This document shows, one piece after another, positions 1 to 64,000 of a stretch of 64,000 bases of DNA. Origin of the DNA: Prochlorococcus marinus str. MIT 0919. GTDB lineage: Bacteria > Cyanobacteriota > Cyanobacteriia > PCC-6307 > Cyanobiaceae. Where the stretch lies: contig NZ_CP114779.1 in assembly GCF_027359375.1 (NCBI RefSeq), positions 1,116,001 to 1,180,000 on the forward strand. The letters run 5' to 3'. The notes under the pieces are model-generated. The model did no database searches. It had not been told where the DNA came from and worked only from the letters and a program-made list of their open reading frames with translations. Position 1 is the stretch's first letter; the number at the start of each line of letters is the position of its first letter. The position numbers and the translations under genes are program-made.

Positions 1-705
1 GAAAAATCAAAATGCGAGGTTGTGACAGTAGCTATAAGAAGAGTTCAATCATCAGAAAGTGGCCATGAAGGCCTCATGGAAGCTATAGATTGGCAAAGGT
101 TTTGGATGCTACCTAATACTGCTGGTTGTACAAATGCCGAAGATGCAATAAGAGTTGCAAGATTAGGCAGAGAACTAGCGAAACTATCTGGTCAAGAAGA
201 TAATAATTTCATTAAGCTAGAAGTCATTCCTGATAAAAAATATCTATTGCCTGATCCATTTGGAACTCTTGAAGCCGCAGAACAACTTATTAAAGAAGGC
301 TTTGAAGTTCTTCCTTATATAAATTCTGACCCTTTATTAGCAAAAAGGCTCGAAGAAATTGGTTGTGCGACAGTAATGCCTCTAGGCTCAGCAATTGGTT
401 CTGCTCAAGGAATTCGCAATACAAGCAATATTCAGATAATTATTGAAAACGCAAAAATTCCCGTCATCGTCGATGCAGGAATTGGGGTGCCAAGTCATGC
501 GGCCGAAGCCATGGAGATGGGCGCTGATGCTGTTCTGATAAACAGTGCAATTGCTTTGGCTCAAAATGCACCTTTAATGGCAGAAGCTATGTATAAAGGC
601 GTAGAAGCAGGCAGACAAGCGTTTCTTGCCGGTCGACTAGAAGAGAAAGAAATCGCCTCAGCAAGCTCACCAAAAATTGGAATTATTTCAAATCAAGATT
701 CTTAA
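1..705 (+). CDS. thiG: Thiazole synthase ThiG, 5'-truncated by the window edge
   Basis: ThiG makes the thiazole phosphate half of thiamine from deoxyxylulose 5-phosphate, dehydroglycine and ThiS thiocarboxylate in the cytoplasm. The frame is open from base 1, so the GTG at 22 is internal and the true start lies upstream of the window. About 234 residues are visible, beginning just before the VTVAIRRVQ segment. The family-typical segments [22 protein letters not shown] (the region holding the Schiff-base lysine), [20 protein letters not shown] and VDAGIGVPS are all present, as is the phosphate-binding region near [10 protein letters not shown]. The C-terminus ends normally. The identification is firm; only the N-terminus is missing. 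Confidence 0.95.
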
Positions 706-781
706 ATTGCGTAAAGCTACGTAACAGAATCCCTAAGAACCCTGATTAAGTCCATAAGGTCCGCCGAGAGGTTTTTAGAAA

Positions 782-949
782 ATGACAGTTACTGAAGAAA
801 GTGGTGGTCGCCTGAATGCATTTGCAAAAGAACCACAAATTGAAGTAATTAACCCAAAAACTAGTTACAACAATCGCTTTCAACCATTGATACTTGTTGG
901 AAGCATACTTTTGATTGGTATTATTGGATTTTATTTGATCATTAAGTGA
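782..949 (+). CDS. Psb34-like small single-helix membrane protein
   Basis: This is a 55-codon gene with a GAGAGG ribosome binding site a few bases before the ATG. The soluble N-terminus has a NAFAKEP motif like the segment that precedes the helix in high-light-inducible proteins. Residues about 34-54 form one hydrophobic helix ending in Lys. This layout resembles the cyanobacterial Psb34 (ssl1498) family, which binds photosystem II assembly intermediates in the thylakoid. It lacks the chlorophyll-binding ExxNGR motif of true Hlips. It sits alone between thiG and sqdB. The assignment rests on the motif and topology, so the family name is tentative, but that it is a gene is likely. Confidence 0.65.
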   Translation: MTVTEESGGRLNAFAKEPQIEVINPKTSYNNRFQPLILVGSILLIGIIGFYLIIK

Positions 950-1009
950 AACCCTTGTAGTAGCTTTCTATTATCGGTTTTATTTTGATCTTTCCTTCGG
1001 GAGTTTTGG

Positions 1010-2197
1010 GTGAAAGTATTTGTTCTTGGTGGTGACGGCTTCTGTGGTTGGCCTTGTTCTGTGAACTTGGCTGATCATGGTCATGATGTTCTAATCATTG
1101 ACAATCTCAGCCGACGCAAAATAGATGTTGATCTAGAAGTGGAGTCTTTAACTCCAATTGCATCTATAGGAGAACGTTTAAAAGCGTGGGAAGAAGTCGG
1201 GGGTAAACCTATGCGGTTTATCAACCTTGATGTTTCTCGCGAATATCAACGTTTACTTGATTTATTAATCGAGGAAAAACCAGATGCAATAGTTCATTTT
1301 GCCGAACAACGAGCTGCACCATATTCAATGAAAAGTAGCTCCACAAAGAGATATACCGTAGATAACAATGTAAACGGGACTCATAACCTCTTAGCAGCGA
1401 TCGTGGAATCAAAGATGGATCCCCATGTGGTTCATTTAGGAACCATGGGTGTATATGGCTATGGATCTCATAGAGGTGCAACTATTCCGGAAGGTTATTT
1501 AAAAGTTGAAGTGCCCCAACCTGATGGAACAAGATTTGAAGAAGAAATACTCCACCCCGCTAGTCCTGGAAGCGTTTATCACATGACCAAAACGCTTGAT
1601 CAATTGTTATTTCTTTACTACAACAAAAATGACTTAATTAAAATTACTGACTTACATCAAGGCATTGTTTGGGGTACCAATACAGAAGCAACTCTCAAAG
1701 ATCCTCGTCTAACTAATAGATTCGATTATGACGGAGATTATGGAACAGTATTAAATAGATTTTTAATGCAAGCAGCGATCAATTACCCACTCACTGTGCA
1801 CGGAACTGGAGGACAAACAAGAGCGTTTATTCATATAAGAGACTCTGTAAAATGCGTACAACTTGCTTTGGAAAATCCTCCTGATAAAGGGGAGAGGGTC
1901 AAGATATTTAATCAAATGACTGAAAGTCATCAAATAGGAGATCTTGCTAAAAAAGTTGCATCTTTAACTGGTGCAGAAATTAATTACCTTCCAAACCCCC
2001 GTAATGAAGCAGTCGAAAATGATCTGATTGTTGATAATCGTTGTTTTATAGAGCTAGGATTAAAACCTACAACTCTTGATGACGGTTTATTAACTGAAGT
2101 AGTTGATGTTGCACGAAAATGGGCCAACCGATGTGATCAAAAACGTATACCATGCATATCTGCTTGGACACCAACCCAAGCAAAAGCTATTAAATAG
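1010..2197 (+). CDS. sqdB: UDP-sulfoquinovose synthase SqdB
   Basis: SqdB converts UDP-glucose and sulfite to UDP-sulfoquinovose, the head-group donor for the thylakoid sulfolipid SQDG. The 395-residue protein is an extended short-chain dehydrogenase/reductase. It opens with the NAD-binding VLGGDGFCGW loop (residues about 5-14), has a catalytic Thr in GTMGVYG near residue 144 and a YxxxK motif (YHMTK) near residue 189. The length is normal for the family. The start is GTG, placed directly before the Rossmann strand. sqdX follows 44 bases downstream on the same strand, giving the usual sulfolipid pair, which helps cells economise on phosphate in membranes. Confidence 0.96.
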   Translation: MKVFVLGGDGFCGWPCSVNLADHGHDVLIIDNLSRRKIDVDLEVESLTPIASIGERLKAWEEVGGKPMRFINLDVSREYQRLLDLLIEEKPDAIVHFAEQRAAPYSMKSSSTKRYTVDNNVNGTHNLLAAIVESKMDPHVVHLGTMGVYGYGSHRGATIPEGYLKVEVPQPDGTRFEEEILHPASPGSVYHMTKTLDQLLFLYYNKNDLIKITDLHQGIVWGTNTEATLKDPRLTNRFDYDGDYGTVLNRFLMQAAINYPLTVHGTGGQTRAFIHIRDSVKCVQLALENPPDKGERVKIFNQMTESHQIGDLAKKVASLTGAEINYLPNPRNEAVENDLIVDNRCFIELGLKPTTLDDGLLTEVVDVARKWANRCDQKRIPCISAWTPTQAKAIK

Positions 2198-2241
2198 TCC
2201 AAATTAAAGTTGAAACAATCAAGTTCTAACTCTTTTTTACA

Positions 2242-3390
2242 GTGAAGATTGCTTTTTTTACCGAAACTTTTCTTCCAAAAGTTGATGGAATAGTTACACG
2301 GCTTACAAAGACAGTAGAGCACCTCGTCAAAGCAGGAGACGAAGTAGTTGTTTTCTGCCCAGAAGGTTGTCCAGAAGAATATATGGGAGCAAAGGTGGTT
2401 GGAGTTCCAGCTATGCCCTTACCGCTTTACCCAGAACTAAAGCTTGGTCTTCCAGGTCCTGCAGTTTCAGAGGCTTTGGATACTCTAAAACCAGATTTAA
2501 TTCACGTTGTCAATCCTGCTGTCCTTGGCTTAGGAGGTATTTGGCTTGCTAAAACCAATGGGATACCTTTAGTAGCCAGCTATCACACACATCTTCCTAA
2601 ATATCTAGAACATTATGGAATGGGTATGCTTGAACCACTACTCTGGGAACTATTAAAAGCAGCTCATAATCAAGCAGTTCTAAACCTTTGCACATCAACT
2701 GCCATGGTCAAAGAACTAAGTGAAAAGGGTATTCAAAATACCGCTTTATGGCAAAGAGGAGTAGATACAGAAATTTTCAAGCCAGAATTACGCAGTGAAA
2801 CAATGCGTAAAAGACTATTAGGAAAATATAGCGATGAAGGAGCCCTTCTTATTTACGTTGGACGACTATCTGCAGAAAAACAAATTGAGCGTATTAAACC
2901 TGTTTTAGAAGCTTTACCTGAAACAAGACTTGCATTAGTTGGTGATGGTCCTTATCGTCCCCAACTAGAAAAAATCTTTCAAAATACTTCAACTACATTC
3001 GTTGGGTATCTAGCAGGTGAGGAATTAGCTAGTGCTTATGCATCTGGAGATGCATTTTTATTTCCTTCAAGCACAGAAACTTTAGGATTAGTTTTACTAG
3101 AAGCAATGGCCGCAGGCTGTCCAGTCGTAGGGGCTAATAAAGGAGGTATTCCAGATATTATTAATAACTGCAAAAACGGATGCCTTTATGACCCTGATGG
3201 AGAAAATGATGGTTCAACGAGTCTAATCCATGCAACTCAACAACTCTTAGGTAATGCACTTGAAAGAAAGGCTATGAGAAATGCTGCTCGGTTAGAAGCA
3301 GAAAAATGGGGATGGAATAGTGCTACTGAACAATTAAAAACCTTTTATCGCGAAATTCTTGAAAAAGAAGCAAACAAGATAGCTGCTTAA
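2242..3390 (+). CDS. sqdX: Sulfoquinovosyltransferase SqdX
   Basis: SqdX transfers sulfoquinovose from UDP-sulfoquinovose to diacylglycerol, completing SQDG synthesis at the membrane. The 382-residue protein is a GT4-type (GT-B fold) glycosyltransferase. It has an N-terminal TETFLPKVDGIVTR acceptor-side motif, a central YVGRLSAEKQIE donor-domain start and the ExxxxxxxE nucleotide-sugar motif in SSTETLGLVLLEAMAAGCP. It starts at GTG right before the first beta strand. It forms an operon with sqdB. Its stop codon lies in a palindrome shared with the stop of the convergent minus-strand gene. Confidence 0.94.
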   Translation: MKIAFFTETFLPKVDGIVTRLTKTVEHLVKAGDEVVVFCPEGCPEEYMGAKVVGVPAMPLPLYPELKLGLPGPAVSEALDTLKPDLIHVVNPAVLGLGGIWLAKTNGIPLVASYHTHLPKYLEHYGMGMLEPLLWELLKAAHNQAVLNLCTSTAMVKELSEKGIQNTALWQRGVDTEIFKPELRSETMRKRLLGKYSDEGALLIYVGRLSAEKQIERIKPVLEALPETRLALVGDGPYRPQLEKIFQNTSTTFVGYLAGEELASAYASGDAFLFPSSTETLGLVLLEAMAAGCPVVGANKGGIPDIINNCKNGCLYDPDGENDGSTSLIHATQQLLGNALERKAMRNAARLEAEKWGWNSATEQLKTFYREILEKEANKIAA

Positions 3391-3396
3391 GCAGCT
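3381..3396. repeat. 16-bp perfect palindrome over two convergent stop codons
   Basis: AGCTGCTTAAGCAGCT is its own reverse complement. The central TTAA holds the stop codons of sqdX (plus) and of the small gene on the minus strand, and both proteins end in Ala-Ala. In RNA it would fold as a 6-bp stem with a TTAA tetraloop on either strand. No U-tract follows, so it is not a classical intrinsic terminator. Confidence 0.6.
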
Positions 3397-3647
3397 TGTG
3401 GGGGTGGTGTAGGAGAGCCAGTTGGTTGAAACGGTAAAACCAACGTCGCCCAAGTGTTTGGCCTCTCAGGACGTTGTTTCCTAGGCTGACGTACTCCAAA
3501 AGGCACTCTTACGACGTTTGTGCCATCAACTTCCAAAGAGATGCCTTGGCTAAGAGTATTCTCCAAACTTCCTTCATGAAAAGGCAAGCACAACTCATCT
3601 TTTCTCAGTGCTTTGACTGATGTCTTAGTAGAACTGTCTTTCATCAT
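3387..3647 (-). CDS. Conserved small protein of unknown function, proline-rich end
   Basis: This 86-residue open frame is convergent with sqdX and overlaps it by 4 bases. I do not recognise a domain. It is mostly polar and charged, with a stretch VDGTNVVRVPFGVRQPRKQRPERP that looks like a short beta segment followed by a basic, proline-rich tail ending in PPPQAA. There is no membrane segment or signal peptide. The upstream 137-base gap to gcvP leaves room for its own promoter. Gene status rests on the intact frame in an otherwise tightly packed region. Confidence 0.6.
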   Translation of the reverse strand: MMKDSSTKTSVKALRKDELCLPFHEGSLENTLSQGISLEVDGTNVVRVPFGVRQPRKQRPERPNTWATLVLPFQPTGSPTPPPQAA

Positions 3648-3784
3648 GCTGTCCCCAAGCGATGTGAAAATACTGCATAAAGAAAATTAAAGAATTTACG
3701 CATGCAGGAAATTAAAACCAATAAAATTGGCATTCGCTGAAAATTTAACTATTAAATCGGATATAGACCAGTAGCAAAGACAAA

Positions 3785-6688
3785 TTAATTTTCTACAAAG
3801 TCTTCCATAGGACTGCAACTACATATCAAATTCCTATCCCCAAAAGCATTATCAATTCTAGAAACAGCAGGCCAGAACTTGTTTTGAGCCTGACCTTCTA
3901 AAGGAAAAGCAGCTTGTTTTCTCGAATAAGGCCTATCCCACTGCTCGGAAGTCACTGTTTCTAAAGTATGTGGTGAAAGTCGCAAAACATTATTGTTCCT
4001 GTCACTTTTTCCTAATTCAATAGCCTCTATCTCATATCGAATTGCAATCATTGCATCGCAAAAACGATTCAACTCACTAAAACTTTCACTTTCAGTAGGT
4101 TCAACCATCAATGTACCTGCGACAGGCCAACTTACAGTTGGTGCATGAAATCCATAATCCATCAATCTCTTAGCTATATCATCTACTTCTATCCCTGTTT
4201 TATTTTTAATAGGTCTTAAATCTAGAATGCATTCATGGGCAACATTGCCATTAGGACCTCTAAATAAAATTGGATAATAAGCTTCCAAGCGCTTTGCAAG
4301 ATAATTAGCAGAAAGAATCGCTATCGAACTTGCTTTTTGCAAACCTTTTAAGCCCATCATCCTGATATACATCCAACTAATAGGCAAAATGCCTGCACTA
4401 CCAAATGGAGCCGCAGAGATTGCACCAATAGCAGTATTTCTTTCACAATCAACAAAAGGATGTCCTGGTAAAAAGGGAATCAAATGTTCTGCAACTGCAA
4501 TTGGTCCCACACCAGGCCCTCCTCCTCCATGTGGAATACAAAAAGTTTTATGTAGGTTTAAATGACAGACATCTGCTCCATATTCGCCAGGTTTGCAAAG
4601 ACCAACCTGAGCATTGAGATTGGCACCATCTAAATAAACTTGTCCACCATATTTATGGACTAAATTACATATCTCGCGAATTTTAGGCTCAAAAACTCCA
4701 TGAGTAGATGGATAAGTAACCATCAAAACTGCCAATTCTGATGAATAATGTATAACCTTCTCTTGAAGATCTTCCAAATCTATATTCCCCTGTTGATCAC
4801 ATGCAACTGGAACAACCTTATAACCAGACATAACTGCACTAGCAGGATTTGTGCCATGTGCACTTGTAGGTATTAAACAGATTTCCCTGCTTTCTTGACC
4901 TCTAGATTTATGCCAAGCACGAATGACAAGTAAACCAGCATACTCGCCTTGAGAACCAGCATTGGGTTGCAAAGATGCTCCTTTAAATCCAGTAAGATAT
5001 GAGATCCAATTTTGTAAATCTTTAATCAATTGTGAATACCCACGAGATTGATCAGTAGGGGCAAGTGGATGAATTGAAGAAAACTCTTTCCAACTAATAG
5101 GTATCAACTCTGAGGAAGCATTTAATTTCATTGTGCAACTACCTAGAGGTATCATTCCATGAACAAGTGAAAAATCTTTACCTGCTAATTTATGCATATA
5201 ACGCATCAATTCTGTTTCTGATCTATATTCTTGAAAAACACTTTGATTTAACCAAGAATTAGATCTTAATGGAATACCAGATAATATCTTTTTAAAAGAT
5301 AAGTCATTTATATTTATAGAATTATTAAATACTTTTCCTTTGGCTTTTGCAAAAATCTCACAAAGGTTTTTGACTTCAGATTCATTACTTAATTCATCTA
5401 TACAAAATGCAAAACCAGTGGAATTTTCGATTGAAGACCCTAAAGGTAATATCCTAAGATTAAATCCACTTAAAGCTGCTAATTGATGCACTTGAGACGA
5501 TTCTGGGCATGTAATTTCAATTGTGTCGAAACGAATCTTTTCCTTAACTGAATAACCAAGCTCCTTTAAATGAATTTCAATGAAATGACGTAATTTCAGA
5601 ATTCTTTTAGCTATTGCTTCCAAGCCATCTGGGCCATGATACACAGCATAGAAAGATGAAATTACAGCAAGCAAAACTTGTGCAGTGCAAATATTACTCG
5701 TCGCCTTATCTCTTCGAATATGTTGCTCTCTAGTTTGTAATGCCAACCGTAAAGCCAATTGACCATTCTTATCAACAGATTGACCAACGAGACGTCCTGG
5801 GATTTGTCGCTTAAAACTATCTTTAGTTGCAAAAAAAGCTGCGTGAGGCCCACCAAAACCCATAGGAACTCCGAATCTTTGAGCACTACCTATGGCAATA
5901 TCCGCACCCAAATCACCTACTGGCGCTAATAAAACTTGAGCCAAAGGATCTATCGCAACGACAACCAATGCTCCAACTTTATGTGCTTTTTCTATAAATA
6001 AAGTCGGATCCCATAGACCTCCATCAGAGCCTGGTAATTGAATTAATACGCCAAAAACATCTTCATCTGGTTCAGCATCAATAGGATTTATTTCTTCTAA
6101 AATAATGTTTAAAGGTTCAGCTCTAGTTTGCAAAACTGCCAGTGTCTGTGGAAGCAAAGCCTGGTCTACCAGAAACTTGCGAGACTTGATGCCTTTTTGT
6201 GCTGAAAAGGCAAGGTTCATTGCTTCTGCTGCTGCTGTTGCTTCATCCAACAAAGAAGCATTAGAGACAGGCAATCCAGTTAATTCACTAACTAACGTTT
6301 GAAAATTAAATAATGCTTCTAATCTGCCTTGAGCTATTTCTGCTTGATAAGGGGTATAAGATGTGTACCAGGAAGGGTTTTCAAGGATATTGCGTTTTAT
6401 TGAAGCTGGCATTATTGTGCCGTAGTAACCAAGCCCTATCAAAGAACGATTAACAATATTTAAGCGTGCAATTTGATTTAATTCTTCAAGAGCTTCTAAT
6501 TCACTTAGCCCTTTAGGTAGTGAATTAGAAGTTTGACTTATATCAAGAATTTGAGAAGGAATAACATCAACAATGAAATCATTTAAATCTTGATATCCCA
6601 AAGATTCCAACATTCGCATCTGATCAGCATGATCTATACCTATATGACGATCAAAAAAGTTTTCAAAGTTACTATGCATTCCATTCAT
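3785..6688 (-). CDS. gcvP: Glycine dehydrogenase (P-protein) GcvP
   Basis: GcvP is the PLP-dependent decarboxylase of the glycine cleavage system. It releases CO2 from glycine and passes the aminomethyl group to lipoyl-GcvH; in cyanobacteria this serves photorespiratory glycine and one-carbon supply. At 967 residues it is the fused single-chain form, with the N-terminal (alpha-like) and C-terminal (beta-like) halves both present. The PLP lysine lies in [18 protein letters not shown] near residue 710. Other landmarks are [12 protein letters not shown] and [13 protein letters not shown]. It is the last gene of a minus-strand run behind gcvH, 43 bases apart. Met4 is an alternative start. Confidence 0.97.
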
Positions 6689-6731
6689 CAGTGTTAATTA
6701 GTCAAGAATAGAATCAAGGTCATTGAATTCT

Positions 6732-7127
6732 TTAGTTAGCTGAAACTTTAGAAGCATAAGAAGCAGACTCAAGCAATTGATTCAATTCTGATGAATCTTC
6801 TATGCGAATTTGCAGCAACCATCCCTCACCATGAGGATCATTCTGAATTCTCTCAGGTTCAGAGAGAACTGATTCATTGACTTTAACAACTTCACCAGTT
6901 AATGGAGAATACATTTCTTCAACAGCTTTCACAGACTCAATTGATCCAAAGCTTTCCCCTCTTTTCAAGGTTGATCCAACATCTGGAAGGTCAACAAAAA
7001 CAATGTCACCTAGTTGGTCAACAGCAAAAGCACTGATACCAATCTTAGCCAAATCGCCTTCGGGAAAAGCGTATTCATGACTATCAGCAAAAAGAAACTG
7101 ATTAGGAAAGTTAAATTCCATGAGCAA
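6732..7127 (-). CDS. gcvH: Glycine cleavage H-protein GcvH
   Basis: GcvH is the lipoylated shuttle that carries the aminomethyl group between GcvP, GcvT and the dihydrolipoyl dehydrogenase. The 131-residue protein has the normal family length. The lipoyl lysine is the Lys in GSIESVKAVEEMYSP near residue 72. Other landmarks are DIVFVDLPDVG and a C-terminal GWLLQIRIED. Met3 could also be the start. It lies 14 bases downstream of the PLP enzyme gene and 43 bases upstream of gcvP, which suggests co-transcription. Confidence 0.96.
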   Translation of the reverse strand: MLMEFNFPNQFLFADSHEYAFPEGDLAKIGISAFAVDQLGDIVFVDLPDVGSTLKRGESFGSIESVKAVEEMYSPLTGEVVKVNESVLSEPERIQNDPHGEGWLLQIRIEDSSELNQLLESASYASKVSAN

Positions 7128-7141
7128 TGATCGAGGAACAA

Positions 7142-8443
7142 TTAAATCTTCTGACTTAAATCTATAAAACCTGTTTGATGTAATGCAACAAGTGCTCGAA
7201 TAATGGCAATTTTGACATGTGAACGATGTGTACCACCTTGTACAAAAAGATTATATGGGGGCTTTAATGGAGCATCTGCTGAGAACTCACTAGTACTGCC
7301 ATCAATAAATGTCCCTCCTGCCATTATTAATTCCATTTCATACCCAGGAGTAGAAGAAGGAATGGGGTTTAAAAAAGAGCCGACAGGTGAAGAATTTTGA
7401 AATGCTCTACAAATCACTTTTAAGATTTCAGAATCACCTATTTGAACTCCTTGAATCAAATCAGAGCGATGCATGCCAGGTAATGGTTTCACTTCAAAAC
7501 CAAGATAATTGAAAACTCCAGCAATCAATTCAGCCCCAATCAAAGATTCAGAAACCATTTGAGGAGCTAAAAATAAACCCTGCAAAACTATTCGATTCAA
7601 ATCAAACCCTGAGCCGCCTTGGCTTCCTATACCAGGAGCAGTAAGTCGACAACAAGATTTTTCTACTAAATCTTTTCGCCCAGCAATATATCCTCCAGAG
7701 GGGACTATTGTTCCACCAGGATTTTTGATTAATGAACCTGCTATTAAATCTGCTCCAACATCTGTTGGCTCCAATGGTTCAACAAATTCTCCATAGCAAT
7801 TATCAACAAAACAAATACAATCTGGTTGTTTCGCATGAATCAAATTACATATATCTTTAATAGAGTTAATAGATAAAGATGGTCGCCAAGAATATCCACA
7901 ACTTCTCTGGATAAAGATCATATCTATCGAAGTGTCCAAAGCTTTATCTAACAAAGGTAAATTGATTTCCCCATTATCAAAAATATTTAATTGGTCATAC
8001 TTAATACCAAATTCAAGAAGCGAGCCTTTACCTGAACCTCTTAATCCAATTACCTCTTCAAGAGTGTCATACGGTTTACCTGTAATAGATAATAAAGAAT
8101 CACTTGGTCTCAAAACACCAAATAATGCGCATGTTATTGCATGAGTTCCGCTAACAAATTGCATTCTGACAGCTGCCTTTTCACAACCAAAAATATTTGC
8201 ATAGACTCTGTCAATTAACTCACGACCTAGATCATTATGGGCATAACCAGTTAAAGAAGAGAAATGATGTGCACCTAAACCTTCTTTAGAAAAAGAATTT
8301 AAAACTTTTTCAAGATTTATTAATACATCTTTCGTCCTCTTCTCACAAATATCATCAAATTTTAGTTCTACTGAGCAAACAATTTTTGAAGCCAATGCCT
8401 TGACGAAATCTTCACTATCAGTGTTCTTATTGAATCTTGTCAA
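7142..8443 (-). CDS. PLP-dependent enzyme, methionine gamma-lyase / aluminium-resistance family
   Basis: This 433-residue protein belongs to the Met_gamma_lyase family of fold-type I PLP enzymes, historically called aluminium-resistance proteins and related to cystathionine lyases. Supporting segments are GYAHNDLGRELIDRVYA, QFVSGTHAI (cofactor phosphate region), FVDNCYGEFVE (Asp for the PLP ring) and GSLIKNPGGTIVPSGGYIAG with the PLP lysine. Substrate specificity is not settled for cyanobacterial members; a sulfur amino acid such as methionine or cystathionine is the family expectation. It sits 14 bases before gcvH and 18 bases after the upstream unknown gene, so it probably shares their transcript. 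Confidence 0.85.
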   Translation of the reverse strand: MTRFNKNTDSEDFVKALASKIVCSVELKFDDICEKRTKDVLINLEKVLNSFSKEGLGAHHFSSLTGYAHNDLGRELIDRVYANIFGCEKAAVRMQFVSGTHAITCALFGVLRPSDSLLSITGKPYDTLEEVIGLRGSGKGSLLEFGIKYDQLNIFDNGEINLPLLDKALDTSIDMIFIQRSCGYSWRPSLSINSIKDICNLIHAKQPDCICFVDNCYGEFVEPLEPTDVGADLIAGSLIKNPGGTIVPSGGYIAGRKDLVEKSCCRLTAPGIGSQGGSGFDLNRIVLQGLFLAPQMVSESLIGAELIAGVFNYLGFEVKPLPGMHRSDLIQGVQIGDSEILKVICRAFQNSSPVGSFLNPIPSSTPGYEMELIMAGGTFIDGSTSEFSADAPLKPPYNLFVQGGTHRSHVKIAIIRALVALHQTGFIDLSQKI

Positions 8444-8461
8444 AATTAAATTCTATTGAAT

Positions 8462-9178
8462 TCAAGCCTGTTCCAATTCTCTCAAAAAATCTGCCCTAAT
8501 TCTTAAATCTTCCAAAAATGCATCAGCCCCTTGCAAATCAGAATTACTTATCTTTTGATGAGTCGCATATAAATCCAACAATTCTCCATCTAACTCTTCT
8601 GCTGTGTAATCTCTTAATCCTGCCATAACAGCTGCAAACCTTTCTCTTCTATTTGTTTTCTGAACTGGATATGCTTCCATTACTTTCTGACGGCATTGTC
8701 TCCATGGTCTTTTATTACAAAGATAATCAGCCAAAGCAGCACTTAGCATAACCGCTTCATTTTCTTCGATGAACCAATCAAAAGAAGAAGGTAAAGGAGT
8801 TAAGCCTACAAATATTTCAAATAAATCCCCTGCAGATAGAGGCTGCTCATCATCACCAACTAATGGAAGAGAAGACTCTAAAAGTACTCGTAATAATTCA
8901 GGATGATCTTTCTCAAGATGATCTCTTATGGGATTAATTCCTTGATATAAAACATTATTGATCAAAGCAAAAGCAAGGAAAACTTCTGGGCCTGGTGAAA
9001 AAAGCTTCCCATTACGAAGGTTCGATATTTGAGAATTATGAATCCGTCCTAAATTCAAAGAATCAGCGAGTGCAGGCAAAACCTTGTGAGACCATCCGTT
9101 TCGCTCATGCCAAACATGAATAAGATGGGCCATGGCCCTTCTACCACTTGCAAGTCGATCGCGATAACTGTTGGTCAC
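8462..9178 (-). CDS. Conserved picocyanobacterial protein, possible HTH DNA-binding N-terminus
   Basis: I do not recognise this 238-residue protein as a named family. Residues about 36-60 (LADSLNLGRIHNSQISNLRNG) read like a helix-turn-helix of the XRE type, with a turn before a recognition-like helix and a following basic segment. The rest is helical and acidic (EENEAVML, ELDGELLDLYATH), with no membrane segment. It is the first gene of the minus-strand run leading into the PLP enzyme, gcvH and gcvP, and is divergent from desC across 82 bases. A regulatory role for either neighbour is inference only. Confidence 0.7.
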   Translation of the reverse strand: MTNSYRDRLASGRRAMAHLIHVWHERNGWSHKVLPALADSLNLGRIHNSQISNLRNGKLFSPGPEVFLAFALINNVLYQGINPIRDHLEKDHPELLRVLLESSLPLVGDDEQPLSAGDLFEIFVGLTPLPSSFDWFIEENEAVMLSAALADYLCNKRPWRQCRQKVMEAYPVQKTNRRERFAAVMAGLRDYTAEELDGELLDLYATHQKISNSDLQGADAFLEDLRIRADFLRELEQA

Positions 9179-9260
9179 TAAATCACTCGAAAGATTACAC
9201 CGAATTTGTGATATGGATGCTTATCAGTTAGTATAAGCTACCTTCAAACAGATCATAAAA
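9179..9260. promoter_or_regulatory. Divergent intergenic region between the HTH-like gene and desC
   Basis: These 82 bases separate two divergently transcribed genes and must hold at least part of both promoters. TATAAG at about 9234 is a possible -10 for desC, with TTGTGA about 20 bases upstream as a loosely spaced -35-like element. I see no clear inverted repeat for an operator. Confidence 0.35.
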
Positions 9261-10199
9261 GTGGTTTCTAGTGTTATAGGTGTAAAAAACGCTCCATTGC
9301 GTAAACCAGTCACCGCTGAGAAAGCAGTAGCAGCATCAAGCAAGCTTCAAATACCAGTTAAAAATAATCCCGTAAAGCCTTTAGGAAAATTTGAGCGTAG
9401 ATGGGGAACAATTCTTTTTATGTTCGCAATTCATGCGTTAACAATATATGCCCTTCTTCCTAGGTTTTGGAGCTGGCAAGCTGTTAGTGCAATGTTTACA
9501 CTTTACTGGATTACAGCTTGCCTGGGAGTGACACTTGGCTATCACAGACTTTTATCTCACAGATCTTTCAAAGTACCTAAATGGTTAGAACGTTTCTTTG
9601 CAACGTGTGGTGCCTTAAGTTGTCAACATGGCCCCATCGACTGGGTAGGTCTTCACAGACATCATCATACTTTTTCTGATACTGATGTTGATCATCATGA
9701 CAGCAATAAAGGATTCTGGTGGAGCCACATGGGTTGGATGTTTGAAGAAGTACCAGCACTGAATACCGTGCCTCGTTTTACAGGCGATTTAGTAAAAGAT
9801 CCTTATTATTTGTTCTTAAATAAATACTTTTTGCTGCTCCAAATTCCTCTTGGATGCTTCCTGTTTTGGATAGGAACCATAAGCGAAGTAGGTGGCTGGT
9901 CAATGGTTCTTTGGGGAATCCCTTTAAGGCTCGTAGTCGTTTATCACATAACCTGGCTAGTAAACTCTGCTACCCATTGTTGGGGAACGGTTGCCTATGA
10001 GAGTGGTGATAGTTCTAAAAATAATCGTTGGGTGGCAGCTCTAACTTTTGGAGAAGGCTGGCATAATAATCACCATGCATTTCCAAGCTCTGCCAAGCAA
10101 GGCCTTCAAAAAGGGCAAATTGATCTGACTTGGGAACATATAAAGTTCTTAAGCTCTTTAGGGCTAGCAACCAAAATAAGGCTGCCTATGACGTCCTAA
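9261..10199 (+). CDS. desC: Acyl-lipid delta-9 fatty acid desaturase DesC
   Basis: DesC puts the first double bond at C9 of acyl chains on membrane glycerolipids, using ferredoxin and O2 at a di-iron site. All three histidine boxes are present: HRLLSHR near residue 95, HRHHH near 132 and HNNHH near 272. Paired hydrophobic helices at about residues 50-85 and 190-240 anchor it in the membrane. The GTG start gives an N-terminal extension of about 45 residues rich in Lys, Ala and Pro before the first helix; no in-frame ATG exists until the first membrane helix. The length of 312 is near the family norm. Confidence 0.93.
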   Translation: MVSSVIGVKNAPLRKPVTAEKAVAASSKLQIPVKNNPVKPLGKFERRWGTILFMFAIHALTIYALLPRFWSWQAVSAMFTLYWITACLGVTLGYHRLLSHRSFKVPKWLERFFATCGALSCQHGPIDWVGLHRHHHTFSDTDVDHHDSNKGFWWSHMGWMFEEVPALNTVPRFTGDLVKDPYYLFLNKYFLLLQIPLGCFLFWIGTISEVGGWSMVLWGIPLRLVVVYHITWLVNSATHCWGTVAYESGDSSKNNRWVAALTFGEGWHNNHHAFPSSAKQGLQKGQIDLTWEHIKFLSSLGLATKIRLPMTS

Positions 10200-10244
10200 A
10201 CTTGTTGCATAGAGATCTAAAGATCCACTTCCTAACAAAAAACT

Positions 10245-10703
10245 ATGGCTAAACGAGTTCAAGTTGTTCTTAAAGAAGACATCCTTAGCCTTGGAAAAGA
10301 TGGCGATGTTGTAGAAGTTGCACCTGGATATGCTCGAAACTTCCTACTTCCACATGGAAAAGCATTACCAGTAACAGCTGCTGTTATGAAACAAGTAGAA
10401 CACCGCAAAGCCAAGCAAAAAGAACTTGAAGCGGCCTTAAAGAAAGAAGCTCTTGAGTTTGAAACAGCGTTAAAAACAATTGGAAGGTTTACAGTTAAAA
10501 AGCAAGTAGGTGAAGATGGTGTTTTATTTGGATCAGTAACCAATGGAGATATTGCAGAAGCAATTGAAAAAGCAACAAAAAAAGAAATCGATCGCCGGAC
10601 TATTTCAGTTCCAGAAGTTCACGGTACTGGAAACTATAAAGTGCAAATCAAACTTCATAGTGAAGTAACAGCAGAAGTAAATGTTGAGGTAATTAGTTAC
10701 TAA
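10245..10703 (+). CDS. rplI: 50S ribosomal protein L9
   Basis: L9 binds 23S rRNA near the L1 stalk base and projects from the large subunit. The 152-residue protein has the N-terminal RNA-binding domain with [21 protein letters not shown], the long connecting helix (residues about 41-75, rich in Lys, Glu and Ala) and the C-terminal domain with [12 protein letters not shown]. Length is normal. It is followed 66 bases later by dnaB, an order common in bacteria. Confidence 0.97.
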
Positions 10704-10769
10704 TGTCTCCGAGAATCAGACAATGATTTATCAATGTTAATAACCCATGTGTATTTTATGTATATGTAA

Positions 10770-12185
10770 ATGATTAGTGTTCCTGTCCCCTCAAAAGATG
10801 ACTCTTCCTATAGCAAGGGAAGAAACTCTCAGAAATATACTAAGGCAAACGAACCTAAATTTGAAAGTCAACAAGACCTTGTGCCGCCACAAAATCTTGA
10901 AGCAGAAGAGGCTGTTCTTGGAGGAATTTTATTAGATCCTGAGGCAATTAGCCGCATTGCTGATTTAGTGCAACCTGAGGCTTTTTATTTAAGTGCACAT
11001 AGAGAAATATTTCGTACTGCATTAATGCTCCATAGCCAAGGCAAGCCTACAGACTTGACAGCTATGAGTGCGTGGTTGGCTGATACAGGTGCTCTTGAAA
11101 AAGTTGGAGGAAATAATCGTCTCGTTGAGCTTGTAGAAAGAGTTGCCTCTACTGCATCTATTGAACAGGTGGCAAAGTTGATAACGGATAAGTTTATCCG
11201 TCGCCAACTCATTCAATCCGGGAATGAAGTAATCAAGTTAAGTTTTGATCAAACTATGCCTACAGAAGAAGTTCTTGATAAAGCAGAGCAAAAGATTTTT
11301 TCGATTAGTCAAGAGCAACCCTCTAAAGGTCTTATACCAACTGCGGAGATACTGACATCCACCTTCAATGAAATTGAAAGTCGTTCTTTAGGAACTTCTG
11401 TAGCTGGCATACCCGTCAATTTCTACGATCTCGATGCAATGACTCAGGGGTTACAACGTAGTGACTTAATCATTGTTGCCGGAAGACCAGCCATGGGTAA
11501 AACCTCTATTGTCTTAAACCTTGCAAAGAATGTCGCACAATTACATGAACTTCCCGTTTGTGTTTTCAGTCTAGAGATGAGCAAAGAACAACTTACTTAT
11601 CGGCTACTGTCAATGGAAGTAGGTATTGAAAGCGGAAGACTTAGAACAGGTCGTCTTAATCAAGAAGAATGGCCACTCTTAGGGCAGGGAATAAATACTC
11701 TTGGTCAACTACCAATATATATTGATGACAAGCCTAACCTAGGTGTCCTAGAAATGCGTTCATTATGTCGACGCTTAATTGCTGAGCAAGGTAAAGAACT
11801 CGGTCTTATTGTTATTGATTACCTGCAGCTAATGGAAGGCTCTACACCAGACAATCGAGTGCAAGAACTCTCTAGGATTACAAGAGGTCTCAAAGCAATG
11901 GCGAGAGAGTTAAAAGTTCCTGTAATCGCTCTCTCTCAACTTAGTCGAGGTGTGGAGTCGCGAACGAACAAACGTCCAATGCTAAGCGATCTTCGCGAAT
12001 CTGGATCTATTGAGCAAGATGCAGATTTAGTATTAATGATTTATAGAGATGAGTATTACAATCCTGAGACTCCTGATAGAGGCATTACTGAAGTAATAGT
12101 TACTAAGCATAGGAATGGTCCAATAGGTACAGTGAAATTATTATTCGAGCCACAATTTACAAGGTTTAGAAATCTTGCAAATTAA
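10770..12185 (+). CDS. dnaB: Replicative DNA helicase DnaB
   Basis: DnaB is the hexameric 5'-3' helicase that unwinds DNA at the replication fork and recruits primase. The 471-residue protein has the N-terminal helical domain starting at PPQNLEAEEAVLGG, the linker, and the RecA-like domain with Walker A AGRPAMGKTS near residue 236, FSLEMSKEQL, Walker B LIVIDYLQLM and RDLRESGSIEQDADL-type motifs (here SDLRESG). No intein is present. About 35 polar residues precede the conserved core. The ATG start lies in an AT-rich leader without a strong ribosome binding site. Confidence 0.96.
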   Translation: MISVPVPSKDDSSYSKGRNSQKYTKANEPKFESQQDLVPPQNLEAEEAVLGGILLDPEAISRIADLVQPEAFYLSAHREIFRTALMLHSQGKPTDLTAMSAWLADTGALEKVGGNNRLVELVERVASTASIEQVAKLITDKFIRRQLIQSGNEVIKLSFDQTMPTEEVLDKAEQKIFSISQEQPSKGLIPTAEILTSTFNEIESRSLGTSVAGIPVNFYDLDAMTQGLQRSDLIIVAGRPAMGKTSIVLNLAKNVAQLHELPVCVFSLEMSKEQLTYRLLSMEVGIESGRLRTGRLNQEEWPLLGQGINTLGQLPIYIDDKPNLGVLEMRSLCRRLIAEQGKELGLIVIDYLQLMEGSTPDNRVQELSRITRGLKAMARELKVPVIALSQLSRGVESRTNKRPMLSDLRESGSIEQDADLVLMIYRDEYYNPETPDRGITEVIVTKHRNGPIGTVKLLFEPQFTRFRNLAN

Positions 12186-12216
12186 TCACTCACAATGAAG
12201 TTCTAATAAGTAGGTA

Positions 12217-14187
12217 ATGACAAATAATTCAAACGAAACTTTTGATGTAATCATTGTTGGAGGTGGGCATGCTGGCTGTGAAGCTGCAATGACTACTGCT
12301 CGATTAGGCTTATCTACTGCATTATTCACCTTAAATCTTGACCGGATAGCGTGGCAACCATGTAATCCTGCAGTTGGAGGTCCCGCCAAGAGTCAATTAG
12401 TTCATGAAATTGATGCTCTTGGAGGAGTCATTGGAAAGCTAGCTGATTCCACAGCACTCCAAAAAAGAATCCTTAATGCAAGTAGAGGTCCTGCTGTTTG
12501 GGCATTAAGAGCACAAACAGATAAGCGCAAATACGCGCGTGAAATGCTTCAGCTTCTTCAAAACACACCTAATCTGACACTGCGTGAAGCAATGGTTACA
12601 GACTTAGAAGTAGATTTTGACAATGTTTGTGACCCTGATAAAGAGCCAATTGGAACAATCAAGGGAATTAAAACCTATTTTGGAACCTCTTATTTGGCTA
12701 AAGCTGTAGTCCTAACAACTGGTACATTTCTTAGAGGCAAAATTTGGGTAGGCAATCAATCGATGGCTGCAGGTCGTGCAGGAGAACAACCAGCTGAAGG
12801 GCTTACTGAATCATTGCAAAAATTGGGCTTTGAAACTGATAGATTAAAAACAGGGACTCCAGCTCGAATAGATCGTAGAAGCATTGCTTTACATTTACTA
12901 GAAGAACAAAAAAGTGACGCATCAGATAGGTTTTTTTCATTTGATCCGCATGCATGGGTAAGCGGAAAGCAAATTAGTTGTCATATAACACGTACTACAA
13001 AGGCTACACATGCATTAATTAAAGAAAACCTACATTTAACTCCAATTTATGGGGGATTTATAGATAGTATTGGCCCCCGCTATTGTCCTTCCATTGAAGA
13101 CAAAATTGTTCGGTTTGCAGATAAAGAATCACACCAAATTTTTCTTGAACCTGAGGGACTAGATACTCCAGAAATTTATGTTCAGGGTTTCTCTACCGGT
13201 ATCCCCGAAAATTTACAACTACAACTATTACAAACACTTCCTGGACTCGAGAAATGTATAATGCTTCGCCCTGCATATGCTGTTGAATATGACTATCTTC
13301 CAGCTACACAGCTACGACCTTCATTAGAAACTAAAAGAATAAAAGGATTATTTAGTGCGGGTCAACTTAATGGAACAACAGGGTATGAAGAAGCGGCAGC
13401 ACAAGGATTAGTCGCAGGAATTAATGCAGGGAAATATGTAGAAAAAAAAGAGGCTGTAGTTTTCCCTCGAGAAGAAAGCTATATAGGTACAATGATAGAC
13501 GATTTAGTTACAAAAGACTTACGTGAACCTTATCGTGTCTTAACTAGTCGAAGCGAGTATCGTCTTGTGCTACGCAGTGATAATGCTGATCGTAGATTAA
13601 CTCCACTAGGCTATGAATTAGGCTTAATTGATAATCGTAGATGGTCAATATTCACTGCAAAACAAGAGGCTCTTGCAAAAGAAAAAGCAAGACTAGAAAA
13701 GCAAAGAGTAAAAGATAGCGATCAAATCGCAACTGTCTTAGAAGAAGAGACAGGCGCTCCTATTAAAGGATCAATTAGTCTCGCAAATCTACTACGGAGA
13801 CCAGGAACACATACATCTCATTTAATTAGGCATAGGTTAATGGATCCAGATATCCCTTTAGACGTAAGAGAGGGAGCAGAAATCGATATTAAATATAGTG
13901 GCTATTTAGAAAGGCAAAAGGCTCAAATAGAGCAAATTAAAAAGCAAAGCAAGAAGCCTATTCCTGTCGAAGTAGATTTTAGTAATATAAAAACTCTTTC
14001 ACAAGAAGCACGTGAAAAATTAAGTATAAATAAACCAAAGAATTTTGGAGAAGCTGCTTTAGTACCTGGTGTCAGCAAAGCTGATTTAACAGCTCTTTTA
14101 GTATGGTTAAAAATTCAAAGCCACAAATCTAGTAATACATCCCATTCGAAAAAGAACCAATCTCATGTGTCAGGAGAAATACGCTGA
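12217..14187 (+). CDS. mnmG: tRNA U34 carboxymethylaminomethyl enzyme MnmG (GidA)
   Basis: MnmG works with MnmE to install the carboxymethylaminomethyl group on U34 of certain tRNAs, using FAD and methylene-tetrahydrofolate. The 656-residue protein has the FAD-binding [11 protein letters not shown] near residue 14, the signature segment [30 protein letters not shown] and the C-terminal helical domain that contacts MnmE (ending near [14 protein letters not shown]), followed by a polar tail of about 20 residues. The stop codon overlaps the proposed CTG start of the next gene. Confidence 0.96.
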
Positions 14188-14774
14188 AAAACGAATTACT
14201 TGATTCCCCTAAAAGTATTTGGGAAGCACCAACAGAATCCGTCTTGTCTGGAAACGTTTCTCAAAAACTCTCTGGGCCATGGCAACTAATGCTTTTAGGA
14301 GATGGAAGCCCCACTCGACATCTAAATCTGTTGACAGGTGAAAAAGTAAAAGTAAAGCTAATAGCAATGCAATCAGAGCAGCAAGGTTGCAAAGGAGCAC
14401 CTATAGAAATTGAAGAATTAAAACCACCGCTTTTAAGACGCCAAGTATGGCTTAGATGTGGATCACAGACCCTGGCATGGGCAGAAAGCTGGTGGAATCA
14501 AAAAGAAGCTGAGCGCCACTTAAAAAATAAGGAACAGCCAATTTGGGATAGCCTTACTAAAGGCCGATCTGAACTATTTCGTGAAGTTGATGGGCTTGCT
14601 TTAGTTAATGCAAGTTGGCTTGAAAAAGAATTTAAAAAAGAAGGACCATTTTGGAGTAGACACTACAGATTCTTTCGTCAAGAAAAAGAGCTAACCGTCA
14701 TTAGAGAAGTCTTTAATCCAGAGTTGGAAATGTGGCTTGGCCCCACACCGCGTCAAAAGCTTCAACTTAATTAA
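14184..14774 (+). CDS. Chorismate lyase family protein (4-hydroxybenzoate synthesis), probable CTG start
   Basis: Members of this cyanobacterial chorismate-pyruvate lyase family make 4-hydroxybenzoate for plastoquinone. The core is recognised by [41 protein letters not shown] and SHYRFF-like segments near the C-terminus (here SRHYRFFR). The first standard start is TTG at 14244, but coding-like sequence ([15 protein letters not shown]) continues upstream in frame to a CTG at 14184. That CTG has AGGAG (14172-14176) at ideal spacing and overlaps the mnmG stop as CTGA. With it the protein is 196 residues; with TTG it is 176. The function is fairly sure, the start is not proven. Confidence 0.8.
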
Positions 14775-15291
14775 TCTTTCGTCGACTAGATTTTGGTATA
14801 CGTCGATTAGGTAAGCCTCCGTTCCTTTTAGCAGTTGATGAATTTCGTTGAATGCTCTGATCTAGTACCTGGGAACGTTTCCATCTATTAAGCCTAAAAG
14901 AGGATTCATCAGGCCATTCTTTTGCTTGTGAATCGATCTCTTCGTCAGTATCTACAGAAGGAGCTATCGCTTTGGGAATTCTCAAGGAAATTGCCTTTAA
15001 AGGCTTTTTAGGACCTGAAAGCAAATTTTCAGGCCTACCTCCCAATTCAGCACTTTCCATCCAATCATCGTCTTCTTCAAAAAACCAATCAATTTTGTCA
15101 CCAACCCAACGACCAACATTGTTCAGCCCTGATCGGGTGGCTCTCATATTTGCAGATCTTCGGTTTCCAGGCCTATTACCAGAAACTCCATCTACAAACT
15201 GGCGTCCAGTCTCAAACCATTGGTCTACTCTGCGTTCTAAAGGGTCACTAGAACGCTTGCGCCGGTTATTTCTTTTGCGACTACTGTCCAT
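14767..15291 (-). CDS. Conserved picocyanobacterial protein, basic with acidic patch
   Basis: I do not recognise a named domain in this 174-residue protein. The N-terminus is strongly basic (RKRNNRRKRSS), a middle part reads LGRWVGDKIDWFFEEDDDW, and the C-terminal third has KKPLKAISLRIPKAIAP and a DESSFRLNRWKR segment before a basic tail. It is soluble and low in complexity at both ends; nucleic-acid binding is possible but only inferred. It is convergent with chorismate lyase, overlapping by 8 bases. The antisense open frame at 14972-15304 lacks any sensible features, so this strand is preferred. Confidence 0.65.
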   Translation of the reverse strand: MDSSRKRNNRRKRSSDPLERRVDQWFETGRQFVDGVSGNRPGNRRSANMRATRSGLNNVGRWVGDKIDWFFEEDDDWMESAELGGRPENLLSGPKKPLKAISLRIPKAIAPSVDTDEEIDSQAKEWPDESSFRLNRWKRSQVLDQSIQRNSSTAKRNGGLPNRRIPKSSRRKIN

Positions 15292-15346
15292 ACAAACAAA
15301 TTAACAGAATTGCACTTTTAGAGAAAAATCATTATCAAAATCGATT

Positions 15347-15898
15347 TCATGAATTTTCTATCGCAATAGGTTCATAAATCAAAACACAACTAGGATGCCA
15401 TTTACCTGAATACTTTGTATCACAACAAGTCTTGCAAGCCACACCTCGCATTAACTTCTTATAAGGAAAACTTAAGCCACAAGAAGGACATGTTGCTAGC
15501 CATTTAGGTGTTTTTGCGGGTACTGGATAATTATGGCGAACACTAATCTGAAAATTAGTTTGTGAAGAGTTAATTAAAGCCATGCGTGCATGAAAATTAG
15601 GACCATGAGCCTCTTTGACACCTAAAACCAAATCAATCCACGCATGAATCATCTCATGACAAAGAGTGCTTTCAACAGCACTATCAGGCAGATTCTCTAA
15701 AAGTGGCCTAGATAGAACAATTTCACAAAATCTCCTCCCTGGTCCCTTCCAGCCCCTGCGATATAAGCCTGCTGTATTACGTAATCTTCCATCACTCCAA
15801 CGTATTGAAACCATTGGCTTACCATTTTTGACAAGCAAGCCATCAAAATACTCCTTATTAAAACGATGAAATAATGGTAAAAGTGGGACCAGTGACAT
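15347..15898 (-). CDS. SprT-like zinc metalloprotease-fold protein
   Basis: This 183-residue protein has the SprT-like layout. An N-terminal helix (FHRFNKEYFDG) is followed by the zinc site HEMIHAW near residue 85 with a third ligand in HGPNFHARM. A C-terminal zinc ribbon has CPSCG and CKTC. The family is related to the DNA-protein crosslink protease Spartan, but bacterial members are largely uncharacterised. All metal ligands are present, so it is likely active. The gene stands alone on the minus strand, divergent from the next gene across 119 bases. Confidence 0.85.
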   Translation of the reverse strand: MSLVPLLPLFHRFNKEYFDGLLVKNGKPMVSIRWSDGRLRNTAGLYRRGWKGPGRRFCEIVLSRPLLENLPDSAVESTLCHEMIHAWIDLVLGVKEAHGPNFHARMALINSSQTNFQISVRHNYPVPAKTPKWLATCPSCGLSFPYKKLMRGVACKTCCDTKYSGKWHPSCVLIYEPIAIENS

Positions 15899-16017
15899 CT
15901 ATGATTTAGGGTAATGTCCTTGACCAAGCAATAACATTCTGTCTAAAACTTAGTGACTAGGGAACACTTGGCTTTATAGAGTTAGTAAGTCAAACACTTT
16001 TTCAAAAACAATTACCA

Positions 16018-18538
<2,521 letters not shown>

Positions 18539-18550
18539 TCCCAATTACCT

Positions 18551-18703
18551 ATGTTTAAGCCGAAAATTCATTCATTCATCAAAACACCTTGTGGGCAAGC
18601 AAAGTTCCTTGAACTATCAGCGAAAAAAGGCTTGTTAGCAAAGTCACGATTAATGTGGTTTATTTTAATAGCAACTATTCGAGATTGGAATCTTAAAACA
18701 TAG
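18551..18703 (+). CDS. Possible 50-residue basic small protein downstream of ligA
   Basis: An intact 50-codon ATG frame starts 12 bases after the ligA stop. The product is strongly basic (11 Lys/Arg against 2 acidic residues) with a short hydrophobic stretch LMWFILIATI followed by RDWNLKT. I do not recognise it and see no strong ribosome binding site. It fills what would otherwise be an unexplained 170-base gap, but chance open frames of this length are common in AT-rich DNA. Confidence 0.35.
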   Translation: MFKPKIHSFIKTPCGQAKFLELSAKKGLLAKSRLMWFILIATIRDWNLKT

Positions 18704-18708
18704 AATAA

Positions 18709-19335
18709 TCAATGATCTAAATCTGATAATGCATTTCTTGTTGCTCTAGCAATAAAGAAAAATACACCTATTGAAGCTAATAATCCAGAGGATGTAAAAA
18801 TAAAAGAAACCAACTCATTTTGACTATTAATAACAGATCGAAAACCTGATATTTCTCCAGCAAAAGATCCAAGACTACAATACAGTAGAGTTCCTGGAAA
18901 AATGCCAATGAGGCCTATAAAATAATTCTTAATAGAGACATCTGTAATGCTATAAGCAAGGTTAAGTAAACCAAATGGGAATAAAGGTGAAAGTCGAGTT
19001 AATAAAATAAATTTCAAACCATTTTTAATAACTTGCTTTTCTATAGAGTGTAATTTAGGGAAAGAACTTAGGCGTTTATTAGTCCAATCTCGTAAAAAGC
19101 TTCTTCCCCCAAGAAAAGTTAATATTGCCCCTATAGATGCTCCAATAAAAACTAAAGAGCTACCCAATACAATTCCATATATAAAACCAGCCACCATAGA
19201 CAACCATGATCCTGGCAATAAAAAAATCGTCCATATAATATATATTATTAGAAAAGTTAAAAACCCCAAAGGAGTAAGGAAAAATTGAAGCTGTGTATCA
19301 AATATATTGGTAAATTCTAAGTTCATTAAGCTCAA
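18709..19335 (-). CDS. TVP38/TMEM64 (VTT domain) membrane protein
   Basis: The 208-residue protein has about five hydrophobic segments and the VTT (DedA-like) core. Supporting features are LLPGSWLSMVAGFIYGIVLGSSLVF, a basic stretch before KLHSIEKQVIKNG, and the signature RLSPLFPFGLLNLAYS followed by GIFPGTLLYCSLGS. VTT proteins are thought to move or scramble lipids in membranes; no specific role is known here. It lies 3 bases after valS on the same strand, so the two are probably co-transcribed. Confidence 0.88.
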   Translation of the reverse strand: MSLMNLEFTNIFDTQLQFFLTPLGFLTFLIIYIIWTIFLLPGSWLSMVAGFIYGIVLGSSLVFIGASIGAILTFLGGRSFLRDWTNKRLSSFPKLHSIEKQVIKNGLKFILLTRLSPLFPFGLLNLAYSITDVSIKNYFIGLIGIFPGTLLYCSLGSFAGEISGFRSVINSQNELVSFIFTSSGLLASIGVFFFIARATRNALSDLDH

Positions 19336-19338
19336 ACT

Positions 19339-22167
19339 TTAACCTAAACCTGAAATTCTTTCAGTTACTAAATTAGCTTGTGATTGAGCCTCCGCTAATT
19401 TATTTTTACATTCCAAGACTATCTTCTCAGGTGCTTTTTCTATAAAGCTTTTCTTGGACAATCTGTTCGAAAGAGTTGCTATTTCATTTTGAGCTTTTAG
19501 CAAATCTTTTTCTAAGCGATTACGTAAAGCATCGAGATCTATCAAGCCTTCAATGGGTAGTACAACCTCCAATTCACCCGATACGCCTGCCAACGCTTTA
19601 ACTGAAGGTTGATCTTTCAGATCTCTAGGGTGCAGTACATCAACTTGTTTGGCTTTTGTAAGGGATTGAATATCAGCCGTTGCTTTTTCAAGAATCTCTG
19701 CAAGCTTATCTTTCTTAGTAATAAAACGAACCGGAACTTTCTGAGCAGGCTTTAATCCTGCCTCAGCTCGCAAATTGCGAACTAGTCGAATTGAAGTAAA
19801 CAACTCATTGAATGAGCTTTCCAAATTTTCATCTAAATAATCTTTCTTACAGTCTGGCCAAGGCTCTAAAGCAAGAAGCTTTTCTTCAGGGAAAACTGTA
19901 ATGCCATGCCAAAGTTCCTCTGTCAGATGAGGCATTAAAGGATGAAGCATGACCAAAAGCTCCCTTAAAACCTTAAACATTACTTTTTGAGCAATCTGTT
20001 TATCTAATAATTGAGACGCACTAGGCGAATCTCCTGGATTAAGTCGTCTTTTAATGAGTTCCAAATACCAATCACAAAAATCATTCCAAGTAAATTCATA
20101 AAGCCCTTTTGCAGCTTCACCAAGTCCATAGTTTAAATATCGTTTAGAAGTATCCGAATTAACTCTGGCCAGTCTGGATAAAATCCATCTATCAGCAAGC
20201 TGCAATTGAGATGAGTCGAGTGATTGAAATGTCTCTTCAAAAGTAGTCTCCCCAAGATTAATTAAAGCAAAGCGAGTGGCATTCCATAACTTATTAGCAA
20301 AGTTTCTAGCAGCCTCAACAGTGGCAGAAGTATCAGTATTTCGATCATAATCAAGACGAATATCTTGACCAGCACCAACCACTTCTCTGACTAAAGCAAA
20401 TCGCAAAGCATCTGCCCCATAACGCTCTATTAACAAAATTGGGTCAATGCCATTTCCTAAGCTTTTACTCATTTTGCGATTCTGTTCATCTCGAACAAGT
20501 CCATGGATATATACATCAGAAAAAGGCATTTTGCCTGTAAACGCACCTGCCATCATCGTCATCCTTGCAACCCAGAAAAATATGATGTCAAAACCTGTTA
20601 CCAATGTATTTGTTGGATACCAACATTTAAAATCTGATTCATTTTCCTTAGGCCATCCCAAAGTAGAAAAAGGCCAAAGGCCACTAGAAAACCACGTATC
20701 TAAAACATCTTCATCCTGCCTTATTTCAACAGACTCACCAAATTTTTGACGAGCTTGCAATAGTGCTTCTTTTTCAGAAGATGCCACTACGAATGGAGTG
20801 TCATCACGTAATTCATAATCCGTTTCACTAACTACAAACCAAGCTGGTATTCTATGCCCCCACCACAATTGTCTACTAATGCACCAATCACGTATACCTG
20901 TTAACCAATCTAAATAAACTTTTTCCCATCGTGCTGGAACAAATCTTGGCTCATTCTTAGCAAAATGTGCTCGACATTTATCTGCCAATGGCTCCATGCG
21001 AACAAACCACTGTGTAGATAGTAAAGGTTCTACAGGTACCTTTCCTCTATCGGAGTACGGAACACTATGTCGATATGGTTCAACTTTTGTAAGCAGTGAA
21101 AGATCCTCTAAAGCATCTACAACTGCCTTGCGTGCTTCAAAACGATCTAACCCTTCAAATTGTCCTGCCTGAGCATTCATTGTGCCATCTTTGTTCATGA
21201 CAGTAATCTGAGGCAACTGATGTCTCTGACCAATAGAAAAATCATTAGGGTCATGAGCTGGAGTGACCTTGACACAACCAGTTCCAAAATCTTTATCTAC
21301 ATGGTCATCAGCAACAACAGGAATCTCTCTTCCTATAAATGGCAATGTAAGTTTTTGGCCAACAAGATCTTTATATCGACCATCAGTAGGATTCACTGCC
21401 ACTGCAACATCGCCAAGCATAGTTTCAGGCCGAGTAGTAGCAACTTCCAAATGCGTAGTGCCATTGGAAGAAGGTCCATTGCTTAATGGATATCTAAAAT
21501 GCCATAAAAATCCATCGACCTCCTTCATTTCGACTTCCAAATCGCTCACTGCTGAACCTGATGCAGGACACCAATTAACAAGATATTCTCCTCTATATAT
21601 CAAACCTTGTTGATGTAAACGAACAAAAGCTTCTGTAACTGCCCTACTCAACTTTTCATCCATTGTGAATCTTTCTCTCTTCCAATCGACTGAATAACCA
21701 AGACGGCGAAGCTGAGCAACTATGCGGCCTCCACTTTCTAACTTCCAATCCCAGGCTCTTTTTAAAAAAGATTGTCTTCCTAATTCATTCCTATCTAGCC
21801 CCTGCTCTTTTAATTGTTTTTCAAGAATTGTTTGAACAGCAATCGATGCATGATCTGTTCCTGGCAAACATAAAACATTTTTTCCCTGCAATCGCTGAAA
21901 TCTAACAATCGTATCAATAAGTGCTGTGTTAAAAGCATGTCCCATATGAAGACTACCTGTAACATTCGGAGGAGGAATGACAACAGAGAATGGTTTCCCA
22001 GGATCATTTGGATCGGGGTGAAAGGCGTCTAATTCACTCCATATACGCTGCCATCTCTTTTCCGTGCCCTTAGGGTCATATGTTTTAGGTAAAACATCAA
22101 CTGCTTTCCCAAAAACTTGAGTTTTTGACTGATCTTCCACGAAGCAATATTTAAAGCATCCTTGCAA
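19339..22167 (-). CDS. valS: Valyl-tRNA synthetase ValS
   Basis: ValS charges tRNA-Val and edits misactivated threonine. The 942-residue protein is complete for the family. It starts its core at [14 protein letters not shown], has the class I HIGH signature as HMGH near residue 75, the KMSKS motif ([13 protein letters not shown]) near 570, a CP1 editing domain between, and a C-terminal coiled-coil (residues about 880-940). The GTG at 22140 is an alternative start that would drop nine residues. A tRNA-Val gene lies about 1.2 kb away. Confidence 0.97.
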
Positions 22168-22198
22168 ACACTAATAAAATTCTTTGTTTTTGCACAAA

Positions 22199-22657
22199 TT
22201 AACTGCCAGTTTCTGAAGATTTCCAAGGAATAGCAATCAACCCTTCATCAATAACCCATTTAGTCATATCCAATAAAGCTCTTTCTGATAAGCCAACCTT
22301 TCCCAATACTTGTAAGGCTTTTTCAGGAGTCAATTCCTTTGGATCTTTAATTGACATTAGAAGAATTTGACTTTCTGCAGGGTCAGCAACCAAATGCACT
22401 GACAAACTTTCAAGAGTTCTTTCAAAAAATTTCTTTCTCATACGAGTCGTTAATGCTGCCCCTAAAGACTCAGCAAAAAATTCAAGATTTTCTCTATCCC
22501 CAGAAAGACCACAATTCAAAGCAACCCAAATTAAAAACTTAGCCCAACTATCAATAGTCCACTCTGGTTGAAAAGTACTTCGTTTACTTCTTACAAGCTC
22601 ATTAAAAGCAAATTCAAAAACTTTTGCTTGAATAAGTGTTTTTTCAGGTTTTGTCAT
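22199..22657 (-). CDS. Conserved picocyanobacterial protein of unknown function
   Basis: I do not recognise this 152-residue soluble, helix-rich protein. It contains EWTIDSWAKFLIWVALNCG, a basic TTRMRKKFFERTL helix and a C-terminal LSERALLDMTKWVIDEG. There is no membrane segment or metal motif. It is directly upstream of valS on the same strand (31 bases). The divergent neighbour is another small unknown gene 45 bases away. Confidence 0.7.
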   Translation of the reverse strand: MTKPEKTLIQAKVFEFAFNELVRSKRSTFQPEWTIDSWAKFLIWVALNCGLSGDRENLEFFAESLGAALTTRMRKKFFERTLESLSVHLVADPAESQILLMSIKDPKELTPEKALQVLGKVGLSERALLDMTKWVIDEGLIAIPWKSSETGS

Positions 22658-22702
22658 GGCAAATAAACCTCGCCTTATAAAATCAAATAGAAATGCGTTT
22701 GA

Positions 22703-22972
22703 ATGGCACTAAAGATGACCATGGATCTAAATGACCCTGAAATTGAATTCTCGGACTTGATTTATGCCTATCAAAGTTGGATTATGGCAGTAATCAATGA
22801 TGAAAAACTAGCTAACGAAGAGAAACTGCTTACTGATGAAATCTCAGATGAAGCACTAACTGCTATGAGATTTTTGTCAGGTGAAGTAACGAGTGCTATT
22901 GAAACCACTTTGGCTCGTGTTTATGGCGTAGATGAAGAAGAATTGAGTTCTATACTTTTCCCAGAAGATTAA
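22703..22972 (+). CDS. Conserved small acidic protein of unknown function
   Basis: The 89-residue product is strongly acidic and helical, with DLIYAYQSWIMAVINDEKL, an ALTAMRFLSGEVTSAIETTLARVYG segment and a final EEELSSILFPED. No known domain is recognised. Met5 or Met7 could be the true start. It is divergent from the preceding gene. Confidence 0.65.
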   Translation: MALKMTMDLNDPEIEFSDLIYAYQSWIMAVINDEKLANEEKLLTDEISDEALTAMRFLSGEVTSAIETTLARVYGVDEEELSSILFPED

Positions 22973-23034
22973 ATGGTGAAAGGCTGCGAGAAATTGCGGC
23001 TTAATCACAAAATCAAGAAAGAACGTAAAAACAC

Positions 23035-23373
23035 TTAATCTCGAATTTTTCTAAAACCAGCTCCGCAAGAACATGCTTCACTACCAGTGGGCACACTAAT
23101 TAAAAACCCTCCTCCGCTTAAATCGGCGTAAAAATTCAATTCCAATCCTTTAAGGAGATCCACTTGGGCTTCTGGGGCATACAAGGTAACACCATCAGTT
23201 CTTGCAATTGGCACACCATTGTTTCGACCCGTCCCAACTCTTATGTGAACCCACCCTTCAGAACAAGTATCTTCAATAAAATCAATATTCATTATGCCTG
23301 GTGTATCTCCACAGGCGGACTGCCTGACCAATTCAGCAGAAGCTTTTGAACTAATCGTGAAAACTTGGTCCAT
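23035..23373 (-). CDS. IscA/HesB (A-type) iron-sulfur carrier-like protein
   Basis: The 112-residue protein has the A-type carrier fold. The three cluster-ligand cysteines are in place: one in DTCSEGW and two in the C-terminal CSCGAGF. The expected GGGFLISVP strand lies between. A-type proteins carry Fe-S clusters from the scaffold to target enzymes. The insertion around GTGRNNGVPIARTDG departs from the standard spacing, so it is a divergent paralogue. An ATG three codons upstream (23382) is an alternative start. The tRNA-Val gene ends only 4 bases before that ATG. Confidence 0.82.
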   Translation of the reverse strand: MDQVFTISSKASAELVRQSACGDTPGIMNIDFIEDTCSEGWVHIRVGTGRNNGVPIARTDGVTLYAPEAQVDLLKGLELNFYADLSGGGFLISVPTGSEACSCGAGFRKIRD

Positions 23374-23386
23374 AAAAAGCATGTAA

Positions 23387-23458
<72 letters not shown>

Positions 23459-23514
23459 GTTAGACAATTGTGCCTTACCAAGCCAGGCTAAGCACAATAA
23501 TTAGTTACAAACTA

Positions 23515-23985
23515 ATGGCTTCTGGCATTGAACATGACCAATCTACAAAATTTTATAGCTTGCCGTTTGGAATCGCCATAGGCATTTTATTTGGATTTAA
23601 GAATGGGATTCTTGCAGGTCTTGCGTTTGCAATCGGAGGTTTATGGCTATCTCCAGATCTGGATACTCGTTCTCTACCTTTAAAAAGATGGGGTATATTA
23701 CAAATAATTTGGTTACCATACAGAAAATTTATTCCTCACAGATCATTTCTTTCACACGGTCCCATCATAGGAACCTCTTTAAGAATATCTTACCTAATAG
23801 TAACTATTGCTTTATTGAAATTATTAATTAATGCTTTCGGAATAGAGCTAAACTTTCTTTCAACTGAAATGGTAGCAAAATTTCTAACACGATATTCAAA
23901 AGAAACTTTATTTATCTTCATTGGCATGGAAGGAAGCGTATGGCTTCACCTAATAAAAGATAAAGTTCGTTCTCGCACTAATTAA
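23515..23985 (+). CDS. DUF2227-like putative metal-binding membrane protein
   Basis: This 156-residue protein (from the ATG at 23515) matches the DUF2227 pattern. It has an early HD-like pair (GIEHDQSTK), GLWLSPDLDTRS, the RKFIPHRSFLSHGPIIGT segment with conserved His residues, and a late HLIKD. Three hydrophobic stretches suggest membrane association. The GTG at 23470 would extend it by 15 residues, but that region lies just outside the tRNA and is less likely coding. The family's function is unknown. Confidence 0.8.
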   Translation: MASGIEHDQSTKFYSLPFGIAIGILFGFKNGILAGLAFAIGGLWLSPDLDTRSLPLKRWGILQIIWLPYRKFIPHRSFLSHGPIIGTSLRISYLIVTIALLKLLINAFGIELNFLSTEMVAKFLTRYSKETLFIFIGMEGSVWLHLIKDKVRSRTN

Positions 23986-24040
23986 TTTCAAAACTTACAT
24001 AGGTAAATCAAACTAATCTTCAAAATTGATTTCTAGCATT

Positions 24041-24835
24041 ATGAAAAGCAACGCGATGATTGAACTTAGGAAAGTAATCTCTAGATTAAGAGATCCACTT
24101 AATGGATGTCCATGGGATATAAAACAAACTCACACTTCACTAATACCTTATGTCCTAGAAGAAGCTTATGAAGTTGTTAATGCGATAGAAAGTAATGATG
24201 AAAAAGGTATGACTGAAGAGCTCGGAGATCTACTATTACAAGTAATATTACATGCCCAAATTGCAGAGGAAGAAAATAGATTTACTTTCGATGATATAGT
24301 AAAAGAATTAAAAAATAAATTAATTAGAAGACACCCAAATATATTTGAAAGTACAAGTAAATTTAAAGGCCTGAGTTGGAGCGAAATTAAAATGCTAGAA
24401 AAAGAGGCAATACAAAGTGAAACTCCTATAACAGATGAAGCTAAGAGAAAAATTAGACAACAGCCTGCTATGAATGGAGCAATATACATATCTTGGAAAG
24501 CAAAGGATTTAGGATTAGAATGGGTTAGCAATGATCATATATGGGATAAATTTAATGAAGAAGTAGAAGAGCTAAAGGAAGCGCTTTTACAGAAAGACAT
24601 GACTAATGCAGAGGAAGAGTTAGGGGATGTAATCTTCACTCTTATAAATATAGCCAGATGGTATAATCTATCTCCAGAAAGGGGGCTTAAAAAAACTAAT
24701 AATAAATTTCTCAATAGATTGTCTTACATGGAATCAAAACTTAAGGGGAAAATTCTTGGGCAATCAAAAAAACAATTAGAATTCCTTTGGCAAGAAGCTA
24801 AAAAAATGATGTCTATAAAAAAGAATATTAATTAG
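24041..24835 (+). CDS. mazG: Nucleoside triphosphate pyrophosphohydrolase MazG
   Basis: MazG hydrolyses NTPs and dNTPs to monophosphates and pyrophosphate, cleaning the nucleotide pool. The protein has two MazG repeats: the first with [14 protein letters not shown] and EEAYE...[10 protein letters not shown], the second with [10 protein letters not shown]...[11 protein letters not shown]. Both carry the acidic EExxE and ExxD Mg-binding motifs. The ATG at 24041 is preferred over the TTG at 24026; Met6 is a further option. It is followed 4 bases later by speE. Confidence 0.93.
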
Positions 24836-24839
24836 ACTC

Positions 24840-25715
24840 ATGATTAATATTAATGATTTATTTGATGATTTTATGAGAAAATGGGTTGATGAGTATCAAA
24901 ATAATGCTCGTTTTGGTCTAAAAGGTAAAGTAATAATTGAAGAACAAAGTAATTACCAAAAAATAACTATTATTGAAAGTAAGCTCTATGGAAATGCTCT
25001 ACTTTTAGACAATTGCTGGATGACTGCTGAAGGCCAAGAAAAGCAATATCACGAATCTTTAGTCCATCCAGCTTTATGTAGCTCAAAAGAAATTAAGAAA
25101 GCTCTTATCATTGGTGGTGGTGATGGAGGAAGCGCTAGAGAATGTATGAAATATGACATTTTAGATTGTGTTGATTTAGTTGAAATTGACAGCCGTGTAA
25201 TTGAACTAAGTAAACAATATTTACCAAAGATTGGAGGTGACGCTTGGAAAGATAATCGCTTAAATATTTTTATTGAAAATGGCATAGAGTGGGTTAAAAA
25301 TACACCTATTGATTTTTATGATGTTATTATTATTGATAGTTCTGATCCAAAAGGACCTGCTAAAGGATTATTTTCAAAAGAATTTTTTACAAATTGTCGG
25401 CGAATACTAAAGCCAGGAGGTGTGTTAGCAACACAATCTGAATCACCGGAAACCTTCAGAGAATTTCATATTAATACAGTCAAAATGCTTCGTGAAATTT
25501 TCGATTATGCAGACCCTTTATATGGAAACGTACCAATATACCCAAGTGGTTGGTGGAGCTGGACTTTTGCTTCACAAGGTAAGCCAAGATACCACAAACC
25601 AATTATTGAAAGAATGCAAAAAATTACTGAGTCTTGCGAAATTTGGAGTCCTCGTTGGCAAGAAGGTGCATTTAATAGTATTCCTGCTTTTCTTGAAAGA
25701 GAGTTAAATCTATGA
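24840..25715 (+). CDS. speE: Spermidine synthase SpeE
   Basis: SpeE transfers an aminopropyl group from decarboxylated S-adenosylmethionine to putrescine. The 291-residue protein has the polyamine synthase core: [20 protein letters not shown], the glycine-rich [10 protein letters not shown], the [14 protein letters not shown] catalytic Asp loop and the C-terminal WSWTFAS. The stop overlaps the speB start as ATGA, so they are translationally coupled. Confidence 0.95.
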
Positions 25716-26596
25716 AACTTTCTAAAAGTCCAAAGTTTAATACAGATGGTCCCATATTTATGGGCAGTCAAAGCAATCCAAAAAATTGCAAGATAGGCAT
25801 TTGTGGTATCCCTTACGATGGAACTACATCATTTAGGCCAGGTACTCGTTTTGGACCATCTGAAATCAAAAATGTTAGTAATAGTATTGAGTCATTTTGC
25901 CCGCAATTAGGGCTTGATCTTGAAGAAATAAAATATATAGATTTTGGATCTTTAGAAATTCCTCATGGTGCACCTGAACCTGTAATTAATTTGGTCAAGG
26001 AAGCAACAAATAGCATTCTTTCCCAAGGAATAAAACCACTATTACTTGGCGGAGAACATTCAATTACTATAGGGTCAATAAAATCAATAATTGAAAAGTA
26101 TCCAGATGTTATTGTTTTACAATTAGATGCACATGCAGATCTTAGAAGTGAATGGCTTGGCTCATGTTATAACCACGCGTGTGTAATAAGAAGATGTTTA
26201 GAAATTCTACCAAGCAAAACACTTTTTCAAGTAGCCATCCGTAGTGGAACTCGTGAAGAGTTTAAAGAAATGAAAGCAGATAATCGATTAGTTGAACTCA
26301 AAGTTGGTGAGCCAGCAAATAATCTTTATGAGATACTTAAACCCTTTAAAAATAAGCCTATTTATCTAACAATAGATCTAGATTGGTTTGACCCAAGTGT
26401 TTTACCTGGCACAGGAACTCCGGAACCGGGTGGTTTTTTTTGGCAAGATTTTGCAGCAGTAATAAATGTTATTCAAGAGCATAGAATTATTGGAGCAGAT
26501 ATAGTTGAATTATCCCCTATCTTAGATAACTCTGGAATTAGCAGTGTTCTTGCTGCTAAAGTAACGAGAAGTTTAATAATGTTAATGTCTCTGTAA
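25712..26596 (+). CDS. speB: Agmatinase / ureohydrolase SpeB
   Basis: This ureohydrolase (294 residues) most likely converts agmatine to putrescine and urea, supplying SpeE next door. All Mn ligands are visible: [17 protein letters not shown] and [21 protein letters not shown]. Other ureohydrolases (guanidino-acid hydrolases, arginase) share these motifs, but the ATGA overlap with speE supports a polyamine role. No arginine decarboxylase gene is in the window. Confidence 0.9.
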
Positions 26597-26620
26597 AAGT
26601 AAAACAAATATTACTAAAAA

Positions 26621-26872
26621 TTAACGCTCCAAAATGGTCAAAGTCGATTCTAATTCTAATTGAGTATCAGAATCTCTAGAAAAATCTTGAAGGTTGGGCA
26701 AGGTTGGTTCTTTACTAGACCAATGATGGCAAAAAGCATATTGAGAAATTTCAGGATGAACTTTGATATTTCTGAGCAAGCACCATCCATATGCATTGGC
26801 TTGGCCCAACATGCAATGATTACAGGTCTTACAGCATTCTTTTCCGGACATTGAATTTGCTCCAAGACTCAT
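26621..26872 (-). CDS. Small Cys-rich protein, possible metal binding
   Basis: This 83-residue product has six cysteines in its first 50 residues (CCKTCNHC, then GWC and FCHHW). The spacing is consistent with a bound zinc or Fe-S site. The C-terminal third is acidic and lacks Cys. I do not recognise a named family. It is convergent with speB and divergent from gcvT. A start at Met8 would keep all the cysteines. Confidence 0.6.
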   Translation of the reverse strand: MSLGANSMSGKECCKTCNHCMLGQANAYGWCLLRNIKVHPEISQYAFCHHWSSKEPTLPNLQDFSRDSDTQLELESTLTILER

Positions 26873-26977
26873 AGGTTAGATAAAGTTTTAAAATTAGGCC
26901 ACGAATCATTAACTTCCAAAAAAAACCAAGTAGTTAATAACCAATCAAAGCTCCTGGCACCTCATTCTTCAAAACAA

Positions 26978-28108
26978 ATGGAATATTTAAAAACTCCTTT
27001 AAATCAAAAATGCCTAGACCAAGGAGCGCGTTTAGTTCCATTTGCTGGATGGGAAATGCCTGTCCAATTTGCTGGGCTAATGAATGAACACAATGCAGTT
27101 AGGAAAAATGCTGGTTTATTTGACGTGTCTCATATGGGTGTAATTTCAATTAAAGGACTGAATGCCAAAGATGAAATACAAAAACTAGTTCCTACAGATC
27201 TATATCGGATTGGTACTGGAGAAGCCTGCTACACAGTTCTTTTAAATGACCATGGTGGAATCATTGATGACCTCATCATTTACGACTTAGGAATAGATGG
27301 TGAAAATCAAGACTGCCTAATGTTAATAATCAATGCAGCTTGCAAGGAATCCGATATCAATTGGTTCAAAAAGAATTTAAACCTTGACAAGATCACCGTT
27401 AATAATGCAAAAAAAGACCCTGTTCTCCTTGCATTGCAAGGGCCCAAAGCAGAACATTATCTAATTAAAATACTTGGAGATGTTGTACATAAATCATTAA
27501 AAGATCTTCCTCCTTTTGGGCATAAAACCATAAATTATCAATTCAAGGATATGGAAGAAAGTGCCTCATTATTCATTGCAAGAACTGGGTATACAGGAGA
27601 AAAAGGATATGAAATACTCTTGGAATCTGAACCAGGAAATATTCTGTGGGACGAACTTATCAATGCAGGGGTTACACCATGTGGATTAGGCGCAAGAGAT
27701 ACATTACGCTTAGAGGCTGCTATGCATCTTTTTGGAAATGATATCAACGAAAACACTACCCCTTTAGAAGCTGGCCTAGGATGGTTAGTTCATCTAGAAA
27801 TGCCTAAAAAATTTATCGGACGTGAAGCGCTGGAAAAGCAAAGTCAACATGGCTTAACTAAGAAATTGGTTGGTTTAGAAATCCAAGGTCGAGCCATTGC
27901 TCGCAAAGACTATCCAATTTTCTACAACAATCAAAAAATTAGTCAGATCACTAGTGGAAGCTGGTCCCCAACTCTTGAAAAGCCTATCGCGCTAGCCTAT
28001 TTACCAAAAGAGTTAACTAAATTGGGTGATGAAGTGAATGTCCAAATTAGAGATAAACTTTATCCCGCGATGGTTGTAAAAAAACCTTTCTATCGCAGTG
28101 TTTCCTGA
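26978..28108 (+). CDS. gcvT: Aminomethyltransferase (T-protein) GcvT
   Basis: GcvT releases ammonia from the aminomethyl-lipoyl GcvH and moves the methylene carbon to tetrahydrofolate. The 376-residue protein has FAGWEMPVQF, FDVSHMGV, the LLNDHGGIIDDLI segment with the catalytic Asp, GLGARDTLRLEAAM and PLEAGLGWLVHLE. Length is normal. It lies on the opposite strand and about 20 kb from gcvP-gcvH. The 105-base leader shows no glycine riboswitch. Confidence 0.96.
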   Translation: MEYLKTPLNQKCLDQGARLVPFAGWEMPVQFAGLMNEHNAVRKNAGLFDVSHMGVISIKGLNAKDEIQKLVPTDLYRIGTGEACYTVLLNDHGGIIDDLIIYDLGIDGENQDCLMLIINAACKESDINWFKKNLNLDKITVNNAKKDPVLLALQGPKAEHYLIKILGDVVHKSLKDLPPFGHKTINYQFKDMEESASLFIARTGYTGEKGYEILLESEPGNILWDELINAGVTPCGLGARDTLRLEAAMHLFGNDINENTTPLEAGLGWLVHLEMPKKFIGREALEKQSQHGLTKKLVGLEIQGRAIARKDYPIFYNNQKISQITSGSWSPTLEKPIALAYLPKELTKLGDEVNVQIRDKLYPAMVVKKPFYRSVS

Positions 28109-28181
28109 CAAAATCATTATTTTTCAAGGTTAAAAACGATCACTATGGGAAACTCATTATTTGTTCTACTACGTAAATGCC

Positions 28182-30002
28182 ATGCGCAGTAATTACTGTG
28201 GAGAGCTGCGCACGAAGCACATTACCTCCAAAGTTCAACTATGTGGATGGGTAGATCGCTGCAGAGACCATGGCGGCGTAATTTTCATAGACCTACGAGA
28301 TTCGAGTGGGACAATTCAAATCACAGTCGACCCTGATCAAGGCAACGATTTATTTACTATTGCAGAGGGTCTAAAGAATGAAACAGTACTTTTAATAACT
28401 GGACAAGTGAGGTCAAGGCCTAAGGAATCAACAAACAAAAAAATCCCAACTGGAGAGATAGAAGTTTTAGCTGATTTTATAAAAATATTAAATCCTGTCT
28501 TTAGCAATTTACCTTTTCCTATTTCTATTCATGATGAACAACCTATTAAAGAAGAAATAAGGCTCAAGTACAGATACCTAGATCTACGAAGAGAAAGAAT
28601 GAACAAAAATCTTCGTTTAAGACATAAAACAATTAAAGCAGCGAGAAATTTCCTTGAAAATGAAGGCTTTATAGAAGTAGAAACACCTATCCTTACTCGT
28701 TCAACTCCTGAAGGAGCTAGAGACTATCTAGTACCTTCAAGAGTATGTGAAGGGGAATGGTTTGCCTTGCCACAATCTCCTCAAATCTTCAAGCAACTGC
28801 TAATGATTGGAGGTATTGAACGTTATTACCAAATTGCGAGATGCTTTCGTGATGAAGACTTGAGATCAGATAGGCAGCCAGAGTTCACACAATTAGATAT
28901 CGAAATGAGTTTTATGGATCAAGAAGAAATTTTGAATCTAAATGAAAAGTTAATTGCCTCAATCTGGAAAACAATTAAAGGAATTACTTTAGAAGTACCT
29001 TTTCCAAGATTGTCATGGCAGGAAAGTATGGATCGATTTGGAACTGATAGGCCCGATACAAGATACGGAATGGAGCTAAAAAATGTAAGTATTATATTGG
29101 AAAAAATCGGATTTAAAGTATTTTCAAACGCCGTTAAAAATGGAGGCTCCGTAAAATGTATAACAGTAACTGGTGGAAATAAGTTAATTAGTAATGTACG
29201 GATTAAGCCAGGTGGCGATATCTTTAATGAAGCCCAAAAAGCTGGTGCTAAAGGCTTAGCGTTTATTAGGGTTCGTGAAAATTATGAAATAGATACTATT
29301 GGTGCAATCAAAGACAATCTGACCGACTCTCAAAAAACTAATCTTCTTGAAACCACAAATGCCAAGCCTGGTGATTTAATACTTTTTGGAGCCGGGGAAA
29401 GCACAATAGTTAACAAAACATTGGATAGAGTGAGACAATTTCTTGCAAGAGAACTTGATTTAATACCTTCAGATCAAGAAGAAAGCAAATGGAATTTCCT
29501 TTGGGTTATAGATTTCCCGATGTTTGAATTCAATAAAGAAGAAAATCGTTTAGAAGCTATGCACCACCCCTTTTGCGCTCCAAATATTGATGATATCAGT
29601 AATGATTCGAATTTATGGTCAGAGAAGCTCCCTCAATCTCGAGCGCAAGCATATGATCTTGTTTTAAATGGATTAGAGCTTGGTGGAGGATCGCTACGCA
29701 TTCATAACCCTCAACTACAACGGAAAGTACTTGAGACAATAGGATTGTCCAAAGAAAATATGTCTGAACAGTTTGGATTCCTAATCAATGCTTTAGAAAT
29801 GGGAGCACCACCCCATGGAGGTCTCGCATTTGGCATAGATAGGATAGTCATGCTCTTGGCAAAGGAAGAATCAATAAGAGATACTATGGCTTTTCCAAAA
29901 ACTCAACAGGCAAGATGCCTAATGGCTCAAGCACCAAACTATGTAAGTCAAAGACAATTAAAAGAACTTCATATAACCAGCACTTTTGAAGAGACTGAAT
30001 AA
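28182..30002 (+). CDS. aspS: Aspartyl-tRNA synthetase AspS
   Basis: AspS charges tRNA-Asp, and in bacteria lacking AsnS also tRNA-Asn (the non-discriminating form). From the ATG at 28182 it is 606 residues, normal for the bacterial type. It has the N-terminal OB-fold ([23 protein letters not shown]), class II motif 2 ([20 protein letters not shown]), the GAD insertion domain and motif 3 [13 protein letters not shown]. The upstream TTG at 28161 is less likely. The next gene is pyrG, 102 bases on. Confidence 0.96.
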
Positions 30003-30086
30003 ATTCATATTGATTAATCAGCTCAAAACGATACTTACAAGAAATCTTGAATTTTCTTGGTCTTATCAATGATTGAGGTAACTTAA

Positions 30087-31759
<1,673 letters not shown>

Positions 31760-31760
<1 letters not shown>

Positions 31761-32431
31761 TGACAACATCACTACCTGTAGTGGAACGTTTTCATTCAAT
31801 TCAAGGAGAAGGTGCTCATTCAGGAAGAAGTGCTTTTTTTATTAGGCTTGCAAAATGCAAAGTAGGTTGTTCCTGGTGCGATACGAAAGAATCATGGTCA
31901 GAAACATCTCATCCTAAGATTAAAGTCAATGAACTAGCTAAAGAAGCAGCAAAAGCACATTCTCGAGGTGCTGCTTTTCTCGTTATCACTGGGGGAGAAC
32001 CATTGCATCACAATCTCAATCCATTATGCAAAGCTTTAGAAAGTGAGCTTTCATTTTTCAACAAGGGAAATATGCCGATTCATCTAGAAACAAGTGGAGT
32101 AGATACTATTAGTGGATCACCTGATTGGATTACACTTTCCCCAAAAAGGCATTTCCCTCCCAAAAAAGAACTGTTAGAAGCATGTCATGAAATTAAGGTA
32201 GTTATTCATTCAAAAAAAGATATTTATTTTGCAGAGCAAATGGCCAAGTTGGCTACTGATACTAAGAAAAATGCAAGTAAGTGTAAGAGCAAAATATTAA
32301 TGGAACCAATTCTTTTTTTACAGCCAGGGTGGAAACATAAAGAAGGGAAGGCATTGGCTATTGATCATGTGATCAATAATCCTAAATGGAGGCTCAGTTT
32401 ACAAACACATAAATGGTTAAACTTAGATTAA
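31760..32431 (+). CDS. queE: 7-carboxy-7-deazaguanine synthase QueE
   Basis: QueE is the radical SAM enzyme that makes 7-carboxy-7-deazaguanine on the way to preQ0 and queuosine. The 223-residue protein has the substrate-binding SIQGEGAHSGRSAFFIRL, the cluster motif CKVGCSWC (CX3CX2C) near residue 34, and the SAM-binding VITGGEPLHH. It is close to the usual short length for QueE. Genes for QueC follow and PyrG precedes. Confidence 0.94.
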
Positions 32432-32495
32432 TATAGAGTTAGTGAGATTAGTTTTATTCATTTAAAAGAAGACTTCCCTCTTCTAACAAATAAGA

Positions 32496-33176
32496 ATGTC
32501 GACAAAGAACTCTTCTATATCTATTGCATTAATTTCTGGTGGCCTAGACTCAGCAACAGCTGCTGCGATGGCGATTGAATCTGGGCATAAGGTAATAGGA
32601 CTTTCTTTTAATTATGGGCAAAGGCATAAACGTGAATTAAAAGCAGCTGTAGCGCTAGCCTCACATTTAAAGCTAATTGACCATGAAATTATCAACATAA
32701 ATTTAGCCCAGTGGGGAGGATCTTCTTTGACTGATTACACTCAATCAATTCCTAAAGAAGGTGTTGTTCCAGGTAAAATTCCTAATACTTATGTTCCTGG
32801 TCGAAATACAGTTTTCATCGCCATTGGTCTCAGCCTTGCCGAGGCTCGAGGAGCTAATCAACTTATCCTTGGTATAAATGCTATGGATTACTCAGGTTAT
32901 CCGGATTGTAGACCGGACTATCTCAAATCATTTCAAGCCCTTGCAAACCTTTCTAGTAAAGCCGGCCGGGAAGGTAAAGCACCCAAGCTGCTTGCTCCAC
33001 TTATGTACATGAACAAAATAGAGATTGTGAAAGAAGCACTAAGGCTAGAGATCCCAATTAATCAAACTTGGAGTTGTTATAGCGAATTAGAAAAAGCATG
33101 TGGCCTATGTGACAGTTGTCGTATCAGGAATGAAGCCCTGGTGCAAGCTGGCAGGTCAGATCTTTGCTCGAAATGA
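32496..33176 (+). CDS. queC: 7-cyano-7-deazaguanine synthase QueC
   Basis: QueC converts 7-carboxy-7-deazaguanine to preQ0 with ATP and ammonia. The 226-residue protein has the PP-loop [10 protein letters not shown] near residue 15, [19 protein letters not shown], and the zinc-binding C-terminus with [18 protein letters not shown]. It follows queE by 64 bases, so the two preQ0 enzymes sit side by side. The pabB start overlaps its 3' end. Confidence 0.96.
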
Positions 33177-34504
33177 AGAAGCTTATTACTCCCATTAGAA
33201 AATTAGCTCGCAAATGGCATGACCCTGCATACATAGCCAATAATTTAATTCAAAGTTTTGGAGAAAAAGGTTTTATATGGCTTGATAGTGATGGGAGCTC
33301 GACTGGACGATGGACAGTTCTAGCGACTAATCCTACTGAACAAATTTGTTGTAGCGAATACAGCCCCACGCAACAAAAACAAAACCCATTTGAATTACTA
33401 AGAAATTTAAAAGCAGGTCATTGGACTGGCTGGCTTAGTTATGAAGCTGGGGTATGGATAGAGCCAAATAATCCATGGAAAAAAGACGCAATGGCAACGT
33501 TGTGGATTGCCAGGCATGACCCAGTAATAAAATTTGATCTCATTGATAAGCAAATATGGATAGAAGGTACTAACCCGCAGCAAGTAGAAAGTCTTGATAG
33601 ATGGCTACAAAACTTAAGGCATGAGAATAATCAAAATGATCTATCAAAGAAAATAGGAATCCCAGTAAATTCTTGGAAGTGGTTAATCAACAAAACGGAT
33701 TTTGCTGCAAAAGTAAATTTAATAAAGAAATTGATTAGAGCAGGTGATATTTTTCAGGCAAATCTTGCTACATCTTGCACAACTCAAAAACCTTCAGAAA
33801 TTTTTGCTATTGATCTGTTTCAAAAGCTACGTCAAATTTCTCCAGCACCATTCTCAGGAATAATTATTGCTGGAGATAAAGCAATAGGAGAAGCTGTAAT
33901 CTCTACATCTCCAGAACGATTTCTTCAAGTTGATCCAAGTGGATTAGTAGAAACAAGGCCTATCAAAGGGACACGTCCACGGAACAACAATCCTCAGGTA
34001 GATGCTGATATGGCAGCACAACTTGTTTGTAGTCAAAAGGATCGAGCAGAAAATATAATGATTGTCGATTTGCTAAGAAATGATCTTGGAAAAGTGTGTG
34101 AATCGGGCAGTATAAAAGTCACACAATTAGCGGGCCTAGAAAGCTATGCTCAAGTACATCATCTCACTTCTGTAATACACGGGACTCTAAAAACTGGCAA
34201 AACCTGGATTGATCTTCTAGAAGCATGCTGGCCCGGAGGTTCTATTAGTGGTGCTCCCAAAGTTAGAGCATGTCAACGAATAGATGAACTTGAGCCTACT
34301 GCACGGGGGCCATACTGTGGTTCATTTATTCATATTGATTGGGATGGTCAATTCGATAGCAATATTCTTATTAGATCACTAATGGTAAATGGATCAACAC
34401 TTCGAATTAATGCTGGTTGCGGTATTGTTGCGGACTCAGATGCTGAAAACGAGGTCGAAGAGTTAAAATGGAAATTGATGCCAATATTGAAGGCTTTGGA
34501 ATAA
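33173..34504 (+). CDS. pabB: Aminodeoxychorismate synthase component I PabB
   Basis: PabB turns chorismate and ammonia into 4-amino-4-deoxychorismate for folate. The chorismate-binding domain is clear: [18 protein letters not shown], the [11 protein letters not shown] segment and [17 protein letters not shown], then [11 protein letters not shown]. Use of the ATG at 33173 (overlapping the queC stop as ATGA) is preferred to the TTG at 33164. PabB rather than TrpE is chosen because pabC follows immediately. No glutaminase (PabA) domain is fused. Confidence 0.9.
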
Positions 34505-35344
34505 GTGAGACCTAATAAATCTATAGGATGGATAAATGGAAATTGGGGCTTGCCACATGACTTGAAAATTTCTATTAATGATAGGGGGCTGAATTTTAGC
34601 GATGGAATATTCGAAACTATTTATGTAGAAAATGGACATTTAGTACTACTGACTGAACATTTCAATCGTTTAACAAAAAATGCTAAGTTATTAGGAATGG
34701 AAACACCTCCTCAATTGGAGTCGTTACAAAAAATTCTGCACGAAGGTATTGAAAAATGCTGTTTAAAGAATAATAGTGGATCAATTAGACTAAATTGGAG
34801 CAGAGGAGAAAATACTAGTAGAGGAATCGATTTACATCAAAGTAAAAGAAAAGAATTAACGAGTCAATTATGGATAGAGATTAATCAAATAAAACCTAAT
34901 TTTAATCCAGTCTCTACAATGATTAGTCAATACGAGAAAAGAAATGCAAGTAGTGTATTAAGTCAATGCAAAACACTGAATTACATTCAATCAATCCAAG
35001 CAAGAAGAGAGGCTCAAGAAGCTGGGTTTCATGATGCTTTACTTGTCAGCACTACTGATGAAATTTGTTGTGGAACCACATCAAACATTATAGTGAAGCG
35101 AAGAAATCAATTCTTAACTCCAAGACTAGAAAGTGGCTGCTTAGCAGGTGTCATGCGGGCACAAGCTTTAAAAAAAGGAATAATCCAAGAAGCTAAGCTT
35201 TCAATTGACCCAGAAGAAGATGATGAATGGCTTCTAATCAATAGTCTGAGTTGTCGCGCAATTTCTAGAATAAATAAAATACCAACTAAATTATTTACAG
35301 ACCCTGAAAGTTTCTGGAGATCATTATTTACCAAGAACGATTAA
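34505..35344 (+). CDS. pabC: Aminodeoxychorismate lyase PabC (class IV aminotransferase fold)
   Basis: PabC removes pyruvate from aminodeoxychorismate to give p-aminobenzoate. The 279-residue class IV PLP protein has NDRGLNFSDGIFETI, the PLP lysine in CKTLNYIQSI near residue 158 and the glycine-rich turn GCLAGVMRAQAL. The GTG start directly abuts the pabB stop (TAAGTG), so they are coupled. A branched-chain aminotransferase is less likely given the neighbour. Confidence 0.88.
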   Translation: MRPNKSIGWINGNWGLPHDLKISINDRGLNFSDGIFETIYVENGHLVLLTEHFNRLTKNAKLLGMETPPQLESLQKILHEGIEKCCLKNNSGSIRLNWSRGENTSRGIDLHQSKRKELTSQLWIEINQIKPNFNPVSTMISQYEKRNASSVLSQCKTLNYIQSIQARREAQEAGFHDALLVSTTDEICCGTTSNIIVKRRNQFLTPRLESGCLAGVMRAQALKKGIIQEAKLSIDPEEDDEWLLINSLSCRAISRINKIPTKLFTDPESFWRSLFTKND

Positions 35345-36126
35345 AATAAAATTGGCATAGTTACATTTGCTGGTGATGGTGCACAGGATTCAACTTGAAA
35401 ATTAACAACTTCTCCAATAATGACTATTGCTGGTGAAATAAAATTATTATTCTCCACTTCTTCCACAAGGTTCCGAACACTAGTTTTCAGAAGTCTTTGA
35501 CCAACAACAGTTCCTTGCTGTATTACAACTGAAGGTGTCTCAGGAAGCAATCCACCATCAAGTAATTCTTGAACAATATAAGAAAGATTATGTACACCCA
35601 TATAAATGACCAAAGTATTTGTTGAGTTCGCAAGGGACTTCCAATTAACAAAAGGTTGCATTTTATGGTTTCCTTCGTGACCTGTAACGAAAGTTACTGA
35701 ACTACCTGCCAGGCGATGAGTAAGAGGAATGCCAAAATAAGAAGGGACTGCAATGCCAGATGTTATTCCAGGTACAACTTCAACATTAACTTGATTACGT
35801 TGTAAAAATAAGGCTTCCTCTGCTCCTCTACCAAATACAAAGGGATCACCACCTTTCAAACGAACAACAGATTTATATTGCTTGGCTAACTTTAATAAAA
35901 CATTATTAGTTTCCAGCTGAGGAGTGGAATGATGACCACGACGTTTGCCAACAAATATACACTCACAATTATTACTCACTAAATTAAGCATTTCATGAGG
36001 CACTAAAGAGTCATATACAAGGGCTTCACATTGACTAATTAACCTACTTGCCTTAACAGTTAGTAAGTCAGGATCACCAGGGCCTGCGCCTACTAAATAA
36101 ACAGTGCCAGGATGACCATCATTCAT
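35341..36126 (-). CDS. cobA: Uroporphyrinogen-III C-methyltransferase CobA
   Basis: CobA methylates uroporphyrinogen III at C2 and C7 to precorrin-2, the branch to sirohaem and cobalamin. The 261-residue protein (from the ATG at 36126) has the SAM-dependent tetrapyrrole methylase motifs GTVYLVGAGPGDPDLLT, VVRLKGGDPFVFGRG and VVPGITSG. There is no fused CysG dehydrogenase or HemD domain. An upstream ATG at 36192 would add 22 residues with no family similarity. Its start codon overlaps that of the divergent trpD-like gene. Confidence 0.94.
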   Translation of the reverse strand: MNDGHPGTVYLVGAGPGDPDLLTVKASRLISQCEALVYDSLVPHEMLNLVSNNCECIFVGKRRGHHSTPQLETNNVLLKLAKQYKSVVRLKGGDPFVFGRGAEEALFLQRNQVNVEVVPGITSGIAVPSYFGIPLTHRLAGSSVTFVTGHEGNHKMQPFVNWKSLANSTNTLVIYMGVHNLSYIVQELLDGGLLPETPSVVIQQGTVVGQRLLKTSVRNLVEEVENNNFISPAIVIIGEVVNFQVESCAPSPANVTMPILF

Positions 36127-37183
36127 GAATGAAGAATCTAATCGAGAACGTTTTAAAAAGCACTTACGCAAGATAGGTAGTGGAACCAACACAAGTCGAG
36201 GAATGACTCGTGGAGAATCTGCAGAGGCTCTAGAGCTAATTCTGAAAGGTGATCCTAGCCCTGCTCAAATTGGAGCATTTATGATTGCCCATCGAATTCG
36301 AAGGCCAGAACCTCAAGAACTTGCAGGAATGGTAGATGCTTATATCAAGTTAGGCCCCACTCTCCAAGCAAGCACAACTAATTGTCGCCCAATATGCTTT
36401 GGGATGCCATTTGATGGTCGAAATAAAACGGCACCTATATATCCATTAACGACTTTAGTACTTCTAGATGCTGGCCTCCCTATAGTTTTACAAGGAGGTG
36501 GTCGTATGCCAGTTAAATATGGAGTAAGTACTCAAGAGTTATTTAATGAACTTGGTCTTTCACTACAAGGTCTCAATATGAATCAAGTTCAAGAGGGTTT
36601 TACTAAAAATGGTTTGGCATTAATCTATCAACCTGAACACTTTCCTATAGCCGAAAAACTAATCCAATATAGAGATGATATCGGCAAGAGACCTCCGTTA
36701 GCCAGTATGGAATTAATTTGGACAGCTCATGAAGGTAATCATCTTTTCATTACTGGGTATGTTCACCCTCCAACAGAAAGTAGACATATAGAAGCTCTAG
36801 AAATTCTTGGTGAGAAAAATATAGTCACTATAAAAGGACTTGAAGGAAGTACCGATATTTCATTAAGCCGCACTTCTAAATTAACAAAGATAAAAAGTAA
36901 CACCTATGAAGTTTTTACCCTAAACCCAAAAGACTATTCATGCAAAAGCACAGATTTACCTTGGCAAGACCTACCTACATGGAGAATGCAAAGCTTAAAC
37001 ACACTTAATGGAGAGGGCCCATTAAAAAAAGCTGTAATGTGGAATGCAGGTATTTACTTATGGTTAGGGGAAATAGCAAGTAGCATCTCAGATGGAATAA
37101 AACAAGCTGAAATCAGTCTTAATTCAGGTTCAGCAAAATCAAAGCTTCAAAACTTAATTCAATGGCGATCAAAAATAAAGTAA
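36125..37183 (+). CDS. Anthranilate phosphoribosyltransferase-family protein (TrpD2-like)
   Basis: This 352-residue protein has the TrpD/nucleoside phosphorylase fold. It starts with a conserved RFKKHLRKIGSGTNTSRGM, has the helical N-domain AEALELILKGDPSPAQIGAFMIAHRIRRPE and a VLQGGGRMPVKYGVSTQELF segment. The canonical TrpD phosphate loop GTGGD is not seen where expected, so it belongs to the TrpD2-like group whose role is uncertain, possibly nucleic-acid or other substrate binding. It overlaps the next gene by 22 bases. Confidence 0.85.
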   Translation: MNEESNRERFKKHLRKIGSGTNTSRGMTRGESAEALELILKGDPSPAQIGAFMIAHRIRRPEPQELAGMVDAYIKLGPTLQASTTNCRPICFGMPFDGRNKTAPIYPLTTLVLLDAGLPIVLQGGGRMPVKYGVSTQELFNELGLSLQGLNMNQVQEGFTKNGLALIYQPEHFPIAEKLIQYRDDIGKRPPLASMELIWTAHEGNHLFITGYVHPPTESRHIEALEILGEKNIVTIKGLEGSTDISLSRTSKLTKIKSNTYEVFTLNPKDYSCKSTDLPWQDLPTWRMQSLNTLNGEGPLKKAVMWNAGIYLWLGEIASSISDGIKQAEISLNSGSAKSKLQNLIQWRSKIK

Positions 37184-38409
37184 TACCAATCTGTGCATTT
37201 TTTACACTTCTAGATGATCGATTAGGAGAAAGTTTTATCTTTCCGTTACTTCCATTTTTATTAGAGCGTTTTACTAGTAGCGGAACAACACTTGCTCTTC
37301 TTTCAGGAAGTTATGCCCTCGCACAATTTTCAGTATCTCCTTTAATTGGAGCATTAAGTGATCGATATGGGCGAAAGCCAATTCTCAAGGTTTGTATAGC
37401 TGGCTCATTAATAGCAATAAGTCTTTTTGGAATAACTCTAAGTTTAAATTGGGAAAGTGTCCTACCTCTCTGGGCTACAACAGTTCCACTAATCTTACTA
37501 TTTATAGCAAGAATCATAGATGGTTTAAGTGGTGGAACCGCAGCTACAGCTACAGCAATTCTTGCCGATATATCAACTCCAGAAAATCGAGCAAAAACAT
37601 TTGGTTTAATTGGATTAGCTTTTGGACTTGGTTTTGCAATAGGGCCTCCACTAGGTGGGCGATTAGCAGAAATTAACCCTACTTTTGCAGTCATACCCGC
37701 TGCAATATTTGCAATTATCAACCTCGGATTAGTTACATGGATACTCCCTGAAACCTTACCTCTAACTGAAAGAAGTTTGTTGCCAAAAAAAAGAAACCTC
37801 AATCCCTTTAGCCAATTAGCAAAATTATTTGCAAATCAATCAGTAAGAAGGCCATGCCTTGGCTTTTTCTTATTTTTCATGGCATTTAATGGTTTTACCA
37901 CCGTACTCGTACTCTATTTAAAAGAATCATTTGCGTGGACAAGCAGTCTTGCTGGATGGGTATTTGCAATGGTAGGCATTATCGCAATGATTGTCCAAGG
38001 AGGGTTAATTGGTCCATTAGTGAAAAAGTTTGGAGAATTACAGTTGACAATAATTGGCCTAGGGCTACTAACAACAGGGTGCTTACTGATACCAATGGCA
38101 AATCAATCCACTTCAAGACCTGTAGTTTTTTTTGGTTCTGCTTTATTAGCAGCAGGAACTGGATTGGTCACGCCATGCTTGCGTGGGCTTATCTCTAGAC
38201 GTATCAAAACATCAAATCAAGGAACAGTTCTAGGAGGATTACAGGGTCTCCAAAGTCTCGGTACTTTCCTAGGTGGTACTGCGGCCGGATTTGCATATGA
38301 TCAAATTGGTCAAAAAAGCCCTTTCTTTGGGGGTGCACTAATACTTGTTTTAGTAATAACTCTCTTATCTCGCATTAATCTAAAATCAAAAGGAGACATT
38401 TTAGTATGA
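37162..38409 (+). CDS. Major facilitator superfamily transporter, TetA-like
   Basis: The 415-residue protein has 12 predicted transmembrane segments. Motif A of the superfamily is present as GALSDRYGRKP after helix 2, and the antiporter-type motif C is suggested by GLAFGLGFAIGPPLGG near residue 155. It resembles the drug:H+ antiporter branch (TetA-like), but the substrate cannot be read from sequence. It starts inside the trpD-like gene (22-base overlap), so it may be translated from the same message. Confidence 0.88.
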   Translation: MAIKNKVIPICAFFTLLDDRLGESFIFPLLPFLLERFTSSGTTLALLSGSYALAQFSVSPLIGALSDRYGRKPILKVCIAGSLIAISLFGITLSLNWESVLPLWATTVPLILLFIARIIDGLSGGTAATATAILADISTPENRAKTFGLIGLAFGLGFAIGPPLGGRLAEINPTFAVIPAAIFAIINLGLVTWILPETLPLTERSLLPKKRNLNPFSQLAKLFANQSVRRPCLGFFLFFMAFNGFTTVLVLYLKESFAWTSSLAGWVFAMVGIIAMIVQGGLIGPLVKKFGELQLTIIGLGLLTTGCLLIPMANQSTSRPVVFFGSALLAAGTGLVTPCLRGLISRRIKTSNQGTVLGGLQGLQSLGTFLGGTAAGFAYDQIGQKSPFFGGALILVLVITLLSRINLKSKGDILV

Positions 38410-38490
38410 TTAAATAAAAGAATGCGAGCTAATGGGATTTATCATCTGGACAATTAAATTAAGCTCTTTCACTTGCTAACATTGCTCAAA

Positions 38491-40611
38491 ATGACCCCTA
38501 AAAGTTCCAACAAAAAATATATTAATAGAGAGTTAAGTTGGATAAATTTTAATGAGCGAGTGCTAGCACAAGCATTAGACCAAAGGAATCCTTTATTAGA
38601 GCAAGCAAAATTTAGTGCCATATTCAGCAATAATCTAGATGAGTTTTTTATGGTGAGAGTCGCCTCATTAAAATCACAAGTAGAAGCGGGTATAACGAAA
38701 AAAAGTGATGACGGTAAAAGTCCTGAAAAACAATTAGAGGAAATCAGGAAACAACTAGAGCCGCTTCTAGAAAAGCAACAAAATCATTTTGAAAATACTT
38801 TAAAAAATGCTCTGAAAAAAAAAGATGTTTATTTAATTGACTATTGTGAATTAAATTCTCGTCAAAAAATTTGGGCAGATAACTATTTTCAAACTGCTAT
38901 TTTCCCAGTCTTAACACCTTTAGCAGTTGACCCTGCACACCCATTCCCATTTGTAAGCAATCTCAGTCTAAATATTGCCGCGCTTATTCGTGATCCAGAA
39001 ACAAATAAAGAACAATTTGTCAGAGTAAAGATCCCTATGAAAACAATGGATAGATTTATACGTATTCCTACTGATTTAACTAAAGATGAATCTGGCAAAA
39101 GTTATCACGCAATTCCTTTAGAGCAAATAGTTGCGTATAACTTACAAATGCTCTTCCCAGGTATGTCCATAGGAAAGCATTCTTTTTTCAGAGTTACAAG
39201 AGATGCTGATTTGGAACTAAGAGATTTAGAGGCTGACGATTTGATGATCGCGTTAGAAGAAGGGTTGCGTAAACGTCGAATGGGCGGAGAAGTTGTAAGA
39301 CTTGAAGTCTCTAAAAATATGCCAAACACAATTTTAAATTTGTTGATGCAAGGAATGGTAGTAGGGAAAGAGGATCTATATCAAGTTAATGGCCTTCTTG
39401 GCTTAGATGAATTATTCAAATTAGAAAAAATTGATCGGCCATCTCTAAAAAATCCATCTCAAAGAGGATCTACACATTCGCTACTTAAAAATAGCCAGAG
39501 AGGGTTACTCGAAGACGGTTCCATAAAAAATGAAGAATTCAAAAGTATCTTTTCAATCATTAGAAAACAAGATTTACTGCTTCACCACCCTTATGACCTC
39601 TTCGCCACATCTGTTGAAGAATTCATAAATCAATCTGCCAACGACCCTTTAGTGATGGGCATTAAAATGACTTTATATCGGGTTTCTCAAAATTCAAAAA
39701 TCATCGAAGCATTAATGCGTGCTGCAGAAAATGGAAAGCAAGTCTTGGCACTTGTAGAACTAAAAGCCAGGTTTGATGAAGATAATAATATTCAATGGGC
39801 CAAACAACTTGAAAAGTCAGGTGTTCATGTGGTCTATGGAGTTCTTGGACTAAAGACACATACAAAAATTGCATTAGTTATTCGGAAAGAAAAAGATAGA
39901 TTACGTAGCTACTTTCATATTGGTACAGGGAACTACAACTCAAAAACTTCTAAACTCTATACAGATCTAGGTTTATTGTCTGTTAACCCCGAACTAGGGC
40001 AGGACTTAATCGAACTTTTCAATTATTTAACAGGTTTTTCCAAGCAACAAACTTTTAGAAAAATATTAGTTGCACCTATGACACTCAGAGATGGGATAGA
40101 AAGCCTGATAAAGCGGGAAATAGAATTTGCAAAAAATGGAGGAAAAGGGAAAATTAAAGCAAAGATGAATTCCTTAGTTGATAACAACATAATTAATTTA
40201 CTTTATGAGGCTTCTCAAGCAGGTGTAAAGATAGATTTAATTGTCAGAGGCATGTGTTGTTTATACCCTCAAAAAAAAGGTCTAAGTGAAAATATCAAGG
40301 TTGTAAGTATTATCGGAAGGTATTTAGAGCATTCACGAATTTTTTGGTTTAATAATGGTGGAGAGTCAAAAGTTTTTATAGGAAGTGCAGATTGGATGCG
40401 TCGTAATTTGGAGAGAAGAGTAGAAGCAGTAACTCCTATCGAAGACAAATTCCTGAAGGAAGAGCTAAAAAAGCTTTTAGATATTTATCTCAGGGACAAC
40501 AAAAATGCATGGGAAATGCAAAGTGATGGAAGTTTTATACAGCGAACGCCGGATGGTGAAGAAAAATGTGCTCAAAATGAACTAATCACAGGCTTATTAA
40601 AAAATCCATAG
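38491..40611 (+). CDS. ppk: Polyphosphate kinase Ppk1
   Basis: Ppk reversibly polymerises the terminal phosphate of ATP into polyphosphate. From the ATG at 38491 the protein is 706 residues, the family norm. It has the N domain start INRELSWINFNERVL, the LDEFFMVRVA segment, and the two C-terminal PLD-like domains with the key histidines in LKTHTK and SYFHIGTGNYN. The RRVEAVTPI region near residue 650 is also conserved. The upstream TTG at 38473 adds six residues without support. Confidence 0.95.
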   Translation: MTPKSSNKKYINRELSWINFNERVLAQALDQRNPLLEQAKFSAIFSNNLDEFFMVRVASLKSQVEAGITKKSDDGKSPEKQLEEIRKQLEPLLEKQQNHFENTLKNALKKKDVYLIDYCELNSRQKIWADNYFQTAIFPVLTPLAVDPAHPFPFVSNLSLNIAALIRDPETNKEQFVRVKIPMKTMDRFIRIPTDLTKDESGKSYHAIPLEQIVAYNLQMLFPGMSIGKHSFFRVTRDADLELRDLEADDLMIALEEGLRKRRMGGEVVRLEVSKNMPNTILNLLMQGMVVGKEDLYQVNGLLGLDELFKLEKIDRPSLKNPSQRGSTHSLLKNSQRGLLEDGSIKNEEFKSIFSIIRKQDLLLHHPYDLFATSVEEFINQSANDPLVMGIKMTLYRVSQNSKIIEALMRAAENGKQVLALVELKARFDEDNNIQWAKQLEKSGVHVVYGVLGLKTHTKIALVIRKEKDRLRSYFHIGTGNYNSKTSKLYTDLGLLSVNPELGQDLIELFNYLTGFSKQQTFRKILVAPMTLRDGIESLIKREIEFAKNGGKGKIKAKMNSLVDNNIINLLYEASQAGVKIDLIVRGMCCLYPQKKGLSENIKVVSIIGRYLEHSRIFWFNNGGESKVFIGSADWMRRNLERRVEAVTPIEDKFLKEELKKLLDIYLRDNKNAWEMQSDGSFIQRTPDGEEKCAQNELITGLLKNP

Positions 40612-40666
40612 CAAGAATAGATAAGAAATAAAAAACTATCCTTAAGTCTTAATACCTAAATGAAAA

Positions 40667-40707
40667 GTTCTTTCTATACAAATCGCAAAAGGAACAGAAA
40701 GTTTTTT
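40667..40707 (+). terminator. Possible weak intrinsic terminator after ppk
   Basis: GTTCTTT (40667-40673) can pair with AAGGAAC (40689-40695), one pair being G-U, and a run of six T starts at 40702. The stem is AT-rich and the gap to the T-run is six bases, so this would be a weak terminator at best. Confidence 0.25.
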
Positions 40708-40777
40708 GTTTAATTTGCACTAACTTGGTTTAAAAGTGCTAACTTCAATGCAAAACAAACTTTAGGAGGCCAGGGTG

Positions 40778-41797
40778 ATGGGGATCCCTCTGGAATCTAC
40801 CAATGGTGCATCTTTATCACCATCAGTAGATATCGCTTTTTCAAGCAATTCGAAAAGGCAGCAAGAAAAGGCATCTGGAAATGGACCAGTCTCTAAAGGA
40901 AGAGCGGGAGGCAGGCTACCAACTGATTCAATTGGGTTTTATCTAAGCAGTATTGGCAGAGTTCCTTTACTAACAGCTGCTGAAGAAATAGAGCTTGCAC
41001 ATCATGTGCAAAAGATGAAAGCATTGTTAGACGTTCCTAAAGAAAAACACACTCCACGGCAAAGACACCAGATCCGAATGGGGAAAAGAGCAAGGGACCG
41101 CATGATGGCAGCAAACTTAAGGCTAGTCGTTAGTGTTGCGAAAAAATATCAAAATCAAGGTCTCGAACTACTCGATTTAGTTCAGGAAGGAGCTATTGGA
41201 TTGGAGCGTGCTGTTGATAAATTTGATCCTGCTATGGGATACAAGTTTTCAACATATGCTTATTGGTGGATACGGCAAGGCATGACCAGAGCGATTGATA
41301 ATAGCGCACGCACAATTCGTCTTCCTATTCATATCAGCGAAAAGCTTTCCAAAATGAGGCGAAATTCTCGGGAATTATCTCATCGCCTAGGTAGACAACC
41401 TAGCAGGTTAGAGCTTGCAAATGCTATGGGAATGGAACCAAAAGATTTAGAAGATCTAATTGCTCAAAGTGCACCTTGTGCATCTTTAGACTCTCATGCT
41501 CGTGGAGAAGAAGACAGAAGTACTCTCGGTGAGTTAATTCCAGATCCAAATTCTGATGAACCTATGGCAGGAATGGATCGGAATATGCAAAAAGAACATT
41601 TAGGTGGATGGTTATCTCAATTAAATGAAAGAGAGCAAAAAATTATGCGTTTAAGGTTTGGACTTGATGGAGAAGAGCCCTTAACACTTGCAGAAATTGG
41701 AAGGCAAATTAATGTTTCACGAGAACGCGTAAGACAATTAGAAGCAAAAGCCATTCTAAAACTGAGAGTAATGACAACTCACCAGCAAGCTGCTTAA
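40778..41797 (+). CDS. Group 2 (RpoD-like) RNA polymerase sigma factor
   Basis: This sigma-70 family protein has regions 1.2 (DSIGFYLSSIGRVPLLTAAEE), 2 (RMMAANLRLVVSVAKKYQNQG, DLVQEGAIGLERAVDKFDP, YWWIRQGMTRAI), 3 and 4 (TLAEIGRQINVSRERVRQLE). It lacks the large acidic region 1.1 and insertion of the primary RpoD, which points to a cyanobacterial group 2 (type II) factor. An AGGAGG (40764-40769) sits eight bases before the ATG at 40778; the GTG one codon upstream is too close. It controls a stress or condition-specific set of promoters, not known from this sequence. Confidence 0.93.
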   Translation: MGIPLESTNGASLSPSVDIAFSSNSKRQQEKASGNGPVSKGRAGGRLPTDSIGFYLSSIGRVPLLTAAEEIELAHHVQKMKALLDVPKEKHTPRQRHQIRMGKRARDRMMAANLRLVVSVAKKYQNQGLELLDLVQEGAIGLERAVDKFDPAMGYKFSTYAYWWIRQGMTRAIDNSARTIRLPIHISEKLSKMRRNSRELSHRLGRQPSRLELANAMGMEPKDLEDLIAQSAPCASLDSHARGEEDRSTLGELIPDPNSDEPMAGMDRNMQKEHLGGWLSQLNEREQKIMRLRFGLDGEEPLTLAEIGRQINVSRERVRQLEAKAILKLRVMTTHQQAA

Positions 41798-41806
41798 TAT
41801 TCAAAT

Positions 41807-42454
41807 TTGAAAAATCTATATCCGTTACTGATTATTGCTGGATGGATAATCCTAATTTTATATAGTGCATTCTCGATAAAAAAATTCAATCCTGATAGCA
41901 AGGAATTAAGTCGTAAAATTGTACATATTGGGACAGGTCCTATTCTTCCATTGGCATGGTGGCTGAACATCTCATCAGAAGTGGCAATTTTATTTTCTAG
42001 TCTTATTACTATCTCCTTATGGATAAATTATCAAATAAATTGGATAAAAACTTTTGAGAATATTCAAAGAAAAACCTATGGAACAATATCTTATGGACTA
42101 AGCATTACAATCCTGCTGTTTTTATTTTGGTCTAACAATCCTCCAGCCGTGTGTGCAGGAGTCCTGGTTATGGCATTTGGAGATGGCTTGGCTGGACTAA
42201 TTGGTAAACAATATAATTCTCCTGTGTGGACAATTTTTCAACAAAAAAAATCATTGATAGGAACATTAACTATGGCTTTAGTAAGCATATTTGTACTTCT
42301 AATTATCAACACTTTTGCAGCATCTAATATTCAACCCCTACAAATTATTGCCATGGGATTAATAGCCTGCTGTCTCGAGCAAATCGGACCTTATGGAATA
42401 GATAATTTAACTGTTCCTCTAGGAGTGGCTTTCCTATGGGCTTGGATAACATAA
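41807..42454 (+). CDS. Phytol kinase-like / dolichol kinase family membrane protein
   Basis: The 215-residue protein has six or seven transmembrane helices and the CTP-dependent kinase family motifs: SRKIVHIGTGP, KTYGTISYG, AFGDGLAGLIGKQ and KSLIGTLTMA, followed by GIDNLTVP. Relatives in cyanobacteria (sll1652 type) and plants (VTE5) phosphorylate phytol released from chlorophyll for tocopherol or chlorophyll salvage. It starts with TTG 9 bases after the sigma factor stop. The exact alcohol substrate is inferred. Confidence 0.83.
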   Translation: MKNLYPLLIIAGWIILILYSAFSIKKFNPDSKELSRKIVHIGTGPILPLAWWLNISSEVAILFSSLITISLWINYQINWIKTFENIQRKTYGTISYGLSITILLFLFWSNNPPAVCAGVLVMAFGDGLAGLIGKQYNSPVWTIFQQKKSLIGTLTMALVSIFVLLIINTFAASNIQPLQIIAMGLIACCLEQIGPYGIDNLTVPLGVAFLWAWIT

Positions 42455-42460
42455 ATTCCT

Positions 42461-43534
42461 CTATAAACAAATAGAATATGCAAGCTCTTCAAGCAACAAT
42501 TCTGTAGTCTGGATGTCAATACAGGCATCGGTAATACTTTGACCATAAGTAAGGTTTCCAGGATCTTCAGTTAGCTTCTGGTTTCCTTCTTGAAGATGGC
42601 TTTCAATCATTACTCCCATGACATGTGACATACCATTTTTAAGCTGCTTGGAAACTTCCTTAAGAACATCACCTTGCCTGCGAAAATCCTTCTTCGAATT
42701 TCCATGACTACAATCAATCATCACCTTATCAACAAGGGAGGCTTCCGAAAGCTCTCTAGCAACATTCAAAACTGAATCAAGATCATAATTAGTACCGCTA
42801 TTCCCTCCCCTCAAAACAAGATGTCCATCAGGATTACCAGTTGTACTTATTATTGACGCACAGCCATCATGATTAATACCTAAAAAATGATGAGCCCTAG
42901 AGGCTGCTTGCATTGCATTAATAGCAATACCAATTGTGCCATCTGTACCATTTTTATAGCCTATTGGCATTGACAAACCTGAAGCCATTTCACGATGAGT
43001 TTGACTTTCCGTTGTTCTTGCTCCAATAGCAGTCCAGCTTATTAAATCTGCAATATATTGAGGTACAACTGGATCTAACAACTCTGTAGCAGCTGGCATA
43101 CCAGATCTAGCCAAGTCTAGAAGCAGCGATCTTGCCAATCTTAGACCTGTGTTTATATCATACGAACCATCTAAATGAGGGTCATTAATCAAACCTTTCC
43201 AACCAATAGTTGTTCTAGGTTTTTCAAAATAAACCCTCATTACAATCTCAAGTTTTGATGAGAAGCGCTTTCTTAATAGAGCAAGTTGATTAGCATAATC
43301 CTTTGCTGCCTCAACATCATGTACGGAACACGGGCCAACTATCACCAACAAACGAGAATCATTACCAGAAAGAATAGATTGAATCCTCTTACGCGCTTTA
43401 GTCACAACCTCCGCAGTTTTTAAATCCAGAGGTAAATCACTGTGCAGCGAAGAAGGTGGGACCAATGGCCTGGTCTCTACAACGTGAAGATCTGAGGTTT
43501 TATCAACCAAATGAAAGTCTGATGAAAGAACCAT
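42461..43534 (-). CDS. 3-deoxy-7-phosphoheptulonate (DAHP) synthase, class I
   Basis: DAHP synthase joins phosphoenolpyruvate and erythrose 4-phosphate, the first step to chorismate. The 357-residue protein is the AroG/AroF/AroH type, with LLVIVGPCSVHD, RVYFEKPRTTIGWKG, WTAIGARTTESQTHREMAS, GYKNGTDGT and MIDCSHGNSKKD. All metal-binding residues are there (Cys, His, Glu, Asp motifs). Which aromatic amino acid inhibits it cannot be said from sequence. It is convergent with the preceding gene by 6 bases. Confidence 0.94.
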   Translation of the reverse strand: MVLSSDFHLVDKTSDLHVVETRPLVPPSSLHSDLPLDLKTAEVVTKARKRIQSILSGNDSRLLVIVGPCSVHDVEAAKDYANQLALLRKRFSSKLEIVMRVYFEKPRTTIGWKGLINDPHLDGSYDINTGLRLARSLLLDLARSGMPAATELLDPVVPQYIADLISWTAIGARTTESQTHREMASGLSMPIGYKNGTDGTIGIAINAMQAASRAHHFLGINHDGCASIISTTGNPDGHLVLRGGNSGTNYDLDSVLNVARELSEASLVDKVMIDCSHGNSKKDFRRQGDVLKEVSKQLKNGMSHVMGVMIESHLQEGNQKLTEDPGNLTYGQSITDACIDIQTTELLLEELAYSICL

Positions 43535-43674
43535 TACTTCTGATTAAACAGTAGAAAGCAGAAGAAACTACAAAATGAATACATTCCTAACTTCAATATA
43601 CGCATCTTGATCAACTAAAAATTAGATTATGCGAAATAACAATATTCAACAATCGAACCCATTTAAACCTTGCA

Positions 43675-46287
43675 ATGAAAGTAATGCTGACTAAATACAG
43701 GGACTTGGCTAAAGAAAGGGTTGCACAAGGCATCCCCCCTTTACCCTTAAATGCGGAGGAAACCCATGCATTGACAGCGCTTTTAGAGACTCCTCCAGAA
43801 AATGAAAGCACTGAATTTTTATTAAATTTATTAAGAAACCGAATCCCCCCAGGCGTTGATCCAGCTTCATATGTGAAAGCTGCATGGCTCAATTCAATTG
43901 CAAAAGGGAGCACACAATCTCCTTTAGTAACGCCACTTGAAGCAACCAGACTATTGGGCACAATGGTTGGTGGGTATAACGTTTCTGCTTTAATTGAAAT
44001 CCTCCAAAATCAAAACCTCGATCTAGCCCAATGTGCAGCAGAAAGTTTGAGCAAAATCATTCTTGTATATGACGCAGTCAATGACGTCCTAGATTTAGCT
44101 AAAAAAAATGATTATGCAAAATATGTTATTGATAGTTGGGCTAATGCAGAATGGTTTACGAGTAAACCTAAGCTCGGAAAAAAATTAGAAGTAACCATTT
44201 TTAAGGTTAATGGTGAAACAAATACCGATGATTTATCACCAGCGATTCATGCCACAACAAGACCAGATATACCACTACATGCACTGACAATGCTTGAAAG
44301 TCGTTACCCTAATGCACTACAAACAATTACAAAGCTAAAAGAAAAAGGACATCCTCTAGCATATGTAGGGGATGTTGTCGGTACTGGTAGTTCTCGTAAA
44401 TCAGCTATTAACTCCGTGCTATGGCATATAGGTAAAGATATCCCTTACATTCCAAATAAAAGATCAGGAGGAGTAATTCTTGGCAATCAAATTGCTCCAA
44501 TTTTCTTTAATACAGCAGAAGATTCTGGGGCATTAGCAATCGAATGTAATGTTAGTCAATTTGAAACAGGTGACGTCTTATCTATTTACCCCTACGAAGG
44601 TAAAATCACAAAATCCGATGAACTGCATAGTAGTGAAACACTCTTATGCAGTTTCACACTGAAACCTACAACAATTAAAGATGAAATCCAAGCTGGCGGA
44701 CGTATCCCTTTAATGATTGGTAGAGCACTCACTGACAAAGTAAGGGCAAAATTAAAACTCAAGCCTAGTGAAGTATTCACTCGACCCAGTCAAGCTAAAG
44801 TTATTAAGCATGGGTTCACACAGGCACAAAAAATCGTAGGGAAAGCATGTGGTTTGGCCGGTGTAACGCCTGGAACAAGTTGTGAACCACTAATAACAAC
44901 TGTAGGCAGTCAAGATACAACAGGTCCTATGACAAGAGATGAGATGAAAGAACTGGCTTGTCTCGGCTTTTCCGCTGATTTAGTTATGCAAAGTTTTTGT
45001 CATACAGCCGCCTATCCCAAGCCAGTAGATATCCAAACACAACAAGAACTTCCTGATTTTTTTGCAGAGCGAGGGGGAGTTGCTCTACGTCCAGGTGATG
45101 GAATTATTCATAGCTGGCTTAATCGTATGCTGTTGCCTGATACCGTTGGAACTGGTGGAGATAGTCATACAAGATTTCCATTAGGTATTTCTTTCCCAGG
45201 TGGATCAGGTGTTGTAGCCTTTGCAGCAGCAATTGGCTCTATGCCAATTGACATGCCAGAATCAGTACTTGTACGGTTTGATGGTTCTTTACAACAAGGT
45301 ATAACCCTGAGAGACATTGTGAATGCAATCCCCTGGATGGCAATAAAACAAGGACTTCTCACCGTTGATCAAGCAAACAAAGTAAACGTTTTTAATGGGC
45401 GTGTTCTTGAAATCGAAGGCCTGCCTGATCTGAAACTTGAACAAGCCTTTGAGCTAACAGATGCAAGTGCAGAGCGTTCTTGTGCAGGTTGCACAATACA
45501 ACTTTCTTCAGAAACAATTAGTGAATATCTAAAAAGTAATATTGCCTTGTTAAAAAATATGATTGTCAGAGGGTATAAAGATCCACGTACCTTAGAAAGA
45601 AGAATAACAGCAATGGAAGATTGGTTAAAAGAACCAAGTCTTCTGACTGCAGACGTAAATGCTAATTATGCAAATACTATAAATATCAATTTAAATGAAA
45701 TAAAAGAACCAATTCTAGCTTGCCCAAATGATCCCGATAACGTAAAACTTTTAAGTGAAGTTGCCGGCAGTCCTATAGATGAAGTCTTTATTGGTTCATG
45801 TATGACTAATATTGGTCATTACCGTGCTGCTGCTACTGTTCTTAACAATGAAGGAACCAACAAAGCAACACTTTGGGTATGCCCCCCGACACGGATGGAT
45901 GAGGAAATGCTGAGAAAAGAAGGTTATTATCAAATCTTCGAAAATGCTGGTAGTCGTATGGAAATGCCTGGTTGCTCTCTTTGCATGGGTAATCAAGCAC
46001 GTGTAAAAGATAATGCCACTGTCTTTTCTACTAGCACTAGAAATTTTAACAACCGTCTCGGTAATGGAGCTCAGGTCTACCTAGGTAGCGCTGAATTAGC
46101 AGCTGTCTGTGCTCTACTAGGATACATTCCTACTCTTGAAGAATATCAATCAATTGCGGCTAGAAAAATAATGCCAATAGAAAATAAGCTGTATAGATAT
46201 TTAAATTTTAATCAAATTAAAGGGTTTGAAAAAGAAGGACAAGTTATCTCAAATAAAGAGAAAAGCAATTTTGTTTCATCCAATTAA
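43675..46287 (+). CDS. acnB: Aconitate hydratase B (bifunctional)
   Basis: AcnB isomerises citrate to isocitrate through an enzyme-bound 4Fe-4S cluster. The 870-residue protein has the AcnB-specific domain order, with an N-terminal HEAT-like helical domain (residues 1-160), a swivel domain and the catalytic domains. The cluster cysteines are in GSCMTNIGHYRAA and GCSLCMGNQARV. Active-site segments GDSHTRFPLGISFPGGSG are also present. Five-residue Lys/Glu-rich C-terminal tail adds little. It heads a short run with clcA, 7 bases apart. Confidence 0.96.
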   Translation: MKVMLTKYRDLAKERVAQGIPPLPLNAEETHALTALLETPPENESTEFLLNLLRNRIPPGVDPASYVKAAWLNSIAKGSTQSPLVTPLEATRLLGTMVGGYNVSALIEILQNQNLDLAQCAAESLSKIILVYDAVNDVLDLAKKNDYAKYVIDSWANAEWFTSKPKLGKKLEVTIFKVNGETNTDDLSPAIHATTRPDIPLHALTMLESRYPNALQTITKLKEKGHPLAYVGDVVGTGSSRKSAINSVLWHIGKDIPYIPNKRSGGVILGNQIAPIFFNTAEDSGALAIECNVSQFETGDVLSIYPYEGKITKSDELHSSETLLCSFTLKPTTIKDEIQAGGRIPLMIGRALTDKVRAKLKLKPSEVFTRPSQAKVIKHGFTQAQKIVGKACGLAGVTPGTSCEPLITTVGSQDTTGPMTRDEMKELACLGFSADLVMQSFCHTAAYPKPVDIQTQQELPDFFAERGGVALRPGDGIIHSWLNRMLLPDTVGTGGDSHTRFPLGISFPGGSGVVAFAAAIGSMPIDMPESVLVRFDGSLQQGITLRDIVNAIPWMAIKQGLLTVDQANKVNVFNGRVLEIEGLPDLKLEQAFELTDASAERSCAGCTIQLSSETISEYLKSNIALLKNMIVRGYKDPRTLERRITAMEDWLKEPSLLTADVNANYANTININLNEIKEPILACPNDPDNVKLLSEVAGSPIDEVFIGSCMTNIGHYRAAATVLNNEGTNKATLWVCPPTRMDEEMLRKEGYYQIFENAGSRMEMPGCSLCMGNQARVKDNATVFSTSTRNFNNRLGNGAQVYLGSAELAAVCALLGYIPTLEEYQSIAARKIMPIENKLYRYLNFNQIKGFEKEGQVISNKEKSNFVSSN

Positions 46288-46294
46288 TTAAATA

Positions 46295-47674
46295 ATGAAA
46301 GATTTATTTGAATTAGAAACCAATCTTGCGATAAAAAAAACAACGAGAAGCATAAACAATCTCCTCACAAAGAAATGGCTTATTGTCGTAATTGCCTTAA
46401 TGCTAACTGGATTAGGTGCAGCACTTACAGGTGTATTATTTACAACAGGTATTCAACTACTTGATAATTGGCGATTAAATCTACTGAATGAAATCCCACC
46501 TTGGTTCCTTTTACCTGTAATAGGAGGGATAGGAGGATTCTCTTCTAGCTATCTAATTTCAAAACTTTCGCCTTCTGCTAGTGGTTCAGGAGTGTCACAT
46601 ATTATGGCTTTTATGCGTCATCGATCAGTCCCAATGGGGCTAAGAGTAGGCATGGTAAAACTAATTGGAGGCATTATTGCTATTGGAAGCGGATTTCCCC
46701 TAGGACCAGAAGGACCAGCTGTACAAATGGGAGGATCAGTCGCATGGAAAATGGCTCAAATACTTAAAGCTCCAGTAGCATTTAGAAGAGTCATTGTTGC
46801 AGCAGGTGGAGGTGCAGGGTTAGCAGCCATTTTTAATGCACCAATAGGAGGCTTTGTATATGTCATTGAAGAACTATTAAACTCTGTAAGACCAGTTGTT
46901 CTACTACTGGTAGTCGTAACAACGTTTTGGGCCGATACTTGGGCAGATGTTTTACAAGCAATAGGTCTAAATTCAACTTCAGGAGGATATAACAGCAGCT
47001 TAGGCTTTCAAATTGAACGCGAATACTCACCGTTAGTTAACTTTTTACCCATTGACCTTGGTTATTTAATTGTTCTAGGCATCATTATTGGATGCCTAGC
47101 AGAACTATATTGTCGATATGTGTTAACCATGCAAAAGCAGGGCATGGTTTGGTTTGGGAATCAATTAATTCTGAAAATGACTTCTTGTGGTGTAATCCTT
47201 GGATTCATTTATGCTTTCCTTCCTAACGAATTTCATCATATTACTGAACTAAAAACAATTATTGCCAACGGAGAGATAGGTATTCCTATGGCCTTAAGCA
47301 TATTTTTTATTCTTTTTGTGACCACAGGTCTAGCAGCAGCCTCTGGAGCTCCTGGTGGACTTTTTTATCCAATGCTTATCCTTGGTGGGTCAATGGGTCT
47401 GGCTTGTGGAAACTTTGTAGAAATAGTTACCGGCCATGTTCCAAGTACATATGTTTTTGCAGGGATGGGAGCATTTGTTGCAGCTTGTTCACATACACCT
47501 GTTACCGCAATGTTCCTTGCATTTGCACTTACCAAAGACCTACTTATTTTGAAACCACTTTTAGTAGCATGTATTACAAGCTTTCTAGTGGCACGATCAT
47601 TTAATGAACATTCAATATATGAAAGACAAATAGATTTAGACCTAACGAAAAATCGGAAATCATCAAGACTATAG
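46295..47674 (+). CDS. ClC-family chloride channel / H+ antiporter
   Basis: The 459-residue ClC protein has the usual helix-pair fold. The anion selectivity motifs are GSGVSHIMAF near residue 98 and LGPEGPAVQMGGSVAWK near residue 140, where the gating Glu is kept. A Glu in VIEELLNSVRP corresponds to the proton-pathway Glu of ClC-ec1, which suggests a Cl-/H+ exchanger rather than a channel. No CBS domains follow. It starts 7 bases after acnB. Confidence 0.9.
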   Translation: MKDLFELETNLAIKKTTRSINNLLTKKWLIVVIALMLTGLGAALTGVLFTTGIQLLDNWRLNLLNEIPPWFLLPVIGGIGGFSSSYLISKLSPSASGSGVSHIMAFMRHRSVPMGLRVGMVKLIGGIIAIGSGFPLGPEGPAVQMGGSVAWKMAQILKAPVAFRRVIVAAGGGAGLAAIFNAPIGGFVYVIEELLNSVRPVVLLLVVVTTFWADTWADVLQAIGLNSTSGGYNSSLGFQIEREYSPLVNFLPIDLGYLIVLGIIIGCLAELYCRYVLTMQKQGMVWFGNQLILKMTSCGVILGFIYAFLPNEFHHITELKTIIANGEIGIPMALSIFFILFVTTGLAAASGAPGGLFYPMLILGGSMGLACGNFVEIVTGHVPSTYVFAGMGAFVAACSHTPVTAMFLAFALTKDLLILKPLLVACITSFLVARSFNEHSIYERQIDLDLTKNRKSSRL

Positions 47675-47753
47675 ACATTCATTCTCTTATATATTGATCT
47701 GGGAGCTATATTGCTAAATATCCAGAATTTAACCCTCTCCCTATTAATAAACA

Positions 47754-49385
47754 CTGAATAACGAAACCCTACTTTTTACTCCTAGGAGAGCATCCCCTGA
47801 TGCTCTAAAAGTTGTACTTGCATTCCCAAGTACTTATTCAATTGGAATAACAAGTCTTGGATATCAAGTGATCTGGGCAACTCTTGCACAAAGATCAGAT
47901 GTTGATGTCAGGAGAGTCTTTACTGATCAAAGAGAGTCTGACCATAAAAATACTGACCTTTTTGGCCTCTCTCTCAGCTGGGAATTAGATGGGCCAGTCT
48001 TTCTTGAACTTTTAGAAAGACAAGGCATTCCGATATGGAGTAATCAACGAACTGATGATGACCCCATTGTTTTCGGAGGAGGTCCTGTTCTTACAGCCAA
48101 TCCAGAACCTTTGGCTCCTTTTCTAGATGTTGTACTCCTTGGAGATGGAGAAAACTTACTACCAAATTTTATCCAAAAAATTCAGGAAACACGATATCTC
48201 TCGCGAATAGAACAATTAAAGAGTCTTGCCCAAGTAGAAGGTATATATGTACCTCAATTTTACATTCCCCAATACACAGCTGAAGGAGCATTAAAAGCTA
48301 TTACACCTAGTGACCAAGACATACCTAGTTTTATATCTAAACAAACTTGGAGTGGCAATGTATTAACTCACTCCACTGTTATTACACCAGATGCTGCATG
48401 GGCAAACATACACATGGTTGAAACCGTTAGAAGTTGCCCAGAACTATGCCGTTTCTGTCTGGCTAGTTACCTCACTCTTCCATTTCGTACATCTGCTCTA
48501 GAAGAAGGTCTCATTCCTGCTATTGAAAAAGGTTTAACTTCAACTAAACGCATAGGACTTTTAGGTGCATCAGTCACCCAACACCCACAATTCTCCGAGT
48601 TATTACAATGGATAAATAAAGATCGTTTTGATGATATTCGCCTAAGTGTTAGTTCGGTTCGAGCATCAACTGTTAATGCACAGATGACTCAAACGCTTGC
48701 AAAACACGGGTCTAAATCCATAACAATAGCTATAGAAAGTGGTAGCGAAAAAATTAGAAAGCTAGTCAATAAGAAACTGTCAGAAGAGGAAATATTTATG
48801 GCAGCTAGATATGCTCTTGATGGTGGTTTAACCAAGCTAAAGCTTTATGCAATGGTAGGACTACCTCTTGAAGATGTAGATGATATAGAGGCTACAGCAG
48901 ACCTACTTCTAAGAATTAAAAGAAAAACTTCAGGACTTCGACTTACACTAGGTGTAAGCACATTTGTACCAAAAGCACATACACCATTCCAATGGTGTGG
49001 AGTACGTCGAGAAGCAGATAAAAGATTAAAACTGCTCAATAAACGATTAAGACCTCACGGAATCACTGTACGAGCAGAAAGTTATAAGTGGAGCTTAATT
49101 CAAGCCTTAATATCTAGGAGTGATCGTCGTCTTGCTCCAGTTCTGTACTTAATGAAAGGCGCACATAACAGCTTCGGAGGATGGAAAAATGCGTACAATT
49201 TAATTCAAAATAATTCCGAGTTAAATAATCCAATCGCTACACTGCCATCCCTTCCTTCCTGGGAAGAAATTATTCATGAAAATTGGCCTTTCTCTAGAGT
49301 CCTACCATGGCAGCACCTCAAAGGCGCCTTAACACCTAAGGTACTAGTCGACCATCATCAAAAGAGCTTAAACCAAGTTTTTTAA
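47754..49385 (+). CDS. Radical SAM protein of TIGR03960/B12-binding type, start not ATG/GTG/TTG
   Basis: The protein has an N-terminal B12-binding-like part (ending near VVLLGDGENLL) and a radical SAM core with the CX3CX2C motif in VRSCPELCRFCLASY, then IAIESGSEKIRKLV. The family works on unknown substrates. The first standard start codon is GTG at 47868, but it lies inside a strongly family-like stretch ALKVVLAFPSTYSIG, read in frame back to a CTG at 47754. A TAA stop lies two codons before that CTG. The true start is therefore likely CTG. The 3' end overlaps the next gene by 50 bases. Confidence 0.85.
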   Translation: MNNETLLFTPRRASPDALKVVLAFPSTYSIGITSLGYQVIWATLAQRSDVDVRRVFTDQRESDHKNTDLFGLSLSWELDGPVFLELLERQGIPIWSNQRTDDDPIVFGGGPVLTANPEPLAPFLDVVLLGDGENLLPNFIQKIQETRYLSRIEQLKSLAQVEGIYVPQFYIPQYTAEGALKAITPSDQDIPSFISKQTWSGNVLTHSTVITPDAAWANIHMVETVRSCPELCRFCLASYLTLPFRTSALEEGLIPAIEKGLTSTKRIGLLGASVTQHPQFSELLQWINKDRFDDIRLSVSSVRASTVNAQMTQTLAKHGSKSITIAIESGSEKIRKLVNKKLSEEEIFMAARYALDGGLTKLKLYAMVGLPLEDVDDIEATADLLLRIKRKTSGLRLTLGVSTFVPKAHTPFQWCGVRREADKRLKLLNKRLRPHGITVRAESYKWSLIQALISRSDRRLAPVLYLMKGAHNSFGGWKNAYNLIQNNSELNNPIATLPSLPSWEEIIHENWPFSRVLPWQHLKGALTPKVLVDHHQKSLNQVF

Positions 49386-50676
49386 AAGAATTCGTAGGTA
49401 TCAACATACAACGCAAACCTGACAACAAAATCCATCCTGCTAAATTAATTCGACTATCAAAAAAAGGCATATCTGCACCATGTAGAAAAACAAGGATAAA
49501 TGCTGCTGTCCACCATGCTCTATCAAACAAATTTTGAGTTGCCAAAGATTTATTTCTTAAATCACCAAAGAAATTGCAATTCTTAGAAGAAATAATCAAC
49601 AAAAGCAAAACAAAACCAACTACTAATATTGCGACAGGAATGCCATGAGCCACCAATAATTCAAGTGGCAAATTATGAGCATGACCATGCCATATTCCTT
49701 GGCGTAAAGGGTATAAGACAGAAAAGGCAGCTGCACCATATCCCAGCCAAGGTCTCTGCAGAAATAAATTAATAGCCTCCTTCCATTGATAAATACGAGT
49801 TGCCTCTATAGGTCTATTATTCATGTATTTAAAATCATTTAAACGAGTCCAAATATCCTCTGGGATAATTCTTCGCGCAAAAAGTTGTAATTCTAATGGG
49901 ACGACTGGAAATGCAGAAAAGAGAAGTAATAAAAAAATTGCACTCAATAAAGGCAATAACCAAAACCAACTACTAGGTCCCAGTACAAACGGAATTGCTA
50001 TGAATATGGCAGCCCAAGCATTCCTAGAGTCAGTCAGGAATACAGCAATCGCTGTGGCAATAGTAAATGCAAAGCTAACAATACGATTACGAAAAGTAGC
50101 TGATGAGTTAATTAAAAAAGCTAGCGCAAATGGCCAAATTATTGCTAACCATGAGCCTGCAATATTGGCATAGTTAAACAAACCAGATAAGCGGCCATTT
50201 GGGTTCCCCCCAAAATCAATAAACCAAATAATTAAGCCATATAAAAATTGCCATGGCCCTTGCCAACCAAACCAAATCTGACCAAAGCCTGTTAGCAGGA
50301 CGGGAAACGTACCAGCAAGTAAAAGCAAGGAAGAACGTTTCCTAGCACCTCGTGTCAATAAATAAGGTTGAAAACCCCAAAAACACCAAAAAAAAGGAAT
50401 CCAATTTGCAAGTCCAACCCAAGCTAACCAACCGGAATATGCTTTATAACTACCAATCACCATCAAAATAGCAGCTAAAATTAATGGATAATTCCATTTA
50501 TCTTTTAGAAAATAGTCTCTCCGCAGAAAGGTACCTTGAATTAAAGGTACCAAAAAGAAGAAAGAAGAAATTAATGGGGTAGAAGCAAGAAAAAATAATC
50601 CCAATTGGAAACAAACCCACGCAAAAGGTCTGGAGGATTCTGGACGATTATTTAATACAGGCCTCAAAAAGTTCAT
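49336..50676 (-). CDS. O-antigen ligase/polymerase family membrane protein, IctB-like
   Basis: The 446-residue protein has at least ten transmembrane helices and a Wzy_C-like region with ATRIYQWKEAINLFLQRPWLGYG followed by HGHAHNLPLELLVAHG. This pattern is shared by O-antigen ligases and the cyanobacterial IctB family, once proposed as a bicarbonate transporter. Which job it does here is not decided by sequence. It overlaps purU by 4 bases (ATGA) and the radical SAM gene by 50 bases at the 3' end. Confidence 0.82.
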   Translation of the reverse strand: MNFLRPVLNNRPESSRPFAWVCFQLGLFFLASTPLISSFFFLVPLIQGTFLRRDYFLKDKWNYPLILAAILMVIGSYKAYSGWLAWVGLANWIPFFWCFWGFQPYLLTRGARKRSSLLLLAGTFPVLLTGFGQIWFGWQGPWQFLYGLIIWFIDFGGNPNGRLSGLFNYANIAGSWLAIIWPFALAFLINSSATFRNRIVSFAFTIATAIAVFLTDSRNAWAAIFIAIPFVLGPSSWFWLLPLLSAIFLLLLFSAFPVVPLELQLFARRIIPEDIWTRLNDFKYMNNRPIEATRIYQWKEAINLFLQRPWLGYGAAAFSVLYPLRQGIWHGHAHNLPLELLVAHGIPVAILVVGFVLLLLIISSKNCNFFGDLRNKSLATQNLFDRAWWTAAFILVFLHGADMPFFDSRINLAGWILLSGLRCMLIPTNSFKKLGLSSFDDGRLVP

Positions 50677-51524
50677 GCGAAAACAGCTGTCCGTCCGCTA
50701 TAAACCATAACTTGCCTACAGAGATGCATTCTTAAGGCACGAGCAAGAGCAATCCGTTCTGTATCTCGACCTTTACGAATTAAATCTTGAACTTCATCTC
50801 GATGGCTCACCTGCATAGTCGTTTGCTCAATAATAGGACCATCATCTAAGTCTTCTGTCACATAATGTGCGGTAGCACCTATGAGCTTAACACCTCTCTT
50901 CCACGCTTTATGGTAAGGCTGTGCACCCTTAAATGCAGGTAAAAAAGAATGATGAATGTTAATAATTAAAGGGAATCTTCCTAAAAATGAAGAACTTAAA
51001 ATCTGCATATATTTAGCTAAAACAATCAATTCAATACCATATTCATCTAATGTTTTAATGATGATATCTTCCGATTCCAACTTGTTAGTAGGGTTTACAG
51101 GAATATGTCTAAAAGGAATATTAAAATCATCACAAATACCACTCAAATTAGCATGGTTAGATATTACCAAGGGAACTGTCATTTGAAGTTCTCCACTCCG
51201 AACACGCCAAAGCAAATCTAAAAGGCAATGACTTTGTTTACTAACAAAAATTGCAACTTTTGGAGATTCATCAGAAAAATTTAACTGGGCCTTTCCTTTT
51301 AAGGAATCAGCAAGTTGATAAGCCTCTTTAAAAATAGCTTCTCTCTTTAATCTAAAACTAGCAAGATCCCATTCAATTCGACTAAGGAAAAGTCCCGCCC
51401 CATCATCGGTATGATGATCAGCATGCCTAATATTACCATTATTCTTAGATACCCAACTTGCTATCTCACTAACCAATCCAGGACGATCAGGACATATCAG
51501 CTGCAATATTACAGTAGTAGTCAA
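50673..51524 (-). CDS. purU: Formyltetrahydrofolate deformylase PurU
   Basis: PurU hydrolyses 10-formyl-tetrahydrofolate to formate and tetrahydrofolate, balancing the one-carbon pool. The 283-residue protein has an N-terminal ACT domain (LQLICPDRPGLVSEIASWV) and a C-terminal formyltransferase domain with INIHHSFLPAFKGAQPYHKAW and the catalytic Asp in EDLDDGPIIEQ. It is the first gene of a two-gene minus-strand run. In plants and cyanobacteria PurU supports photorespiration by protecting glycine decarboxylase. Confidence 0.94.
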   Translation of the reverse strand: MTTTVILQLICPDRPGLVSEIASWVSKNNGNIRHADHHTDDGAGLFLSRIEWDLASFRLKREAIFKEAYQLADSLKGKAQLNFSDESPKVAIFVSKQSHCLLDLLWRVRSGELQMTVPLVISNHANLSGICDDFNIPFRHIPVNPTNKLESEDIIIKTLDEYGIELIVLAKYMQILSSSFLGRFPLIINIHHSFLPAFKGAQPYHKAWKRGVKLIGATAHYVTEDLDDGPIIEQTTMQVSHRDEVQDLIRKGRDTERIALARALRMHLCRQVMVYSGRTAVFA

Positions 51525-51626
51525 GTCAATTTATATCGATAAGTTATTTTCCCGTGAAACAGAGTAAATGCCAGTAAATCAAAAATACAGTAAAGTTAAT
51601 GAAGGAAAATTCAAGAAAGTAATATC

Positions 51627-52724
51627 ATCTTAAAAAATCAAGAATTAAATAATATTGGAATTATTGGAGGAGGTGTGGTTGGAAGCACAACTGCATTAGA
51701 GCTTGCACGCTTAGGCTATAAAATTGAACTTTTTGATCCAGACATCTTCAAATCGATCAACTACTCAGAAACCCTATCTGGAACAAATGCTTCTTTAGGG
51801 GTTTTAATGGGATCTATCTTTAAAAGAAATACAGGGCGTAGTTGGAGACTTAGAAAACGCAGTATGGAGCTTTGGCCAAGCTTAATAAAGCAACTGAATA
51901 CAACTCAGACTCCCTTATGTCTTGAACGACCTCTAATAAAACTAGCCAGATCAAAACATGAGTTAGAGCAAATGGTCGATTTAATAAGAACAAAAAAGGA
52001 TATGGGTTTAGAACTTTTAAAGCCTAATTCATCTATAGGCCTGAGACGTTCCTGGATATACAACAACTATGGAGGATTGATTTCTAGACATGATGGACGA
52101 ATTAATCCATTCGCTTTGATGGAAAGTCTAATGAAATTATTAGATCACTTAAAAGTAAAAAAAACAAATAAACAAGTTTTAAAAATTGATCGTGTTATCC
52201 AAAGTCAAGAAACTAGTTGGAAACTATTCTTAGACAATCAAGAAAGTCGTACAAAAGACTGCATCATTATTTGTGCACCAGGAAGTAGCGAAGCATTGCT
52301 TAAACCATTAGGGCATGATTACCCTCTTGAACCAGTATTAGGTCAAGCGATAAATCTAGAGCTAAAAGAGGATCGTCTAGATTGGTCTGGATGGCCAGCT
52401 GTACTGTTCAACAATAATATCAATCTAATCCCGCATAGTCATAATCAAATGCTGATAGGGGCCACAATAGAACCAGGAGTTATATCAAATACTCAAATTC
52501 TCAAAGATATGAAAGATATGGACAATCTTGCACCGCCATGGATAAAATTATCATCTATAAAAAACCAATGGAAAGGAATTCGATTTAAACCAAAAAAAGA
52601 ACCTGCTCCATTGCTCAAAAATCTTGAACAGGGTCTTATTTTAAATACTGCTCATTATAGAAATGGAATATTACTAGCTCCAGCATGTGCTGAATGGGTA
52701 GGCAATGAACTAATCAAAACTTAA
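51627..52724 (+). CDS. DAO-family FAD-dependent oxidoreductase, non-standard start
   Basis: This protein has the DAO (glycine/D-amino acid oxidase) FAD fold: NIGIIGGGVVGSTTALELA dinucleotide loop and a C-terminal HYRNGILLAPACAEW with the FAD-contacting segment. The first standard start, GTG at 51675, falls inside the FAD loop and would delete its first glycines. In-frame coding sequence is open back to 51603, but only ATC or ATT codons occur there. I place the start at the ATC at 51627; 51624 is also possible. Substrate is unknown. Confidence 0.75.
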   Translation: MLKNQELNNIGIIGGGVVGSTTALELARLGYKIELFDPDIFKSINYSETLSGTNASLGVLMGSIFKRNTGRSWRLRKRSMELWPSLIKQLNTTQTPLCLERPLIKLARSKHELEQMVDLIRTKKDMGLELLKPNSSIGLRRSWIYNNYGGLISRHDGRINPFALMESLMKLLDHLKVKKTNKQVLKIDRVIQSQETSWKLFLDNQESRTKDCIIICAPGSSEALLKPLGHDYPLEPVLGQAINLELKEDRLDWSGWPAVLFNNNINLIPHSHNQMLIGATIEPGVISNTQILKDMKDMDNLAPPWIKLSSIKNQWKGIRFKPKKEPAPLLKNLEQGLILNTAHYRNGILLAPACAEWVGNELIKT

Positions 52725-52750
52725 ACAGTTACATTGATTTTATTGCAACG

Positions 52751-54757
<2,007 letters not shown>

Positions 54758-55675
54758 ATGAAAGAAACACAATTAACGATTTCTGGAGAAACAAGTTTTG
54801 CAGGAGTCCTTGGAGATCCAGTCTCTCACTCGCTTTCACCAATAATTCAGAATGCAGCTTTGGCAAAATTAAACATAAATTGGTGCTATCTTGCAATTCC
54901 TTGTAGTACTCAAAATCTAGAAGAAGTTATAAAAACACTGAGGAAAATTAATTGTAAGGGGTTAAATATTACAATCCCTCATAAAACTAATGTTTTTGAA
55001 TTGTGTAATGAGGTTAGTCCAATAGCTAGAAAAGTGGGAGCAATCAACACTCTTATTCCAAATGGTGAGAATGGATGGTTAGGTACAAATACAGATGTAG
55101 AAGGGTTTATTAAGCCACTTAAAAAAAACAATGATTTAATCCGAGATAATGCATTAATACTAGGATCAGGTGGAAGTGCAAGGGCTGTAGCTATAGGCCT
55201 TCAAGCACTAGAGTTCTCAAATATTACAATTATAAGTAGAAATGAGCAATCATTAAATGAACTGATTGAATTATTAAATAGTGATCAAAATAAAAACGTA
55301 TCTATAAAAGTCAAAGGAATACTGTCGACAGATATTAATGCGAAGAATTTTATTAAAGATGCAAATTTGATTGTAAACACTACACCAGCAGGAATGCACA
55401 ACAAATTCAATGTAAAAAGTTTAGATTCTATTATTCCATTTGGAGAAAGAATATGGGATGGATTAAATAGTAAATCAGTTCTTTACGATTTAATTTACAC
55501 ACCCATGCCAACTCAATGGCTTAAACTTGGTGCTAAGCATAATTGCAAGCAAATAAATGGATTGGAAATGTTAATCGAACAAGGTGCTGCGTCTCTTCGA
55601 CTTTGGAGTGGAGTAAAAGAAATTCCTATTGATATAATGAATAGAGCTGCAAAAGCTGCTCTTAATCTTAATTAA
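54758..55675 (+). CDS. aroE: Shikimate dehydrogenase AroE
   Basis: AroE reduces 3-dehydroshikimate to shikimate with NADPH. The protein is 305 residues from the ATG at 54758; the track frame back to 54701 adds 19 residues of no family similarity. It has GDPVSHSLSPIIQNAA, NITIPHKTNV with the catalytic Lys, NTDVEGF with the catalytic Asp and the NADP loop LGSGGSARAVAIGL. It is followed closely by a Tic20-like gene. Confidence 0.93.
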   Translation: MKETQLTISGETSFAGVLGDPVSHSLSPIIQNAALAKLNINWCYLAIPCSTQNLEEVIKTLRKINCKGLNITIPHKTNVFELCNEVSPIARKVGAINTLIPNGENGWLGTNTDVEGFIKPLKKNNDLIRDNALILGSGGSARAVAIGLQALEFSNITIISRNEQSLNELIELLNSDQNKNVSIKVKGILSTDINAKNFIKDANLIVNTTPAGMHNKFNVKSLDSIIPFGERIWDGLNSKSVLYDLIYTPMPTQWLKLGAKHNCKQINGLEMLIEQGAASLRLWSGVKEIPIDIMNRAAKAALNLN

Positions 55676-55681
55676 AAAAAA

Positions 55682-56143
55682 ATGACTATTCAAATCTGGC
55701 AAAGAATAATAAGCCTTTTTGTATATATGCTTCCTTTAAGCGATGTGTTGCATCTAGGCAGCAATTTGTTTGCACAGTATCCAATATTAAACTATATTAT
55801 TATTCCTATATTGCCAATAATATTTATTAAAACAAAGATTTTATTAGGAGGTTTATTGCTATTTTTGTGTTTATTTTTTGGTGTTGTTAAAAATACAGAA
55901 ATAGCATTTTTTATCCGGTTTAATACAATGCAGGCGCTACTATTAAATATTGCAATTATAATTGGAATTTACGTCATAGATATAATCATTAAGCCATTAG
56001 GAAACTATTTATTAGTTCAAGTTGCATCTAATATAGTTTTTATAACAACTTTAGGAATCACAATTTTTGCAATAACAAAATGCGTAGCTGGAAAAGAACC
56101 TGATATACCAATAATTAGCGATGCAGTACGAATACAAATTTGA
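55682..56143 (+). CDS. Tic20 / Ycf60-like membrane protein
   Basis: The 153-residue protein has four hydrophobic helices and the Tic20-type layout: an N-terminal WQRIISLFVYMLPLSD and an IRFNTMQALLLNIAI segment in the middle. In plants Tic20 is part of the inner envelope protein import channel; cyanobacterial members have no settled role. It starts 6 bases after aroE and probably shares its transcript. Confidence 0.82.
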   Translation: MTIQIWQRIISLFVYMLPLSDVLHLGSNLFAQYPILNYIIIPILPIIFIKTKILLGGLLLFLCLFFGVVKNTEIAFFIRFNTMQALLLNIAIIIGIYVIDIIIKPLGNYLLVQVASNIVFITTLGITIFAITKCVAGKEPDIPIISDAVRIQI

Positions 56144-56173
56144 ATAAAAGACCATAAAAGTATATTGTGGTAA

Positions 56174-56213
56174 TTCCGTCGCTCATTCAATGAGCCAATA
56201 GTCCTTGTCGGAA
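56174..56213 (+). promoter_or_regulatory. Two-tier hairpin in the rpsF leader that covers the ribosome binding site
   Basis: The lower stem pairs TTCCG (56174-56178) with CGGAA (56209-56213), and the upper hairpin GCTCA-TTCAA-TGAGC (56181-56195) stacks above it. The GGAA that serves as the ribosome binding site, seven bases before the rpsF ATG, is buried in the lower stem. This would let a ligand such as S6 (or S6:S18) control translation. It is my reading of complementarity, not a tested structure. Confidence 0.45.
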
Positions 56214-56219
56214 CACTGA

Positions 56220-56828
56220 ATGTCTAAACAGCCTTACTACGAAACCATGTACATTCTTCGTCCTACCATTCCGGAGGATGAAGTTGATAGTCATCTGAAA
56301 AAATACACAGAGATATTGGAAGGAGCCGGTGGAGAAGTTTTAGATAGTCAAATGCGAGGTAAAAGAAGACTTGCCTATCCAATTGGAAAACATAAAGAAG
56401 GTATTTATGTTCAATTAAGCCACAAAGGCAATGGCGAGCATATAGCAGTTCTTGAAAAAGCTATGCGCTTGACAGAAGACGTAATTAGATTCCTAACAGT
56501 CAAACAATATGGTCCTCTGCCTACAAAAAGGGCTCCAAAAACAGATTCAAAAGATCACAAAAATGATAATGATAATGCAGCTAAAACAGATTCAAAAGAT
56601 CACAAAAATGATAATGATAATGATAATGCAGCTAAAACAGATTCAAAAGCTGATGATACAGTTAAAGCAAATGTAAAAGATAATGCAGCTAAAACAGATT
56701 CAAAAGCTAATGATACAGCTAAAGCAAATGTGAAGGATAATGCAGCTAAATCAGATCAAGAGAGTAAGGTAGATGAAAGCACTAAAGAAGTAAAAATAAA
56801 AGATTCAGAAGGTAGCAAAAAAGAATAA
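56220..56828 (+). CDS. rpsF: 30S ribosomal protein S6 with a long charged repeat tail
   Basis: S6 binds the 16S central domain together with S18. Residues about 1-100 are a normal S6 domain ([44 protein letters not shown]). Then comes a tail of about 97 residues rich in Lys, Asp, Asn and Ala. It holds four imperfect repeats that start with KTDSK and end with AA (positions 56538-56747), and no such tail is needed for the family's ribosome function. The frame is intact to the stop at 56828. The identification of S6 is firm; the tail is unusual. Confidence 0.95.
56538..56747 (+). repeat. In-frame tandem repeats in the rpsF tail
   Basis: Four adjacent units start with AAAACAGATTCAAAAG and end with AATGCAGCT: 56538-56582 (45 bases), 56583-56633 (51), 56634-56690 (57) and 56691-56747 (57). 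All are multiples of three and keep the reading frame. The first two share GATCACAAAAATGATAATGAT, and the last two share a different middle. Unit 2 differs from unit 1 by one extra GATAAT, which suggests slippage. Confidence 0.9.
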
Positions 56829-56846
56829 TTCAATCAGGCTATTCTT

Positions 56847-58061
56847 TTAATTGCCTTTATTCTTTTGCGATTGTGCCCACAGTTTACTAGGCAAGCCCCA
56901 TACATAGATAAATCCTTCTGCTGATTGATGATCAAATTTATCATTACTGTTATAAGTTGAGAAATCAGACAAATATAAACTACTCTTAATAGATTTTCTA
57001 CCTGAGATAATTGCATTACCTTTGTGTAGTTTAATTTTAACTGAACCATTAACGTCTATTTGTGTTCTATTTATAAAGCCATCTAAAGCATATTTTAAAG
57101 GACTAAACCAAAAGCCTTGATATACCAAATTAGCCCATTGATTCTCTAAATGTAATTTAGTTCGTAAAACATCTGCAGATAAAGTCAAGCTTTCTAATTC
57201 TTGATGTGCTTTTATCAGTAATAGTAGACCAGGTGTTTCATAAATTTCTCTACTTTTGATCCCAACCACTCTATTTTCAATCATATCTATTCGGCCGAAG
57301 CCATGTATCCCTGCAAGATAGTTTGCTTTACGAATGATTGAAATTGGATCTAATGATTCCCCGTCAATTCCGACAGGATTACCAGAGTCAAAAAATATTT
57401 CTATTTCTTGAGCTTCCTCAGGAGCATTTTCAATAGAAGAAGTGATTTGGAAAACTTCTTCAAGAGGTGGTTGATAAGCATCCTCAAGAGAACCAGCTTC
57501 AACACTTCTTCCTAAGAGATTCAAATCAATGGAATATGGCGATTTTTTTGTGACAGGGGCTGGAATGCCAAAACGCTCACTATACGCAATTACTTCTTCC
57601 CTACTCATCCCCCATGAGCGAGCTGGTGTTAAAACTTTCAATTCAGGAGCCAGTGTTCCAATAGCAATATCAAAGCGAACTTGATCATTCCCTTTGGCTG
57701 TACAACCATGTGCGACTGCATCTGCTTTGAAATCCTTTGCTATTTCTACTAAACGTCTAGAGATTAAAGGTCTAGCTAAAGCAGTAGAAAGAGGGTATTT
57801 ACCTTCATAAAGGGCGTTTGCTCTAATTGCTGGAAAAGCAAATTCCTCTATAAAAGGCTTTACTAGATCATCTACTAAAGATATAGATGCACCAGCAGAA
57901 AGTGCTTTTTGTCTAATTGGTTCTAACTCTTCTCCTTGGCCCAAATCAGCTGCAAATGCAACAACTTCCTCCACACCATATTCATTCATTAAATATGGAA
58001 TACAAGCACTAGTGTCAACTCCACCTGAATAAGCTAGAACAACCTTTTTAACGTGACTCAT
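56847..58061 (-). CDS. argG: Argininosuccinate synthase ArgG
   Basis: ArgG joins citrulline and aspartate with ATP, the next to last step of arginine synthesis. The 404-residue protein has the PP-loop [18 protein letters not shown], a [14 protein letters not shown] segment and the family motif [12 protein letters not shown]-type (here [15 protein letters not shown]). Length is normal. It is the second gene after a small membrane protein, 12 bases apart. Confidence 0.96.
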
Positions 58062-58073
58062 CTGTCTTCTCCT

Positions 58074-58274
58074 TTAAGTTAAATCTTGGTTTTGAAAGCC
58101 AAATAAGACCAAATAACATCCTAAAAATACAGAAGGTCCAAAAAGCAGGAGCCAAACTATAAATGGTCTAATAATGAAAGGTTCAGGATGCTGTATGCCC
58201 CAAAACCTTAGGCCGAAACTTAAAAATAAAGCAAAAGCCCAAACAAAAACTATTAATGGGAACTTCAAAATCAA
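58074..58274 (-). CDS. Small two-helix membrane protein of unknown function
   Basis: The 66-residue product has two hydrophobic helices (residues about 5-24 and 37-60) separated by a short polar loop with an HPEPF motif. I do not recognise a function. It is 12 bases upstream of argG on the same strand and is divergent from the DUF3134 gene by a short gap. The gene status is supported by the sensible topology and spacing. Confidence 0.65.
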   Translation of the reverse strand: MILKFPLIVFVWAFALFLSFGLRFWGIQHPEPFIIRPFIVWLLLFGPSVFLGCYLVLFGFQNQDLT

Positions 58275-58331
58275 AATCCCTAATCAATCGCATAATGCAT
58301 TATGTTATTAAAATGGCAAAATATGAACTTG

Positions 58332-58586
58332 ATGAGCTCAACCGATAACGTAAATCCCGCACTAACCCGATATGGGAGAAGTGATCCTGCACCAGTATTG
58401 CCCTTAAGAGAAGAGCCAGATCTTTTAACATGGCTAGAGTCAAGTGGGAGGTTAATAGCGGATGAAGTTTCGTCAATTCAAGATGTGAGTACTGTGGAAG
58501 AAGAAGAACTGTCTGCACTCATGGGCGAAAAGGAAGATTATAAAAATGAGGAAGAAGACAGTGCTGAAGATGACTGGGAAGAATAA
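58332..58586 (+). CDS. DUF3134 family protein
   Basis: The family is a small cyanobacterial group of unknown function. The recognisable core is PAPVLPLREEPDLLTWLESSGRLIADE, followed by an acidic tail (EEEELSALMGEKED...EEDSAEDDWEE). The ATG at 58332 gives 84 residues; an upstream ATG at 58302 adds ten with no family support. mraY follows on the same strand 14 bases later. Confidence 0.82.
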   Translation: MSSTDNVNPALTRYGRSDPAPVLPLREEPDLLTWLESSGRLIADEVSSIQDVSTVEEEELSALMGEKEDYKNEEEDSAEDDWEE

Positions 58587-58600
58587 TATATTAATAAGAA

Positions 58601-59704
58601 TTGGCTAATAAAAATTTTAACAATATACCAAAAAAACTGTTTTTTTCAGATTCGAATTTTCTGATTGCATTTATTATTGTAATTATTTTCACTATAGATA
58701 TTTTAGTCAAAAACCATAATCTAAGTATAATTCTAATTATTAGCTTGCTATCATCATATCTAATTACTAAACTTAGTCTAAAAAAATTTCAAGACCTTAA
58801 GTTAAATCAAGTTATAAAGAAAGAAGGTCCCAAAAAACATCAAGCAAAAAAGGGAACTCCTACAATGGGAGGATTAATAACTATTCCAATTGGATTACTT
58901 GTAGGAAATATTGCATCTAATAATAGCTTAATATCAAACAAATTAATAGCAGTAACCCTTCTAACAATAGCATTTATGGGCATAGGCTTTATTGATGACT
59001 GGAAAGGTTTTATACTTCACAAAAACGCTGGTTTGACTCCTATAGGAAAAATATCACTCCAATTAGGATCCGGAATAATCTTTCTTTTATGGGCACAATC
59101 TGAAAGTGCTATTGATTCCAGTATTAAACTATTTAATAATTATTCGATTGATTTTGGGATACTAATCTGGCCTATTGCACTATTCTTATTAATAGCCGAA
59201 AGTAATGCAACAAATTTAACAGATGGATTAGATGGGTTAGCAAGCGGTTGTGGAGCAATTATATTTACGGGTCTATCAATTCAATTTATTCTAGAAGGAA
59301 CAAATGAAAGCTTTGCACTTTCAAGTTTTTGTATAGCAATATCAGGAGCATGGTTAGGATTTCTTTTACTAAATCAGCATCCTGCAAATATTTTTATGGG
59401 TGATACAGGTTCTTTAGCAATGGGGGCAGCTTTAATAGGGATTGGATTGATTTCTAATACATTATGGCCAATCTTTATAATGGGAATTGTATTCTTCGCA
59501 GAGTCACTCTCAGTAATACTTCAAGTAATCATTTTTAAATGTACAAAAGCCATAACAGGCGAGGGACATAGGATATTCCTAATGGCACCATTACATCATC
59601 ATTTCGAACTCAGCGGTTTGAAAGAGGTAAAAGTTGTTAGAGGTTTTTGGCTAATAACTATATGCTTTGTAGTCCTATCATTTCTTATTAACACAAACAA
59701 TTAA
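58601..59704 (+). CDS. mraY: Phospho-N-acetylmuramoyl-pentapeptide transferase MraY
   Basis: MraY attaches UDP-MurNAc-pentapeptide to undecaprenyl phosphate, making lipid I at the inner membrane. The 367-residue protein has about ten helices, the PTMGG motif, FIDDWKGF with catalytic Asp residues, NATNLTDGLDGLASG and FMGDTGSLA, plus HHHFEL near the C-terminus. All the catalytic aspartates are present. The start is TTG; no in-frame ATG precedes the first helix. Confidence 0.95.
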   Translation: MANKNFNNIPKKLFFSDSNFLIAFIIVIIFTIDILVKNHNLSIILIISLLSSYLITKLSLKKFQDLKLNQVIKKEGPKKHQAKKGTPTMGGLITIPIGLLVGNIASNNSLISNKLIAVTLLTIAFMGIGFIDDWKGFILHKNAGLTPIGKISLQLGSGIIFLLWAQSESAIDSSIKLFNNYSIDFGILIWPIALFLLIAESNATNLTDGLDGLASGCGAIIFTGLSIQFILEGTNESFALSSFCIAISGAWLGFLLLNQHPANIFMGDTGSLAMGAALIGIGLISNTLWPIFIMGIVFFAESLSVILQVIIFKCTKAITGEGHRIFLMAPLHHHFELSGLKEVKVVRGFWLITICFVVLSFLINTNN

Positions 59705-59710
59705 AAAATT

Positions 59711-59953
59711 ATGGGCTATTTTACATGGAAAGAAAAAGGACTCACAGAAGACTGCACATCCTTAGAAGCTATGGCATCTCGATTTGAAGAATCAGCAAGA
59801 CTAATGAGGCGCATGGCAAATGATGGTTTCAAGCTTAAAAAAAATTGTAAAAATCAACTCATCACCCATGACGACCCAAAAATTTTTGAATCTTGGGGAT
59901 TTATCAGTGAAGAGCCACCTTATCGTCAACTAGCCTTAATAGATGAAAGTTGA
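59711..59953 (+). CDS. Conserved small protein of unknown function
   Basis: The 80-residue product begins MGYFTWKEKGLTEDC and contains a helical MASRFEESARLMRRMANDG and a C-terminal WGFISEEPPYRQLALI. I do not recognise a named domain. It follows mraY by 6 bases on the same strand, and its last 28 bases overlap the 3' end of the convergent sps gene. Confidence 0.65.
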   Translation: MGYFTWKEKGLTEDCTSLEAMASRFEESARLMRRMANDGFKLKKNCKNQLITHDDPKIFESWGFISEEPPYRQLALIDES

Positions 59954-61314
59954 ACAACCTTATCTAAGTCATTTGAATTATCTAATTGAGATTGCATGAA
60001 AGAAATATATGTGGATACATGAGCATTCCAACTAAAATAATTAGTAACTCCTTCAATACCACTTTGACTCCATCGGTTCCATAAATATTGGTCAGAGCCA
60101 GCTTTTTCAAGAGTTTGTCTAAAAGATTCTAAATCAGAAACATCCACAAGCATCCCATTCGCACATTTAGCCAGAATTTCCGAAGGTCCACCATCATTTG
60201 TAGCTACCATAGGCAAACCACAAGCCGCTGCTTCCAGCAATGTCAAGCCAAAAGGCTCAGTTAAAGCTGGGTTAACAAATAAACCATTCCTATATGCTGC
60301 CCATCTATATATACCTGCTATTTGATCTCGTTTATGCTTCTTAGGAAATGCAATATGTCCGTAAAGATCATATTTATCTACTAAGTCAAAAATTTGCTGA
60401 AAAACATCCCTCTGTTGTTTACCTAATTGTCGAGTATCCTCTCGATTACCAAGAATAAGAACTAAATTATGCCTTTCTCGTAAAATAGGCGATCGACCAA
60501 AAACTTCTATCAAAGCAGGTATATTTTTTCTTCTCACTGCTCGTGAAATAGCTAATAAAGGAGGCAAATTAGTATTACGTAAAAAAGGAGTAAATAATTG
60601 ATCTAACTTTGAGGACTCTGATGATTCATAAGAAGGGTGAAAACGACTTAAATCAACGCCGGGTGGAATAACGTGCACTGCTGAAGAATTAAAATTTCTA
60701 TATCGCAAATATTGATCGTCTGCTTCTTGAGAAGTACTTGTAATAACCAATTTAGAATTAGCTAGAGAAAGCTCTTCTGCATCGATTCGACGACTAATAG
60801 AGTAATTATTTTCAATTTGTTGATGATCCATACCAGAGGTAAGGAGTCTCCTTTTCTTTTCTCTCCCAAGAGAATGTCCAGTAAAAACCAAAGGAATGTC
60901 TAAAGAACGGCTTATTAAGGCTCCTACATAACCTGCATCAGCATAATGAGCATGAATCCAATCGGGCAGCCTAGGTTCTTTCTTTAATTGTTGAATTAAT
61001 TGATCTGCTAAATCATCCAAAAAAGGCCAAAATAATTCTTTTCGAATATACCTTTTAGGACCAAATGGCAATCTTATAATTTGAGCCCCGGGAGCAATAA
61101 ATTCCGTTTTCTGAGAATAGTCAGAAGAGACCCTTCGATCTTGTATTAATCTAGTTACTAGTTTTACTTGCTCAACTTCTTTACAAGAAGCTAAATGCTT
61201 AACGAGTTCCAATACATATAATGTTTGCCCACCAGTATCTGAATCACGACCCAATTCCAAATCGTGAGATCGAATCAGCCCATGCAAATGCAAATGAAGG
61301 AGCTGCAATCCCAA
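59926..61314 (-). CDS. Sucrose-phosphate synthase, short form without phosphatase domain
   Basis: Sucrose-phosphate synthase joins UDP-glucose and fructose 6-phosphate to sucrose 6-phosphate, a compatible-solute route. The 462-residue GT4 protein has RDSDTGGQTLYVLELVKHLA, VIPPGVDLSRFHP, NREDTRQL and the EPFGLTLLEAAACGLPMVATNDGGP nucleotide-sugar motif. It stops after the glycosyltransferase domain, so there is no fused SPP-like phosphatase. That short form is known from Prochlorococcus. A separate phosphatase gene is not in the window. Confidence 0.9.
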   Translation of the reverse strand: MGLQLLHLHLHGLIRSHDLELGRDSDTGGQTLYVLELVKHLASCKEVEQVKLVTRLIQDRRVSSDYSQKTEFIAPGAQIIRLPFGPKRYIRKELFWPFLDDLADQLIQQLKKEPRLPDWIHAHYADAGYVGALISRSLDIPLVFTGHSLGREKKRRLLTSGMDHQQIENNYSISRRIDAEELSLANSKLVITSTSQEADDQYLRYRNFNSSAVHVIPPGVDLSRFHPSYESSESSKLDQLFTPFLRNTNLPPLLAISRAVRRKNIPALIEVFGRSPILRERHNLVLILGNREDTRQLGKQQRDVFQQIFDLVDKYDLYGHIAFPKKHKRDQIAGIYRWAAYRNGLFVNPALTEPFGLTLLEAAACGLPMVATNDGGPSEILAKCANGMLVDVSDLESFRQTLEKAGSDQYLWNRWSQSGIEGVTNYFSWNAHVSTYISFMQSQLDNSNDLDKVVQLSSIKAS

Positions 61315-61364
61315 ACCATTTCAGTAAAGTAATGGCTTCATAATCGAATATGGAGACAATAAAA

Positions 61365-61403
61365 CTAAAGAAAATATAAACAATAAGCTAAAGAAAATAT
61401 AAA
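61365..61403. repeat. Direct repeat in the gap upstream of sps
   Basis: CTAAAGAAAATATAAA occurs at 61365-61380 and again at 61388-61403, a period of 23 bases. Both copies are in the 178-base gap between the sps start and the uvrA end. AT-rich repeats could arise by slippage; no function is indicated. Confidence 0.6.
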
Positions 61404-61492
61404 TTAACTCCAGATCACTTGATACGAGAGGTCTTTAGCTGAAAACTTTGTAAAAGGAAAAGCAAATTATGGAGAAATGCGAAGAAAAATAA

Positions 61493-64000
61493 TTAGGAAT
61501 ATCGTTGTAATACCTTTTTCAAATAACTTCCAGTGTAACTTGATGAGTTGGCTGCAACGTCCTCAGGAGTACCTGTAGCAACAATATAGCCACCTCTATC
61601 TCCACCCTCCGGTCCTAAATCAATAATCCAATCAGCACATCTAATGACATCCAAATTGTGCTCAATCACAATAATTGAATTGCCTTTATCTACTAATCGT
61701 TGAATAACATCCATTAATTTATGAACATCAGAAAAACTAAGACCCGTAGTTGGTTCGTCAATTAAGTAAAGAGTTTTACCTGTTGCCCTGCGAGACAACT
61801 CAGTGGCCAACTTAACCCGTTGCGCTTCACCTCCTGAAAGGGTAGGTGCAGGCTGACCCAATTTAATATAACCAAGTCCAACATCGACTAAGGTTCGTAA
61901 TCTGTCAGCAGCCTGAGGAATTGCTGAAAATACATCTACAGATTGTTCGACTGTCATTTCTAATACATCAGCAATTGTGTAACCTTTATATTTAACTTGT
62001 AGGGTTTCTCTGTTAAACCTTGCACCTTTACAAACATCGCATTGCACATAAACATCGGGTAAAAAGTTCATTTCAATAACATTTACTCCCTGACCCCGAC
62101 ATGCTTCACAGCGACCACCTTTCACATTAAAACTAAATTGACCCACTTGATAGCCCCTAGCTTTTGCTTCAACTGAAGCAGCAAAAATTTGCCTAATTGG
62201 ATCAAATGCACCTGTATAAGTAGCAGGGTTAGATCGAGGAGTTCTCCCTATTGGGGATTGATCAATGACAATAACCTTATCTATCGCATTAATGCCTCTA
62301 ATTTCTGCTACCCCTTTAGGAAAAGGAACTTTTAAGCCAAGTTCATGATTAATAGCAGGGTGTAATAATTCATTGATTAACGTGCTCTTGCCACTCCCAC
62401 TAACACCGGTAATAGCGACAAGACGACCTAAAGGAAGGTCTACTGAGACGTTTTGAAGATTATTACGATCACAATTAATTAAACGAAGATTCTTCTTGCC
62501 TCCCTTACGTCGTTCTTTTGGAGTTGGTATTGACGAACGTCCACTGAGATAAGCACCCGTAAGTGAATTCTCTGCAGATAATAAGTTTTCGATTGAACCT
62601 TCTGAAATTATTTGGCCACCATGAATCCCTGCTCCTGGACCTATATCAACAACATAATCGGCAGCACGAATAGTGTCCTCATCATGTTCAACAACTATTA
62701 GCGTATTGCCAAGGTCTCTTAATCTCTCCAAAGTATTTAATAAACGATCATTATCTCTTTGATGCAAACCTATACTTGGTTCATCTAATACATACAGAAC
62801 ACCTGTTAAGCCTGCTCCTATTTGAGTTGCCAACCGAATTCGTTGAGCCTCTCCCCCAGATAATGTCATCGCTGGTCTATCCAAAGAAAGGTAATCAAGG
62901 CCAACATCAAGCAAAAAACGCAGTCTTAGCCTTATTTCTCTTAAAACCAAATCTCCTATTTGCATTTGACGAGGAGAAAGTAAATTTTTAGAAGGTTTAT
63001 CAATACCCATTAATTGTTCTATCCGTTTCAAAGTTTCATCAACACTAATTTCAGTTAATTCAGTAATAGAGTAAGGACCTAGTTTTACTGCCAAAGCTTC
63101 TGGCTTTAATCTTTTACCCGAACATGCTGGACATGGTACTAAATCCAAAAATTTTTCTAATTTTTGACGAACCGATTCTCCACCTGCATCACGTAATTGT
63201 CTTTCTAGGATTGGGAGAATTCCTTCAAAAGGCCTTTTAAAGCCTCCCTTTTGTTTATATCGACTATCAGCTTGTATTAAAATAGGTTTATCACATCCAT
63301 TTATCAAAATTTCTTTTTGATCATGTGTTAAATCTTTCCAAGGCGTTTTAATTTCAAAGCCATAGGCTTCTCCAACTGAATACAATAAAGAAAAATAATA
63401 TGAATTTTCCTTTTCACTCCAAGGCGCAACAGCAGCATAAACTGGTAGTGATGGTTCTGGAATAACTCTATCGACAGTAAATTTTTTTAAATGACCAATA
63501 CCATGACACTCTGGGCATGCCCCGTATGGACTATTAAAAGAAAATAATCTTGGAGATAATTCTTCTATTACAGCTCCATGAATAGGACAAGCAAAATTTT
63601 CCGAAAAGAGTCTTTCTCTTTCAATGCCATCCGGTAATTCCTCATTTTTTTTTGGTACAACCTCAACCAAAGCCAATCCATCACCCCGTTTTAAAGCTGT
63701 TCTTAAAGAATCTGTTAAACGCTCTTGGATTCCCTCTCTGGCAATTAAACGATCTACAACTACTTCGATTGAATGAGAATGATTTTTATCTAATTCAATA
63801 TTGTCAGATAACTCTCTAACTTCTTTATTAATTCTTACTCGAGCAAAGCCTTCAGAAGCCAGTCCCGATAATAATTTAGCGTGTGTACCTTTTTTACCTC
63901 TGACAACAGGTGCAAGTAACTGATAACGGGTACCGTCTGGTAGAGAAAGAATCTGATCTACCATTTCATCAATAGTTTGAGGACTTATAGGCCTTTTGCA
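61493..64000 (-). CDS. uvrA: Excinuclease ABC subunit UvrA, N-terminal part cut off by the window edge
   Basis: UvrA is the damage-recognising ATPase of nucleotide excision repair. The frame is open to base 64000 and continues past it; the Met at 63964 is internal, since CKRPISPQTIDE precedes it in frame. Visible are both ABC signatures (LSGGEAQRIRLATQIG and LSGGEAQRVKLATELS), the second Walker A TGVSGSGKSTLI, and the zinc finger region CEACRGQG...CDVC. About 835 of an expected 950-970 residues are in the window. Confidence 0.96.
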   Translation of the reverse strand, partial: CKRPISPQTIDEMVDQILSLPDGTRYQLLAPVVRGKKGTHAKLLSGLASEGFARVRINKEVRELSDNIELDKNHSHSIEVVVDRLIAREGIQERLTDSLRTALKRGDGLALVEVVPKKNEELPDGIERERLFSENFACPIHGAVIEELSPRLFSFNSPYGACPECHGIGHLKKFTVDRVIPEPSLPVYAAVAPWSEKENSYYFSLLYSVGEAYGFEIKTPWKDLTHDQKEILINGCDKPILIQADSRYKQKGGFKRPFEGILPILERQLRDAGGESVRQKLEKFLDLVPCPACSGKRLKPEALAVKLGPYSITELTEISVDETLKRIEQLMGIDKPSKNLLSPRQMQIGDLVLREIRLRLRFLLDVGLDYLSLDRPAMTLSGGEAQRIRLATQIGAGLTGVLYVLDEPSIGLHQRDNDRLLNTLERLRDLGNTLIVVEHDEDTIRAADYVVDIGPGAGIHGGQIISEGSIENLLSAENSLTGAYLSGRSSIPTPKERRKGGKKNLRLINCDRNNLQNVSVDLPLGRLVAITGVSGSGKSTLINELLHPAINHELGLKVPFPKGVAEIRGINAIDKVIVIDQSPIGRTPRSNPATYTGAFDPIRQIFAASVEAKARGYQVGQFSFNVKGGRCEACRGQGVNVIEMNFLPDVYVQCDVCKGARFNRETLQVKYKGYTIADVLEMTVEQSVDVFSAIPQAADRLRTLVDVGLGYIKLGQPAPTLSGGEAQRVKLATELSRRATGKTLYLIDEPTTGLSFSDVHKLMDVIQRLVDKGNSIIVIEHNLDVIRCADWIIDLGPEGGDRGGYIVATGTPEDVAANSSSYTGSYLKKVLQRYS

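Follow-up and report, generated by a model that had tools for sequence, protein, structure and literature searches.

The window, by which we mean the whole stretch of 64,000 nucleotides analysed here, carries at positions 56220..56828 of the + strand the gene rpsF, an open frame that codes for a ribosomal protein S6 (bS6) of 202 amino acids. Its product matches TIGR00166 (NCBIfam; E 4.7e-21) over residues 7-96 with 74.8 bits, above the cut-off of 42.9, and PF01250 (E 2.2e-27) over residues 7-95 with 95.5 bits, above the cut-off of 27. No other S6 match exists in the genome, a single contig of 1,716,770 bases. The conserved S6 domain (residues 7-96; 56238..56507, + strand) is defined by the NCBIfam match and by the AlphaFold2 model, in which the core has a pLDDT of mostly 82-93 and follows the beta-alpha-beta-beta-alpha-beta order. 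The domain is normal and the protein is otherwise an ordinary bS6. A convergent frame on the other strand (56847-58061) ends 18 bases past the rpsF stop codon, and no Rfam match with an E value of 1 or below was found around rpsF (positions 55600-57000).

Downstream from the domain the gene continues through four repeat units that are read in frame from 56538 to 56747 and display, each of them, the pattern KTDSK...AA. The unit lengths of 45, 51, 57 and 57 bases given in a preliminary description of this DNA were confirmed. Unit 1 (56538..56582, + strand; 45 nt, 15 residues) opens an array detected by TRF at 56538-56706. Unit 2 (56583..56633, + strand; 51 nt, 17 residues) is distinguished from unit 1 solely by one GATAAT hexamer, and a hexamer array is found at 56607-56628. 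Unit 3 (56634..56690, + strand; 57 nt, 19 residues) lies in a TRF array spanning 56622-56756 with 93% matches, and is followed by unit 4 (56691..56747, + strand; 57 nt, 19 residues). The last two units differ at 4 of their 57 bases, two of the changes being silent and two changing the amino acid. At the protein level the units correspond to 51 residues followed by the 19 residues of the fourth. The tail is completed by a non-repeat Lys/Glu-rich end of 26 residues (56748..56825, + strand) that opens like a worn unit (KSDQESK). The charged nature of the tail and its Lys/Glu-rich end were thus described correctly at the outset, its size less so: positions 56538-56825 code for 96 residues, the figure of 97 including the stop codon. 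Hydrophobic residues account for 7% of the tail and charged residues for 46%.

The TRF score of the rpsF array (235) is the highest of the 64-kb window. The next strongest array of the window (61356-61403), in which an A-rich unit of 23 bp occurs twice, has a score of 82. Shuffling the codons of the tail led us to reject a chance origin of the rpsF array from low-complexity codons: the best array in 2,000 shuffles scored 120, even if chance does produce weak ones (score 40-60). A search of the whole genome with the 23-nt repeat junction, allowing up to 3 mismatches, gave four matches, all of them in rpsF, and the reversed control gave none. Confinement of the junction to this gene argues against a mobile or shared source of the repeat, which was ruled out. 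All the units, as well as the 6-nt hexamer, keep the reading frame, a behaviour at odds with a phase-variable (on/off) contingency locus. The whole-codon differences between units had been read as a mark of selection on frame. This is weak evidence, as 225 of the 269 arrays in codon-shuffled tails also have a period that is a multiple of three; the bias being equal without selection, such a period is no proof of it.

In the AlphaFold2 model, built on an alignment of 7 sequences, residues 112-135 and 137-199 have a pLDDT below 50 and no secondary structure. Low pLDDT through nearly all of the tail and the scarcity of hydrophobic residues are those of an intrinsically disordered region (a prediction), so that the tail is probably disordered, as had been anticipated. 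Most matches among solved structures stop at the S6 domain and none of them holds information on the window's tail.

The S6 tail was compared in 151 distinct proteins of the same family that have a recognisable domain end, with one genome per species and tail length counted from the LPT motif. Six S6 proteins without the exact motif were set aside (four with charged tails alike, one with a short Ala/Pro tail and one distant Anaerolineae protein). The low-GC group (local GC under 45%) comprises 84 of the 151 tails. All of these are open and charged, with a length of 29-111 residues (median 53) and a net charge from +1 to -11. The 67 high-GC tails are Ala/Pro-rich and have 16-45 residues (median 24). 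A frameshift that would place the tail out of frame was sought in the relatives and not found, every relative read having an open tail in the S6 frame. The window's tail is not exceptional: a charged S6 tail was present in every AT-rich relative examined, with a strong array in roughly one out of four. Within the low-GC group only one tail is longer than the window's, whose composition is an outlier, first of 84 for Asp and last (84 of 84) for Glu. Tail length correlates negatively with GC (Spearman -0.83 overall and -0.39 within the low-GC set), a descriptive relation that is uncorrected for shared ancestry. The same holds for the correlations of GC with the charged fraction (Spearman -0.71) and with Ala/Pro/Gly content (+0.74), also uncorrected for shared ancestry.

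Strong arrays (TRF score of 100 or more) are present in 22 of the 84 low-GC tails, whereas codon-shuffled sets have 0.05 on average and 1 at most. At the threshold for weak arrays (score of 40 or more) the count is 41 of 84 versus about 13 from codon shuffling, so the weak ones are partly due to chance. Unit lengths span 9-66 nt, and even between the two units most alike 21% of the bases differ. A tree built from the S6-core DNA requires at least 17 gains or losses of the array state, a rough number because the core has only 285 nt and the tree is weakly resolved. Arrays thus arose repeatedly, with different units, at one place in S6. The expectation that tail length and repeat number vary among related Prochlorococcus genomes was borne out by this S6 comparison. 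Copy number differs between lineages, as in a VNTR, the variation being between species and involving different arrays and lengths. The longest tail (111 residues) belongs to a genome that we take to be P. marinus SS120 (L107) and contains 9.5 copies of a 27-nt unit with 100% matches. Identity of its copies indicates that this array is probably a very recent expansion. The S6 of AG-402-G22 (L032), identical to that of another genome (L064), has 7.5 copies of a 24-base unit. The largest genus in the set (g18), which presumably includes MIT9312 of the high-light group since one of its genomes fits that strain, has a strong array in only one of its 24 tails, and 19 of the 24 are exactly 53 residues long. 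Some lineages thus expand the tail often, others seldom.

There is no reliable alignment of the window's own tail with those of its relatives, and selection was for this reason estimated in a related genus, using 19 genomes with aligned 53-residue tails. Their tails have a dN/dS of 0.75, as compared to 0.023 for the core. The tail pN/pS is as low when read out of frame (0.72 in the +1 frame), and these ratios alone are thus no proof of coding constraint. The length of the g18 tails (e.g., L046-L049, L148-L154) is held despite an almost neutral drift of their sequence. Coding constraint is shown by the choice of residues. Only 2 aromatic or Cys residues were seen in the 4,189 codons of the low-GC tails versus 166 expected from base composition. 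Codons with A or C at the second position make up 89% of the total. The alternative frames are mostly closed (+2 in every tail) and the +1 frame is open in 15 of the 84 tails. The sequence changes but coarse properties of the tail persist. So strong a filter could mean that the tail is not simply tolerated but serves a genuine function independent of its sequence. Nothing was found in favour of the extra role of S6 that had been put forward, the constraint on tail sequence being close to neutral.

We consider it probable (about 0.7) that rpsF codes for an ordinary bS6 with a long, disordered, charged tail that is almost free in length and sequence and was enlarged by local duplication. A charged tail would have been inherited across the AT-rich lineage and would tolerate nearly any length and sequence provided that it remains in frame, hydrophilic and unfolded. 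In the window, the segment right after the domain may have been duplicated and then duplicated again, an order suggested by the likeness within the unit pairs 1/2 and 3/4. These events would be due to slippage during replication or to unequal recombination across short direct repeats, and their product would be the two similar unit pairs and a tail of 96 residues after the first residues of KRAP. The tail would hang off the 30S platform and have no specific partner. Against complete freedom stand its presence in every AT-rich genome examined, with a minimum of 29 amino acids, and the length of 53 amino acids kept by most g18 tails, which suggest some constraint on presence or length.

These two observations, together with the strongly filtered residue use, also fit a less likely reading in which the tail is a selected, sequence-tolerant charged polyampholyte. 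Bulk properties and a minimum length would be selected, for instance for electrostatic tuning of the 30S platform or for help in 30S assembly, while the exact sequence drifts. The position of bS6 on the 30S platform, together with bS18 and bS21 (review PMC10931766), is favourable to such a role. However, tail composition tracks genome GC (the correlations given above, uncorrected for shared ancestry), about 24 residues suffice in GC-rich relatives, and the low-GC tails span net charges of both signs. A more speculative version, to which we assign little weight, sees the Prochlorococcus S6 tails as a brush of charges on the 30S platform that is selected irrespective of sequence and set in length by repeat expansion; in very small cells short of nutrients it might, for instance, adjust the spacing of ribosomes or the loading of mRNA.

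It is also quite improbable that the tail is translated but then clipped, leaving mostly core S6 in the mature ribosome and repeats that do nothing. Disordered tails are prone to proteolysis and near-neutral evolution agrees with such a fate, but there is no direct evidence for it and the hydrophilic residue choice is maintained. The least credible proposal is that the tail serves as substrate for a post-translational modification such as that carried out by RimK, which adds glutamates at the bS6 C-terminus in E. coli and Pseudomonas (PMC10931766; PMC7343187). The last residue of the window's S6 is indeed a Glu. Nevertheless, no RimK ligase scores above the curated cut-off in the window's genome (best candidate at 77.7 bits versus 143.4), and this candidate is a glutathione synthase (359 bits versus 39 for the S6--glutamate ligase model). 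A search of 40 relatives gave RimK-family matches over the cut-off in only five, of which one belongs to the same family. Since RimK was not found in the genome, glutamylation of the E. coli type is unlikely for this S6. One member of the family, a genome of 3.0 Mb, carries a RimK-family ligase over the cut-off (G005:C11:42791-43642), unlike the family's other genomes in the search.

The preferred reading, an ordinary bS6 with a duplicated and almost free tail, leaves the picture of S6 function unchanged. The window's tail is real but fairly ordinary and loosely constrained, and is part of the lineage-wide charged S6 tails of AT-rich picocyanobacteria. Its significance is that, in a very abundant photosynthetic group, one of the core ribosomal proteins tolerates a fast-changing, repeat-built tail, predicted to be disordered, in which arrays have formed many times at one place. 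As a natural series, rpsF lends itself to studying the effects on a ribosome of a disordered tail that differs in length and charge. Provided that there is variation within species, typing could make use of its length. No report on a Prochlorococcus S6 tail was found in the literature searched, most subscription papers lying outside this search.

The closest counterparts are the S6 proteins of AT-rich Prochlorococcus-type genomes (AG-402-G22 and those that we presume to be MIT9211 (L061) and SS120), which likewise have charged K/E/D-rich tails, many of them with tandem arrays. They differ from the window's S6 in unit sequence and copy number, and its tail is the most Asp-rich and Glu-poorest of the group. 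Charged ends are not confined to S6: bS16 (rpsP) also has a charged C-terminal end in the window's genome (L181) and in two others (L180 of G078 and L179 of G039). In these three genomes, however, the bS16 proteins show no visible tandem repeats and are of nearly equal length (125-126 amino acids). The bS6 of E. coli and Pseudomonas resembles that of the window in having one S6 domain followed by further residues (solved chains of 131-139 residues), whereas the window's tail is longer, built of repeats and encoded in a genome in which no RimK was found. A long terminal segment is shared as well with the extensions of other ribosomal proteins, some of which (uL3, uL13) adopt an ordered state in mature ribosomes (review PMC11764897), in contrast to the hypervariable and predicted disordered tail of this S6.
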